From positions 1 to 37,685 of the forward strand of contig NZ_LIQT01000041.1 of assembly GCF_001418415.1 (NCBI RefSeq): a DNA stretch of 37,685 nt, read 5' to 3'. Under the pieces are notes generated by a model. That model saw only the letters and a list, made by a program, of their open reading frames with translations. It did no database searches and was not told the origin of the DNA. A program made the position numbers and the translations under genes. Numbering within the stretch: position 1 is the stretch's first letter; every line of letters begins with the position of its first letter. This document shows positions 1 to 37,685 of the stretch, one piece after another. The stretch is from Streptomyces hirsutus. GTDB lineage: Bacteria > Actinomycetota > Actinomycetes > Streptomycetales > Streptomycetaceae.

Positions 1-120
1 GGGCGGGGCGGGGCGAGGAAGCGTACGGGCATCTCATGGCGGTGCTCGATGTGCTGACGCGGCTCGGCGACGGGCACGACCACCTCTTCATCCGCCGGCT
101 TCTCATCCTCGCCTGCCTGC

Positions 121-400
121 AGCGCGGCGCACGCGCACGCAGGCCGGATCGAGCTGGTCGCGGAGCCGGTCGGCCGGCTGCGGCAGGGACTGCGGACCCT
201 GCTCTCCGGTCCGGCCGGCTCGCCCATGGAACTCCCTGTGTTAGGGACGGTGCTGCACGCCCTCGGCATGGCGGGGCTCGCGTCCGGTGACGCCGGTGCC
301 GTACGGATGATCGCGCTGGCCGAACGGCTGCGGGTACTGCGCGACTTCCAGCCGACGATGTCGGCGGACCGCGCCCGGAGGGTGGCCCAGGATGCCGACC
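121..400 (+). pseudogene. C-terminal remnant of a BTAD/SARP-type regulator
   Basis: One plus-strand frame reads RIELVAEPVGRLRQGL, then PMELPVLGTVLHALGMA, then LRDFQPTMSADRARR. It looks like the helical repeat-rich C-terminal part of a Streptomyces BTAD/SARP or AfsR-like transcriptional activator. There is no N-terminal DNA-binding domain in frame, and after the segment RRVAQDAD the reading turns into unrelated sequence. A neighbouring frame upstream (36-120, MAVLDVLTRLGDGHDHLFIR) may be another piece of the same gene after a frameshift. The family assignment rests on my recall of the motif style and is moderate. That it is a broken fragment is better supported than its identity. Confidence 0.45.
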
Positions 401-1019
401 TGGTCGGCTTCAACTTCGAAAATGAGTCACCGATCGAAGAGTCACTCTCCAGCCGTCCCCACCGTTCCTGTCCGCGCAGGCGGTCGGCATCTGCTGCAAT
501 GGATACGGGCGAACGCCGGTGGCTGTTCACTGGACGGTGTGCGGGCTGCGCTGTTCGGACCAGTTTTCGGAGGCGCTCATGAGGCGGTCCTCTTCACCGC
601 CGTATTCATCGTTCCGGTGATCTGTTCCAAGGAGCGGCATTCAGCACCCTTGCGCCGAAGCCCGCGGCAACGGTTCGGCCCGTACCTGTTCGGCCGGACC
701 GCGCATCCGTAGGATCGGGCAAGACGCCGAGCGACATGCTGACGGCCTCTGATTTTGATCGTCCAGGCCAGCCATCATGCGCGTCCGCGTGCCGTCGTTG
801 CCGTCAGGAATGCCGTCAAATCTGGACTATGACGCCACCACCGACTGTCTGCGCCCGTCCCGGTCCCGGCAATCCGGCCCTGCCGCCTCGCCCACACCGG
901 TCTCGGACAGCGAACCGAACGGAGCCCTCCTGCGCGTTACGACTTCCTCTGCTGATTCAAGCCAGGACGGCACGATGTGCGGTCCCGGAGGGGCCGCACA
1001 TCGCGTTGCCGTAGGTGGG
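401..1019. other. Gene-poor stretch with no recognised feature
   Basis: Both strands carry only short frames with Arg/Pro/Ser-rich translations typical of non-coding high-GC DNA. I see no RNA gene, hairpin terminator or repeat that I can defend. It separates the regulator remnant from the 3' end of the repeat protein encoded on the minus strand. Confidence 0.5.
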
Positions 1020-1376
1020 TTATCGGCCGTGGCCGTTGTGGCCGCCGTTACCGCCATGGCCGTTGCCGTTGTGGTCTCCGTTACCGCCATAGCCGTTGCC
1101 ATGGTGGTCTCCGTTACCGCCATAGCCGTTGCCATGGTGGTCGCCGTTACCGCCATAGCCGTAGTTGTCGTAGCCGTTGTGGTAGCCGTTACCGCCACGA
1201 CCGTAGTAGTCACAGTCGTCGTTCCACCAGGAGTGGTGGTTATTGCAGTACTGGCTGGGACTGTAGTTCTGAGAGGAGGCCGAAGCGGTGCCTGCTGTAC
1301 CGACTGCGACACCGCCGGCCATCAGCAGCCCTGCGGCCGACGCCATGGCGAGGCGCCTCGCGCGTTGTGTTCGCAT
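1020..1376 (-). CDS. Secreted His/Asn/Gly-rich tandem-repeat protein
   Basis: The predicted protein has 118 residues. I chose the start at MRTQRARR because it follows a GAAAGG site and opens a typical signal peptide: basic residues, then a hydrophobic stretch (LAMASAAGLLMAGGVAVG), then an ASA-S cleavage region near residue 33. The mature part begins with SQNYSPSQYCNNHHSWWNDD, holding two cysteines, and continues into an 11-residue repeat of the form GYGGNGDHHGN that drifts to GHGGNGGHNGH at the end. It is therefore extracellular, very hydrophilic and rich in His, Asn, Gly and Tyr. I do not recognise a named family. His-rich repeats suggest metal binding or an adhesive/structural role, but that is inference only. 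It appears monocistronic. Confidence 0.75.
   Translation of the reverse strand: MRTQRARRLAMASAAGLLMAGGVAVGTAGTASASSQNYSPSQYCNNHHSWWNDDCDYYGRGGNGYHNGYDNYGYGGNGDHHGNGYGGNGDHHGNGYGGNGDHNGNGHGGNGGHNGHGR
1079..1144. repeat. 33-bp in-frame tandem repeat inside the secreted protein gene
   Basis: Two consecutive near-identical 33-bp units start at about 1079 and 1112, with degenerate flanking copies on both sides. The period is exactly eleven codons, so copy-number change would preserve the reading frame. It encodes the GYGGNGDHHGN repeat. Confidence 0.8.
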
Positions 1377-2132
1377 GGGAAATACCTTTCGCTCCATCGT
1401 CTCCCGCGCACCGAAAGGGAGTGCGGGAATGGATGGCCGCAGCCGCAAACAAAAGTTGCGACAGGGTCTTTGAACGTCACTGCATGCCGATCCGGTGCAC
1501 GGGCTCGACCGCCGACGCCTCCAGGCCGCCCTCGGTACACGCGGGCGATCACTGCGGCCATGGTCCGCTCGGTTCGGGAACCGGTCGGCCGGGCGTGCCG
1601 TGCTTGCGGCATTCACTCACCGAGCCTAGTCACGTATCGGCACATCGGCATCTCGGGAGACCCATCGCGTTGAACCGTCACCGCGGGATCCGGACCACGC
1701 CCTCCTGGATCACCGAGACTACGAGCCGGCCGTCTCCCATGTGATCCGGTCCTGGCCCGGCAGCAGGCGCCCCGTTCGAGCCCGGCGGCTGTGTCCGGTG
1801 GCGCCGTCACCGGGCGACTCCGTGCCGGGAGGTCGCCCGTCCGGAATTCATGGCGATCGACATGTTCCTCTTCCTCATCAGAGCCGCCGTCCACCGGCAT
1901 ACGAAGAAGGGCCACACCCAGCAGGCCGCCGCCGCCCAGCTCCTTGCCTGCTCCGAGGGACGTGGAGACAGGCCATACCCCAAAGTGGGTTGCTGCCGGA
2001 TTCACCCGCACTGGGCAGAGCATGGCTCCGACGGTTCGGCCAGGGCCTGTCCGGCGGAACATGCCTGGGACCCGGTGGTCCGGCACGCCCCTCTGCAGCG
2101 TTGTCGTCAGGGGAGGAAGGAGAATAAGCGGC
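1377..2132. other. 756-bp gap without a convincing gene
   Basis: Open frames exist on both strands, but their translations are low-complexity Arg/Pro/Ser/Gly strings and none begins behind a good ribosome site. The left part must hold the promoter of the minus-strand repeat protein. The right part should hold the promoter of the BtrH-like gene, whose ribosome site lies at 2111-2122. No hairpin or operator stood out. Confidence 0.4.
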
Positions 2133-3122
2133 ATGGCCATGGTGAAAGGCATCGATGTCCGCGGCATGCAGCACTGTGAGACGACGGCGCTGGGCGTGCT
2201 GCTGCGGCATGAGGGACTCGACTTGTCCGAGCCCATGCTGTTCGGGCTCGGCTCCGGGCTGTCCTTCATCTACTGGGACAGCAAAGCCATGGGTTTTCCC
2301 TTCCTGGGAGGCCGGGTCAAACCGTTCGAGCTCACCAGGAACCTGGCCGCCGCCCTCGGGCTCGAGCTGCTGATCGGGGAGACCACCTCCCCGCGCAAGG
2401 CATGGCAGAACGTGGCGGCACCCATCGACGCCGGTCGGCCGGTCGGCCTGCAACTCGACAGCTACCACCTGGACTACTTCAGCACCAAGGTGCACTTCGG
2501 CGGGCACGTCGTGGCCATGTACGGCTACGACGAACAGGACGCCTACCTGGTGGACACCGACCCGCAGGGCGGAGCCGTCTCCACCAGCCTCGCCGGCCTG
2601 GCCAGAGCCAGGGCCGAGCGCGGCCCCATGACCGCCAAGCACCGCTCCTTCACCATCACAGCGCCCAGCAGCGCGAAGCCACCGCAGGACCGGATCATCC
2701 CCGCGATCAAGACCTGCGCCGACGCCTTCCTGAACCCGCCCATCGCGAACCTGGGCCACCGGGGCATCGAGAAGACCGCCGAGCAAGTGCCGAAGTGGCT
2801 GCATCGCAGCGACGATCCGCAGGAGGACCTGCCACGGGCCGCCGCCCTCATGGAGAGGGCCGGCACCGGCGGCGCCCTGTTCCGCAATCTCTACCGGGAC
2901 TTCCTGGCCGAGTGCGCCCAGCTGATCGACAGCAGCCACCTGCGCACCGGCCACACCCTGTATACCGAGGCCGCCGCCCTCTGGACACAGGTGGCCGCAC
3001 TCGTCGCGACAGCAGGCGAATCCGGCGACGCGAAGAACCTCATGCAGGCCGGCTCCCTCCTCCACGAGCTCTCGCGCATCGAACGCGATGCGATGCAGGA
3101 ACTCAGCCTGCTCCAGTGCTGA
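2133..3122 (+). CDS. BtrH N-terminal/DUF4872-type protein
   Basis: The protein has 329 residues and starts at ATG 2133, ten bases after the strong site GGAGGAAGGAG. A second ATG two codons on is possible. The N-terminal half matches the butirosin BtrH-type, papain-like fold: Cys15 in MQHCETTALGVLL, then His125 in the strand FGGHVVAMYGYD, and Asp141 in YLVDTD. These give a plausible Cys-His-Asp set. The C-terminal half is helical (about residues 190-329), as in the DUF4872 domain that usually follows. Relatives act as acyl-ACP:aminoglycoside acyltransferases or related cysteine enzymes, often in natural-product clusters. Here no aminoglycoside, PKS or NRPS genes are adjacent, so the substrate is unknown. 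It ends 49 bp from the convergent histidine kinase. Confidence 0.8.
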   Translation: MAMVKGIDVRGMQHCETTALGVLLRHEGLDLSEPMLFGLGSGLSFIYWDSKAMGFPFLGGRVKPFELTRNLAAALGLELLIGETTSPRKAWQNVAAPIDAGRPVGLQLDSYHLDYFSTKVHFGGHVVAMYGYDEQDAYLVDTDPQGGAVSTSLAGLARARAERGPMTAKHRSFTITAPSSAKPPQDRIIPAIKTCADAFLNPPIANLGHRGIEKTAEQVPKWLHRSDDPQEDLPRAAALMERAGTGGALFRNLYRDFLAECAQLIDSSHLRTGHTLYTEAAALWTQVAALVATAGESGDAKNLMQAGSLLHELSRIERDAMQELSLLQC

Positions 3123-3171
3123 CGAGTCGTTCCACCGGCCTCAACGGGCCAGACCACTCGGGCTCGCCTGC

Positions 3172-4275
3172 TCACCACGTGCCGTCGGCCGGGAGTTCCA
3201 GGCACAGTTGGTAGCCGCCGTCTGTGGTGGGGCCGCAGGTGACCGTGCCACCGAGCAGCTCGGCACGCTGACGCAGCCCGACCAAGCCGTAGTTGGCACT
3301 GGGAAGGGGCAGAGCGGGCCGGGTCGGTGCCGTGTTGGTGACTGTGACACGGACGGTTGTGTTCTCGTGGCGGATGCGGACGACCGCTGTCGCGCCGGGG
3401 GCGTGTTTGCGCACGTTGGTCAGCGCCTCCTGGACGGTGCGGTAGATGGCGCGCTGGAACGGCGGTGGAAGGCTGCCGGACAGGTCCGTGTGCAGCTCGG
3501 CCTCGATGCCGCTGTTGCCGACCAGTTGAGGAAGGTCGATCAGGGAGGGCTGTGGGATGAGTTCCGTGGGGCGGCCCCCGGAGGCCCGCAGGACGCTGAC
3601 CATGTGCCGCAGTTCGTCCAGGGTCTGCACGCTCAGCCTGCGGATCGTGGCTGCGGCTTGTTTCACTTCGGCGTCCCGGCTGCCGACCTGGAGCACTCCG
3701 GCCTGCACCGCGATGAGGCTGACCTGGTGGGATACCACGTCATGCATTTCCCGAGCGAGTGCCGTGCGTTCCTTGGCCAGCACGGTCTGGGCTGTCAGCT
3801 GCCGTTCGTGATCGCGTGCCTGGGAGATCTCGGCGAGTCGCAACGACAGATCACGCCGGGTCTGGACGAGTTGGCCGAGGAAGACGGGTGCGGCCGCCGT
3901 CGCCGCTGTGTAGCCCAGGGTGACAAAGGTCGACGGTGTCGAGAAGTCGAAGTCCGGCGACGGAAAAGAAGTCATGTCGCTCATGGTGAACGCTACGGCG
4001 CAGACGGCCAGCAGGGTGCGGCGGCGGGTGAGTGAGGCGAGCGTGTACAGCGCGGCCAGGGCGGCGAAAACCGCGTCGGAGACGAGGACCGAGGGAAGGG
4101 TGAGCAGGAACGTGAGCAGCGGCAGGCGACGGCGCAGGAGAAGAGCGAAGGCAGCGGCCAGGGCGCAGACCATGCGCAGCGGCTCGGAGGTGTCGACATG
4201 GCCCCAGACATCGAGCAGTGAGGCTCCGACGAGGGCGGCGTCCAGCAGCGGGGCGGGCAGGCGGCGAGTGCTCAT
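3172..4275 (-). CDS. NarL-family sensor histidine kinase
   Basis: The protein has 367 residues. The N-terminal part (about 1-135) is hydrophobic with several predicted membrane helices and no obvious extracellular domain. A coiled linker leads to the HisKA_3 dimerisation segment KERTALAREMHDVVSHQ, with the phospho-acceptor His178. The ATPase domain follows, with an N-box in VQEALTNVRKHAPG and the G-box YGLVGLRQRAELLGG. It phosphorylates the response regulator encoded just upstream, whose stop overlaps this start by four bases (ATGA). The small-membrane-domain layout is typical of Streptomyces kinases of unknown signal. Which genes it controls cannot be read here; the divergent phosphatase-like gene is a candidate. 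Confidence 0.93.
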   Translation of the reverse strand: MSTRRLPAPLLDAALVGASLLDVWGHVDTSEPLRMVCALAAAFALLLRRRLPLLTFLLTLPSVLVSDAVFAALAALYTLASLTRRRTLLAVCAVAFTMSDMTSFPSPDFDFSTPSTFVTLGYTAATAAAPVFLGQLVQTRRDLSLRLAEISQARDHERQLTAQTVLAKERTALAREMHDVVSHQVSLIAVQAGVLQVGSRDAEVKQAAATIRRLSVQTLDELRHMVSVLRASGGRPTELIPQPSLIDLPQLVGNSGIEAELHTDLSGSLPPPFQRAIYRTVQEALTNVRKHAPGATAVVRIRHENTTVRVTVTNTAPTRPALPLPSANYGLVGLRQRAELLGGTVTCGPTTDGGYQLCLELPADGTW

Positions 4276-4937
4276 GACCTCTTCTGGTCCCGCGACGGCT
4301 TGAGCAGGCCGGCACGTTCCGCGAGCAGGGCGGCCTGGACGCGGCTGCCCACCTCCAGCTTGGTGAGGATGGCGCTCACATGGTCCTTGACCGTGCCGGT
4401 GCTCAGGTGCATCCGTGCGGCGATGTCGGTGTTGGACAGCCCCTCGGCGATGAAGGCGAGTACGCCACGCTCGCGGTCGGTCAGCGGGTCGAGGCTGCGG
4501 GCGGCGTCTTCCTGCAGGCCGGAGTTCAGATAACCGTCCACGACGGTCCGGGTGACCTTGGACGACAGAACGGTGCCGCCGCCGGCCAGGGTCCGCACCA
4601 GGTAGGGCAGTTGATCCGGGTCGGTGTCCTTGAGCAGGAAGCCGGCGGCGCCCGACCGGAGTGCCGTGGCGACGTACTCGTCCATGTCGAACGTCGTGAG
4701 CATGGCCACCACCGGTGGGTGCGGCAGCCGAAGGAGGTCGGCCAGGACGGTGAGGCCGTCCACGTCAGGCATCCGGATGTCCAGCAGCACGACGTCGGGG
4801 CGTTTCTCCTGCGCCGTTCGGACCGCCTGGCCGCCGGGAACCGCCGCCACGACCTCGATGCCGTCGGTCGCTTCGAGGATGTGCTGGAAGCCCGTACGGA
4901 TCAGCGCCTCGTCGTCGACCACCATTACCCGGATCAC
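4272..4937 (-). CDS. NarL/LuxR-family response regulator
   Basis: The protein has 221 residues if it starts at GTG 4937, giving MIRVMVVDDEALIRTGF. I prefer this start because GGAG lies six bases upstream and the receiver domain begins there. Upstream in-frame starts at 4955 or 4964 would add up to nine residues with poor ribosome sites. The receiver domain carries the acidic pair DD at 8-9, the phospho-acceptor Asp53 in LLDIRMPD, and the conserved Lys in FLLKDTD. The C-terminal LuxR helix-turn-helix is clear (LTDRERGVLAFIAEGLSN, then TVKDHVSAILTKL). It forms an operon with the overlapping kinase and probably regulates its own promoter and neighbours. Confidence 0.93.
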   Translation of the reverse strand: MIRVMVVDDEALIRTGFQHILEATDGIEVVAAVPGGQAVRTAQEKRPDVVLLDIRMPDVDGLTVLADLLRLPHPPVVAMLTTFDMDEYVATALRSGAAGFLLKDTDPDQLPYLVRTLAGGGTVLSSKVTRTVVDGYLNSGLQEDAARSLDPLTDRERGVLAFIAEGLSNTDIAARMHLSTGTVKDHVSAILTKLEVGSRVQAALLAERAGLLKPSRDQKRS

Positions 4938-5258
4938 GCGTGCTCCACTCGCCATCGGGCCCACTGTCCGATTCGTACCACGCGAGGTCGGTCCCGTGGG
5001 TGGCCGACACTGAATGCGGCCGGGTGGCGGGAACGTGCCAGCCAGTCGGCGGGGTCGGTTCCGGACGGGTGCCGGATGGTTGCCGTGCGTAGCTTTGCCT
5101 GACTGTGGAGGTGGGAGTCCCGCATACCGCCACCAAGCCCGCCCGCCTGATCAACCGACTGGCGACAGACGCAAAGCTCCGTGTCGCACCACCGGCTCCA
5201 CGGAATTTCGGCCATCTCGCACCAGTCGGCCCGCTGCCGGGCAGGAAGGGGATCCGCC
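4938..5258. other. Divergent promoter region between the two-component operon and the phosphatase-like gene
   Basis: About 320 bp separate the two divergent genes. It must contain both promoters. I could not assign confident -10/-35 boxes or an operator dyad. The plus-strand gene has its ribosome site at 5243-5251. Confidence 0.4.
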
Positions 5259-5810
5259 ATGACAATCTGCCTGACACTTCTGTGCGCGACCGCCGGGGAC
5301 GACACCAGCGAGACGATCTTCGATGACGATGCGCTGAAGGAGCGCGGCCTGTCCGAGGCGGGTGCCACCGGAGCAGCCCTGCCCCGATACTCGGTGGCCG
5401 TCCGGACACCTTCGACCCGCTGTGCCCGGACTGCTCACGCTCTGGCCCTCGAAACCACACCCGAGCCTGCGCTACGCGACTTCGACTACGGCGAGTGGCG
5501 CGGCCGCACAGCCTCCGAAGTCGCCGCCACCGACCCCTACGGGTTCTCCGCCTGGCTGACGGACCCGGATGCCACACCCCACGGAGGCGAGTCCGTGCGC
5601 CAGCTCTGCCAACGGATCACGCAGTGGCTGAACAGCCTGCCGCCCGACATGGACCACGCACTGGCCGTCATGGAACCGGCCGTCACCCGGGCCGCGCTTG
5701 TCCACGCTCTGTCAGCACCCGTGAGAACCTTCTGGCACCTCAAAGTGCCGCCTCTGTCGACGGTGTCCGTTACGTCGCGTGCCTGCCGAGTGCGCACCTG
5801 CGCCGCGTGA
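5259..5810 (+). CDS. Histidine-phosphatase-fold protein with degenerate catalytic residues
   Basis: The protein has 183 residues and starts at ATG 5259 behind AGGAAGGGG. The fold is recognisable: a first strand (MTICLTLLCATAG), the arginine block RTPSTRCARTAHAL, the segment LRDFDYGEWRGRTASEV, PHGGESVRQLC, and the late strand ALAVMEPAVTRAALVHAL. The RHG motif that carries the phospho-accepting histidine is absent after strand 1, where CATAG sits instead. The second catalytic histidine, normally in a THxxVxR context, is Glu in VMEPAVTR. I therefore expect no classical phosphatase activity, unless this is a divergent clade with another chemistry. It could be a binding or regulatory homologue. 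It is divergent from the two-component operon. Confidence 0.75.
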   Translation: MTICLTLLCATAGDDTSETIFDDDALKERGLSEAGATGAALPRYSVAVRTPSTRCARTAHALALETTPEPALRDFDYGEWRGRTASEVAATDPYGFSAWLTDPDATPHGGESVRQLCQRITQWLNSLPPDMDHALAVMEPAVTRAALVHALSAPVRTFWHLKVPPLSTVSVTSRACRVRTCAA

Positions 5811-5919
5811 CCCGGAAAGCTGCCCTGCTTCAGAGCGTCCGCCAGGTCGCCGTACGAGCGCGCAGCACGAACAGGGTCCGCCTTCTCCGAGGCCTGGACG
5901 AACCGGCGGCAAGCGCCCG

Positions 5920-6138
5920 ATGCACACCCCCGCCGGGCTGGTCGGCGATACTTCGGTTCCGTGGATCGGTACACCGTTCACCGCCTCCGAACGGAGCTTC
6001 TGGACCAGGCTCGAAGGCCAGGATCCCGGGGGCGTCAAAGACCGCACCGCCCTGCACATGGTGAGCCCACGCTCGCGCGCGTGGGCTGCTGCCGGGCGCA
6101 CGTGTCGTCGAGTCCGCCTCCGGCACCCTGAGCGCCCC
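5920..6138 (+). pseudogene. Frameshifted N-terminal remnant of a PLP-dependent cysteine-synthase-family gene
   Basis: From ATG 5920 the frame reads LVGDTSVPWI and FWTRLEGQDPGGVKDRTAL, the N-terminal strand and the Schiff-base lysine block (GGVKDR) of cysteine synthase/cystathionine beta-synthase fold enzymes. After LHMVS the sequence continues one base out of frame as ARARGLLPGARVVESASGTL, the expected next segment of the same family. The match then stops at about 6138. It is a broken 5' fragment with a single-base shift near 6070 and loss of more than two thirds of the gene. Confidence 0.7.
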
Positions 6139-6252
6139 GAACCACCCCGGTATCCCGCATCTCCATCCACCCCGATACGCACAAACGGGCATGATCGCTG
6201 ATAGTCCGGGACCAGCCGTCAGGTCTCCCACGGAGACCGCCTAACATCACTC

Positions 6253-6699
6253 GTGATGAAAAGCTGTGCGCAGTCGGCGCAAGACAGAGGACACGGTCCG
6301 CGGTGGACTATCCGCACCGCGGTCCTCTGCCCTGCCCTTGCGGTCCTGCTCGCCGCCTTGGTGGTGTGCCTGGGATACGCCGGGCACAGTGGCGCCAAGG
6401 ACGACGCTGCTCCCTCGACGGCCATGTCCACCGGCAGGACGGTGGCGGCCGGGCCCCCGGCCGGGCATCACATCACGCCCCCCGTCCGGCAGAGCGACTG
6501 TTCCCCCGGCGATACCTGCTGTTCTTCTGTCGTCCACGATGTGGCGGGCGTGCTCGGCGCGCCCACGCAAACCCTGCCTCTGGTTCTGACCCGCATGCCG
6601 GGCTTCCCGCGTCCGGAGCAGCGCCCCACGGTCCTCGCACAGCCTCCGCCGGTGCACAGCGCTCCCGACCTCCACGTCCTCCAGGTGCAACGGACCTAG
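6253..6699 (+). CDS. Small membrane-anchored protein, DUF6153-like
   Basis: The protein has 148 residues. One hydrophobic helix near the N-terminus (AVLCPALAVLLAALVVCLGYAG) is followed by a Pro/Ala/His-rich outer region. That region holds a Cys cluster (SDCSPGDTCCSS) and ends in APDLHVLQVQRT. This layout resembles the small Streptomyces DUF6153 proteins (a helix, His/Cys residues, and a PDLHxLxVxRT-like end), but I cannot verify the family. The start is uncertain because no strong ribosome site precedes 6253. It is followed after 104 bp by the DUF3105 and DUF305 genes in the same direction. Cys/His content and neighbours suggest a metal-related role at the membrane; this is inference. Confidence 0.65.
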   Translation: MMKSCAQSAQDRGHGPRWTIRTAVLCPALAVLLAALVVCLGYAGHSGAKDDAAPSTAMSTGRTVAAGPPAGHHITPPVRQSDCSPGDTCCSSVVHDVAGVLGAPTQTLPLVLTRMPGFPRPEQRPTVLAQPPPVHSAPDLHVLQVQRT

Positions 6700-6803
6700 A
6701 CGGCGCCTCGGCGCCCTGCGCTCAGGTTCGCGCAGGTGCCGAGCGGTATCCGTCCATCGCCCCTGTACCCACCGCCGAACGGCGGGGAAGGACACATTCA
6801 GTC

Positions 6804-7460
6804 ATGAGCAAGACCAGCAAGAAGGAAGCCTCGGCCGCGCGCAAGGCCCGTGTCGAAGAGATGCGTCGCGCCGAGAAGGCTCGGGAGCGTCGCAGCCGCG
6901 TCATCACCATCACGCTCAGCACGGTCATCGTCGCGGGGCTGGTCGGGTGGGGCGGGTACGCCCTCAACAGCGCCAACGAGAAGAGCGAGCAGCAGGCGGC
7001 CGAGGCGAAGAAGCCCGTACGGGGTGAGAAGACCTGGGAGGCGAAGAAGCTCACCCGGAACCACGTCCAGGGCACCGTGAAGTACGCGATGAGCCCGCCG
7101 GTCGGCGGCGACCACAGCCAGGCGTGGATGACCTGCGACGGCAGCGTCTACACCGAGGCGATACCGAACGAGAACGCCGTCCACTCTCTCGAGCACGGCG
7201 CAGTCTGGGTCACCTACAACGACAAGGCCGCCGACGCCGACGTCAAGGCTCTCGGGGACAAGGTTTCCAAGACCCCGTACAGCCTGATGAGCCCGGCCGA
7301 GGACCAGTCCGGGACGATCATGCTGTCGGCCTGGGGGCGCCAGCTCACCGTGGACAAGGCATCGGATCCGCGGATCGACCAGTTCTTCACCAAGTACGTC
7401 CAGGGGCCCCAGACCCCTGAGCCGGGTGCCGCCTGCTCGGGCGGCCTGACGGCGTCATGA
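6804..7460 (+). CDS. DUF3105 membrane-anchored protein
   Basis: The protein has 218 residues and starts at ATG 6804 after GGGGAAGG. A highly charged N-terminus (SKTSKKEASAARKARVEEMR) leads into a single membrane helix (VITITLSTVIVAGLVGWGGYAL) and an exported domain. That domain has the DUF3105 signature: YAMSPPVGGDHSQAWMTCDG followed by NAVHSLEHGAVWVTYN. The His residues of GGDH and LEHGAVW and the single Cys nearby are the conserved positions. The biochemical function of DUF3105 is unknown. The gene overlaps the DUF305 gene by four bases (ATGA), so they are co-translated and probably work together. Confidence 0.9.
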   Translation: MSKTSKKEASAARKARVEEMRRAEKARERRSRVITITLSTVIVAGLVGWGGYALNSANEKSEQQAAEAKKPVRGEKTWEAKKLTRNHVQGTVKYAMSPPVGGDHSQAWMTCDGSVYTEAIPNENAVHSLEHGAVWVTYNDKAADADVKALGDKVSKTPYSLMSPAEDQSGTIMLSAWGRQLTVDKASDPRIDQFFTKYVQGPQTPEPGAACSGGLTAS

Positions 7461-8149
7461 CCGGCACGATCGTGGCGGAACGAGCCACCGATTCGGGAGG
7501 GGCGCACGGCCGACGGCCCGGCCTCACCCGCTGGCTGACCGTCGGCGCGGCGGCCCTCGTCGCCGTCGTCGTGACCCTGTCGGCCTTGGTCATGGTGAGC
7601 AAGGAGAAGGATCAGGCGGTCGGTGTTCCGGCTGCGGACTCCGCCGACGCGGGGTTCGCTCGCGACATGGCCGTCCACCACCAGCAGGCGGTGGAGATGT
7701 CGTACATCGTCCGGGACCGCACGGCTGACGAGGACATCCGGCGTCTCGCGTACGACATCGCGCAGACTCAGGCCAACCAGCGCGGCATGCTGCTCGGCTG
7801 GCTCGATCTGTGGGAGCTGCCGAAGATCTCGCCCGACGGGTACATGGCGTGGATGCAGAGTGGGCACGAGGGCCACTCGTCGAAGGACGGGTCCCTGATG
7901 CCAGGCATGGCCACGCCCGCGGAACTCGGCCGACTCGGCGAGCTCGAGGACGATCAGGCGGAGATTCTCTACCTCCAGCTCATGATCGACCACCATCTGA
8001 GCGGCGTCGACATGGCCCGCGCCTGCGCCTCGCAGTGTGAGGTGGACACCGAGCAGAAGCTGGCGCAGAGCATGGTCGAGGGCCAGCAGTCGGAGGTGGA
8101 GTTGATGACCGACCTGCTGAAGGAGCGCGGGTCCGCGCCCCGCGAGTGA
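7457..8149 (+). CDS. DUF305 membrane-anchored protein
   Basis: The protein has 230 residues. A membrane helix at about residues 25-50 precedes two ferritin-like helical repeats, each with a His pair: DMAVHHQQAVEM in the first and LMIDHHLSGVDMA in the second. These double-His motifs define DUF305. Families in this group are commonly found beside copper-handling genes, and copper or other metal binding is the usual hypothesis. Translation is coupled to the DUF3105 gene through an ATGA overlap, and a strong hairpin follows eight bases after the stop, so this is the last gene of the transcript. A decayed relative lies at 29053-29683. Confidence 0.9.
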   Translation: MTGTIVAERATDSGGAHGRRPGLTRWLTVGAAALVAVVVTLSALVMVSKEKDQAVGVPAADSADAGFARDMAVHHQQAVEMSYIVRDRTADEDIRRLAYDIAQTQANQRGMLLGWLDLWELPKISPDGYMAWMQSGHEGHSSKDGSLMPGMATPAELGRLGELEDDQAEILYLQLMIDHHLSGVDMARACASQCEVDTEQKLAQSMVEGQQSEVELMTDLLKERGSAPRE

Positions 8150-8157
8150 TTCCTCTC

Positions 8158-8191
8158 CGGTCGGGTGCCGCCCAGCGGCGGCGCCCGACCG
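8158..8191 (+). terminator. Strong hairpin ending the DUF3105-DUF305 operon
   Basis: Arms of 15 bases (8158-8172 and 8177-8191) pair with one G-T wobble around a 4-base loop and are followed by CTTTC. It lies immediately downstream of the DUF305 stop codon. Confidence 0.8.
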
Positions 8192-8324
8192 CTTTCACAG
8201 CTCCGTGCAGGCAGCGCCCATGGGTGTGGGGGCACCGTCTGCGCCATGTCTACGTCCGTTACCGACCCTCAAAGCGTGGTGTCCCAGGGCTGACGGCCCA
8301 TGATCCCTGCGGCATCCCGCGTAC

Positions 8325-8683
8325 ATGAGGTATGCCCAGGGCGGCAGCCTGACCCGCGAACGCCGGGCCCTCCGCGAGAAGTCACGGACGGAGGCGGCCG
8401 AGCGACCGAACGGTTCCGGCACGGCGACGAGGACACGGTGGTCGCTCATGACCTGCGAGTCGAGACGCTGATCGTCCGCGGCCGCGCCGAGGGGGTCTTC
8501 CGCACGGACCTGCCGATCGCGTGGCCGGTCGATGTCCCGCACTCGGTCATGCACAGCGCCGCCGACGAGATCCGTGCCGGTCGTCTCACCGCCGACCGTG
8601 CCGCCGACCGCATCACCGCCACGGTGCTCGCCGCCTTCACCTCGCCAGGGAAGCCGGTGCCGGAACCCGGCACGGGAACGTGA
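8325..8683 (+). pseudogene. Chimeric remnant: IS630-like transposase front joined to TetR C-terminus
   Basis: From ATG 8325 the frame reads MRYAQGGSLTRERRALREK, the typical first residues of IS630/winged-helix Streptomyces transposases. After a frameshift near 8405 the neighbouring frame continues as ERFRHGDEDTVVAHDLRV, the next helix-turn-helix segment of such transposases. At about 8463 that frame runs directly into GRAEGVFRTDLPIAWPVDV and DEIRAGRLTADRAADRIT, which is the C-terminal ligand-binding end of a TetR-family regulator, stopping at 8683. Two unrelated truncated genes are thus fused at one junction. Neither piece can be functional as it stands. Confidence 0.6.
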
Positions 8684-8866
8684 CGCCGATCGGTCTTCGA
8701 AGAAGGGCACGGCGCATGACGGGCGGCAACATCCGGGGACGGCCACTTCTTCGAGGTGGGCCGGGCGACGGAACTGCTCCAGGGTGTTCTGGCACGCACC
8801 GACACCTGACCGGGGCGGTGCCGCGGTGACCACGCCGGCGGGCCGGGCGGCGACGGCGTGCGGGCC

Positions 8867-9832
8867 TCAGCCGGACGTGGTACCGGGCCCGGGGGTCCGC
8901 AGTTGCGGGTCCGTCACCCCGCCGGGGCATGCCATCCGCTCGATCTCCCAGCCGGCGCGCCTGGCCCCGGCCCGGTAGGCGCTTTCGTAGAAGGCAAGTA
9001 CGGCAGCGCGCGGGTCGGCCTCGGTACGGACCTCGTCGTACCGCAACACGGCCAGGTGGCTGTTGCCGCGGGCAAGCCAGCGTGCCGCCGCGGGCCGGAG
9101 CGGCTCCTCCGCCAGGTGCGCGGGCTCCGGAGCGGTGTAGGAGTAGAAAGCGGGCTCGGGGAAGGTGTCGTCTCCGAACCAGAAACCGAAACTGATCACT
9201 TCCCGGGAGTACGCCTCCCGGGTGACCGGGTCGATCTGTTGAGGCTGCTCGACATGACTCCCCGAGAACCGGCTGTGGGCGATGTCGAAGGTGTGCCAGA
9301 AGTGGTGCACCGGGCTGACCTTCCCCGAGTACCCTGCGGCGAATTCCTCCAGTACGGACGCCACCTGGCTGAGGACCCGCCAGTAGCGGTTGGCCTGCGC
9401 GGGATCGTAGATCGCGTGCTCGGTGTCCTCGGCGAACGGTCGGCCGGAGTCGGGCAGGTCGAAGGGCCTGGGCACGTCGAGCTGCACCCGGATGCCCAGC
9501 GCGGCCAGCGAGCCCATGACCGCGTCGTGGAAGGACGCCACGGACTGGCCGATGAGCGGGAGGGAGATCTCCCGCCCGTCCAGAGTCGAAACAAGCAGCC
9601 GATGCGCGACAAAGTCGAAGTCCACCGTGAAGATCGGATGGTCGTCGACCTGGCCCATCGGGCGAGTGGTGGTGCCACGCCCCGTGAGGTGGAACGGGAC
9701 GTTCCACCAGTGGTTGCGCCGGGTGCTGGCGGCGAGACGGACCTTCCCGACGATCTGCGCGAAGCGATGGAGAGTCTCTTTGGTGTCGCGCCACTCGGCG
9801 AGCGGGATCGGCGGGAACAGCTCCATTGTCAT
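8867..9832 (-). CDS. DUF5996 family protein
   Basis: The protein has 321 residues and starts at ATG 9832 behind GGGAGGGAAAGG. It carries the DUF5996 hallmarks: an N-terminal WRDTKETLHRFAQIVGK, then NHWWNVPFHLTGRGTTTRP, then the beta-rich FTVDFDFVAHRLLVST. A central HHFWHTFDIAHSRFSG and a C-terminal PAFYSYTAPEP follow. There is no signal peptide or membrane segment, so it is cytoplasmic. The family is common in actinobacteria and its function is unknown. The gene stands alone. Confidence 0.85.
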   Translation of the reverse strand: MTMELFPPIPLAEWRDTKETLHRFAQIVGKVRLAASTRRNHWWNVPFHLTGRGTTTRPMGQVDDHPIFTVDFDFVAHRLLVSTLDGREISLPLIGQSVASFHDAVMGSLAALGIRVQLDVPRPFDLPDSGRPFAEDTEHAIYDPAQANRYWRVLSQVASVLEEFAAGYSGKVSPVHHFWHTFDIAHSRFSGSHVEQPQQIDPVTREAYSREVISFGFWFGDDTFPEPAFYSYTAPEPAHLAEEPLRPAAARWLARGNSHLAVLRYDEVRTEADPRAAVLAFYESAYRAGARRAGWEIERMACPGGVTDPQLRTPGPGTTSG

Positions 9833-10291
9833 CCTTTCCCTCCCGCCCAACGCTCCTGATGGCCGGACGAGGCTGGATGACCATGATGACCACGCCCGGC
9901 AGGTGCGGCACCTCGTCGAACCCGGAAGGCCTATCGGCGTGCGCTGCGCGAACATGAGCATCGGACAACCGCCCCTCGGACAACCAGCATCCTGAAGCCC
10001 GACCAGCGACTGCCGGCTCCGGTGGCCCATCTACCGGCGGACGGCACGCCCGCGCCGGAGGCGTCGGGAAACGACACCCCCAAGGCCTCGCCGACAAGAC
10101 CCGGCCGGCCGTGCGCCACGTCGCCGCCGCGCTCCCGGTCGACGATCCCCGAACCCTGAAGCCGCCGACGCACCCGCGGAGGGGCCGCGCCGATCACCAC
10201 CGGGCCCCAGCCGAAGGACACAGAACATCCGGATGACGATCGGCAGCCCGCTCTCGAGCCACTACCGGCAGGCTTGCCGGCCGGGCCGCTT
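9833..10291. other. Gap between DUF5996 and the WhiB-like gene
   Basis: About 460 bp with only low-complexity frames. The left end holds the promoter and ribosome site of the minus-strand DUF5996 gene. I see no convincing terminator for the WhiB-like gene, which also runs leftward. Confidence 0.35.
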
Positions 10292-10561
10292 CTACGACCC
10301 AAGCCGCGCTCGACGAATCGCTCTGCGCTGTGCGGCCGTGGTGGCACCCCAGATCCCGTCGTCCTCACCATGGTCAATGGCCCATGACCGGCAGACAAGA
10401 AGAACGGAGCAGCGACGGCATATCGTCCGGGCGAGGAAAGCCTCGTCTCCGGGCGACGCGGAGTCGGACAGGGGGAAGAAGATCTCAGGATCCTCGCCCA
10501 CACACGAAGCCTGATCGCGCCAGTTCGGCGCCTTGTGATCTTCAGGGAACGAGCCAGACAC
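10292..10561 (-). CDS. WhiB-like iron-sulfur regulator
   Basis: The protein has 89 residues and starts at GTG 10561 with GAGG seven bases upstream. Four cysteines at 20, 48, 51 and 57 have the spacing C-X27-C-X2-C-X5-C of the [4Fe-4S] cluster ligands in WhiB-like proteins. The G(I/V)WG turn (DGIWGATTAAQRR) is followed by a basic C-terminus (RRAIRRARLGS), the usual DNA/sigma-contact region. These proteins bind the primary sigma factor and sense redox or NO. The paralog class cannot be fixed by eye. It is monocistronic. Confidence 0.93.
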   Translation of the reverse strand: MSGSFPEDHKAPNWRDQASCVGEDPEIFFPLSDSASPGDEAFLARTICRRCSVLLVCRSWAIDHGEDDGIWGATTAAQRRAIRRARLGS

Positions 10562-10682
10562 GGCACACCTCTACACAGCGTTCAACGGCACCTTGGCACT
10601 TTGCAGCACCAAAGACCCGGCAGAGGTTGCAGAACAGCCTACAACTCGCCGCAGGCCTTCTCCAGCCTTCACTCCCGGAGAA

Positions 10683-10709
10683 GCACCACCCCCCCCTGAA
10701 AGGTGGTGC
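10683..10709. terminator. Candidate hairpin in the WhiB/YcnI gap
   Basis: GCACCACC at 10683-10690 pairs perfectly with GGTGGTGC at 10702-10709 across an 11-base loop. It lies about 400 bp downstream of the minus-strand YcnI-like gene, so its role as that gene's terminator is uncertain. Confidence 0.35.
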
Positions 10710-10739
10710 AGAAAACCGCGATCACGCAGGTCGGAGCGG

Positions 10740-10920
10740 TGTGTGAGCATGTGCGCCCATGCGGCGAGAACAAGGGTGCCCACGCGAGCGACGGCCCGGC
10801 GGCGTGGGCGAGGCCGTCGCCCCGCCACCGGCAGCCGCGGAGCATCTTTGCAGTTCGCCAGCCGGCCGATGCCGCGCTCCAGGCGGGCGCGGACCATGCG
10901 GCGCCGCGCGCTCTCCTCCT
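10740..10920 (-). pseudogene. C-terminal remnant of a DDE transposase
   Basis: One minus-strand frame reads RRMVRARLERGIGRLANCKD. The adjacent frame continues KMLRGCRWRGDGLAHAAG. Together they resemble the end of IS5-group DDE transposases (VRVEHGIGRLKNWKILRDCR followed by a GDG..HA block). The pieces are out of frame with each other and have no upstream catalytic domain, so this is a scar of an old insertion. Confidence 0.45.
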
Positions 10921-11107
10921 CCTCACCCTTCAGCAGCGGCGGTCCGGAGCGCTTGCGTCGCGCCGGATGATGCGTGGCGCTTGTGTCCTGGTCCCGGTAC
11001 GGCGGGCGGCGCTGCTCCTTGCGGGCGCCGGTGAATCACGTCGGGACCGGCCTGCGCGGCGGCGCACGGGTCGCCGCGCAGGGGTGCTTCCGTCCTGGGC
11101 GAAAGAC

Positions 11108-11854
11108 TCAGGCAGAGCCACTACGACGGCTCTTGAACCACCATGCCCCGCCTCCGAGCAGGAGGGCAGCAGCCCCGATACCGAGGGGCACGGCGGCAGG
11201 CATGCCGTCGTCGTCTTCCGCGCTGTCCACCGTGGGCTGCGTCGGCGGCGCAGTCGGGTGGGTCGTCGGCTCGCCGGAGACGGTGTCGGACGAAGGCACG
11301 GCCGTCGTGGGCTCCTCCGTGGGGCTGGGACTCACCGGCTTCGCGCCGGGAGCGGCGGGTTTCAGTTCCAGGCGGGGTGCGGGGTGTCCGTGACCGTGGC
11401 CGTCCTCGCTGGTGTCGTCCTGTTCGATCCAGCGGTCCACGTGGTCGTCGCTGTAGGTCTGCAGGGTCTTGAAGACCAGCGATCTGGCATCGGGCAACTG
11501 GCGGACGGTGACGACGTGATCGGCATCCTCCCCCACGGCGAGCTTCGGTCCCGAGACGGTGTAACCCCGGCTGGTGGGAGCGAGCTTCCAGCCGTCCGGG
11601 CCTTCCTTGTAGGTGATGTCGCCGGGTTCGATGCCCTTGGGCAGGATCACCTCCAGCTTGGTGATGCCGGCGGAGTTCGACTCCGAGGCGGCGGAGAAGG
11701 TCAACGTGACGTTCTGGTCAAGGGCTCGGGCGCCCTCCGCTTCGACCTCCGCGTGGGCCGCGGCCGGTCCCGCGGTGGCGACGGCCACCACGAACGCGGC
11801 CGCTGTGAGGGTGCCGCAACGGCGCAGGCTGCGTACCAAAGTCGTGCGGTGCAC
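11108..11854 (-). CDS. YcnI-like DUF1775 copper-associated protein
   Basis: The protein has 248 residues from GTG 11854. I chose this start over ATG 11872 because AAGGGAG sits six bases upstream of the GTG, inside the longer frame. The signal peptide (SLRRCGTLTAAAFVVAVATA) ends in GPAAA, so the mature chain starts HAEVEAEGARAL. In YcnI proteins that first His is a copper ligand together with a nearby Glu. The DUF1775 beta domain follows (VTLTFSAASESNSAGITKLE). A Pro/Thr/Ser linker leads to a C-terminal membrane helix (GIGAAALLLGGGAWWF) and basic anchor (KSRRS), the standard layout. It is probably an extracytoplasmic copper-binding protein. The CopA/CopZ remnant just upstream supports a former copper locus. 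Confidence 0.88.
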   Translation of the reverse strand: MHRTTLVRSLRRCGTLTAAAFVVAVATAGPAAAHAEVEAEGARALDQNVTLTFSAASESNSAGITKLEVILPKGIEPGDITYKEGPDGWKLAPTSRGYTVSGPKLAVGEDADHVVTVRQLPDARSLVFKTLQTYSDDHVDRWIEQDDTSEDGHGHGHPAPRLELKPAAPGAKPVSPSPTEEPTTAVPSSDTVSGEPTTHPTAPPTQPTVDSAEDDDGMPAAVPLGIGAAALLLGGGAWWFKSRRSGSA

Positions 11855-11964
11855 TGAGAACTCCCTTGTCATGTTGGTGTGGGGGCTGCATTCAAGCGCA
11901 GGGCAGGCCCTGCGACCAGGGCGGGGCAACTCGGCCGAGGGCGATCGGCCGGCCGCGCGCCGAC

Positions 11965-12345
11965 TCAGGCCACGGCGCCCCGCATAGCTTCGCTCACCTC
12001 GTAGCCGGCCTCGGTGATCGCCGCCCGTACGGCGTCGTCGTCGAGTGGCTCCCCGAGCTCGGTCGCCCGAGCCGCCAGGACGCACGAAGCACAGCAACTG
12101 CCCGTTGCGGGACCGCCAGGCAGGCGCCATCGACAGCACGAGCACCGGCACCGCCGGCAGGGCAGTGAGCAGCAGTCGGCCTTCTCCGCCGCGGCCACGA
12201 GCTCCTCGGGTCCTACGCGCGCCGGGTGGCTCACCCGGGCCCGGCCCGTGGCCGGATCGACGGCCGCGGAGACCCCGTCCGGCTTGGCGGGTTTCTCCTC
12301 GACCCGCCGCACAGCGCGGGCGGCGGCACCGGTTTCCGCAGCACC
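11965..12345 (-). pseudogene. Chimeric remnant: CopA N-terminus joined to CopZ C-terminus
   Basis: The minus-strand frame from about 12345 reads VRRVEEKPAKPDGVSAAVDP and RARVSHPARVGPEELVAAAE, the N-terminal heavy-metal-binding domain of a copper P-type ATPase. The metal-binding CAAC motif is replaced by a cysteine-free stretch. One base out of frame the ATPase continues with TALPAVPVLVLSMAPAW. The original frame then ends in LDDDAVRAAITEAGYEV, which is the last strand and helix of a CopZ-type copper chaperone. It is a deletion fusion between two neighbouring copper genes and is non-functional. Confidence 0.6.
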
Positions 12346-13000
12346 GCGCCCCTCCGTCGGAGGAGAATTGTCGGGAATCGCCCATACCGGTTCTCCAGAT
12401 CGCCTCGTACGGCGCAGGTCAGGTCCAGCCGTACCGGTTCAGGAGTCGGAGCCGCCGGGGCGCGAGTTCCGGACCACTCATATGACCTGCGTCACTCCGG
12501 CGGATCCGCTGGTACAGGTCGGCCGACGAATGCGCGCAACAACGCTCCGGAGAGGCATACGCATGCGCGCCTCCTCAGCAGGCGTCGGATGAAGGGAACG
12601 TCCGGTTCCTGACCGCCCCGCACGACCGAAGCAACAGATGCGGCAGCAGAAGCACGGAACGCACAGCACCCCTCCCGGGGAGGGGCGGGAAGCGCGAGTG
12701 CGGCGCTTGCCGCCCTCCGCGCGCTTCGAGTACGCCGGACGCGTGTCCCACCGCACCATCCGACCGGGGAGATCCGTCCCGATGGTTCGTCGAGGAGGCG
12801 ACCGCGTGAGTCTCCTGGCTCTCGGGCCGAGGCCCGTCCCGGCCTTCCCATCCGCCTTCGGGCAGTGGCTGTCGGGACCGGCTCGCCGATCACCGTGGCG
12901 GAAGCGCGCCGGATTCACACCGACTTCCTCGTTCCGCCGTCACCTTGTCGCAGGCCGTCATCCCCTTCCCGTGGTGGTCCTGCCTGCCCGGATCAAGCCG
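12346..13000. other. Gap without recognised genes
   Basis: About 650 bp. Frames on both strands give Arg/Pro/Ser-rich translations with no family resemblance. A perfect GC palindrome lies at 12668-12684 (CCCCTCCC, central G, GGGAGGGG), too compact for a stable hairpin loop. Its role is unknown. Confidence 0.35.
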
Positions 13001-13984
13001 TCATTCCGTCTCACGGGCGTGCGGGACCGTCGCGGGCGGCTCGGCCGGACGGTCCCGTCCGCCGTCGCGGCCGGACGCCGCCACGACGACAAGCCCGACG
13101 ACGACGGCCCCGACGGCGATCCGTCCTGCCGCCCGCGCCGACCAGACCGGCCATGCCACACCCGCACGTCCTCCTGGCGCGTCCAACCGTTCGGCCCGCC
13201 GGGCGGGCCGCAGCAGACGCAGCAACAGCAGGACCGCGACCGGCAGTTGCAGCAGCCACAGGAGGGTACGCGGCCATTCCCCGTACCAGACGTTGGTCCC
13301 GTACAGCAGCGTGTGCCACACGCTCAGCACGTAGACGACGATCACGAACCGGTGCAGCCGTCGCCAGGTGTTCGCTCCGATGCGGTGCCGGACGTAGAAC
13401 AGCAGCCCCAGGGGAACCGCCAGGTACAGGGCACCCTGCCCGAGCGGGATGGCGATCCGGCCGGTTCCGGAGTCGTACCAGCCGGGTACGAAGGTGTCCG
13501 CGAAGCCCGCCCACAGCCGCTCGGCCCACGTCAGATTCGTTTCGTAGCGGACGAGTTCCGCCGCGAACATCAGCGCGTGCGCGAACATCAGCGCCATCGT
13601 GGTCAGGCTCGTGGTGCGGTGCCAGCGCTCCAGCACCTGTCGGGAGACCGGCAGCCGGGCGGGTCGTGGCCCCGACAACAGCAGCCCGAGCATGACCGTG
13701 CCCCAGGCCCACAGCAGTCCCGACCACCCGAACGCCTGGCTGAGCAAGTACATCCAGTAGGCGCCGGGATCGTCCATGAACGGCATGACCGCGACAGTGG
13801 CCGAATCACCCGAGTCCATGCGCACGTACAGGAAAGCGAACACGGCCCCCGTGAGCACCACCGCCGCACTCGCGTCGGGCAGGGCGGATCGCAGGTCACC
13901 ACGCAAAGCGATCCTGTCCGCGGAAGGCCGTTGCCGTCGCGGCGCCGCTGTCCCGCCTTCGTCCGGCCTCGCCTCTGACACCAT
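13001..13984 (-). CDS. Ferric-reductase-like transmembrane protein
   Basis: The protein has 327 residues and starts at ATG 13984, six bases after GGGAGGA. After a cytoplasmic N-terminus of about 35 residues there are seven or more hydrophobic helices. Paired histidines for two transmembrane hemes are visible in WHRTTSLTTMALMFAHALMF and RRLHRFVIVVYVLSVWHTLL. This is the ferric reductase-like transmembrane domain (FRD/YedZ-like fold) without a C-terminal FAD/NAD-binding module, so it must receive electrons from a partner or act as a heme membrane protein. It ends with a helix and a basic tail. It is divergent from the riboswitch-controlled importer. Confidence 0.85.
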   Translation of the reverse strand: MVSEARPDEGGTAAPRRQRPSADRIALRGDLRSALPDASAAVVLTGAVFAFLYVRMDSGDSATVAVMPFMDDPGAYWMYLLSQAFGWSGLLWAWGTVMLGLLLSGPRPARLPVSRQVLERWHRTTSLTTMALMFAHALMFAAELVRYETNLTWAERLWAGFADTFVPGWYDSGTGRIAIPLGQGALYLAVPLGLLFYVRHRIGANTWRRLHRFVIVVYVLSVWHTLLYGTNVWYGEWPRTLLWLLQLPVAVLLLLRLLRPARRAERLDAPGGRAGVAWPVWSARAAGRIAVGAVVVGLVVVAASGRDGGRDRPAEPPATVPHARETE

Positions 13985-14095
13985 CAAGGTCCTCCCGGGC
14001 ACCGGTCGCCGCAGGGGCGGTGCGCATGTGTCGTGAGTCAACAAGTCTGGTTGAAGGGAGGAGCGAGTACCGAGGCGTGATCCGGCCAGAGCGGC

Positions 14096-14216
14096 CGCCA
14101 CGACCGCCGGACTGTCCACAGGCGCCGGGTACCTGGCCGCGACGTACGAAATCCGCCGCCGTCCCGACGACGAGAACGCCGAACGGCTCGTGCTGCGGGC
14201 GGCCCGCGAGAGCTGA
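14096..14216 (+). other. Possible 3' tail of a lost gene
   Basis: One plus-strand frame ends in GAGYLAATYEIRRRPDDE and then NAERLVLRAARES before a stop at 14214. The composition is gene-like and a strong hairpin follows directly, as would be expected for the end of a real gene. No upstream part is present and I do not recognise the family. Confidence 0.25.
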
Positions 14217-14225
14217 CGGTATGCG

Positions 14226-14251
14226 GGGAGTGCGGACAGGTCCGCACTCCC
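14226..14251 (+). terminator. Perfect 11-bp hairpin upstream of the cobalamin riboswitch
   Basis: GGGAGTGCGGA (14226-14236) pairs perfectly with TCCGCACTCCC (14241-14251) around the loop CAGG, followed by TTTCG. It insulates the riboswitch from upstream transcription. Confidence 0.75.
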
Positions 14252-14283
14252 TTTCGCCTCCAACTCGGCGGCACGTAGGATTA

Positions 14284-14436
14284 CCTGGTCATCGCCGCGA
14301 CGGGAGACAGGAAGCCGGTGTGAATCCGGCACGGTCCCGCCACTGTGACCGGGGAGTACACCCCCTCGACATGCCACTGCGCGAGCCGCGCGGGAAGGCA
14401 GGGGGGAGCGTCGATCCGGGAGTCAGGACACTGGTC
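14284..14436 (+). promoter_or_regulatory. Cobalamin riboswitch
   Basis: The leader shows the conserved core GCCGGTGTGAATCCGGCACG, then CGGTCCCGCCACTGTGA with the invariant GCCACTG, and later GGGAAGGCAGG and GAGTCAGGACACTGG, the B12-box-like 3' end. It lies about 50-200 bases ahead of the importer operon. Adenosylcobalamin binding would normally switch off translation or transcription of the downstream genes. The exact ends are approximate. Confidence 0.92.
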
Positions 14437-14483
14437 CGTCGCGGGCCCGTTCCGAGGAGCGCGGACTCCCCAGGAGGCTCTAC

Positions 14484-15551
14484 GTGTACGACGGCACGCC
14501 CCGTCCCCTTTTGTTCTCCCCTGCTTCGTTCTGCCCTGCTTCGTTCCCCCCGGCCCGCAGGCGCCGCTCTCTGCGCGCCGCGGCCGTTGCCCTGTCGGCA
14601 GCCCTGCTGGCCGCCGGCTGCGGTTCGTCCGACGGCGGCGTCCAGGACCCGAGGAGCACAGCGTCCTCGGCCGAGGGCTTCCCCGTCACCATCGACAACT
14701 GCGGCGTCAGGACCACCTACGACAAGCCGCCCTCCCGGGTGGTCACCATCCACCAGCACCCGGCGGAACTCATGCTCACCCTCGGGCTGAAGGACCGCAT
14801 GGTCGGCACGGCCTTCCCCGACTCCGCCGTCCTGCCCAAGCTGAAGAAGGACTACGAGGCGATCCTCGAGCTGGCGGAGAGGGAACCGTCGTTCGAGAAG
14901 GTCCTGGACGCTGAACCCGACCTCGTCTACGGCGGCTACGGCAGCGCGTTCGCCGAGAACGAGGGTCGTTCCCGCAAGGCGTTCGCCGACGCCGGCATCG
15001 ACACTCATCTCAACCGCGAGTACTGCGGCAAGAAACGGGTGACGATGCGGGACACCTACGACGAGATCCGTACCATCGGCCGGCTCTTCGGCGTCCCCGA
15101 CCGGGCCGACAAGCTGGTCACCGACCTCGAGGGCCGCGTCGAGGAGGCCGCCACCACCGTCGAGGGCGAGCCAGAGGTGCCCGTCTTCGTGTACGACAGC
15201 GGCGACAAGACCGCCTTCACCGCGGGCGGCAAGAGCCTGGGCACCGAACTGATCAGGCTGGCCGGCGGCGAGAACGTCTTCGCCGACCTCGACGACGTCT
15301 TCGGCGACGTCTCCTGGGAGCAGGTCGTCGCGCGCAAGCCCGAGGTCATCGCCATCTATGACTACGCCGGCGCCGGGAGCGTCGAGCAGAAGAAGAAGTT
15401 CCTGCTCTCCCAGCCCGCCCTCGCCGATGTCCCCGCCGTCCGGAACAAGCGGTTCGTCGTCCTGCCGCTGACCGCTACCCTGGTCGGCATCCGGTCGGCG
15501 TACGCGGTCGACGACCTGGCCCGCGGACTGCACCCCGAGAACTTCCGGTGA
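14484..15551 (+). CDS. Cobalamin/metal-chelate ABC importer, substrate-binding lipoprotein
   Basis: The protein has 355 residues from GTG 14484, six bases after CAGGAGG. The lipobox LLAAGC near residue 50 makes it a membrane-anchored lipoprotein. The class III (BtuF/FhuD-like) fold shows in FPVTIDNCGVRTTYDKPPSR, VVTIHQHPAELMLTLGLKD, DRMVGTAF, AEPDLVYGGYG and the C-terminal VVLPLTATLVGIRSAYAVDD. The B12 riboswitch upstream argues for cobalamin or cobinamide. Some relatives with this N-terminal motif are annotated as proposed F420-0 carriers, and iron-siderophore uptake is the general family default, so the substrate is inferred from regulation. It is the first gene of a three-gene overlapping operon. 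Confidence 0.88.
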   Translation: MYDGTPRPLLFSPASFCPASFPPARRRRSLRAAAVALSAALLAAGCGSSDGGVQDPRSTASSAEGFPVTIDNCGVRTTYDKPPSRVVTIHQHPAELMLTLGLKDRMVGTAFPDSAVLPKLKKDYEAILELAEREPSFEKVLDAEPDLVYGGYGSAFAENEGRSRKAFADAGIDTHLNREYCGKKRVTMRDTYDEIRTIGRLFGVPDRADKLVTDLEGRVEEAATTVEGEPEVPVFVYDSGDKTAFTAGGKSLGTELIRLAGGENVFADLDDVFGDVSWEQVVARKPEVIAIYDYAGAGSVEQKKKFLLSQPALADVPAVRNKRFVVLPLTATLVGIRSAYAVDDLARGLHPENFR

Positions 15552-16663
15552 CCCACACCGCCGCCGGCACCTCCGCCGAGCGGGCGGTGCCACGGCAGAA
15601 GCCCCCCAGGCCGGGGGCGGGCCGTACGACGTTGGCCGTCACGCTGCTCGTGCTCACCGCCCTGCTCGTCGTCTCCGCCACGGCGGGCCTGGCGATCGGC
15701 TCCGTTCAGGTCCCGCCCGGTCAGGTGTGGGGCATCGTGACGCACGCGCTGGGCGCCGACTGGCAGGAGCCCGACTGGTCGCGGGCGCGGGAGACCATCG
15801 TGGTGGACGTGCGGGCGCCGCGCGTGCTGCTCGGTGCGGTGGCCGGTGCGGGACTGGCGGTGGTGGGCACCGCCCTGCAGGCCCTGGTGCGCAATCCGCT
15901 CGCCGAGCCGTACCTGCTGGGCGTCTCCTCGGGCGCGTCCCTCGGTGCGGTCTCGGTGATCGTGTTCGGGGTCACCGTGTTCGGGCCGGTGTCCCTGTCC
16001 GTGGCCGCCTTCGTGGGCGCCCTGGGCGCGTTGCTGCTCGTCTACGCCACCGCCCGCACCGGCGGACGCATCACCTCGGCGCGGCTCGTGCTGTCCGGCG
16101 TGGCGATCGCGGCGGTGCTCACCGCGGTGCTCGATCTGCTGCTGCTCACCACCGACAGCGGCAACGAGGCCCGTGCGGTGCTCGCCTGGACCCTCGGCGG
16201 ACTCGGCGGGGTCAACTGGGGCACGCTGTGGCTGCCGAGCGCGGCCCTGCTGCTCGGCATCGGCGTCCTCATGGCGCAGGCACGCAACCTGAACCTGCTC
16301 CTGGCCGGCGAGGAGGCGGCCACCACGATGGGGCTGGATGTGGCCCGGTTCCGTGCCCGCTTGTTCGTCCTGCTCTCCCTGGTGACCGGCGTACTCGTCG
16401 CGGCGACCGGACCGATCGGCTTCGTCGGCCTGATGATGCCCCACATCGTGCGCCTGTTCGTCGGCGGCGACCACCGCCGGGTCCTGCCCACGGCGGCACT
16501 GGGCGGGGCGGTCTTCCTCGTCTGGGCCGACATCGCCGCGCGGACGATCGCCGCTCCGATGGAGATCCCTGTCGGCGTCCTCACGGCCCTGTGCGGCGGG
16601 CCGTTCTTCCTGTGGCTGCTGCGCCGGGACGCCCGCCGAAGTACCGACCGAGGAGCGGCATGA
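15548..16663 (+). CDS. FecCD/BtuC-family ABC importer permease
   Basis: The protein has 371 residues from GTG 15548, overlapping the stop of the binding protein by four bases. It has about ten hydrophobic helices and the family signatures: DVRAPRVLLGAVAGAGLAVV, then ALQALVRNPLAEPYLLGVSS, and the cytoplasmic coupling region ATTMGLDVARFR, followed by GPIGFVGLMMPHIVRL. It forms the membrane channel as a homodimer with the ATPase encoded next, importing the ligand delivered by the lipoprotein. Confidence 0.93.
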   Translation: MTHTAAGTSAERAVPRQKPPRPGAGRTTLAVTLLVLTALLVVSATAGLAIGSVQVPPGQVWGIVTHALGADWQEPDWSRARETIVVDVRAPRVLLGAVAGAGLAVVGTALQALVRNPLAEPYLLGVSSGASLGAVSVIVFGVTVFGPVSLSVAAFVGALGALLLVYATARTGGRITSARLVLSGVAIAAVLTAVLDLLLLTTDSGNEARAVLAWTLGGLGGVNWGTLWLPSAALLLGIGVLMAQARNLNLLLAGEEAATTMGLDVARFRARLFVLLSLVTGVLVAATGPIGFVGLMMPHIVRLFVGGDHRRVLPTAALGGAVFLVWADIAARTIAAPMEIPVGVLTALCGGPFFLWLLRRDARRSTDRGAA

Positions 16664-17445
16664 CCGCCACCGAACTCTCCGTCGACGGCGTCACGCTCAC
16701 CGCCGGAGCACGCCATCTGGTGCGGGACGTTTCCCTGACCGCCCGCCCGGGCGAGACCATCGGGCTCGTGGGCCCCAACGGCAGCGGCAAGTCCAGCCTT
16801 CTGCGTGCCGTCTACCGCGTCCTGCGCCCCGACACCGGCCAGGTCCGCATCGACGGAGGCGACGCCTGGTCACTGCCGGTGCGGCAACTGGCCCGCATCG
16901 TGGCGGCCGTGGTGCAGGAATCGGCAGCCGACTTCGACCTGGCCGTCCGCGAGGTCGTCGCGATGGGCCGCACCCCGCACAAACGGCTTCTCGCCGGCGA
17001 CACCCCCGAGGACGCCGAACTCGTCGCCTCCGCACTCATGGCAGTCGACGCCCTCCACCTGGCCGACCGCCCGTTCGACCGGCTCTCCGGCGGCGAACGC
17101 CAGCGGGTGCTCATCGCCCGCGCCCTCGCTCAGCAACCCACCCTGCTCGTCCTCGACGAACCCACCAACCACCTCGACATCCGGCACCAACTGGACGTGC
17201 TCGGCGCCCTGCGCCGCCTGCCCGCCACCGTGCTGCTCGCCCTGCACGACCTGAACCTGGCCGCCTACTACTGCGACCGCCTCTACGTCCTGCACGACGG
17301 CGAAGTAACCGCCTCCGGACCGCCCGCCGACATCCTCACCCCCCGCCTGCTGGCCGAGGTGTACGGGGTGGCAGCGGAAGTCGCCACCCATCCGCGCACG
17401 GGCGCCCCGCAGGTGACGTTCCTTCCCGAAGAGTCACACCTATGA
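16660..17445 (+). CDS. BtuD/FecE-family ABC importer ATPase
   Basis: The protein has 261 residues and starts at ATG 16660, overlapping the permease stop (ATGA). It contains Walker A GLVGPNGSGKSS, a Q-loop around VVQESAADFD, the ABC signature LSGGERQRVLIARAL, Walker B LLVLDEPTNHLD and the switch His in LLALHDLNLAA. These are intact, so an active ATPase is expected. It couples ATP hydrolysis to uptake through the permease. Expression should follow the cobalamin riboswitch. An ATG overlapping its stop (17442) opens a short truncated frame, described separately. Confidence 0.94.
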   Translation: MTATELSVDGVTLTAGARHLVRDVSLTARPGETIGLVGPNGSGKSSLLRAVYRVLRPDTGQVRIDGGDAWSLPVRQLARIVAAVVQESAADFDLAVREVVAMGRTPHKRLLAGDTPEDAELVASALMAVDALHLADRPFDRLSGGERQRVLIARALAQQPTLLVLDEPTNHLDIRHQLDVLGALRRLPATVLLALHDLNLAAYYCDRLYVLHDGEVTASGPPADILTPRLLAEVYGVAAEVATHPRTGAPQVTFLPEESHL

Positions 17446-17502
17446 AGGGCCCCTGCCTGCACGCTGCGGGAACCCTTCGTTCACCAGCCACCAGGACTCA
17501 GG
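17442..17502 (+). pseudogene. Truncated start of a fourth operon gene
   Basis: An ATG overlaps the ATPase stop in the same coupled arrangement as the three genes before it. It opens MKGPCLHAAGTLRSPATRT, then runs into an 8-bp tandem repeat that is not a multiple of three and continues as low-complexity sequence. It may be the first codons of a lost gene. The family cannot be told from so little. Confidence 0.3.
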
Positions 17503-17542
17503 CAGTTCAGCAGTTCAGCAGTTCAGCAGTTCAGCAGTTCAG
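17503..17542. repeat. Five tandem copies of CAGTTCAG
   Basis: The 8-bp unit CAGTTCAG is repeated five times without error from 17503 to 17542. Such a repeat is unusual in this genome type and can slip. Because eight is not divisible by three, slippage would change any reading frame through it. Confidence 0.95.
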
Positions 17543-18232
17543 CGGAGACTCCCTCGCGGCTTCAGCGGCACCGGTGGCATCTCGGGAGCAGGCAGCGGAG
17601 CACCGTCGTACCCCTTCACCTCGCCGAACCGCGTGCCTTCCCTCTAGTCCCGACACGCCTGTTCGATCTCCTCCTGGGTCCGGCTGGTCCAGTTCCGGAA
17701 CACAGCGGATGCTGCGCGCATTTCCGCAGGTCAGTTGCGCTTTCACCCCCTACTGGTCAGTAAACTGTCGGCATCGGACGCCGGGGCGGCAAGCCTTGTC
17801 TTCGGGTTCGTCGGTCCGTGGAGTGGGTCGTTCCTCAAGAGGTGCGGGCATCCGCGGTCGCGGTGGCCGAAGTGCCCGCACGCATACAGGATTCGTTACC
17901 GGTCGGGGAGGGTGGTGAGGTGCGGCGGCGAGGGCGTGTCAGGCCCTGGTGAAACCGGGACCCCCGCACAACGAAGTCCCAGCCCCCACGTCCCGCCTCT
18001 CCCATCGACCCGAACGATCCGGGTGATCACCCCACGGCCAGGGGGAAGCCAAGTCGACAACGCCGTGGCCCGCGTCGGCGCCGACCCGGGGATGGCAAAT
18101 GCGTCGACTTTAATCCATATGGACTAATCAGTCACATTTCATGCGTGCCGCTCCCGCGGACAGGGCATCCATGGCCCGTCCAGCCGAATAGGTGTCTGAT
18201 CCACAGGTCGGATCCACTACCTGGAGTTATGC
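17543..18232. other. Intergenic region upstream of the P450 gene
   Basis: About 690 bp with no gene I can defend. It contains a TetR-operator-like imperfect palindrome TACTGGTCAGTA at 17751-17762 and, nearer the P450, an AT-rich patch around the palindrome at 18114-18123. The patch at about 18108-18140 is clearly richer in A/T than the surroundings and is the likely promoter area. Confidence 0.4.
18114..18123. promoter_or_regulatory. Candidate operator TCCATATGGA upstream of the P450
   Basis: A perfect 10-bp palindrome TCCATATGGA inside an AT-rich patch (TTTAATCCATATGGACTAAT), 110 bp before the P450 start. Its position and base composition suit a repressor site at the promoter. The binding protein is unknown. 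Confidence 0.35.
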
Positions 18233-19438
18233 ATGGAACCAGAACCCACCGCACGGGACTGCGCATTCGACTTTGCCGAGGCCCTTGAATTCGATCCGAC
18301 GCTCAGGCAACTCCTGGACGGAGAAACCATCAGCCGTATCCGGCTGCCCTACGGAGAGGGGGAAGCCTGGCTCGTCACCCGCTACGAGGATGTCCGCACG
18401 GTGACGACGGACCGTCGTTTCAGCCGCAAGGCCGTCATCGGCCGGAACTTCCCGCGCATGACTCCTGAGCCGATCGTCCAGGACGAGGCGATCAATGTCA
18501 TGGATCCACCGGGCAGCAGCCGGCTGCGCAGTCTGGTCTCCAAGGGCTTCGCTCCCCGTCACATGGAGCACATGGAGAGGCGGGTCCAGCATGTCGTGGA
18601 CGAGTTGCTGGACCGGATGACGGAACACGGTTCACCCGCCGACCTGATGGAGCATCTGGCGGGCCCCCTGCCGCTGACCACCATCTGCGAGGTCCTCGAC
18701 ATCCCCGAAGCCGATCGCTCGCAATTGCGCGCTCATGCGCGGACCATGATGGACACCGGCCTCGACAACCGGGACAACGCGGTGAAGTCCAAGGCGGAGC
18801 TCCGCTCCTACTTCGCCACGCTGACGGCCCAGCGACGCAAGGACCCCGGCGACGACCTGATCAGCACGCTGGCCACCGCCCGTGACGGTGACGAGATCCT
18901 CAACGACCGGGAACTAACCGTCATGGCCATGGTTCTGCTCATCACCGGGCAGGACACCACCACCTACGAAATCGGGAACATCGTCTACACGCTGCTCTCC
19001 CGGCCAGAAGAACTCGCCATGCTGCGCTCCCGCCCTGAACTGTTTCCGCAGGCCATCGAGGAACTGCTGCGGTTCATCCCCTTCAGGAAAGGCGTGGGCA
19101 TTCCCCGGGTGGCCCTCGAAGACGTGGAACTGGGCGGCGTAACCATCAGGCAAGGAGACATCGTGCACGTCTCCTACCTGACGGCCAACCGGGACGACCG
19201 GAAATTCGACCGGCCTGACGAGCTGGATCTGGAACGCACCACTCCCCCGCACATGACGTTCGGCTGGGGTGGGCACCACTGTCTCGGTGCCCCCCTCGCC
19301 TCCGCCGAGATCCGGATGGCCGTCGGGTCACTTCTGGAGCGCTTCCCCGGCCTGAAGCTGGCCAAGCCCGCCGACGAGGTGCGCTGGAACACCACGTCGA
19401 TCTGGCGGTTTCCGCTCGCCCTGCCAGTCGCCTGGTGA
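18233..19438 (+). CDS. Cytochrome P450, possibly flaviolin/naphthol-coupling
   Basis: The protein has 401 residues and starts at ATG 18233 behind CTGGAG. The I-helix oxygen-activation motif is LLITGQDTTTYE, the K-helix ExxR is within AIEELLRF, and the heme loop FGWGGHHCLGAPLA gives the thiolate Cys350. There is no membrane anchor, so it is a soluble bacterial class I P450 needing ferredoxin and reductase partners not seen here. It is convergent with rppA. In other Streptomyces, P450s beside rppA couple flaviolin or hexahydroxyperylenequinone-type products (CYP158A or P-450mel types). I infer a similar tailoring role but cannot assign the subfamily. Confidence 0.9.
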   Translation: MEPEPTARDCAFDFAEALEFDPTLRQLLDGETISRIRLPYGEGEAWLVTRYEDVRTVTTDRRFSRKAVIGRNFPRMTPEPIVQDEAINVMDPPGSSRLRSLVSKGFAPRHMEHMERRVQHVVDELLDRMTEHGSPADLMEHLAGPLPLTTICEVLDIPEADRSQLRAHARTMMDTGLDNRDNAVKSKAELRSYFATLTAQRRKDPGDDLISTLATARDGDEILNDRELTVMAMVLLITGQDTTTYEIGNIVYTLLSRPEELAMLRSRPELFPQAIEELLRFIPFRKGVGIPRVALEDVELGGVTIRQGDIVHVSYLTANRDDRKFDRPDELDLERTTPPHMTFGWGGHHCLGAPLASAEIRMAVGSLLERFPGLKLAKPADEVRWNTTSIWRFPLALPVAW

Positions 19439-19458
19439 CGGCGGCTCGCGCCGGGGCC

Positions 19459-19495
19459 GACGGCTCCTGCCAGTCGGTGCCTGGCAGGAGCCGTC
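19459..19495. terminator. Bidirectional terminator between the P450 and rppA
   Basis: A perfect 15-bp stem, GACGGCTCCTGCCAG (19459-19473) with its complement (19481-19495), and a 7-base loop. It begins 21 bases after the P450 stop and lies between two convergent genes, so it can end both transcripts. Confidence 0.88.
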
Positions 19496-19563
19496 GTGGT
19501 CGCCTTCCCCGGACGCAGGTCGGCGCGGGGCGGCCGTTCGGGCCGGGAGCGGAGGGACCGACT

Positions 19564-20628
19564 TCAGATCTCGGCTTCGGAACCCGAAACCCAGGTTCCC
19601 AGCGACATCTCGGCGGTGATGCCCGGACCGAAGCCGGCCATCAGACCTCGGTGTCCGTGGAGAGCCGACGCCTCGTCGAACATGCGCGACAAGGCGTCGA
19701 GGACCACCGCGCTCGCGATGTTGCCGTACTCCGTGAGCGTGGCACGGCTGAAGCGAAAGGCCTCGGACGGCACGTCGAGGAAGTAGCTCAGGTCGTCCAG
19801 GATGCGCGGACCGCCGGCGTGGATGATGTAGAAGTCCATCTTGCTCGCGTTCCACTGGTGCTCGTCCGCGAGGGCGCACAACACCGGAGCGAGTGGCTCC
19901 ATGGTCCCGGGCACACGCTTGTCGAGCTGGAAGTGGAAGCCCGTGGAACGAACCGCATAGGAGATCCAGTCCTCCGTGTCCGGGATGAGATACGAGCCGT
20001 TGCGTTCCAGTTGCACCCCCGTGCCGCCGCTCCCCCGCACCACGGCGGCGGCAATGCCGTCACCGAAGAGGCCGTTGGACAGCAGCGATCCCACGTCCAG
20101 GTCGGTGGGTTGGTAGCACAGCGAGCAGAACTCGCAGGCGATGATGAGCGCGTTGGCGTCGGGGTAGGCCTGGCAGAAGTCGTGGGCCCGGTTGACCGCG
20201 GCGCCTCCCGCAGCACACCCGAGCTGGGCGATCGGCAGCTGCCTCGTCTCCTGACGGAAGCCCATCTTGTTGATGAGCCACGACGTCATCGGCGGCATCA
20301 TGAAGCCGGTGCAGGAGACATAGACGATCAAGTCGATCTGCTGAGGTTCCAGTTCGGCCTGATCGAGCGCCTGGCGTACCACCGCGGGTACGCGCTCCTT
20401 GGACTGCGCCTCGTAGACGGCGCTGCGGGCATCGAACCCAGGATGTCGCAGGACCTTGTCGATCGGCTGTATCAGATGTCGTTTCTTCACCCCCGTGTTC
20501 TCGATCAGGCGGAGGGCCAGGTTGATCTGCGGATGGTCGCCGTGCAACCTCCGGGCCAACTCGAGGGTTTCCTCATTGGTGATGACGTACTCGGGGACCG
20601 CGATCGCTGGTTTACACAAAACCGCCAT
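19564..20628 (-). CDS. rppA: 1,3,6,8-tetrahydroxynaphthalene synthase (type III PKS)
   Basis: The protein has 354 residues and starts at ATG 20628, five bases after AGGAGGA. It condenses five malonyl-CoA units to THN, which oxidises to flaviolin and melanin-like pigments. All landmark residues fall at the numbers known for Streptomyces RppA: Cys138 (QLGCAAGGAA), His270 (YIIHAGGPR), Asn303 (EYGNIASA), plus Cys106 (VSCTGF) and Tyr224 (WISYAV), which shape starter and chain-length choice. The length is normal. It faces the P450 across a shared terminator. A 19-bp inverted repeat lies about 130 bp upstream. Confidence 0.95.
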   Translation of the reverse strand: MAVLCKPAIAVPEYVITNEETLELARRLHGDHPQINLALRLIENTGVKKRHLIQPIDKVLRHPGFDARSAVYEAQSKERVPAVVRQALDQAELEPQQIDLIVYVSCTGFMMPPMTSWLINKMGFRQETRQLPIAQLGCAAGGAAVNRAHDFCQAYPDANALIIACEFCSLCYQPTDLDVGSLLSNGLFGDGIAAAVVRGSGGTGVQLERNGSYLIPDTEDWISYAVRSTGFHFQLDKRVPGTMEPLAPVLCALADEHQWNASKMDFYIIHAGGPRILDDLSYFLDVPSEAFRFSRATLTEYGNIASAVVLDALSRMFDEASALHGHRGLMAGFGPGITAEMSLGTWVSGSEAEI

Positions 20629-20757
20629 AGACTTCCTCCTAGCGGAGAATGGCCACACCATGCGGACCTGGCCAGAGCCGAGAGACAGACCTGCCGAATG
20701 GCAACCGCTGCACCATCACTACACGTCATTCCGTGCGTAACGGCCACAAGCGGATTT

Positions 20758-20776
20758 CATTGACCCGACGTCAATG
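20758..20776. promoter_or_regulatory. 19-bp inverted repeat upstream of rppA
   Basis: CATTGAC (20758-20764) and GTCAATG (20770-20776) form a perfect 7-bp inverted repeat separated by CCGAC. The size and spacing are those of a dimeric repressor or activator site. It lies 130 bp upstream of the rppA start codon in otherwise gene-free DNA. Confidence 0.45.
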
Positions 20777-21143
20777 TCCTGGGAACGGGCGCGAGTAGGC
20801 CTGTCACCCACTTCATCTTCGTCGCTCAGGCAGAACTTTCCTCCACAGCGCATTTGGTCACCGGATTCACATTACGGCGGTCACGAGTGAGTCGCATGCC
20901 GAACGGAACGCCGTGAAAGTGCACCACGGATCGCACACATGATTGCCTGGTTTTCCTGCCACAACCCTTTGACCCCCGCAACTTCGGCACCGATACCGCC
21001 GCCTGCCGAGCACCCGGACGTCAGAGCTCTCCGGATAACGGATTCGTCATCCCGTCGGACGATCGACCGCGCGGACAACGAAACGAGCCCAGCCGAACCA
21101 CCCCAACGGGTCACCATATGTCTCTGTACGCCAGCTGTTCAGC
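20777..21143. other. Gap between rppA and the insertion sequence
   Basis: About 370 bp that I cannot assign to a gene. It is somewhat less GC-rich than its neighbours. It does not resemble the missing front of the TetR remnant on the other side of the IS, so the insertion did not simply split that gene. Confidence 0.35.
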
Positions 21144-21145
21144 TA

Positions 21146-21163
21146 TGAGCTCGTAACGCGATC
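21146..21163. repeat. Left terminal inverted repeat of the IS
   Basis: TGAGCTCGTAACGCGATC, the exact reverse complement of 22030-22047; preceded by TA at 21144-21145. Confidence 0.92.
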
Positions 21164-21971
21164 ATGATCGGGCATTCTTGAGGCGTCTCCAGCAGATCAG
21201 GCTGCAGGCCAGGGAGACGAAGGCATCGTGGAGTTCGGTGCGGCATTCCCAGCGGACGGCGAGGCGTTTGAACTGGTGGAGCAGGGCGAAGGTCTGCTCC
21301 ACGACGTACCGGAGCTTGCCCAGGCCCTGGATGTTCGGTGATCCTTTGCGGGAGATGACCGGCAGGATGCGCCGCTTGCGGAGCTCTTCGCGGTGGAGGT
21401 CGGAGTCGTAGCCCTTGTCGCCGAGCAGGGCCTCGGGACGCCTGCGCGGACGGCCGGGGCGGCCCGCGACGGGCGGGATGCCGTCGACCAGGGCGAGGGT
21501 CTGGGTGACGTCATTGACGTTGGCCGCAGTGGTGATGACCTTGAGCGGGGTGCCGCAGCCGTCGCAGATCAGGTGGTGTTTTTGCTGCCCGTCTTGCGCC
21601 GGTCGACCGGCGACGGACCGGTGCCGGCACCCCCCTTTTCGCCCGGAGGTGGGAACCGTCCACACACGCCCTGGACCAGTCGAGCTGGCCGGCGGCGTTC
21701 AGCTCGGCGAGCAGGATGCGGTGCAGCTGGTTGAAGACGCCTGCCTTCTGCCAGCGGTCCAGGCGCCGCCAGCAGGTCGTCCGGAGCCGAACCCCAGCTC
21801 CAGCGGCAGCAGTTGCCAGGCCATGTCGTGGTGGAGGACGTAGAGGATGCCCTACAGACACAGCCGGTCCCCCACCGGCTGTGGCCCCGGCGCCCGCTCG
21901 GGCCAGGGCGGCAGCAGCGGCTCGATCAGCGCCCACAAGTCGTCGTCCACGATCCACGGCCGAGTACTCAC
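21162..21971 (-). pseudogene. IS5-family DDE transposase, interrupted
   Basis: Reading from GTG 21971, the N-terminal part (IVDDDLWALIEPLLPPWPER) is typical of IS5/IS427 transposases. It meets an in-frame TAG at 21852-21854, codon 40, where relatives have Gln in a CLQGILYVL-like context. Near 21780 the frame changes (next: CWRRLDRWQKAGVFNQLHRI, then DWSRACVDGSH with the first catalytic Asp). Near 21640 it changes back and continues KHHLICDGCGTPLKVITTAA, LLGDKGYDSD and the C-terminal YVVEQTFALLHQFKRL, with the second Asp and the catalytic Glu region. The DDE residues are present, but one nonsense and two frame changes make it inactive unless programmed frameshifting is invoked. Confidence 0.88.
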
Positions 21972-22029
21972 ACCACCACGAACGGCCGAATCGTCAGCTC
22001 GGTCACGCCCGACCAGGCCACTTCAACAA

Positions 22030-22047
22030 GATCGCGTTACGAGCTCA
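22030..22047. repeat. Right terminal inverted repeat of the IS
   Basis: GATCGCGTTACGAGCTCA, the exact reverse complement of the left end; followed by TA at 22048-22049. Confidence 0.92.
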
Positions 22048-22049
22048 TA

Positions 22050-22430
22050 GGGCACGGTCTCAAGACCAAGGACGACTTCTTCGTCGCCGCGTACCGGGCC
22101 GCCGCCGAGGTCCCGTTCACTGAGGTCAGCCGGATCACCGAGCCCAGCGACGGCCCCCGCGGGATGCTGAACGCCGCGATGCGTACCTACTGCCGGCTGC
22201 TGGTCGCCAACCCCGGACCGGGCGCTGGTGGTCGAGTCGGTCGTTTGCCCGGCGATCCGCAAGGTACGGGTCGAGTGCCTCACGGCATGGTCCCAGCTGA
22301 TGGCGGCGCTGGTGGCCGAGCGCCGCCCCGACCGGCCGGTACCGCTGATGGCCGGTACCGCCGCGATCGGGGCGGTTGTGCATCTGCCGGCCACCGCCAT
22401 CGAGGAGGGCCGGGCCCTGTCCTCGATGAC
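22050..22430 (+). pseudogene. TetR-family regulator remnant without DNA-binding domain
   Basis: Directly after the IS the plus strand reads LKTKDDFFVAAYRAAAEVPF and MLNAAMRTYCRLLVANPG in one frame, then, one base shifted, VVESVVCPAIRKVRVECLTA and WSQLMAALVAERRPDRPV. This is a plausible ligand-binding domain of a TetR-type regulator that lacks the N-terminal helix-turn-helix and carries a frameshift near 22230. The IS occupies the position where the front should be. The convergent alpha/beta hydrolase may have been its former target. Confidence 0.5.
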
Positions 22431-22482
22431 GGCATCCTGGCCGACACCTCCTACCGTCCGCTGCCCGCCAGACGGCCCGGCC

Positions 22483-23205
22483 TCACTTCAGGTGTCGGTC
22501 CAAGAACCGGCACCCGTCCTCCAGCTCGAACCACGGGGTGCCGGTGTGCCCTCCCAGATTGGCGTGCAGCGTCTTCTCCTTGCTGCCGAAGGCGTCGAAC
22601 AGGTCCAGGGCCCTTTGCCGGGGGTTCCCTTCGTCGTCCCACTGCAGCAAGAACAGCAGCGGAATGGTGACCTGCCGGGCCTCCTCGCGCTGGGCACGGG
22701 GCACGTACCCCCCGGCGAAGAAGCCTGCGGCCGCGATGCGCGGCTCGACCACCGCCAGCCGAATGCCGAGGGCGGTCCACCCCCCGGAGTACCCGACCGG
22801 GCCGCCGATCTCGGGCAGCTCAAGGAGGGCGTCCAGAGTGGTCTGCCATTCCGGAACCGCGTTTTCGACCAGCGGGCCGATGAAGGACTCGAAGATCTCG
22901 TCGACCGGCTCGCCGGCCTGCATCGCCCGCCGGAGGTCGGCACGGGCCTGCTCGTCGGCGGCGGAACGGGGACGGTCACCGCACCCGGCGGCGTCGATGG
23001 TGGCCACCGCGTAGCCGCGCGCCGCGGTGTACCGGGCCCGGGCCACCAGCCGGGGTTCCGCCTTGGGCAGACCGTTGTTGTGGGCCATCAGGACCAGCGG
23101 GGCCGGTGCGGCTCCAGGCGTCCACAGGGTGCCGGGGATCTCGCCGAGGGTGAATTCGCGCTCGAGGACGTCGTCGCCGAGGCGCTGTTCAGAAGTGAAT
23201 CGCAC
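22483..23205 (-). CDS. Alpha/beta hydrolase (dienelactone-hydrolase-like)
   Basis: The protein has 240 residues from GTG 23205 with GAAAGG upstream. The fold is clear: PLVLMAHNNGLPKAEPRL, then YTAARGYAVATIDAAGCGDR, the nucleophile elbow GYSGGW with Ser140, a later strand LLFLLQWDDEGNPR carrying the probable acid, and the catalytic His in NLGGHTGTPW. There is no signal peptide, so it is cytoplasmic. The subfamily cannot be fixed, and esters, lactones or lipid-like substrates are all possible. A 17-codon frame with its own strong ribosome site precedes it by 45 bp. Confidence 0.88.
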   Translation of the reverse strand: MRFTSEQRLGDDVLEREFTLGEIPGTLWTPGAAPAPLVLMAHNNGLPKAEPRLVARARYTAARGYAVATIDAAGCGDRPRSAADEQARADLRRAMQAGEPVDEIFESFIGPLVENAVPEWQTTLDALLELPEIGGPVGYSGGWTALGIRLAVVEPRIAAAGFFAGGYVPRAQREEARQVTIPLLFLLQWDDEGNPRQRALDLFDAFGSKEKTLHANLGGHTGTPWFELEDGCRFLDRHLK

Positions 23206-23250
23206 GGTCGTGCCTTTCGGGAGGGCTCTTGAACGGCGCTCCCGGACGAC

Positions 23251-23304
23251 CTATCGCCCGACCGTGACCCCGGAGGGGAGCACCCATGTCGATACTGCGT
23301 TCAC
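23251..23304 (-). CDS. Possible 17-residue leader peptide upstream of the hydrolase
   Basis: GTG 23304 follows GAGGAGG at good spacing and opens a 17-residue frame (MNAVSTWVLPSGVTVGR) ending in TAG at 23251-23253. Its ribosome site is stronger than that of the hydrolase 45 bp downstream. It could be a leader peptide affecting hydrolase translation, or the residue of a deleted gene. No attenuator hairpin was identified. Confidence 0.3.
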   Translation of the reverse strand: MNAVSTWVLPSGVTVGR

Positions 23305-23407
23305 GGGTACCACCTCCTCGTTCTCTCGCACGGCCTCCGGGAGATTAGCAACGGTCGCCGTGGTCCGCCAACGGGTTTTTGCGGAGGCTCCGTGGCCGGA
23401 TGCCGCC

Positions 23408-23866
23408 TCACCCCATAGGACACGGTGTAATACTCCAGCAGCGGTTCGTGTCCTGAGCTGGTGGTTGCGGTCGTCCTGGTATGGGCGAGATAACTGAAGT
23501 CGCTTGCTGCGATGTCGAGTTGGAGTCGGCGCTGCGCGGGTGGCGGGCCGCTTCGCGCGGGCGGATCTGCGCTGGCGAATGCGGGACTATGTCCACGCCC
23601 CGCTCGCGCAGCTGCTCCAAGGTGGCGACGACGGACACGGCCTGGCCGCAGTCCCAGGCCGTGACTCCCTGGTGATGAGTGCCGTACCGGCGGTGCGCCC
23701 GGTGACGGCGACCTGCTTCCTCCAGTGCGGCAACCGTGTCGGCGGCCTTCGCGGCCGCGGTGTCGGCGGACACGAACGCGAGTGGCGGTGTGTCTTCCCG
23801 GCTGGTCGGCGGATTCTCATGACTGCTGCGCTCAGGCTGCCAGACCGTCGAGAATCCAGGAATCAC
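23408..23866 (-). CDS. Hypothetical protein, doubtful
   Basis: The frame has up to 152 residues from GTG 23866. The central part looks protein-like: an Ala-rich helix (TAAAKAADTVAALEEAGRRH), then GVTAWDCGQAVSVVATLEQL and RERGVDIVPHSPAQIRPREA. The ends are low-complexity and the start has no well-spaced ribosome site. I do not recognise a family. The central block has the texture of a conserved short helical protein, so it may be a real small gene or a truncated one. It is divergent from the YceI gene and shares its promoter region. Confidence 0.35.
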   Translation of the reverse strand: MIPGFSTVWQPERSSHENPPTSREDTPPLAFVSADTAAAKAADTVAALEEAGRRHRAHRRYGTHHQGVTAWDCGQAVSVVATLEQLRERGVDIVPHSPAQIRPREAARHPRSADSNSTSQQATSVISPIPGRPQPPAQDTNRCWSITPCPMG

Positions 23867-23875
23867 TCCGGAATT

Positions 23876-23889
23876 GATTCAAACCTCAA
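23876..23889 (-). promoter_or_regulatory. Direct-repeat motif (TTGAGGT TTGAATC) upstream of the YceI gene
   Basis: On the minus strand GTTGAGGTTTGAATCAA contains two TTGA half-sites exactly 7 bp apart, 48 bp before the YceI start. It resembles the sites at 24776-24791 and 26176-26191, with the least identity of the three. Confidence 0.35.
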
Positions 23890-23936
23890 CATGCTGGAGG
23901 AGAGTAGAAGACACTCCCTCCCTGAAGGACGACCCC

Positions 23937-24545
23937 ATGGGCCTGCTCAACCGCCACCGCGCCACCGCTCCCGCCCCGGCCACCGACACGACCTCCGCGC
24001 CGGCCACCGCCCGGTTGACCGGCGTCTGGACCATTGACCCCGTGCACAGCAGCATCGCCTTCGTCGCCCGGCACGCCATGATCACCAAGGTCCGGGGCAC
24101 CTTCGAAGCCTTCGACGGCCGCCTGTACCTGGACAGCGAGCGCCCCGGGCGCTCCACCGCCGACGTGACCATCGAGGTCGCCAGCCTCGACACCCGCCAG
24201 GAGCAGCGCGACCGGCACCTGCGCAGCGCCGACTTCTTCCACGTCGAGGCCCACCCCATGCTGTCCTTTCGCAGCACCTTGGTACAGCAGCTCTCCGCGG
24301 ACACCTACCACCTGAGCGGCGACCTGAGCATCAAGGGCGTCACCCGCCCGGTCGTCTTGGACCTGACCCACACCGGCACGGCGACCGACCCCTTCGGCAA
24401 CGAGCGCGCCGGTTTCGAGGGCTCCACCACAGTCGACCGCACCGAATGGGGCCTGACCTGGAACCGCGTGCTGGAGACCGGCGGCGTACTGGTCGGCGAG
24501 AAGGTGAAGCTGGAGTTCGACGTCTCCGCGATCCGCGCTGCCTGA
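23937..24545 (+). CDS. YceI family protein
   Basis: The protein has 202 residues and starts at ATG 23937, seven bases after GAAGGAC. After a Thr/Ala/Pro-rich N-terminus of about 25 residues comes the lipocalin-like YceI barrel: GVWTIDPVHSSIAFVARHAM, then VRGTFEAFDG, RDRHLRSADFFHVEAHPML, GDLSIKGVTRPVVLDL and TEWGLTWNRVLETGGVLVG. These are the family landmarks. YceI proteins bind long isoprenoid or amphiphilic lipids in a barrel. There is no signal peptide here, so this member is cytoplasmic like most actinobacterial ones. It is monocistronic with a candidate operator just upstream. Confidence 0.92.
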   Translation: MGLLNRHRATAPAPATDTTSAPATARLTGVWTIDPVHSSIAFVARHAMITKVRGTFEAFDGRLYLDSERPGRSTADVTIEVASLDTRQEQRDRHLRSADFFHVEAHPMLSFRSTLVQQLSADTYHLSGDLSIKGVTRPVVLDLTHTGTATDPFGNERAGFEGSTTVDRTEWGLTWNRVLETGGVLVGEKVKLEFDVSAIRAA

Positions 24546-24775
24546 CCACCGACCCCGCATGCGGAAGGCAGCCGGCCCGGCCGCCTTGAGGCCCGCGGAA
24601 AGGCGACACGAGCACGAGCCACTCCGATCACGGTGGAATCGCGCCCCGGCCACGCCTGCCCCTCCGCCTCTCGGGGCGCCGTGCTCGGCAGGCCGGCCGC
24701 AACCAACGCGAACCACCCCCGCCGGACTGCGGGGGCGCTGCTGGTCAAACCCGGCAGAAAATGGCATTCTTCATT

Positions 24776-24791
24776 TTGTGCAACATTCAAC
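24776..24791 (-). promoter_or_regulatory. Direct-repeat motif (GTTGAATGTTGCACAA) at the start of the FUSC gene
   Basis: The minus-strand sequence GTTGAATGTTGCACAA matches the site at 26176-26191 in 14 of 16 positions. It covers the presumed GTG start codon of the exporter-like gene, so either the gene is leaderless with the operator on its start, or the true start is further downstream. Confidence 0.45.
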
Positions 24792-26004
24792 TAGTTCGGA
24801 AGAGAGGTCGCCTGCCCCACCTCCCGGGTGGCCGGCGCTGGCACGCCTGGTCAGATCCGTGGCCACCCGCCAGGGCGGGTACATCCTGTCCCATGGCGGC
24901 AAGAATCTGACCGCCGCGCTGCTCGCCTGGCAGGCGACCGCCCCGTGGGGGCAGGGACGGCCCCAGTTCCTGGCCGTCGCCACGGCCTTGCTCGTGGTCA
25001 ACACCTCGACGGTGCACCACTCGATGATCGAAGCCGCGCGCCGGGTGGCGATCCAGGTGGCCGGGGTGACTCTGGCCGTCGCCACCGCCTGGTGGCTGGG
25101 CCCCACCGCCGGGAGCATCATGGCGGTCCTGGCCATCATCCTGGCGGCCCGCGGACGCCGCGCCTTCGACGACCGTCTCCAGGTCGCCTCGACCGCGCTG
25201 CTCACGCTGACGGCCGCGGCGGCGGTGCCGGTGCGCGACCTCGCCCTCCTGGCGCTGGCCACCGTGACCGGTGCCATCGTGGGCACGGCCGTCCACGCCC
25301 TGATCCTGCCCCCCGTGCATGTATCCGACTCCCGGACCGCGGTGCGCCGGCTGGCCCGGGCCACCGGCATGCTGCTGTGCGACATGGGCCGCGGCCTGCG
25401 CAAGCAGCAGCGGACCAGCCACGCACGGGTCTGGCTGTCGAGAGCGCGCCGGCTCGAGGAGGAGATCGCCGAGGCGCAGGACCAGGTGCGGCTGGCCGAG
25501 GACAGCCTGCGCTGGAACCTCCGCTGCTCCGTGCACGGGCCCCGGCGGCCCGGAACCGGCGGCCACGCGCTCCTCGTCCTGCACGGGATATCACTGCAGG
25601 TGCGAGGGATCGCCCGGACCCTGACCGATACCGTGGACGCGTCCCGGGACGACTTCCGCCTGGGGCAGCTGTTCACCGACCAGTACGCCCGGACGCTCGA
25701 GCTGGCCGGACAGGCCGTGGAGGACTTCGCCGAAGTGAACCGGACAGCCGATCCGGAGCACACCGAGGCCGGCAAACGGCTGCGCACCGCGCTCGACCAG
25801 GCTCAGAGCTGGCATGACAGCATGACCGAACTCGTGACACACGGCGCCCTGACCGAACCCGGAGCCTGGCACATCTACGGATCGCTGGTCACCGACGCGA
25901 AACGGCTCCTGTCCGACCTGGACCGCGCCGGGACATCAGAACCGATGACACCAGTGACGCCGATGACGAAGAGCGCGCTCACCACCCGGTTCCCCCGCTT
26001 CTGA
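24778..26004 (+). CDS. FUSC/aromatic-acid-exporter-like membrane protein
   Basis: The protein has 408 residues if it starts at GTG 24778; no ribosome site precedes this codon, so it may be leaderless or start later. The N-terminal half holds about six hydrophobic helices, beginning at HGGKNLTAALLAWQATAPWG and including ALLVVNTSTVHHSMIEAARR and VTGAIVGTAVHALILPP. The soluble C-terminal half is helical with coiled-coil character (ARRLEEEIAEAQDQVRLAED). This half-membrane, half-helical plan fits FUSC/aromatic acid exporter proteins, which export aromatic or other organic acids. It ends at a tandem pair of hairpins. Confidence 0.8.
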   Translation: MQHSTSSEERSPAPPPGWPALARLVRSVATRQGGYILSHGGKNLTAALLAWQATAPWGQGRPQFLAVATALLVVNTSTVHHSMIEAARRVAIQVAGVTLAVATAWWLGPTAGSIMAVLAIILAARGRRAFDDRLQVASTALLTLTAAAAVPVRDLALLALATVTGAIVGTAVHALILPPVHVSDSRTAVRRLARATGMLLCDMGRGLRKQQRTSHARVWLSRARRLEEEIAEAQDQVRLAEDSLRWNLRCSVHGPRRPGTGGHALLVLHGISLQVRGIARTLTDTVDASRDDFRLGQLFTDQYARTLELAGQAVEDFAEVNRTADPEHTEAGKRLRTALDQAQSWHDSMTELVTHGALTEPGAWHIYGSLVTDAKRLLSDLDRAGTSEPMTPVTPMTKSALTTRFPRF

Positions 26005-26039
26005 CCGGCCGGCCCGCCCGTCCTGCCGGGCCGGCCGGT
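26004..26039 (+). terminator. Hairpin overlapping the exporter stop codon
   Basis: ACCGGCCGGCCCG (26004-26016) pairs perfectly with CGGGCCGGCCGGT (26027-26039) over a 10-base loop. It starts inside the TGA stop codon. Confidence 0.8.
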
Positions 26040-26058
26040 GGACCGGTTCGGTGCGGCG

Positions 26059-26083
26059 GTGGGCCGGACACCGTCCGGCCCAC
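26059..26083 (+). terminator. Second tandem hairpin after the exporter gene
   Basis: GTGGGCCGGAC (26059-26069) pairs perfectly with GTCCGGCCCAC (26073-26083) around a 3-base loop, 20 bp after the first hairpin. Confidence 0.75.
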
Positions 26084-26175
26084 TGTCGGCCCGACCCGTC
26101 AAGCACCTTTTCGAGCACACGCCACGTGGGGCACACCACATTCCACGAGTGCCATCACCCCCACCAGCCGAGTAT

Positions 26176-26191
26176 GTTGAATATTGAACAA
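26176..26191 (+). promoter_or_regulatory. Direct-repeat motif (GTTGAATATTGAACAA) upstream of the RsbW-like gene
   Basis: TTGAA is repeated at 7-bp spacing in GTTGAATATTGAACAA, within an AT-rich patch 64 bp before the start codon. It is the best copy of a motif shared with the two preceding genes. Confidence 0.5.
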
Positions 26192-26254
26192 ACATCCCGG
26201 GTCGTCCGTTCCTCCCGCTGCGGCGGGAGGCGCTCCTCGCGAAAGGCCCTTCCC

Positions 26255-26674
26255 ATGACCACTGCCATGACGCTCTCGCCGGCCCGCTCCCTCACCTGGT
26301 CGCTGCCCTGCACTGCTGACGCCCCCGCCCGCGCCCGACGGCTCACCCGCCGGCTCCTGCACGACTGGGGTTTCGACGACGAGTACACCTGCCGCACCGA
26401 GGCCGTCGTCGCCGAACTGGTCGGCAATGCGCTCTCTCACGCCCGGCCCGGCGTCCGCGTCACCTGGCGGCTCATCCGCGACACCGAACAGCCCGCGGTC
26501 CGCGTGGAGGTCATCGACGGGGGCCCCACCCGCTCCCCCGCCGACACCGACCGCGACCCCGACGAACACGGCCGAGGACGCCTGATCGTGGCCTCCCTCG
26601 CCTCCCGGTGGGGCATCTCCCGGCGCCGCGACCGGCACGGATGCATCCACTGGGCGCAGATCGCTCCGGACTGA
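26255..26674 (+). CDS. RsbW-like ATP-binding protein (anti-sigma regulatory type)
   Basis: The protein has 139 residues and starts at ATG 26255, eight bases after GAAAGG. It is a single HATPase_c_2 domain: N-box TEAVVAELVGNALSHA, G1 box VEVIDGGP, and G2 region EHGRGRLIVASLASRWG. Relatives are serine kinases or anti-sigma factors that act with STAS antagonists, and Streptomyces has dozens of orphans. No anti-anti-sigma or sigma gene is adjacent. The direct-repeat motif upstream is shared with the YceI and exporter genes. Confidence 0.9.
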   Translation: MTTAMTLSPARSLTWSLPCTADAPARARRLTRRLLHDWGFDDEYTCRTEAVVAELVGNALSHARPGVRVTWRLIRDTEQPAVRVEVIDGGPTRSPADTDRDPDEHGRGRLIVASLASRWGISRRRDRHGCIHWAQIAPD

Positions 26675-27151
26675 TCCGGTGGCGCGGAACGCCCCCTGAA
26701 GACACCACGTCCACCGGACTGCCGGCGAGGACAAGGCCCACGTCGTCCACACCGGCGGCACCACCACCGACGACTTCGCCCACGACCTACCTCTGCTCGT
26801 CAAGCACGCCTCCTGACACTCCGCCGGCACCGCTCCCAGCGGGGACGCCCCGCGTGCGTGAAGCGCCCACCCGCGCGACACGGTAAGCGCCACCCCGCCG
26901 CCCCCCGGCCAGAATCGGTGGGCCGGGGCAGGGCAGAGCCGGCCCGGAATGGTCGCCCGTCCGCGGGCGGAGGGCCGGGCGGCTGAGCATTCCGGGGGCC
27001 GTTCCGCTCGTCGATCAGGCCGCTGATCCACAACGCCCGACGCGACCTGGGACATACCCTTTGATGCCCGGTTGTGCGTAACCTGGCCGACTGTTCCCGC
27101 ACACAATGTCGTGACATCGGGGGCGCGTCACATCGATCGTTCAGGAGACCC
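26675..27151. other. Gap with a possible 29-codon gene tail
   Basis: About 480 bp. From 26730 to 26816 the plus strand reads DKAHVVHTGGTTTDDFAHDL and then PLLVKHAS before TGA, which looks like the genuine end of a protein I do not recognise, without an upstream part. The rest is low-complexity. The right end must hold the promoter of the VanW gene (ribosome site CAGGAG at 27142-27147). Confidence 0.35.
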
Positions 27152-28894
27152 ATGCACCCCCGGATAACCTCCGCCTCCCGGATGGCCTCTCTCCCGTCCG
27201 CCGCCCTGGCGGGCGGTGCGCTGACCGTCGGCATCGGCGGTCTGTATCTCGCCGGACTACTGCTCACCGGCGGTGAGATCGAGGCGGGTACAACGGTGCG
27301 CGGCGTGGACGTCGGGGGCCTGACCCATGAGGAAGCCACCCGGAAACTGGAGCGGCACCTGGCGGCGGCCGGCCCGCGGAAGCTGGCCGTGAAGGTCGGC
27401 GACCGCGAGGGCGCGGTTGATCCGCGGCAGGCGGGGCTCACCTTCGACGTCCGGGAAACCCTTGACCGGGCGGCGTCCACCGGCGCCGATCCGGTCAGCG
27501 TGATCGGCGGGCTGTTCCGCTCGGGCGGTGAGATCGAGCCGGTCGTGCGGGTCGATGAGGACAAGGCCCGTGCCGCCCTCGGGAAGCTGGCGAAGACACT
27601 CGACCAGAAGGTCCGCGACGGTGCCGTCTCCTTCGCCGGCGGCCGGGTCGAGCAGATAGCCCCGCGCACCGGGTACGCGCTGGACGTGGACGCCGCGATC
27701 GGCGCCCTGCGCACCCCCTTCCTGCATGGCACGGTGGACTCGGTCACGGTGCTGCCCGCACGCGAGACCGGGTCGAAGGTCACGGCGGAAGAGGTACGGC
27801 GGGCGGTGCGCGAGTTCGCGCAGCCGGCGATGTCGGCACCGGTCACGCTCACCGCGGGCGGCGAGCGGTTCACGATCACCCCGGCCGTGCTGGGCGAGTA
27901 CCTGACCATGCGGCCGGACGACACCGGCAGACTCACGGCGAAACTCGACAGCAAGGGCCTGCGCGCCGCGCCCACGGTGGCAGGCGTCCTGAACGGCCTT
28001 CCCACCACGCCCCGGAACGCCCGGCTGGGGCTCGAGGGCGGCAGGGTCGTGGTGGCCGCCGACGCCAGGCCCGGCGTGGAGGTCACCGACAAGGCCCTGG
28101 GCAAGGCCGTCCTGCCCCTGCTCACCAAGTCGGGCACCGCCCGCACCGGCGAGGTGGACACGCGGCAGATCCAGCCGGAGATCACCCGCGAGAGCGCGGC
28201 GCGCCTGGGGCTGACCGAGAAGATGTCCTCCTTCACCGTCGACTTCGAACCGGCCGCCTACCGCACGACGAACGTCGGCCGGGCCGTGGAACTCATCAAC
28301 GGCTCCGTCGTCATGCCGAACGAGACCTGGAGCTTCAACCGGACCGTCGGCGAGCGCACCCAGGCCAACGGCTTCGTCGACGGCATCATGATCTTCGACG
28401 ACCAGTACATCAAGGCGCCCGGCGGCGGTGTCTCCGCCGTGGCCACCACGGTCTTCAACGCGATGTTCTTCGCCGGGGTCAAGCCCGTCGAGTACGGCGC
28501 CCACTCCTTCTACATCGAGCGCTACCCGGAGGGCCGTGAGGCGACGGTCGCCTGGGGCAGCCTGGACCTGAGGTTCACCAACGATTCCGGCAAGGCCGTC
28601 TACATCCAGGCCGAGTCCACCGACACCTCGGTGACCATCACCTTCCTCGGCACGAAGAAGTACGACGAGGTCACGTCGGTCAAGGGGCCGCGCACCAATG
28701 TGCAGCAGCCGGCCAAGAAGGTGAGCACCGCTGAGAAGTGCGTGCCGCAGACCCCGCTCGAGGGCTTCGACGTCACCGTGGAGCGGGTCTTCCACGACGG
28801 CGGCCGGGAAGTGAAGCGGGAGCCGTTCCGCACGCACTACACCCCGCGTGACGAGATCACCTGCGAAAAGACACCGAGCAAGCGTCAGCCCTGA
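27152..28894 (+). CDS. VanW family protein with peptidoglycan-binding-like domains
   Basis: The protein has 580 residues and starts at ATG 27152 after CAGGAG. One N-terminal membrane helix (LAGGALTVGIGGLYLAGLLL) anchors a large outer part. Two PG_binding_4-type repeats follow; the first begins with AGTTVRGVDVGGLTHEEATR and the second carries APVTLTAGGERFTITPAVLG. The VanW domain lies at about 380-520: FTVDFEPAAYRTTNVGRAVE, NETWSFNRTVGERTQANGF, YIKAPGGGVSAVATTVFNAM and GAHSFYIERYPEGREATVAW. A short C-terminal domain has two cysteines. Function is unproven; the architecture implies a cell-envelope role. It is common in actinobacteria and not by itself a vancomycin-resistance gene. Confidence 0.93.
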   Translation: MHPRITSASRMASLPSAALAGGALTVGIGGLYLAGLLLTGGEIEAGTTVRGVDVGGLTHEEATRKLERHLAAAGPRKLAVKVGDREGAVDPRQAGLTFDVRETLDRAASTGADPVSVIGGLFRSGGEIEPVVRVDEDKARAALGKLAKTLDQKVRDGAVSFAGGRVEQIAPRTGYALDVDAAIGALRTPFLHGTVDSVTVLPARETGSKVTAEEVRRAVREFAQPAMSAPVTLTAGGERFTITPAVLGEYLTMRPDDTGRLTAKLDSKGLRAAPTVAGVLNGLPTTPRNARLGLEGGRVVVAADARPGVEVTDKALGKAVLPLLTKSGTARTGEVDTRQIQPEITRESAARLGLTEKMSSFTVDFEPAAYRTTNVGRAVELINGSVVMPNETWSFNRTVGERTQANGFVDGIMIFDDQYIKAPGGGVSAVATTVFNAMFFAGVKPVEYGAHSFYIERYPEGREATVAWGSLDLRFTNDSGKAVYIQAESTDTSVTITFLGTKKYDEVTSVKGPRTNVQQPAKKVSTAEKCVPQTPLEGFDVTVERVFHDGGREVKREPFRTHYTPRDEITCEKTPSKRQP

Positions 28895-29052
28895 GGACGC
28901 GACCCCGTCAGAGCCACAGAGACAAGCCGCAAAGGATACGGAGTGTCCCGGCAGACGATGTCGAACAGCGGCATGGTCACGACATGCCGTGGCAAGTGCA
29001 CCCGCGGCCGCATCGCCGGATCGCCGCATCGTCGCACTCGCCCAGTCGGTCC

Positions 29053-29683
29053 ATGGAAGCCCACGAAGCCGCGGGCTACAGCTCGGCCGTCCGCCGTACG
29101 CCTGCCCTGGTCGCCGGGGGCGTCGTGCTCCTGGTCGTCGCCGCCCTCGCCCTGTGGTGGCGAACCACGGAGGGTACGGCGAATGCCTCGACGCCCGGCA
29201 CGGCGTCCTCGGAGGCCGGGTTCTTCCCGGACATGTCGGCGCACCATCAGCAGGCGGTGGAGATGTCGTTCATCGTTCGTGACCGCACCGGCGACCAGGA
29301 GGTCCGCACCCTCGCCTACGACATCATCGGCACCCAGGCCACGCAGCGCGGCATGGTGCTGGGCCGGCGGGAAGGCGGGGCTGAACAAGACCTCCGGCCA
29401 GGCGTCCATGACGTGGCTGGGCCACGGTTCGACGCACGAGGCGAAGGACGGCTCCCTCCTGCCCGGGATGGCCACCACCACGCAGCTCGACCAGTTGCGC
29501 CTGTCCTTCACCCTGTCCGAGCAGCGCATCGGCCCGCTCGACGCCAAGCTCGCCGACCGGAGCGGCTACCGGGGCACCGGCACGCTCACCCTCCTGATCG
29601 CCGGAACCTGGACGATGAAGGCCACCGTGCGGGTCTCCGCCATCGACCAGGTCACCGTCTCGAAGACGATGGAGATCAGGTAA
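29053..29683 (+). pseudogene. Chimeric remnant: DUF305 front joined to CopD-like C-terminus
   Basis: From ATG 29053 a membrane helix (TPALVAGGVVLLVVAALALW) and the first DUF305 helix pair (FFPDMSAHHQQAVEMSFIVR) are intact and close to the intact copy at 7457. After GTQATQRGMVLG the sequence drops out of frame near 29360 and resumes as MTWLGHGSTHEAKDGSLLPG and MATTTQLDQLR. At about 29500 it switches to RIGPLDAKLADRSGYRGTGT and TLLIAGTWTMKATVRVSAID, the C-terminal domain of CopD/YcnJ-type copper proteins, ending at 29683. The second DUF305 helix pair and all CopD membrane helices are missing. It is a frameshifted deletion fusion. Confidence 0.7.
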
Positions 29684-29721
29684 GGACCTACGCGGGTGCG
29701 GCGGCGAGGCCGCGTTCGCCG

Positions 29722-30210
29722 CTACGACGGACTCGGCGTAGGACCGAAGCCCTGGAGCCGCTGGATATTTCCACCGATCTTCTTCCGCAGCGGCTCGAGC
29801 ATCTTCGGTTCGGCGCTGACGACCCAACGGCTGCCGACGAGGTACGTGCCGCCGTACACCCTGGCGGTCTCCAACCAGGTCTGCTTGTACTTCTCCCCCG
29901 GGAAGGTCGTGATGAGGTAGTCACCCTGCTCGGTGCGGCATGTCCCCTCACGCAGTTCCTCGGCCTCGACGCGGATGTTCGCCTTGCAGCCCGTCAGGTT
30001 GGCGATGACCTCGATCCTCGCCGGGGCCACAACCGCTGCGGCCGACGCTGAAGCCTTTGACGGCTTGTTGTCGGCTTCCGTCTCTCCGCCTGCGCTGCAG
30101 GCGGCGGTCAAGGGCAGGAGAGCCAGCACTCCGGCCAGTGCGGCAGCACGCCCCCAGGAAGCGGCAAATGGGGCGGTGCCGGCGCGTTCTCGGGGCTGTG
30201 GCTGGGGCAC
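29722..30210 (-). CDS. Lipoprotein of unknown function
   Basis: The protein has 162 residues from GTG 30210, four bases after GGAGAAGG. The signal (WGRAAALAGVLALLPLTAAC) ends in a lipobox with Cys near residue 38, so it is a membrane lipoprotein. A short Ser/Ala/Lys linker precedes a small domain with two further cysteines (NLTGCKANIRVEAEELREGT, CRTEQGDYLITTFPGEK) that may form a disulfide, followed by YLVGSRWVVSAEPKMLEPLR. I do not recognise the domain by name. It is convergent with the DUF305/CopD remnant. Confidence 0.8.
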   Translation of the reverse strand: MPQPQPRERAGTAPFAASWGRAAALAGVLALLPLTAACSAGGETEADNKPSKASASAAAVVAPARIEVIANLTGCKANIRVEAEELREGTCRTEQGDYLITTFPGEKYKQTWLETARVYGGTYLVGSRWVVSAEPKMLEPLRKKIGGNIQRLQGFGPTPSPS

Positions 30211-30292
30211 GTGCCTTCTCCGTCTCGGTTGGTTCCGCCCGTACCGGCGGGTTGACGTCCTCAGTGGGGTACGGACGAACACCGGTGGCCGT

Positions 30293-30604
30293 TCACCTCG
30301 GCGTCCCGTCCCAAAGGTTCACCCGGAAGGCACCGTCCGTAAGGACCCCCAGGCCGAGGCAGCTTGTGAAGCCCAGAAGGCCGTCTGCCCTCGCATCAGT
30401 CAGCGCGATCTCTCCTTGCGGGAACAGCTCAAGTCGCTCGATCCGGTGAGCGCTTTCCGACCTCACGCTGATGTAGCGAACCAGGCACGAGCCCGCACTA
30501 GCCAGCCGACAAGCCATCGTCTGCAGGGTGACGGGCCCGCTGACCACGAAGTAGGCATGACGTCCGACCGGCATCTTCGGCAAGGGACGAGCCGCTGGAT
30601 TCAA
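30293..30604 (-). other. Possible hypothetical gene or gene fragment
   Basis: A minus-strand frame gives 103 residues with a protein-like C-terminal half: VRYISVRSESAHRIERLELF, PQGEIALTDARADGLLGFTS, VLTDGAFRVNLWDGTPR. The N-terminal part is weak, no good ribosome site precedes it, and upstream frames change, so it may be the tail of a truncated gene. No family was recognised. Confidence 0.3.
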
Positions 30605-31186
30605 GATCCGGTTCAGCGGCGGGCCGGCTGCCGTCCTGGCCGACCAGGGCCATGTCGTGGCTCACGGCCTTCCGCGCCGATCGGTGAGCCCTCGTACTCC
30701 GCGCCCCGGCCCGCTGATGAGCTGTATCTGCGCAGGCCGATGCCGCGCCCGCGGAACGACCCGCACGCAGACTCTCCTCCGGCCCACCCGGCACCACATC
30801 GGCGTGCTGGTCGCCACGCTCCGTGAGGGCGTAAAGACATGGAGAAGCCCCCCGTCTGCCCCCGCCTTCGATGCCCGGAGTGGACCCGGTCGGCACGCCG
30901 CCTCATCTCCCGACACCTCGCCACTGCCGGGAAGCAGAGGTGCAGCGTTTGTGAGGCGGTTCACTGATACAGGGCTGGACTGGCTCGCACCGCAGAATTA
31001 GCTTTCTTGAGAGCATGCGTCCCTTATGGGCCTTTTCCGCGGTGCGGCGGACCGGGTCTGGAGCAGGACGTTCACCAGTGGCCTTGCGGGCAGCCGCCCG
31101 GACCGGACTTCAGGGCGCATGAGGAAGGTACGACGTACTTCCGCGCCGGCACTACCAGTGGGCGAGTGGCCCCGGAAGGTGGACAA
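30605..31186. other. Gap without recognised genes
   Basis: About 580 bp with only low-complexity frames. The right end should hold the promoter of the Cys-rich gene, whose ribosome site GGAAGG lies just ahead of its GTG start. Confidence 0.35.
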
Positions 31187-31615
31187 GTGAGTGAAGACGC
31201 CGTGTGGGTCAGAAGCGTGACGGGCATCCAACTGCATCACGTGACCGATCTCCAGGACGCTCGTCGGTTCCTGGGCAACGCTGTCATGGCGCTGGGCGCA
31301 GCCCATGTGAGAACGGGCGACGCCAGGTTCTCCGGTCTCGCCGACCAGCTCAAGGCAATGGTTGCTCAAACGCACGACCTGGAGGGCGAGGCACGGGAGA
31401 GCATGCACCGGCTGCACTCCACGGATCCCGAGCGGTTCGTGCGCTGCCGGGAGGGCGAGGAGCCCTGGCCGGACGAGCTCCAGGCGGGCTTCGTCCCGCG
31501 CCACACCTGCCGGGACAAGTGCCTCTACCACGACTATGAGGTGCTGGACGCCATCCTGCAGTGCACCTGCGGCCGGCCCCCGTGCCGCGCCTGCGCGATC
31601 GCGGGGGCGCCCTGA
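31187..31615 (+). CDS. Hypothetical protein with Cys-rich, zinc-ribbon-like C-terminus
   Basis: The protein has 142 residues from GTG 31187 behind GGAAGGTGG. The first 75 residues are helical (DARRFLGNAVMALGAAHVRT, FSGLADQLKAMVAQTHDLEG). The last 35 residues contain six cysteines in the pattern HTCRDKCLYHDYE ... CTCGRPPCRACAI, which suggests a metal site. There is no signal peptide. I cannot place it in a family. Upstream in-frame sequence exists back to 31007 but is low-complexity, so the GTG is preferred. It is convergent with fdh. Confidence 0.65.
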   Translation: MSEDAVWVRSVTGIQLHHVTDLQDARRFLGNAVMALGAAHVRTGDARFSGLADQLKAMVAQTHDLEGEARESMHRLHSTDPERFVRCREGEEPWPDELQAGFVPRHTCRDKCLYHDYEVLDAILQCTCGRPPCRACAIAGAP

Positions 31616-31700
31616 CACGGAGACCACGGAGAGCGGAGCGTCCCGTCCCGGGCCTTCTGTGCACGGGCGGTGACGGCTCCGCCGACTCCTACCGTGTGTG

Positions 31701-32858
31701 TCAGACGGTGTACGAGCGGGCCCCGGTCCCGGCAAGCCTGCCGCCCTCCACGATGAGGTACTCCTGACGGATCGGGCGGTTGTCGAACCAGCACTCCAGG
31801 ATTTCCCGGACGCCTGCCGCATACCTGGCCTGCGCGGAGAGCGTCGAACCGGACACGTGCGGTGTCATGCCCTCGTGCGGCATGCCGCGCCACGGGTGGT
31901 CCTCTTCCGGCGGCTCGGGGTACCAGACGTCACCGGCGTAACCCGCCAGATGGCCTCGTTCCAGAGCGCGTACCACGGCGTCCCGGTCGACGATCAGCGC
32001 GCGGGCCGTGTTGACGAGGTACGCCCCTCGCTTCATGGTCGCGAGCATCTCGTCGTCGAAGAGGTTCACCGTCTGCGCGTGCAGCGGCGCGTGGATGGAG
32101 AGCACGTCGACGGCGGCCGCCAGGGAGCGGGCGTCCGCATGCCAGGTCAGCCCCAGCTCCTGCTCGAGGTTTGGTGGCACCCTGTGCACGTCGTTGTAGT
32201 GCAGCTTCACATCGAACGGCTTCAGCCGACGGAGCACCGCCATGCCGATCCGTCCGGCACCGAAAACGCCGACGTCCATGCCCTCCAGGTCGTAGTTCCG
32301 CGAGACGCTGTCGGCCACGTTCCACCCTTGGCGGGCGGTGACCCACTCGTGGGCGGGCAGATAGTTGTGGACGAGAGCGAGGATCTGCATGACCGCGTGC
32401 TCCGACACGCTGATGCTGTTGCTGTAGGTGACCTCCGCAACGGTGACGTCGTGCTCGATGGCGCTCGGCAGGTCCACGTGGTCCGAACCGATCCCGGCTG
32501 TGATCGACAGCTTCAAGTGCGGTGCGCGCCGGATCCGGTCAGGGGTGAGATAGGCGGGCCAGAACGGCTGCGAGATCACCACCTCGGCGTCGGGGAGTTC
32601 CCGTTCCAGCACGGAGTCGGGCCCCTCCTTGTCGGAGGTGACGACCAAGGTGTGGCCCTGTTCCTCCAAGAACGAACGCAGACCGAGTTCACCGGAGACG
32701 CAGCCGACCAGCTCACCCGGCCTGAAGCCGATACTCCGGGGGGTGGGCGCCGTCTGCCCTCCGGGATAGCCGCTGATGACGGGGATCTCATCTCGGGCAT
32801 ACCTGGGCGGGTAGCCGTCAACGGGATCCGGATAAAGCACCGTGAGAATCTTTGCCAT
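31701..32858 (-). CDS. fdh: NAD-dependent formate dehydrogenase
   Basis: The protein has 385 residues and starts at ATG 32858 with TAGGAG upstream. It oxidises formate to CO2, reducing NAD+. It is a full-length D-2-hydroxyacid-dehydrogenase-fold FDH: N-terminal PDPVDGYPPRYARDEIP, substrate-site ITAGIGSDHVDL and YSNSISVSEH, nucleotide loop VFGAGRIGMAVLRRL, catalytic Arg286 (VNTAR) and His334 (TPHVSGSTLSAQARY). Asp223 after HYN favours NAD over NADP, although the following Arg of the Pseudomonas enzyme is Val. The residue that pairs with the catalytic His is normally Gln (FPQP) and here is Glu315 (YPEP). The gene is divergent from the formamidase set, which would supply formate. Confidence 0.95.
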   Translation of the reverse strand: MAKILTVLYPDPVDGYPPRYARDEIPVISGYPGGQTAPTPRSIGFRPGELVGCVSGELGLRSFLEEQGHTLVVTSDKEGPDSVLERELPDAEVVISQPFWPAYLTPDRIRRAPHLKLSITAGIGSDHVDLPSAIEHDVTVAEVTYSNSISVSEHAVMQILALVHNYLPAHEWVTARQGWNVADSVSRNYDLEGMDVGVFGAGRIGMAVLRRLKPFDVKLHYNDVHRVPPNLEQELGLTWHADARSLAAAVDVLSIHAPLHAQTVNLFDDEMLATMKRGAYLVNTARALIVDRDAVVRALERGHLAGYAGDVWYPEPPEEDHPWRGMPHEGMTPHVSGSTLSAQARYAAGVREILECWFDNRPIRQEYLIVEGGRLAGTGARSYTV

Positions 32859-33246
32859 GTCCGTACTCCTACGAAGGCCGGCGCACAGGCGTGGTCCGGT
32901 AGCCGCGCATTCGCTCCGGCCGGCCTTGCTGTCCAGTACCGAGTGACCGGGCTGCCGCACAACAAACGGTCCCGAACACGCTGATCAGCGCGCCCGCCAA
33001 TCCCCGACCGAGCGGCCTGCGGTGCGGGTGTCACGTCCTTGCCCCCCCGGTGGGGCCCGCCGCGTCATAACCGCTCATTCGGCACGGCGGCGCAGGGCGG
33101 CCCCGGGGGCGTCTGCACCTTGTCTTGACACGCCGTCGTCACAGGCGTTGCCTTGAATAAGAGGCGATGCTACTCCGGTGTCCATTGGCTCGACCAGAAC
33201 CGCGCCACGGCCTGAGGCCGGAAGCGCGGCGGGGCGGAGACGACTC
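32859..33246. other. Divergent promoter region between fdh and the formamide genes
   Basis: About 390 bp without a gene. It contains a TTGACA at 33125-33130 and an AT-richer TTGAATAAGAGG at 33153-33164, but their spacing is not that of a standard promoter. The shared control of both directions is plausible but I found no clear dyad. Confidence 0.4.
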
Positions 33247-33525
33247 ATGGCGACGTATGAGTATTCCTGCAACCGCTGCGGATCGTTCGACGTCAAGCTG
33301 CCGATCGGCACAGCGCCGACCGCGCACGTTTGCCCGCAGTGCTCGCATACGGCTCGACGTGTGTACTCGTCCCCCGCGACCGCGTTCACCCCGCCTGCCG
33401 TCGCGGGCCTGCGCGAGCAGGAGGAAAAGTCTCGGGAAAATCCCGCGGTGGTCACGCGGGTACCTCCCGAGCGGGCTGCATCGAGGCCGGCCCATCCGGC
33501 CCTCGCCCGGCTCCCCCGGCCCTGA
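33247..33525 (+). CDS. fmdB: FmdB-family zinc-ribbon protein
   Basis: The protein has 92 residues and starts at ATG 33247 behind GGCGGAG. The N-terminal MATYEYSCNRCGSFDVKLPI and then HVCPQCSHTARRVYSSPA form the CxxC...CxxC zinc ribbon of the FmdB family (putative regulator of formamidase genes). The C-terminal part is Pro/Arg/Glu-rich and unstructured. The gene lies directly ahead of the AmiS-like channel and formamidase genes, the classical context. It is co-oriented with them. Confidence 0.88.
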   Translation: MATYEYSCNRCGSFDVKLPIGTAPTAHVCPQCSHTARRVYSSPATAFTPPAVAGLREQEEKSRENPAVVTRVPPERAASRPAHPALARLPRP

Positions 33526-33700
33526 GGGGAAGTCGCGGACCGGCGGAATCAGTGCAACGTCCCCTCGGAGAAGAGGGCGTGGGGCGGTCTCGATCCCTGC
33601 CGCCTCGCCAGAGGCACGGGTTGCGCACAACAGCATCTCGGTCGCATGACCGCCCGGCGGGCCCATCGCTCGCGGAGCGAAATCTCGGGAGGTGTCCCCC

Positions 33701-34354
33701 TTGGCCAACGTCGGACTTCTCTTCGTAGGCGCGGTGCTCTTCCTGAACGGGTTGATGCTGCTGGGAAAGGTCGACAGCCGAGCAGCCGCCGTATTCAACC
33801 TGTTCGTGGGCGGACTTCAGGTCCTCACACCCACATATCTCATCATCGCCGCGAATCAGGACCCCCGCCAAATCGTGCTCGCATCGGGCATCTTCCTCTT
33901 CGGTTTCACCTACCTGTATGTAGGAATCGGACTACTCATGGGGCTCGACACGACAGGCGTGGGATATTACTCACTGTTCGTGTCCATCGTGGCGCTGGGT
34001 TATTCCTTCGTCAACTTCCGGCTGTTCGGCGATCAGCCGTTCGGAGTGATATGGCTCTACTGGGCGTTCCTCTGGTTCCTTTTCTTCCTGCTCCTGGGAC
34101 TGAAAATGGAGACCTTGACGTCCTATGTCGGCTGGGTGACAGCGATCGAAGGCTGGGTGACCGGCGTCATACCGGCATTCCTGCTGCTGTCCGGTTACTG
34201 GGTCGCCGAGAACTTCTTTGAAACGGCGATCGCGCTGGGCGCGTTCGGCGTCCTGACCTTCGCCACGCTGTGGATCGCACTTCGCCGGAAACGGCCCGGC
34301 AGGCCCGCGGAGGAGTACAGCGCCCCGGGCTATCCGGCCGGCAGCCCCGGCTAG
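33701..34354 (+). CDS. AmiS/UreI-family amide channel
   Basis: The protein has 217 residues. I place the start at TTG 33701, eight bases after GGGAGG, because it gives MANVGLLFVGAVLFLNGLML, the usual N-terminus of the family; GTG 33692 overlaps the ribosome site itself. Six hydrophobic helices follow (LFVGGLQVLTPTYLIIA, FGFTYLYVGIGLLMGL, YYSLFVSIVALGYSF, IWLYWAFLWFLFFLLLGL, FLLLSGYWV, GAFGVLTFATLWIAL). The family forms channels for urea and short amides. Next to formamidase, this one probably lets formamide in. The short C-terminal tail is hydrophilic. Confidence 0.92.
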   Translation: MANVGLLFVGAVLFLNGLMLLGKVDSRAAAVFNLFVGGLQVLTPTYLIIAANQDPRQIVLASGIFLFGFTYLYVGIGLLMGLDTTGVGYYSLFVSIVALGYSFVNFRLFGDQPFGVIWLYWAFLWFLFFLLLGLKMETLTSYVGWVTAIEGWVTGVIPAFLLLSGYWVAENFFETAIALGAFGVLTFATLWIALRRKRPGRPAEEYSAPGYPAGSPG

Positions 34355-34513
34355 CGACCTGCCGATGCTCGCCGCCGACTCCTCGATGGGAGCGCCGGGA
34401 GGTGGTTGAAACGCGAGAAACGAAGACGGCAGAAGCGGCGTGAGGGGCGGTCAGAGCACTCCGAGCCACACGCCGCACCCGCTCACCCGTACAGAACAGC
34501 TCACGGAGTTCAC

Positions 34514-35761
34514 ATGCCTGACGTAATCTTCAGCGTCGACCAATCCCGGTCGATGCACGACCAGGCCGTACCTGGACACAACAGGTGGCATCCGGATGTT
34601 CCGGTCGCCGCGATGGTCCGCCCGGGGGACGAGTTCCGCGTCGAATGCCGCGAATGGACCGACGCGCAGATCGGCAACAACGACTCCGCCAACGACGTCC
34701 GCGACGTCGACCTGATGCGCTGCCACATGCTCAGCGGGCCGATAGGCGTCGAAGGCGCGGAGCCGGGCGACCTGCTCGTCGTGGACATCCTGGATCTCGG
34801 ACCGGTACCGCAGCAGGTCGGAAACGCACCGGGTGAAGCCTGGGGATACACCGGCGTCTTCGCCAAGGCCAACGGTGGAGGCTTCTTGACGGACTACTTC
34901 CCCGATGCCTACAAGGCGATATGGGACTTCCATGGGCAGGTGGCGACCTCCAGGCACCTTCCCGGTGTCCGCTTCACCGGCATCACCCACCCGGGTCTCT
35001 TCGGCACCGCGCCGTCCGAGGAGCTGCTGCAGCGGTGGAACAGGCGTGAGCAGGCCCTGGTCGACACCGACCCCGACCGGATCCCGCCATTGGGACTCAC
35101 GCCCGACCCCGATCAGGCCCTTGTCGGCCAGGCGACCGGATCGGATGCCGAACGTATCGCCCAGGAAGGGGCCCGTACCGTTCCCGCACGGGAGAACGGC
35201 GGCAACCACGACATCAAGAACTTCACTCGTGGATCCCGCGTCTTCTACCCGGTCTATGTTGCGGACGCCAAGCTGTCAGGCGGTGATCTTCACTTCAGCC
35301 AGGGAGACGGTGAGATCACCTTCTGCGGTGCCATCGAAATGGGCGGCTACATCGACTTCCACGTCGATCTGATCAAGGGTGGCATGGAGAAGTACGGTGT
35401 CACCACCAACCCCATCTTCATGCCGGGCAACGTCGAGCCGCGGTACTCGGAGTTCATCTCCTTCATCGGGATCTCCGTGGACCACGACACCGACACCAAC
35501 TACTACCTGGACGCGACGGTCGCCTATCGCCGCGCCTGCCTCAACGCCGTCGAGTACCTGAAGAGGTTCGGTTACACCGGAGAGCAGGCCTACTTGCTCC
35601 TCGGTGCGGCCCCTATCGAGGGACGTATCAGCGGGATCGTCGACATCCCCAACGCCTGCTGCTCCCTCTACCTCCCGACCGGGATCTTCGACTTCGATGT
35701 CCATCCCTCTGCGGAGGGACCGAAGGCCGCAGACCGCGGTCAGTGCGCGGTGACCACCTGA
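34514..35761 (+). CDS. fmdA: Formamidase (FmdA/AmdA family)
   Basis: The protein has 415 residues and starts at ATG 34514 behind CGGAG. It hydrolyses formamide to formate and ammonia. Family landmarks: HNRWHPDVPVAAMVRPGDEF, NNDSANDVRDVDL, GPIGVEGAEPGDLLVVDILD, FTGITHPGLFGTAPS, ENGGNHDIKNFTRGSRVFYP, LHFSQGDGEITFCGAIEMGG and YLLLGAAPIEGRISGIVDIP, with an N-terminal beta domain and a long C-terminus typical of full-length formamidase. It is the last gene of the FmdB-AmiS-FmdA set. Acetamidase activity is the main alternative within the family, but the adjacent fdh argues for formamide. Confidence 0.94.
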   Translation: MPDVIFSVDQSRSMHDQAVPGHNRWHPDVPVAAMVRPGDEFRVECREWTDAQIGNNDSANDVRDVDLMRCHMLSGPIGVEGAEPGDLLVVDILDLGPVPQQVGNAPGEAWGYTGVFAKANGGGFLTDYFPDAYKAIWDFHGQVATSRHLPGVRFTGITHPGLFGTAPSEELLQRWNRREQALVDTDPDRIPPLGLTPDPDQALVGQATGSDAERIAQEGARTVPARENGGNHDIKNFTRGSRVFYPVYVADAKLSGGDLHFSQGDGEITFCGAIEMGGYIDFHVDLIKGGMEKYGVTTNPIFMPGNVEPRYSEFISFIGISVDHDTDTNYYLDATVAYRRACLNAVEYLKRFGYTGEQAYLLLGAAPIEGRISGIVDIPNACCSLYLPTGIFDFDVHPSAEGPKAADRGQCAVTT

Positions 35762-35953
35762 GGCCGACCGATCCCCTGACCGGGATCCGGCACCACCGGG
35801 CCCTGCCTCCGATCGGCACAAGCCGCCCGGAGGCCGGGCCCGGCCCGGCCCGGCAGTGGGACAGTCACACGATCGTCCGGACAAGCCTGGTCGCTTGGTC
35901 AGGTTCACTCACCGGTGGCATGTCCGTTTGATCGGGTGTGTTGTCAACCGGGT

Positions 35954-36235
35954 GTGACGGGTGGGGAGCCGGCCGCGGTCCGGTGTGATCCGGACGACTT
36001 CGCAGCGGAGATGTTCGAGCCGTTCGCGCGGGCGGATCAGCGCCGATGGGGAGCGGTGTACCTGCGGGGCTGCTACTGGAGAGGCGGCGCAAGTCGGTGG
36101 AACCGATGGCGCGCGGCTGGGTGAGGACAGCAACCGGCGGGCCCTGGCCCACTTCATCATCTCCAGCCCGTGGGACTCGGCACATGTGCGGGCGCGCCTG
36201 ACGTGGACGATGCAACAGATGATCAAGCCGGCCGT
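35954..36235 (+). pseudogene. IS701-family transposase N-terminal remnant
   Basis: From GTG 35954 the frame reads DDFAAEMFEPFARADQRRWG and AVYLRG, then shifts near 36070 (RRRKSVEPMA) and again near 36115 (LGEDSNRRALAHFIISSPWD and SAHVRARLTWTMQQMIKPAV). These are the first 90 or so residues of IS701-group Streptomyces transposases. The DDE catalytic core is absent because the sequence switches at about 36235 into a DUF190 gene fragment. Confidence 0.65.
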
Positions 36236-36480
36236 ACTGGTCGGGGCGTCGGTCTTCCGCGGAGTGGAGAGCGTCGGGGCATGCACGGTGATCCGTGTTT
36301 CCCGGCTGCTGTCGGGCAAGCAGGACTCCCACCGGCGATCGTCGTCGTCGACGAAGAGGAACGCATCCGGCGCTTCCTGCCCACGGTGAAAGACCTGGTC
36401 GCCGAAAGCCCGGCGATCGTCGAAGAGGTCGAGGCGGCCCGCGTCGGCCAGGCGCGCGGACGCCGTCCGAACCGGCGGCG
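36236..36480 (+). pseudogene. DUF190 gene fragment fused to the transposase remnant
   Basis: After the junction the frame reads [20 protein letters not shown] and RLLSG. One base shifted, near 36325, it continues PPAIVVVDEEERIRRFLPTV and ESPAIVEEVEAARV. This is the C-terminal two thirds of a DUF190 protein, similar but not identical to the intact DUF190 encoded at 36905-37252 on the other strand. A missing front and a frameshift mark it as dead. Confidence 0.7.
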
Positions 36481-36533
36481 CTACGGGAGCGGAGTCAGTC
36501 GCCCAGGCGGTATCCGGACGTGAGGGCCGGGGC

Positions 36534-36908
36534 CTATCCGAAGACCGCCTTGGCCACGGCCAAGCCGATGAACACCGCTCCGAGCCCCGCGATGACCGAG
36601 GCCGCCACGTTGGCGAACGCCAGGAACCTCGCGCCGGCCGCGGCCAGGCTCAGCGTTTCATAGGAGAACGTCGAGTACGTGGTCAGCGCCCCGCACAGCC
36701 CGGTCCCCAAGAACAACTGCATGTCCTTCGACGCGGCACCGGACAGCGCCGCCCCCGTCAGCGCGCCGAGAATCATCGAGCCGGTGACGTTGGCGGCGAA
36801 GGTGCCCCACGGGAAGACCGTGTCGTGACGCGCCTGGACCGCCCGGTCGGTCAGATACCGCAGCGGGGCCCCGATCGCGCCGCCGAGCAGCACCAGCAGC
36901 AACCTCAT
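36534..36908 (-). CDS. crcB: CrcB/Fluc fluoride channel subunit
   Basis: The protein has 124 residues. Four hydrophobic helices carry the CrcB/Fluc signatures: [17 protein letters not shown], the pore Asn in [20 protein letters not shown], and [17 protein letters not shown] with the Na+-site turn and Phe residues. Fluc channels export fluoride as dual-topology dimers; paired genes such as this and the upstream copy often form heterodimers. The start overlaps the DUF190 stop by four bases. Confidence 0.94.
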
Positions 36909-37252
36909 CGGCTCACGCCCTCCCGCCCCACGTAGTGCACCACCTGGACCTCCTCCAGGGTCACCAGCCCCTCGATGGCCAACTCGTCCAGCTGCGGCAG
37001 GAAGGCACGGATCCGGTCCTCCTCGTCCACGATGACAACCGCGGTCGGCAGGTCGTCCGCCATCGACAGCAACCGGGTGGTGTGCACGATCGAGGACGCC
37101 CCGAATCCCTCCACCCCACGGAAGACCGACGCCCCCGCCAGCCCGGCCTTGTGAGCACGGTGCACGATCTCCGTGTACAGCGGCCTGTGATGCCAGGTGT
37201 CGGTGTCGTCCACGAAGACCGTCATGCGCAGTGCGCGACCCATGAGCTCCAT
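36905..37252 (-). CDS. DUF190 family protein
   Basis: The protein has 115 residues and starts at ATG 37252 behind GGAGGAGAC. It is a small soluble alpha/beta (PII-like) protein: [60 protein letters not shown] and [18 protein letters not shown]190 proteins commonly sit between or beside crcB genes and may regulate or sense the channel; biochemical function is unknown. It overlaps both neighbouring crcB genes, so all three are translationally coupled. A dead paralog lies inverted at 36236-36480. Confidence 0.92.
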
Positions 37253-37685
37253 CACTGTCTCCTCCCGACCAGGGCGCGGCGCGCGGCCGCCACGCCGATC
37301 GTCACCGCGGCCATCGCGGTCATGACGGTTCCCGCCAGGTAGGCCAGCGCAATACCGGCCCGCTCCTGGGCGACCAGACGTTCGATGTCGGCGCAGTACG
37401 TGGAGAAGGTGGTGAATCCGCCCAGCACCCCCGTGCCGAAGAACGGCCGCAACAGAGGGCGCGCCGACCACACCTCGGTGACCGCCACCAGAAACACCCC
37501 GATGATCAGACAGCCGACCGCATTGACCCCCAATGTCGTCCACGGGAACGCGCTGCTGTCCGTGGGCCACAGCTGCCCCGCCTCGTAGCGGGCGCCCGCC
37601 CCCACCGCCCCACCGACGGCGATCACGGAAAGCACCGCCCACTCCCGCCGCCGCGCTTCACCCCGCAACCGCGCCTCCTCGGCTG
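37252..37685 (-). CDS. crcB: CrcB/Fluc fluoride channel subunit, 5' end outside the window
   Basis: The visible part has about 144 residues and the frame is open to the right edge. A TTG at 37668 with GAGGAGG upstream could also be the start and gives 138 residues. Streptomyces CrcB proteins often have a hydrophilic N-terminal extension, so the true start may lie beyond the window. Signatures: [17 protein letters not shown], the pore Asn in [20 protein letters not shown], and [17 protein letters not shown]. It is the first gene seen of the CrcB-DUF190-CrcB operon. Any fluoride riboswitch would be outside the window. Confidence 0.92.

Follow-up and report, generated by a model that had tools for sequence, protein, structure and literature searches.

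Three short sites in a stretch of Streptomyces hirsutus DNA are very probably operators for MarR-family repressors of the SCO3205/AbsC clade, acting at genes for a YceI-domain protein, an exporter-like membrane protein and an RsbW-like ATPase (Table 1), and sequence comparison makes them new, probable targets of a known kind of operator. The stretch, called the window throughout, is the whole of the 37,685 nucleotides analysed here (contig C346 of a genome of 8,506,297 bases). An earlier note on this DNA had described the sites as a 7-base direct repeat for which no named regulator was known. That geometry proved wrong, as the element is a pseudo-palindrome; its half-site, TTSAA, is nearly its own reverse complement, and the element can for that reason be taken for two direct copies spaced 7 bases apart. 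A named regulator does exist, SCO3205, together with its paralogue AbsC. The further proposal of one regulator common to the three genes stands in part: a common regulatory site is well supported, but control of all three by one protein is not, because members of the exporter family deviate from the SCO3205 consensus at one and the same base.

Table 1. Features of the window discussed in the text (coordinates count from its first letter).
Feature	Coordinates	Strand	Details
Probable operator 5' of YceI gene	23874..23893	+	TTGATTCAAACCTCAACATG; exact TTnAAnnnTCAA at 23878-23889
Probable operator at start of exporter-like gene	24775..24794	+	TTTGTGCAACATTCAACTAG; 1 mismatch to TTnAAnnnTCAA, at 24779-24790 (+)
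Probable operator 5' of RsbW-like gene	26173..26192	-	TTTGTTCAATATTCAACATA; exact TTnAAnnnTCAA at 26177-26188 (-)
YceI-domain protein gene, 202 aa	23937..24545	+	Pfam PF04264, E 9e-51
Exporter-like membrane protein gene	24778..26004	+	GTG start at 24778 within the operator; reading frame common to relatives at the start
RsbW-like ATPase gene (HATPase_c_2), 139 aa	26255..26674	+	PF13581, E 1.4e-10
Putative leaderless promoter of exporter gene	24742..24770	+	TGGTCA, 17 bases, CATTCT, 7 bases, then GTG

Three sites in the window

All three sites are confirmed as real elements. The sequences first reported for them are present, GTTGAATATTGAACAA at 26176-26191 on the plus strand, GTTGAATGTTGCACAA at 24776-24791 on the minus strand and GTTGAGGTTTGAATCAA, also on the minus strand, at 23874-23890 (formerly about 23873-23889); the last does precede the YceI gene, with a measured distance to the ATG at 23937 of 46 bases rather than the 48 claimed. 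Taken from the operators of Table 1, the distance is 43 bases to the YceI ATG and 63 to the RsbW ATG, and the exporter operator lies on the GTG itself, a placement just 5' of the regulated gene as expected of an SCO3205-type operator. The YceI-side and RsbW-side sites carry the published SCO3205 consensus, TTnAAnnnTCAA, exactly, and the single mismatch of the exporter site is a G for the second T of that consensus (position 7 in the published numbering).

The statistical weight of these sites depends on the pattern used. With up to three mismatches the 16-mer matched the window in three rows, which fall at two distinct places; shuffled sequences averaged 0.12 rows, and 0/100 had three. The pattern missed the YceI-side site, which lies at chance level when scored with the 18-base palindrome (shuffle P 0.34). 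The pure palindrome, TAGTTSAAYRTTSAACTA, suits most sites and was set aside as a model, since it misses the YceI site by 7 mismatches; the published consensus and matrices were used instead. Allowed one mismatch, TTnAAnnnTCAA gave five rows in the window for a shuffle mean of 2.66, and as many appeared in 13/100 shuffles, so that the loose form is by itself no evidence. Two sets of loci supplied the 20-column matrices, 28 SCO3205-orthologue loci with 60 sites and 28 YceI loci with another 60; the published consensus served to pick the sites, a palindromic site contributed both of its strands, and the regulator locus of the source genome on C623 and the YceI locus of the window were left out. 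Over the 37.7-kb window the joint matrix scored the RsbW site at 30.1, the exporter site at 21.0 and the YceI site at 20.3, with the next distinct place at about 0, and a score of 20.2 was reached by 0/200 dinucleotide shuffles (highest 20.18) and by 0/200 column-permuted matrices. With single-source matrices the weakest site was reached by 1/200 shuffles for the SCO3205 matrix and 3/200 for the YceI matrix. Under matrices drawn from other genomes, the YceI-side site came third or fourth by row and third by distinct place in the window.

The SCO3205 system and its counterparts in this genome

In S. coelicolor the SCO3205 gene and a dioxygenase gene are divergent, and the SCO3205 protein binds two operators in the interval between them (dissociation constants 1.3 and 2.4 nM); two more likely operators lie before genes for a malonic semialdehyde reductase-like and a polyisoprenoid-binding (YceI-like) protein (PMC3737563). 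These four, O3204, O3205, O5533 and O5049, share their pseudo-palindromic consensus with the window sites, and two kinds of target are also common to both systems, the YceI-like gene in the window and the malonic semialdehyde reductase gene elsewhere in the genome (PMC3737563; PDB 3zpl). The window departs from the published system in two respects: exporter-like and RsbW-like targets are unnamed in the main-text sections of PMC3737563 examined here, and at the exporter one half-site reads TGCAA and the operator covers a start codon. In the same paper likely SCO3205 orthologues are counted in 62/112 actinomycete genomes, and two crystal structures are given, 3ZPL for the SCO3205 DNA complex, where Arg72, Ser73 and His77 are the residues touching bases, and 3ZMD for AbsC.

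The regulator has a counterpart in the source genome. A MarR protein encoded on C623 matches 3zpl at E 6.8e-94 and retains all three base-contacting residues, under a numbering that assumes that the crystallised chain bears a tag of 14 residues (177 residues vs 163 native). Its gene is divergent from a dioxygenase-type gene, the same arrangement as in S. coelicolor, and that neighbour matches NF007914 at 1e-49, under the curated cut-off. Between the two genes lie two exact consensus sites (C623:6191-6202 and 6233-6244), as expected for SCO3205, the first of which, TTGAAACCTCAA, closely resembles the YceI operator of the window. On this comparison the C623 gene is the SCO3205 orthologue. By the same kind of comparison the C81 gene is the AbsC orthologue (E 8.5e-91 against 3zmd); its contact helix retains the Ser and His, with Lys in place of Arg, and TAGTTCGTCTTTCAACTT stands upstream of it. 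AbsC (SCO5405) is a paralogue of SCO3205 that is expected to share operators with it, and it binds salicylate through a pocket of which a residue pair is retained in SCO3205 (PMC3737563). AbsC of S. coelicolor is known as a regulator of two NRPS clusters, one of them for the zincophore coelibactin (PMC9739823).

Two other candidates were set aside. A MarR gene on C76, considered as a master regulator, has its own site, TAGTTGAACTTCGAACAA, but its contact helix differs and so do the variants of its relatives, among which the exact consensus occurs in 0/30 loci and a match to the 18-mer with up to five mismatches in 13/30. The targets of RosR of Corynebacterium glutamicum, reportedly a hydrogen-peroxide sensitive regulator, are monooxygenases, an FMN reductase and a polyisoprenoid-binding protein. 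RosR (Cg1324) belongs to the MarR family and has among its 18-bp sites a loosely similar one, TAGGTGATATGACAACAC (PMC7764795); it had been considered as a name for the regulator.

Conservation at orthologous loci

The earlier note had named conservation at orthologues as a check, and this bore out the YceI and exporter sites, the RsbW gene being matched in only one other genome of 150. For YceI the exact consensus was present in 29/30 loci, the window's own included, and in 0/30 for the control (best 30 loci, with 55/61 genomes matching; searched over the 300 bases upstream and the first 30 bases of the match; missing in L073). SCO3205 orthologues gave the same count within 160 bases upstream, 29/30 against 0/30 (best 30 loci, with 53/61 genomes matching; missing in L207). 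The RsbW-like gene had matches in 2/150 genomes, the source and G141, and the site is present in both. The G141 region is about 90% identical overall to the source. With one other genome and a region so similar, conservation hardly tests the RsbW site.

Relatives of the exporter were found at 11 loci in 10/246 genomes, and every locus was examined; these loci are related, and the counts that follow are thus non-independent. The exact SCO3205 consensus occurred in 0/11 in the searched stretch. Instead, [AG]TGCAANNTTCAAC is retained at the start codon in 9/11, with CAG for CAA in L063 and the motif lost in L059. The start codon is present in all 11 (GTG in 10, ATG in L057) and the motif is in frame in each, with a varying third codon. 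Its glutamine is encoded by CAA in 9/11 and its serine by TCA in 11/11, both rare codons in 11 genes of the source genome (CAA for 2/99 glutamines and TCA for 3/158 serines, each about 2%). A TGA marked within five of the exporter matches is simply the normal stop codon of the gene.

The message of the exporter gene is probably leaderless, its first bases falling within the operator, as suggested by two observations: no ribosome-binding sequence was seen by eye 5' of the window GTG, and a CAYNNT hexamer stands exactly 7 bases 5' of the start codon in 10/11 loci (all except L056). The upstream hexamer of the promoter in Table 1 was read by eye. Domain scans of the family found FUSC_2 weakly in 6/6 members (best 8.9e-4) and ArAE_1 in 2/6 (best 6.3e-6). 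The gene at 24778 therefore likely encodes an aromatic-acid exporter, an identity left unsettled because the window protein itself falls under the curated scores of PF06081 and PF13515 (FUSC_2 E 0.68, 10.5 bits vs 25.6). A profile of six relatives run against solved structures gave one weak row (E 0.044), and an AlphaFold2 model had a mean pLDDT of 45.1, too poor for use.

Members across the genome and the genus

The site is rare in the genome, which answers the other check first proposed, that of motif frequency. With up to one mismatch the 14-base core occurs at four places genome-wide (0 in the reversed control), namely the exporter and RsbW sites and two on C276 before paralogous open frames for small secreted proteins, and the 18-base pseudo-palindrome fits all four. 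With up to three mismatches the 16-mer gave 16 rows against 5 in the reversed control, and TAGTTSAAYRTTSAACTA gave 24 rows against 2; the 24 rows are 12 distinct places, each matching on both strands, as the pattern itself is symmetric. The strongest members are palindromic or nearly so, TTGAACGTTCAA at C668, which matches both strands, and TAGTTGAACATTGAACTA at C276.

Exact TTnAAnnnTCAA was found in 16 rows at 15 distinct places (reversed control, 5 rows). From open frames read by eye, 10 of the 15 precede genes: those for a flavin monooxygenase, a small secreted protein, a malonic semialdehyde reductase, a pirin and the YceI and RsbW proteins of the window account for one each, and a second YceI gene and the MarR region of C623 have two apiece. 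Two more lie within coding sequence (C181 and C213, again read by eye) and three are of ambiguous context (C47, C383 and C523, the last 96 bases before a transporter-like frame). The third YceI gene of the genome, on C100, has no exact consensus upstream.

Among 101 genomes of the genus, the source included, TAGTTSAAYRTTSAACTA with up to one mismatch occurs at one place each in 19 (control 0). Outside the source genome 15 of the 18 places precede a luciferase-like monooxygenase gene whose product begins MQFGIFTVGD; 14 of these were found by that start sequence, the site standing 19 to 64 bases from the ATG. The fifteenth, L051, was confirmed by PF00296. The copy in the source genome belongs to NCBIfam TIGR04036 (CE1758 family) and adjoins a TIGR04037 FMN reductase. 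The remaining three places stand before two pirin genes (L045 and L047) and one YceI gene (L035). Judged by these neighbours, the genome-wide and genus-wide sites appear to share a redox and aromatic-compound theme, with many flavin and redox enzymes.

Mechanism and competing explanations

MarR repressors act as dimers that cover the operator and block the promoter. In the model that we favour, a MarR homodimer would occupy each 22-24-bp pseudo-palindrome and block transcription of the YceI, exporter-like and RsbW-like genes, until it is freed from the DNA by an inducer, for which an aromatic acid or a quinone-like compound is the most plausible candidate. At the exporter the repressor would be seated over both the GTG start codon and the putative start of the leaderless transcript, that is, over the initiation site. 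The salicylate-pocket residues of AbsC kept in SCO3205 would fit an aromatic-acid exporter as a target. We infer binding in Streptomyces hirsutus, repression, the inducer and the pairing of paralogues with sites.

Which member of the clade reads which site bears directly on this model. Under one sub-case of it the operators would have several readers, SCO3205 at the YceI and RsbW genes and AbsC or another relative at the exporter, and we regard this division as possible at somewhat less than an even chance. The constant variant half-site TGCAA of the exporter family, none of whose 11 loci carries the exact SCO3205 consensus in the stretch searched, favours such a division, as does the AbsC orthologue on C81 with its own upstream site, and overlapping regulons are expected by the authors of PMC3737563. 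Position 7 is among the four most sensitive positions of the operator, the worst change there being T to C (PMC3737563), and SCO3205 may for that reason bind the exporter site, which has a G at this position, only weakly. The matrix from SCO3205-orthologue operators alone, however, ranks the exporter site second in the window, against separate readers. A direct-repeat reader of the response-regulator or SARP type, acting on two half-sites in the same orientation 7 bases apart, is very improbable: two TTG(A) copies at that spacing can be made out in each site, but the palindromic or nearly palindromic character of the strongest genomic members does not agree with it, and the operator on which the SCO3205 homodimer was crystallised had been symmetrized (PMC3737563).

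The two remaining explanations would deny that the sites are operators at all. The exporter motif might be merely conserved coding sequence at the start of a gene, as its position in frame at all 11 related loci would allow; the use of rare codons for its glutamine and serine, the varying third codon and the second rank of the site in the window under matrices derived from other genes make this improbable. Chance similarity among AT-rich patches of a GC-rich genome could account for a YceI-side site at chance level by the 18-base palindrome and for the abundance of loose TTnAAnnnTCAA matches in the window. It is hard to reconcile with the conservation at the YceI and exporter loci and with a joint-matrix score for the weakest site that no shuffled sequence or permuted matrix attained, and we give it very little weight. 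Operators of the SCO3205/AbsC clade account best for the three sites.

Significance

The authors of the SCO3205 study (PMC3737563, 2013) could not assign the protein a function and found its targets to lack a clear theme, and a 2022 paper still calls it a regulator of unknown function. Open-licence papers yielded none on an aromatic or redox regulon of such a regulator; in that literature the locus tags SCO5533, SCO5049 and SCO3204 appear in PMC3737563 and in a sigma-E paper. SCO3205 has thus had a DNA-bound structure and no assigned function, and the likely targets found here point to a redox and aromatic theme. We suggest tentatively, and regard as rather unlikely in its full form, that SCO3205 and its paralogues run an aromatic- and quinone-stress regulon in Streptomyces, in which the exporter would be controlled by a repressor lying across the start codon of its leaderless message. 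Such a regulon would comprise the flavin monooxygenase with its FMN reductase, a WrbA quinone reductase, pirins, a nitroreductase-like enzyme, YceI proteins and small secreted proteins, to which some strains would add the exporter and the RsbW-like ATPase as a two-gene module that could link the response to partner-switching signalling. The exporter gene offers a direct test case, in which an aromatic acid would be expected to lift the repression and turn the pump on.

Genes near predicted operators

Small secreted proteins encoded at L005, a locus on contig C276 of the S. hirsutus genome, and at L052 and L061, loci in other genomes, appear by eye to be of similar make and related to one another, and a Pfam scan of two copies returned no match. 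The predicted operator is present at both of the two S. hirsutus copies. In two other genomes a gene of this kind adjoins the exporter gene, and a similar site is found close by. Downstream of the C276 operator, the stretch extending to about L005 14868 holds four genes that possibly form a redox gene cluster: they encode a WrbA-type quinone reductase, a pirin, a member of the carboxymuconolactone-decarboxylase family and a pyridine nucleotide-disulphide oxidoreductase.

Coordinates of features in the window and at related loci
Feature	Location	Strand	Basis
Small secreted protein gene, S. hirsutus	L005 5278-5739	+	similarity by eye
Small secreted protein gene, S. hirsutus	L005 9730-10227	-	similarity by eye
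Small secreted protein gene	L052 2978-3499	-	similarity by eye
Small secreted protein gene	L061 820-1164	-	similarity by eye
Predicted operator on C276	L005 10618-10635		
Transposase DDE domain fragment	window 21162-21665		DDE_Tnp_1, E 7.8e-18

The MarR genes at loci L097-L126, relatives of L028, a MarR gene of S. hirsutus, have other sites in their upstream regions: one branch carries TAGTTGCACACTCAACGA and another TACATGCACATGCATTGA, which suggests that the operator has diverged in this group.

Because the transposase fragment lies upstream of the YceI gene, the surrounding region may once have been mobile. The RsbW-like gene leader carries an inverted repeat, CCTCCCGC...GCGGGAGG (window 26211-26230), between the predicted operator and the ATG; one arm is altered in the related genome.
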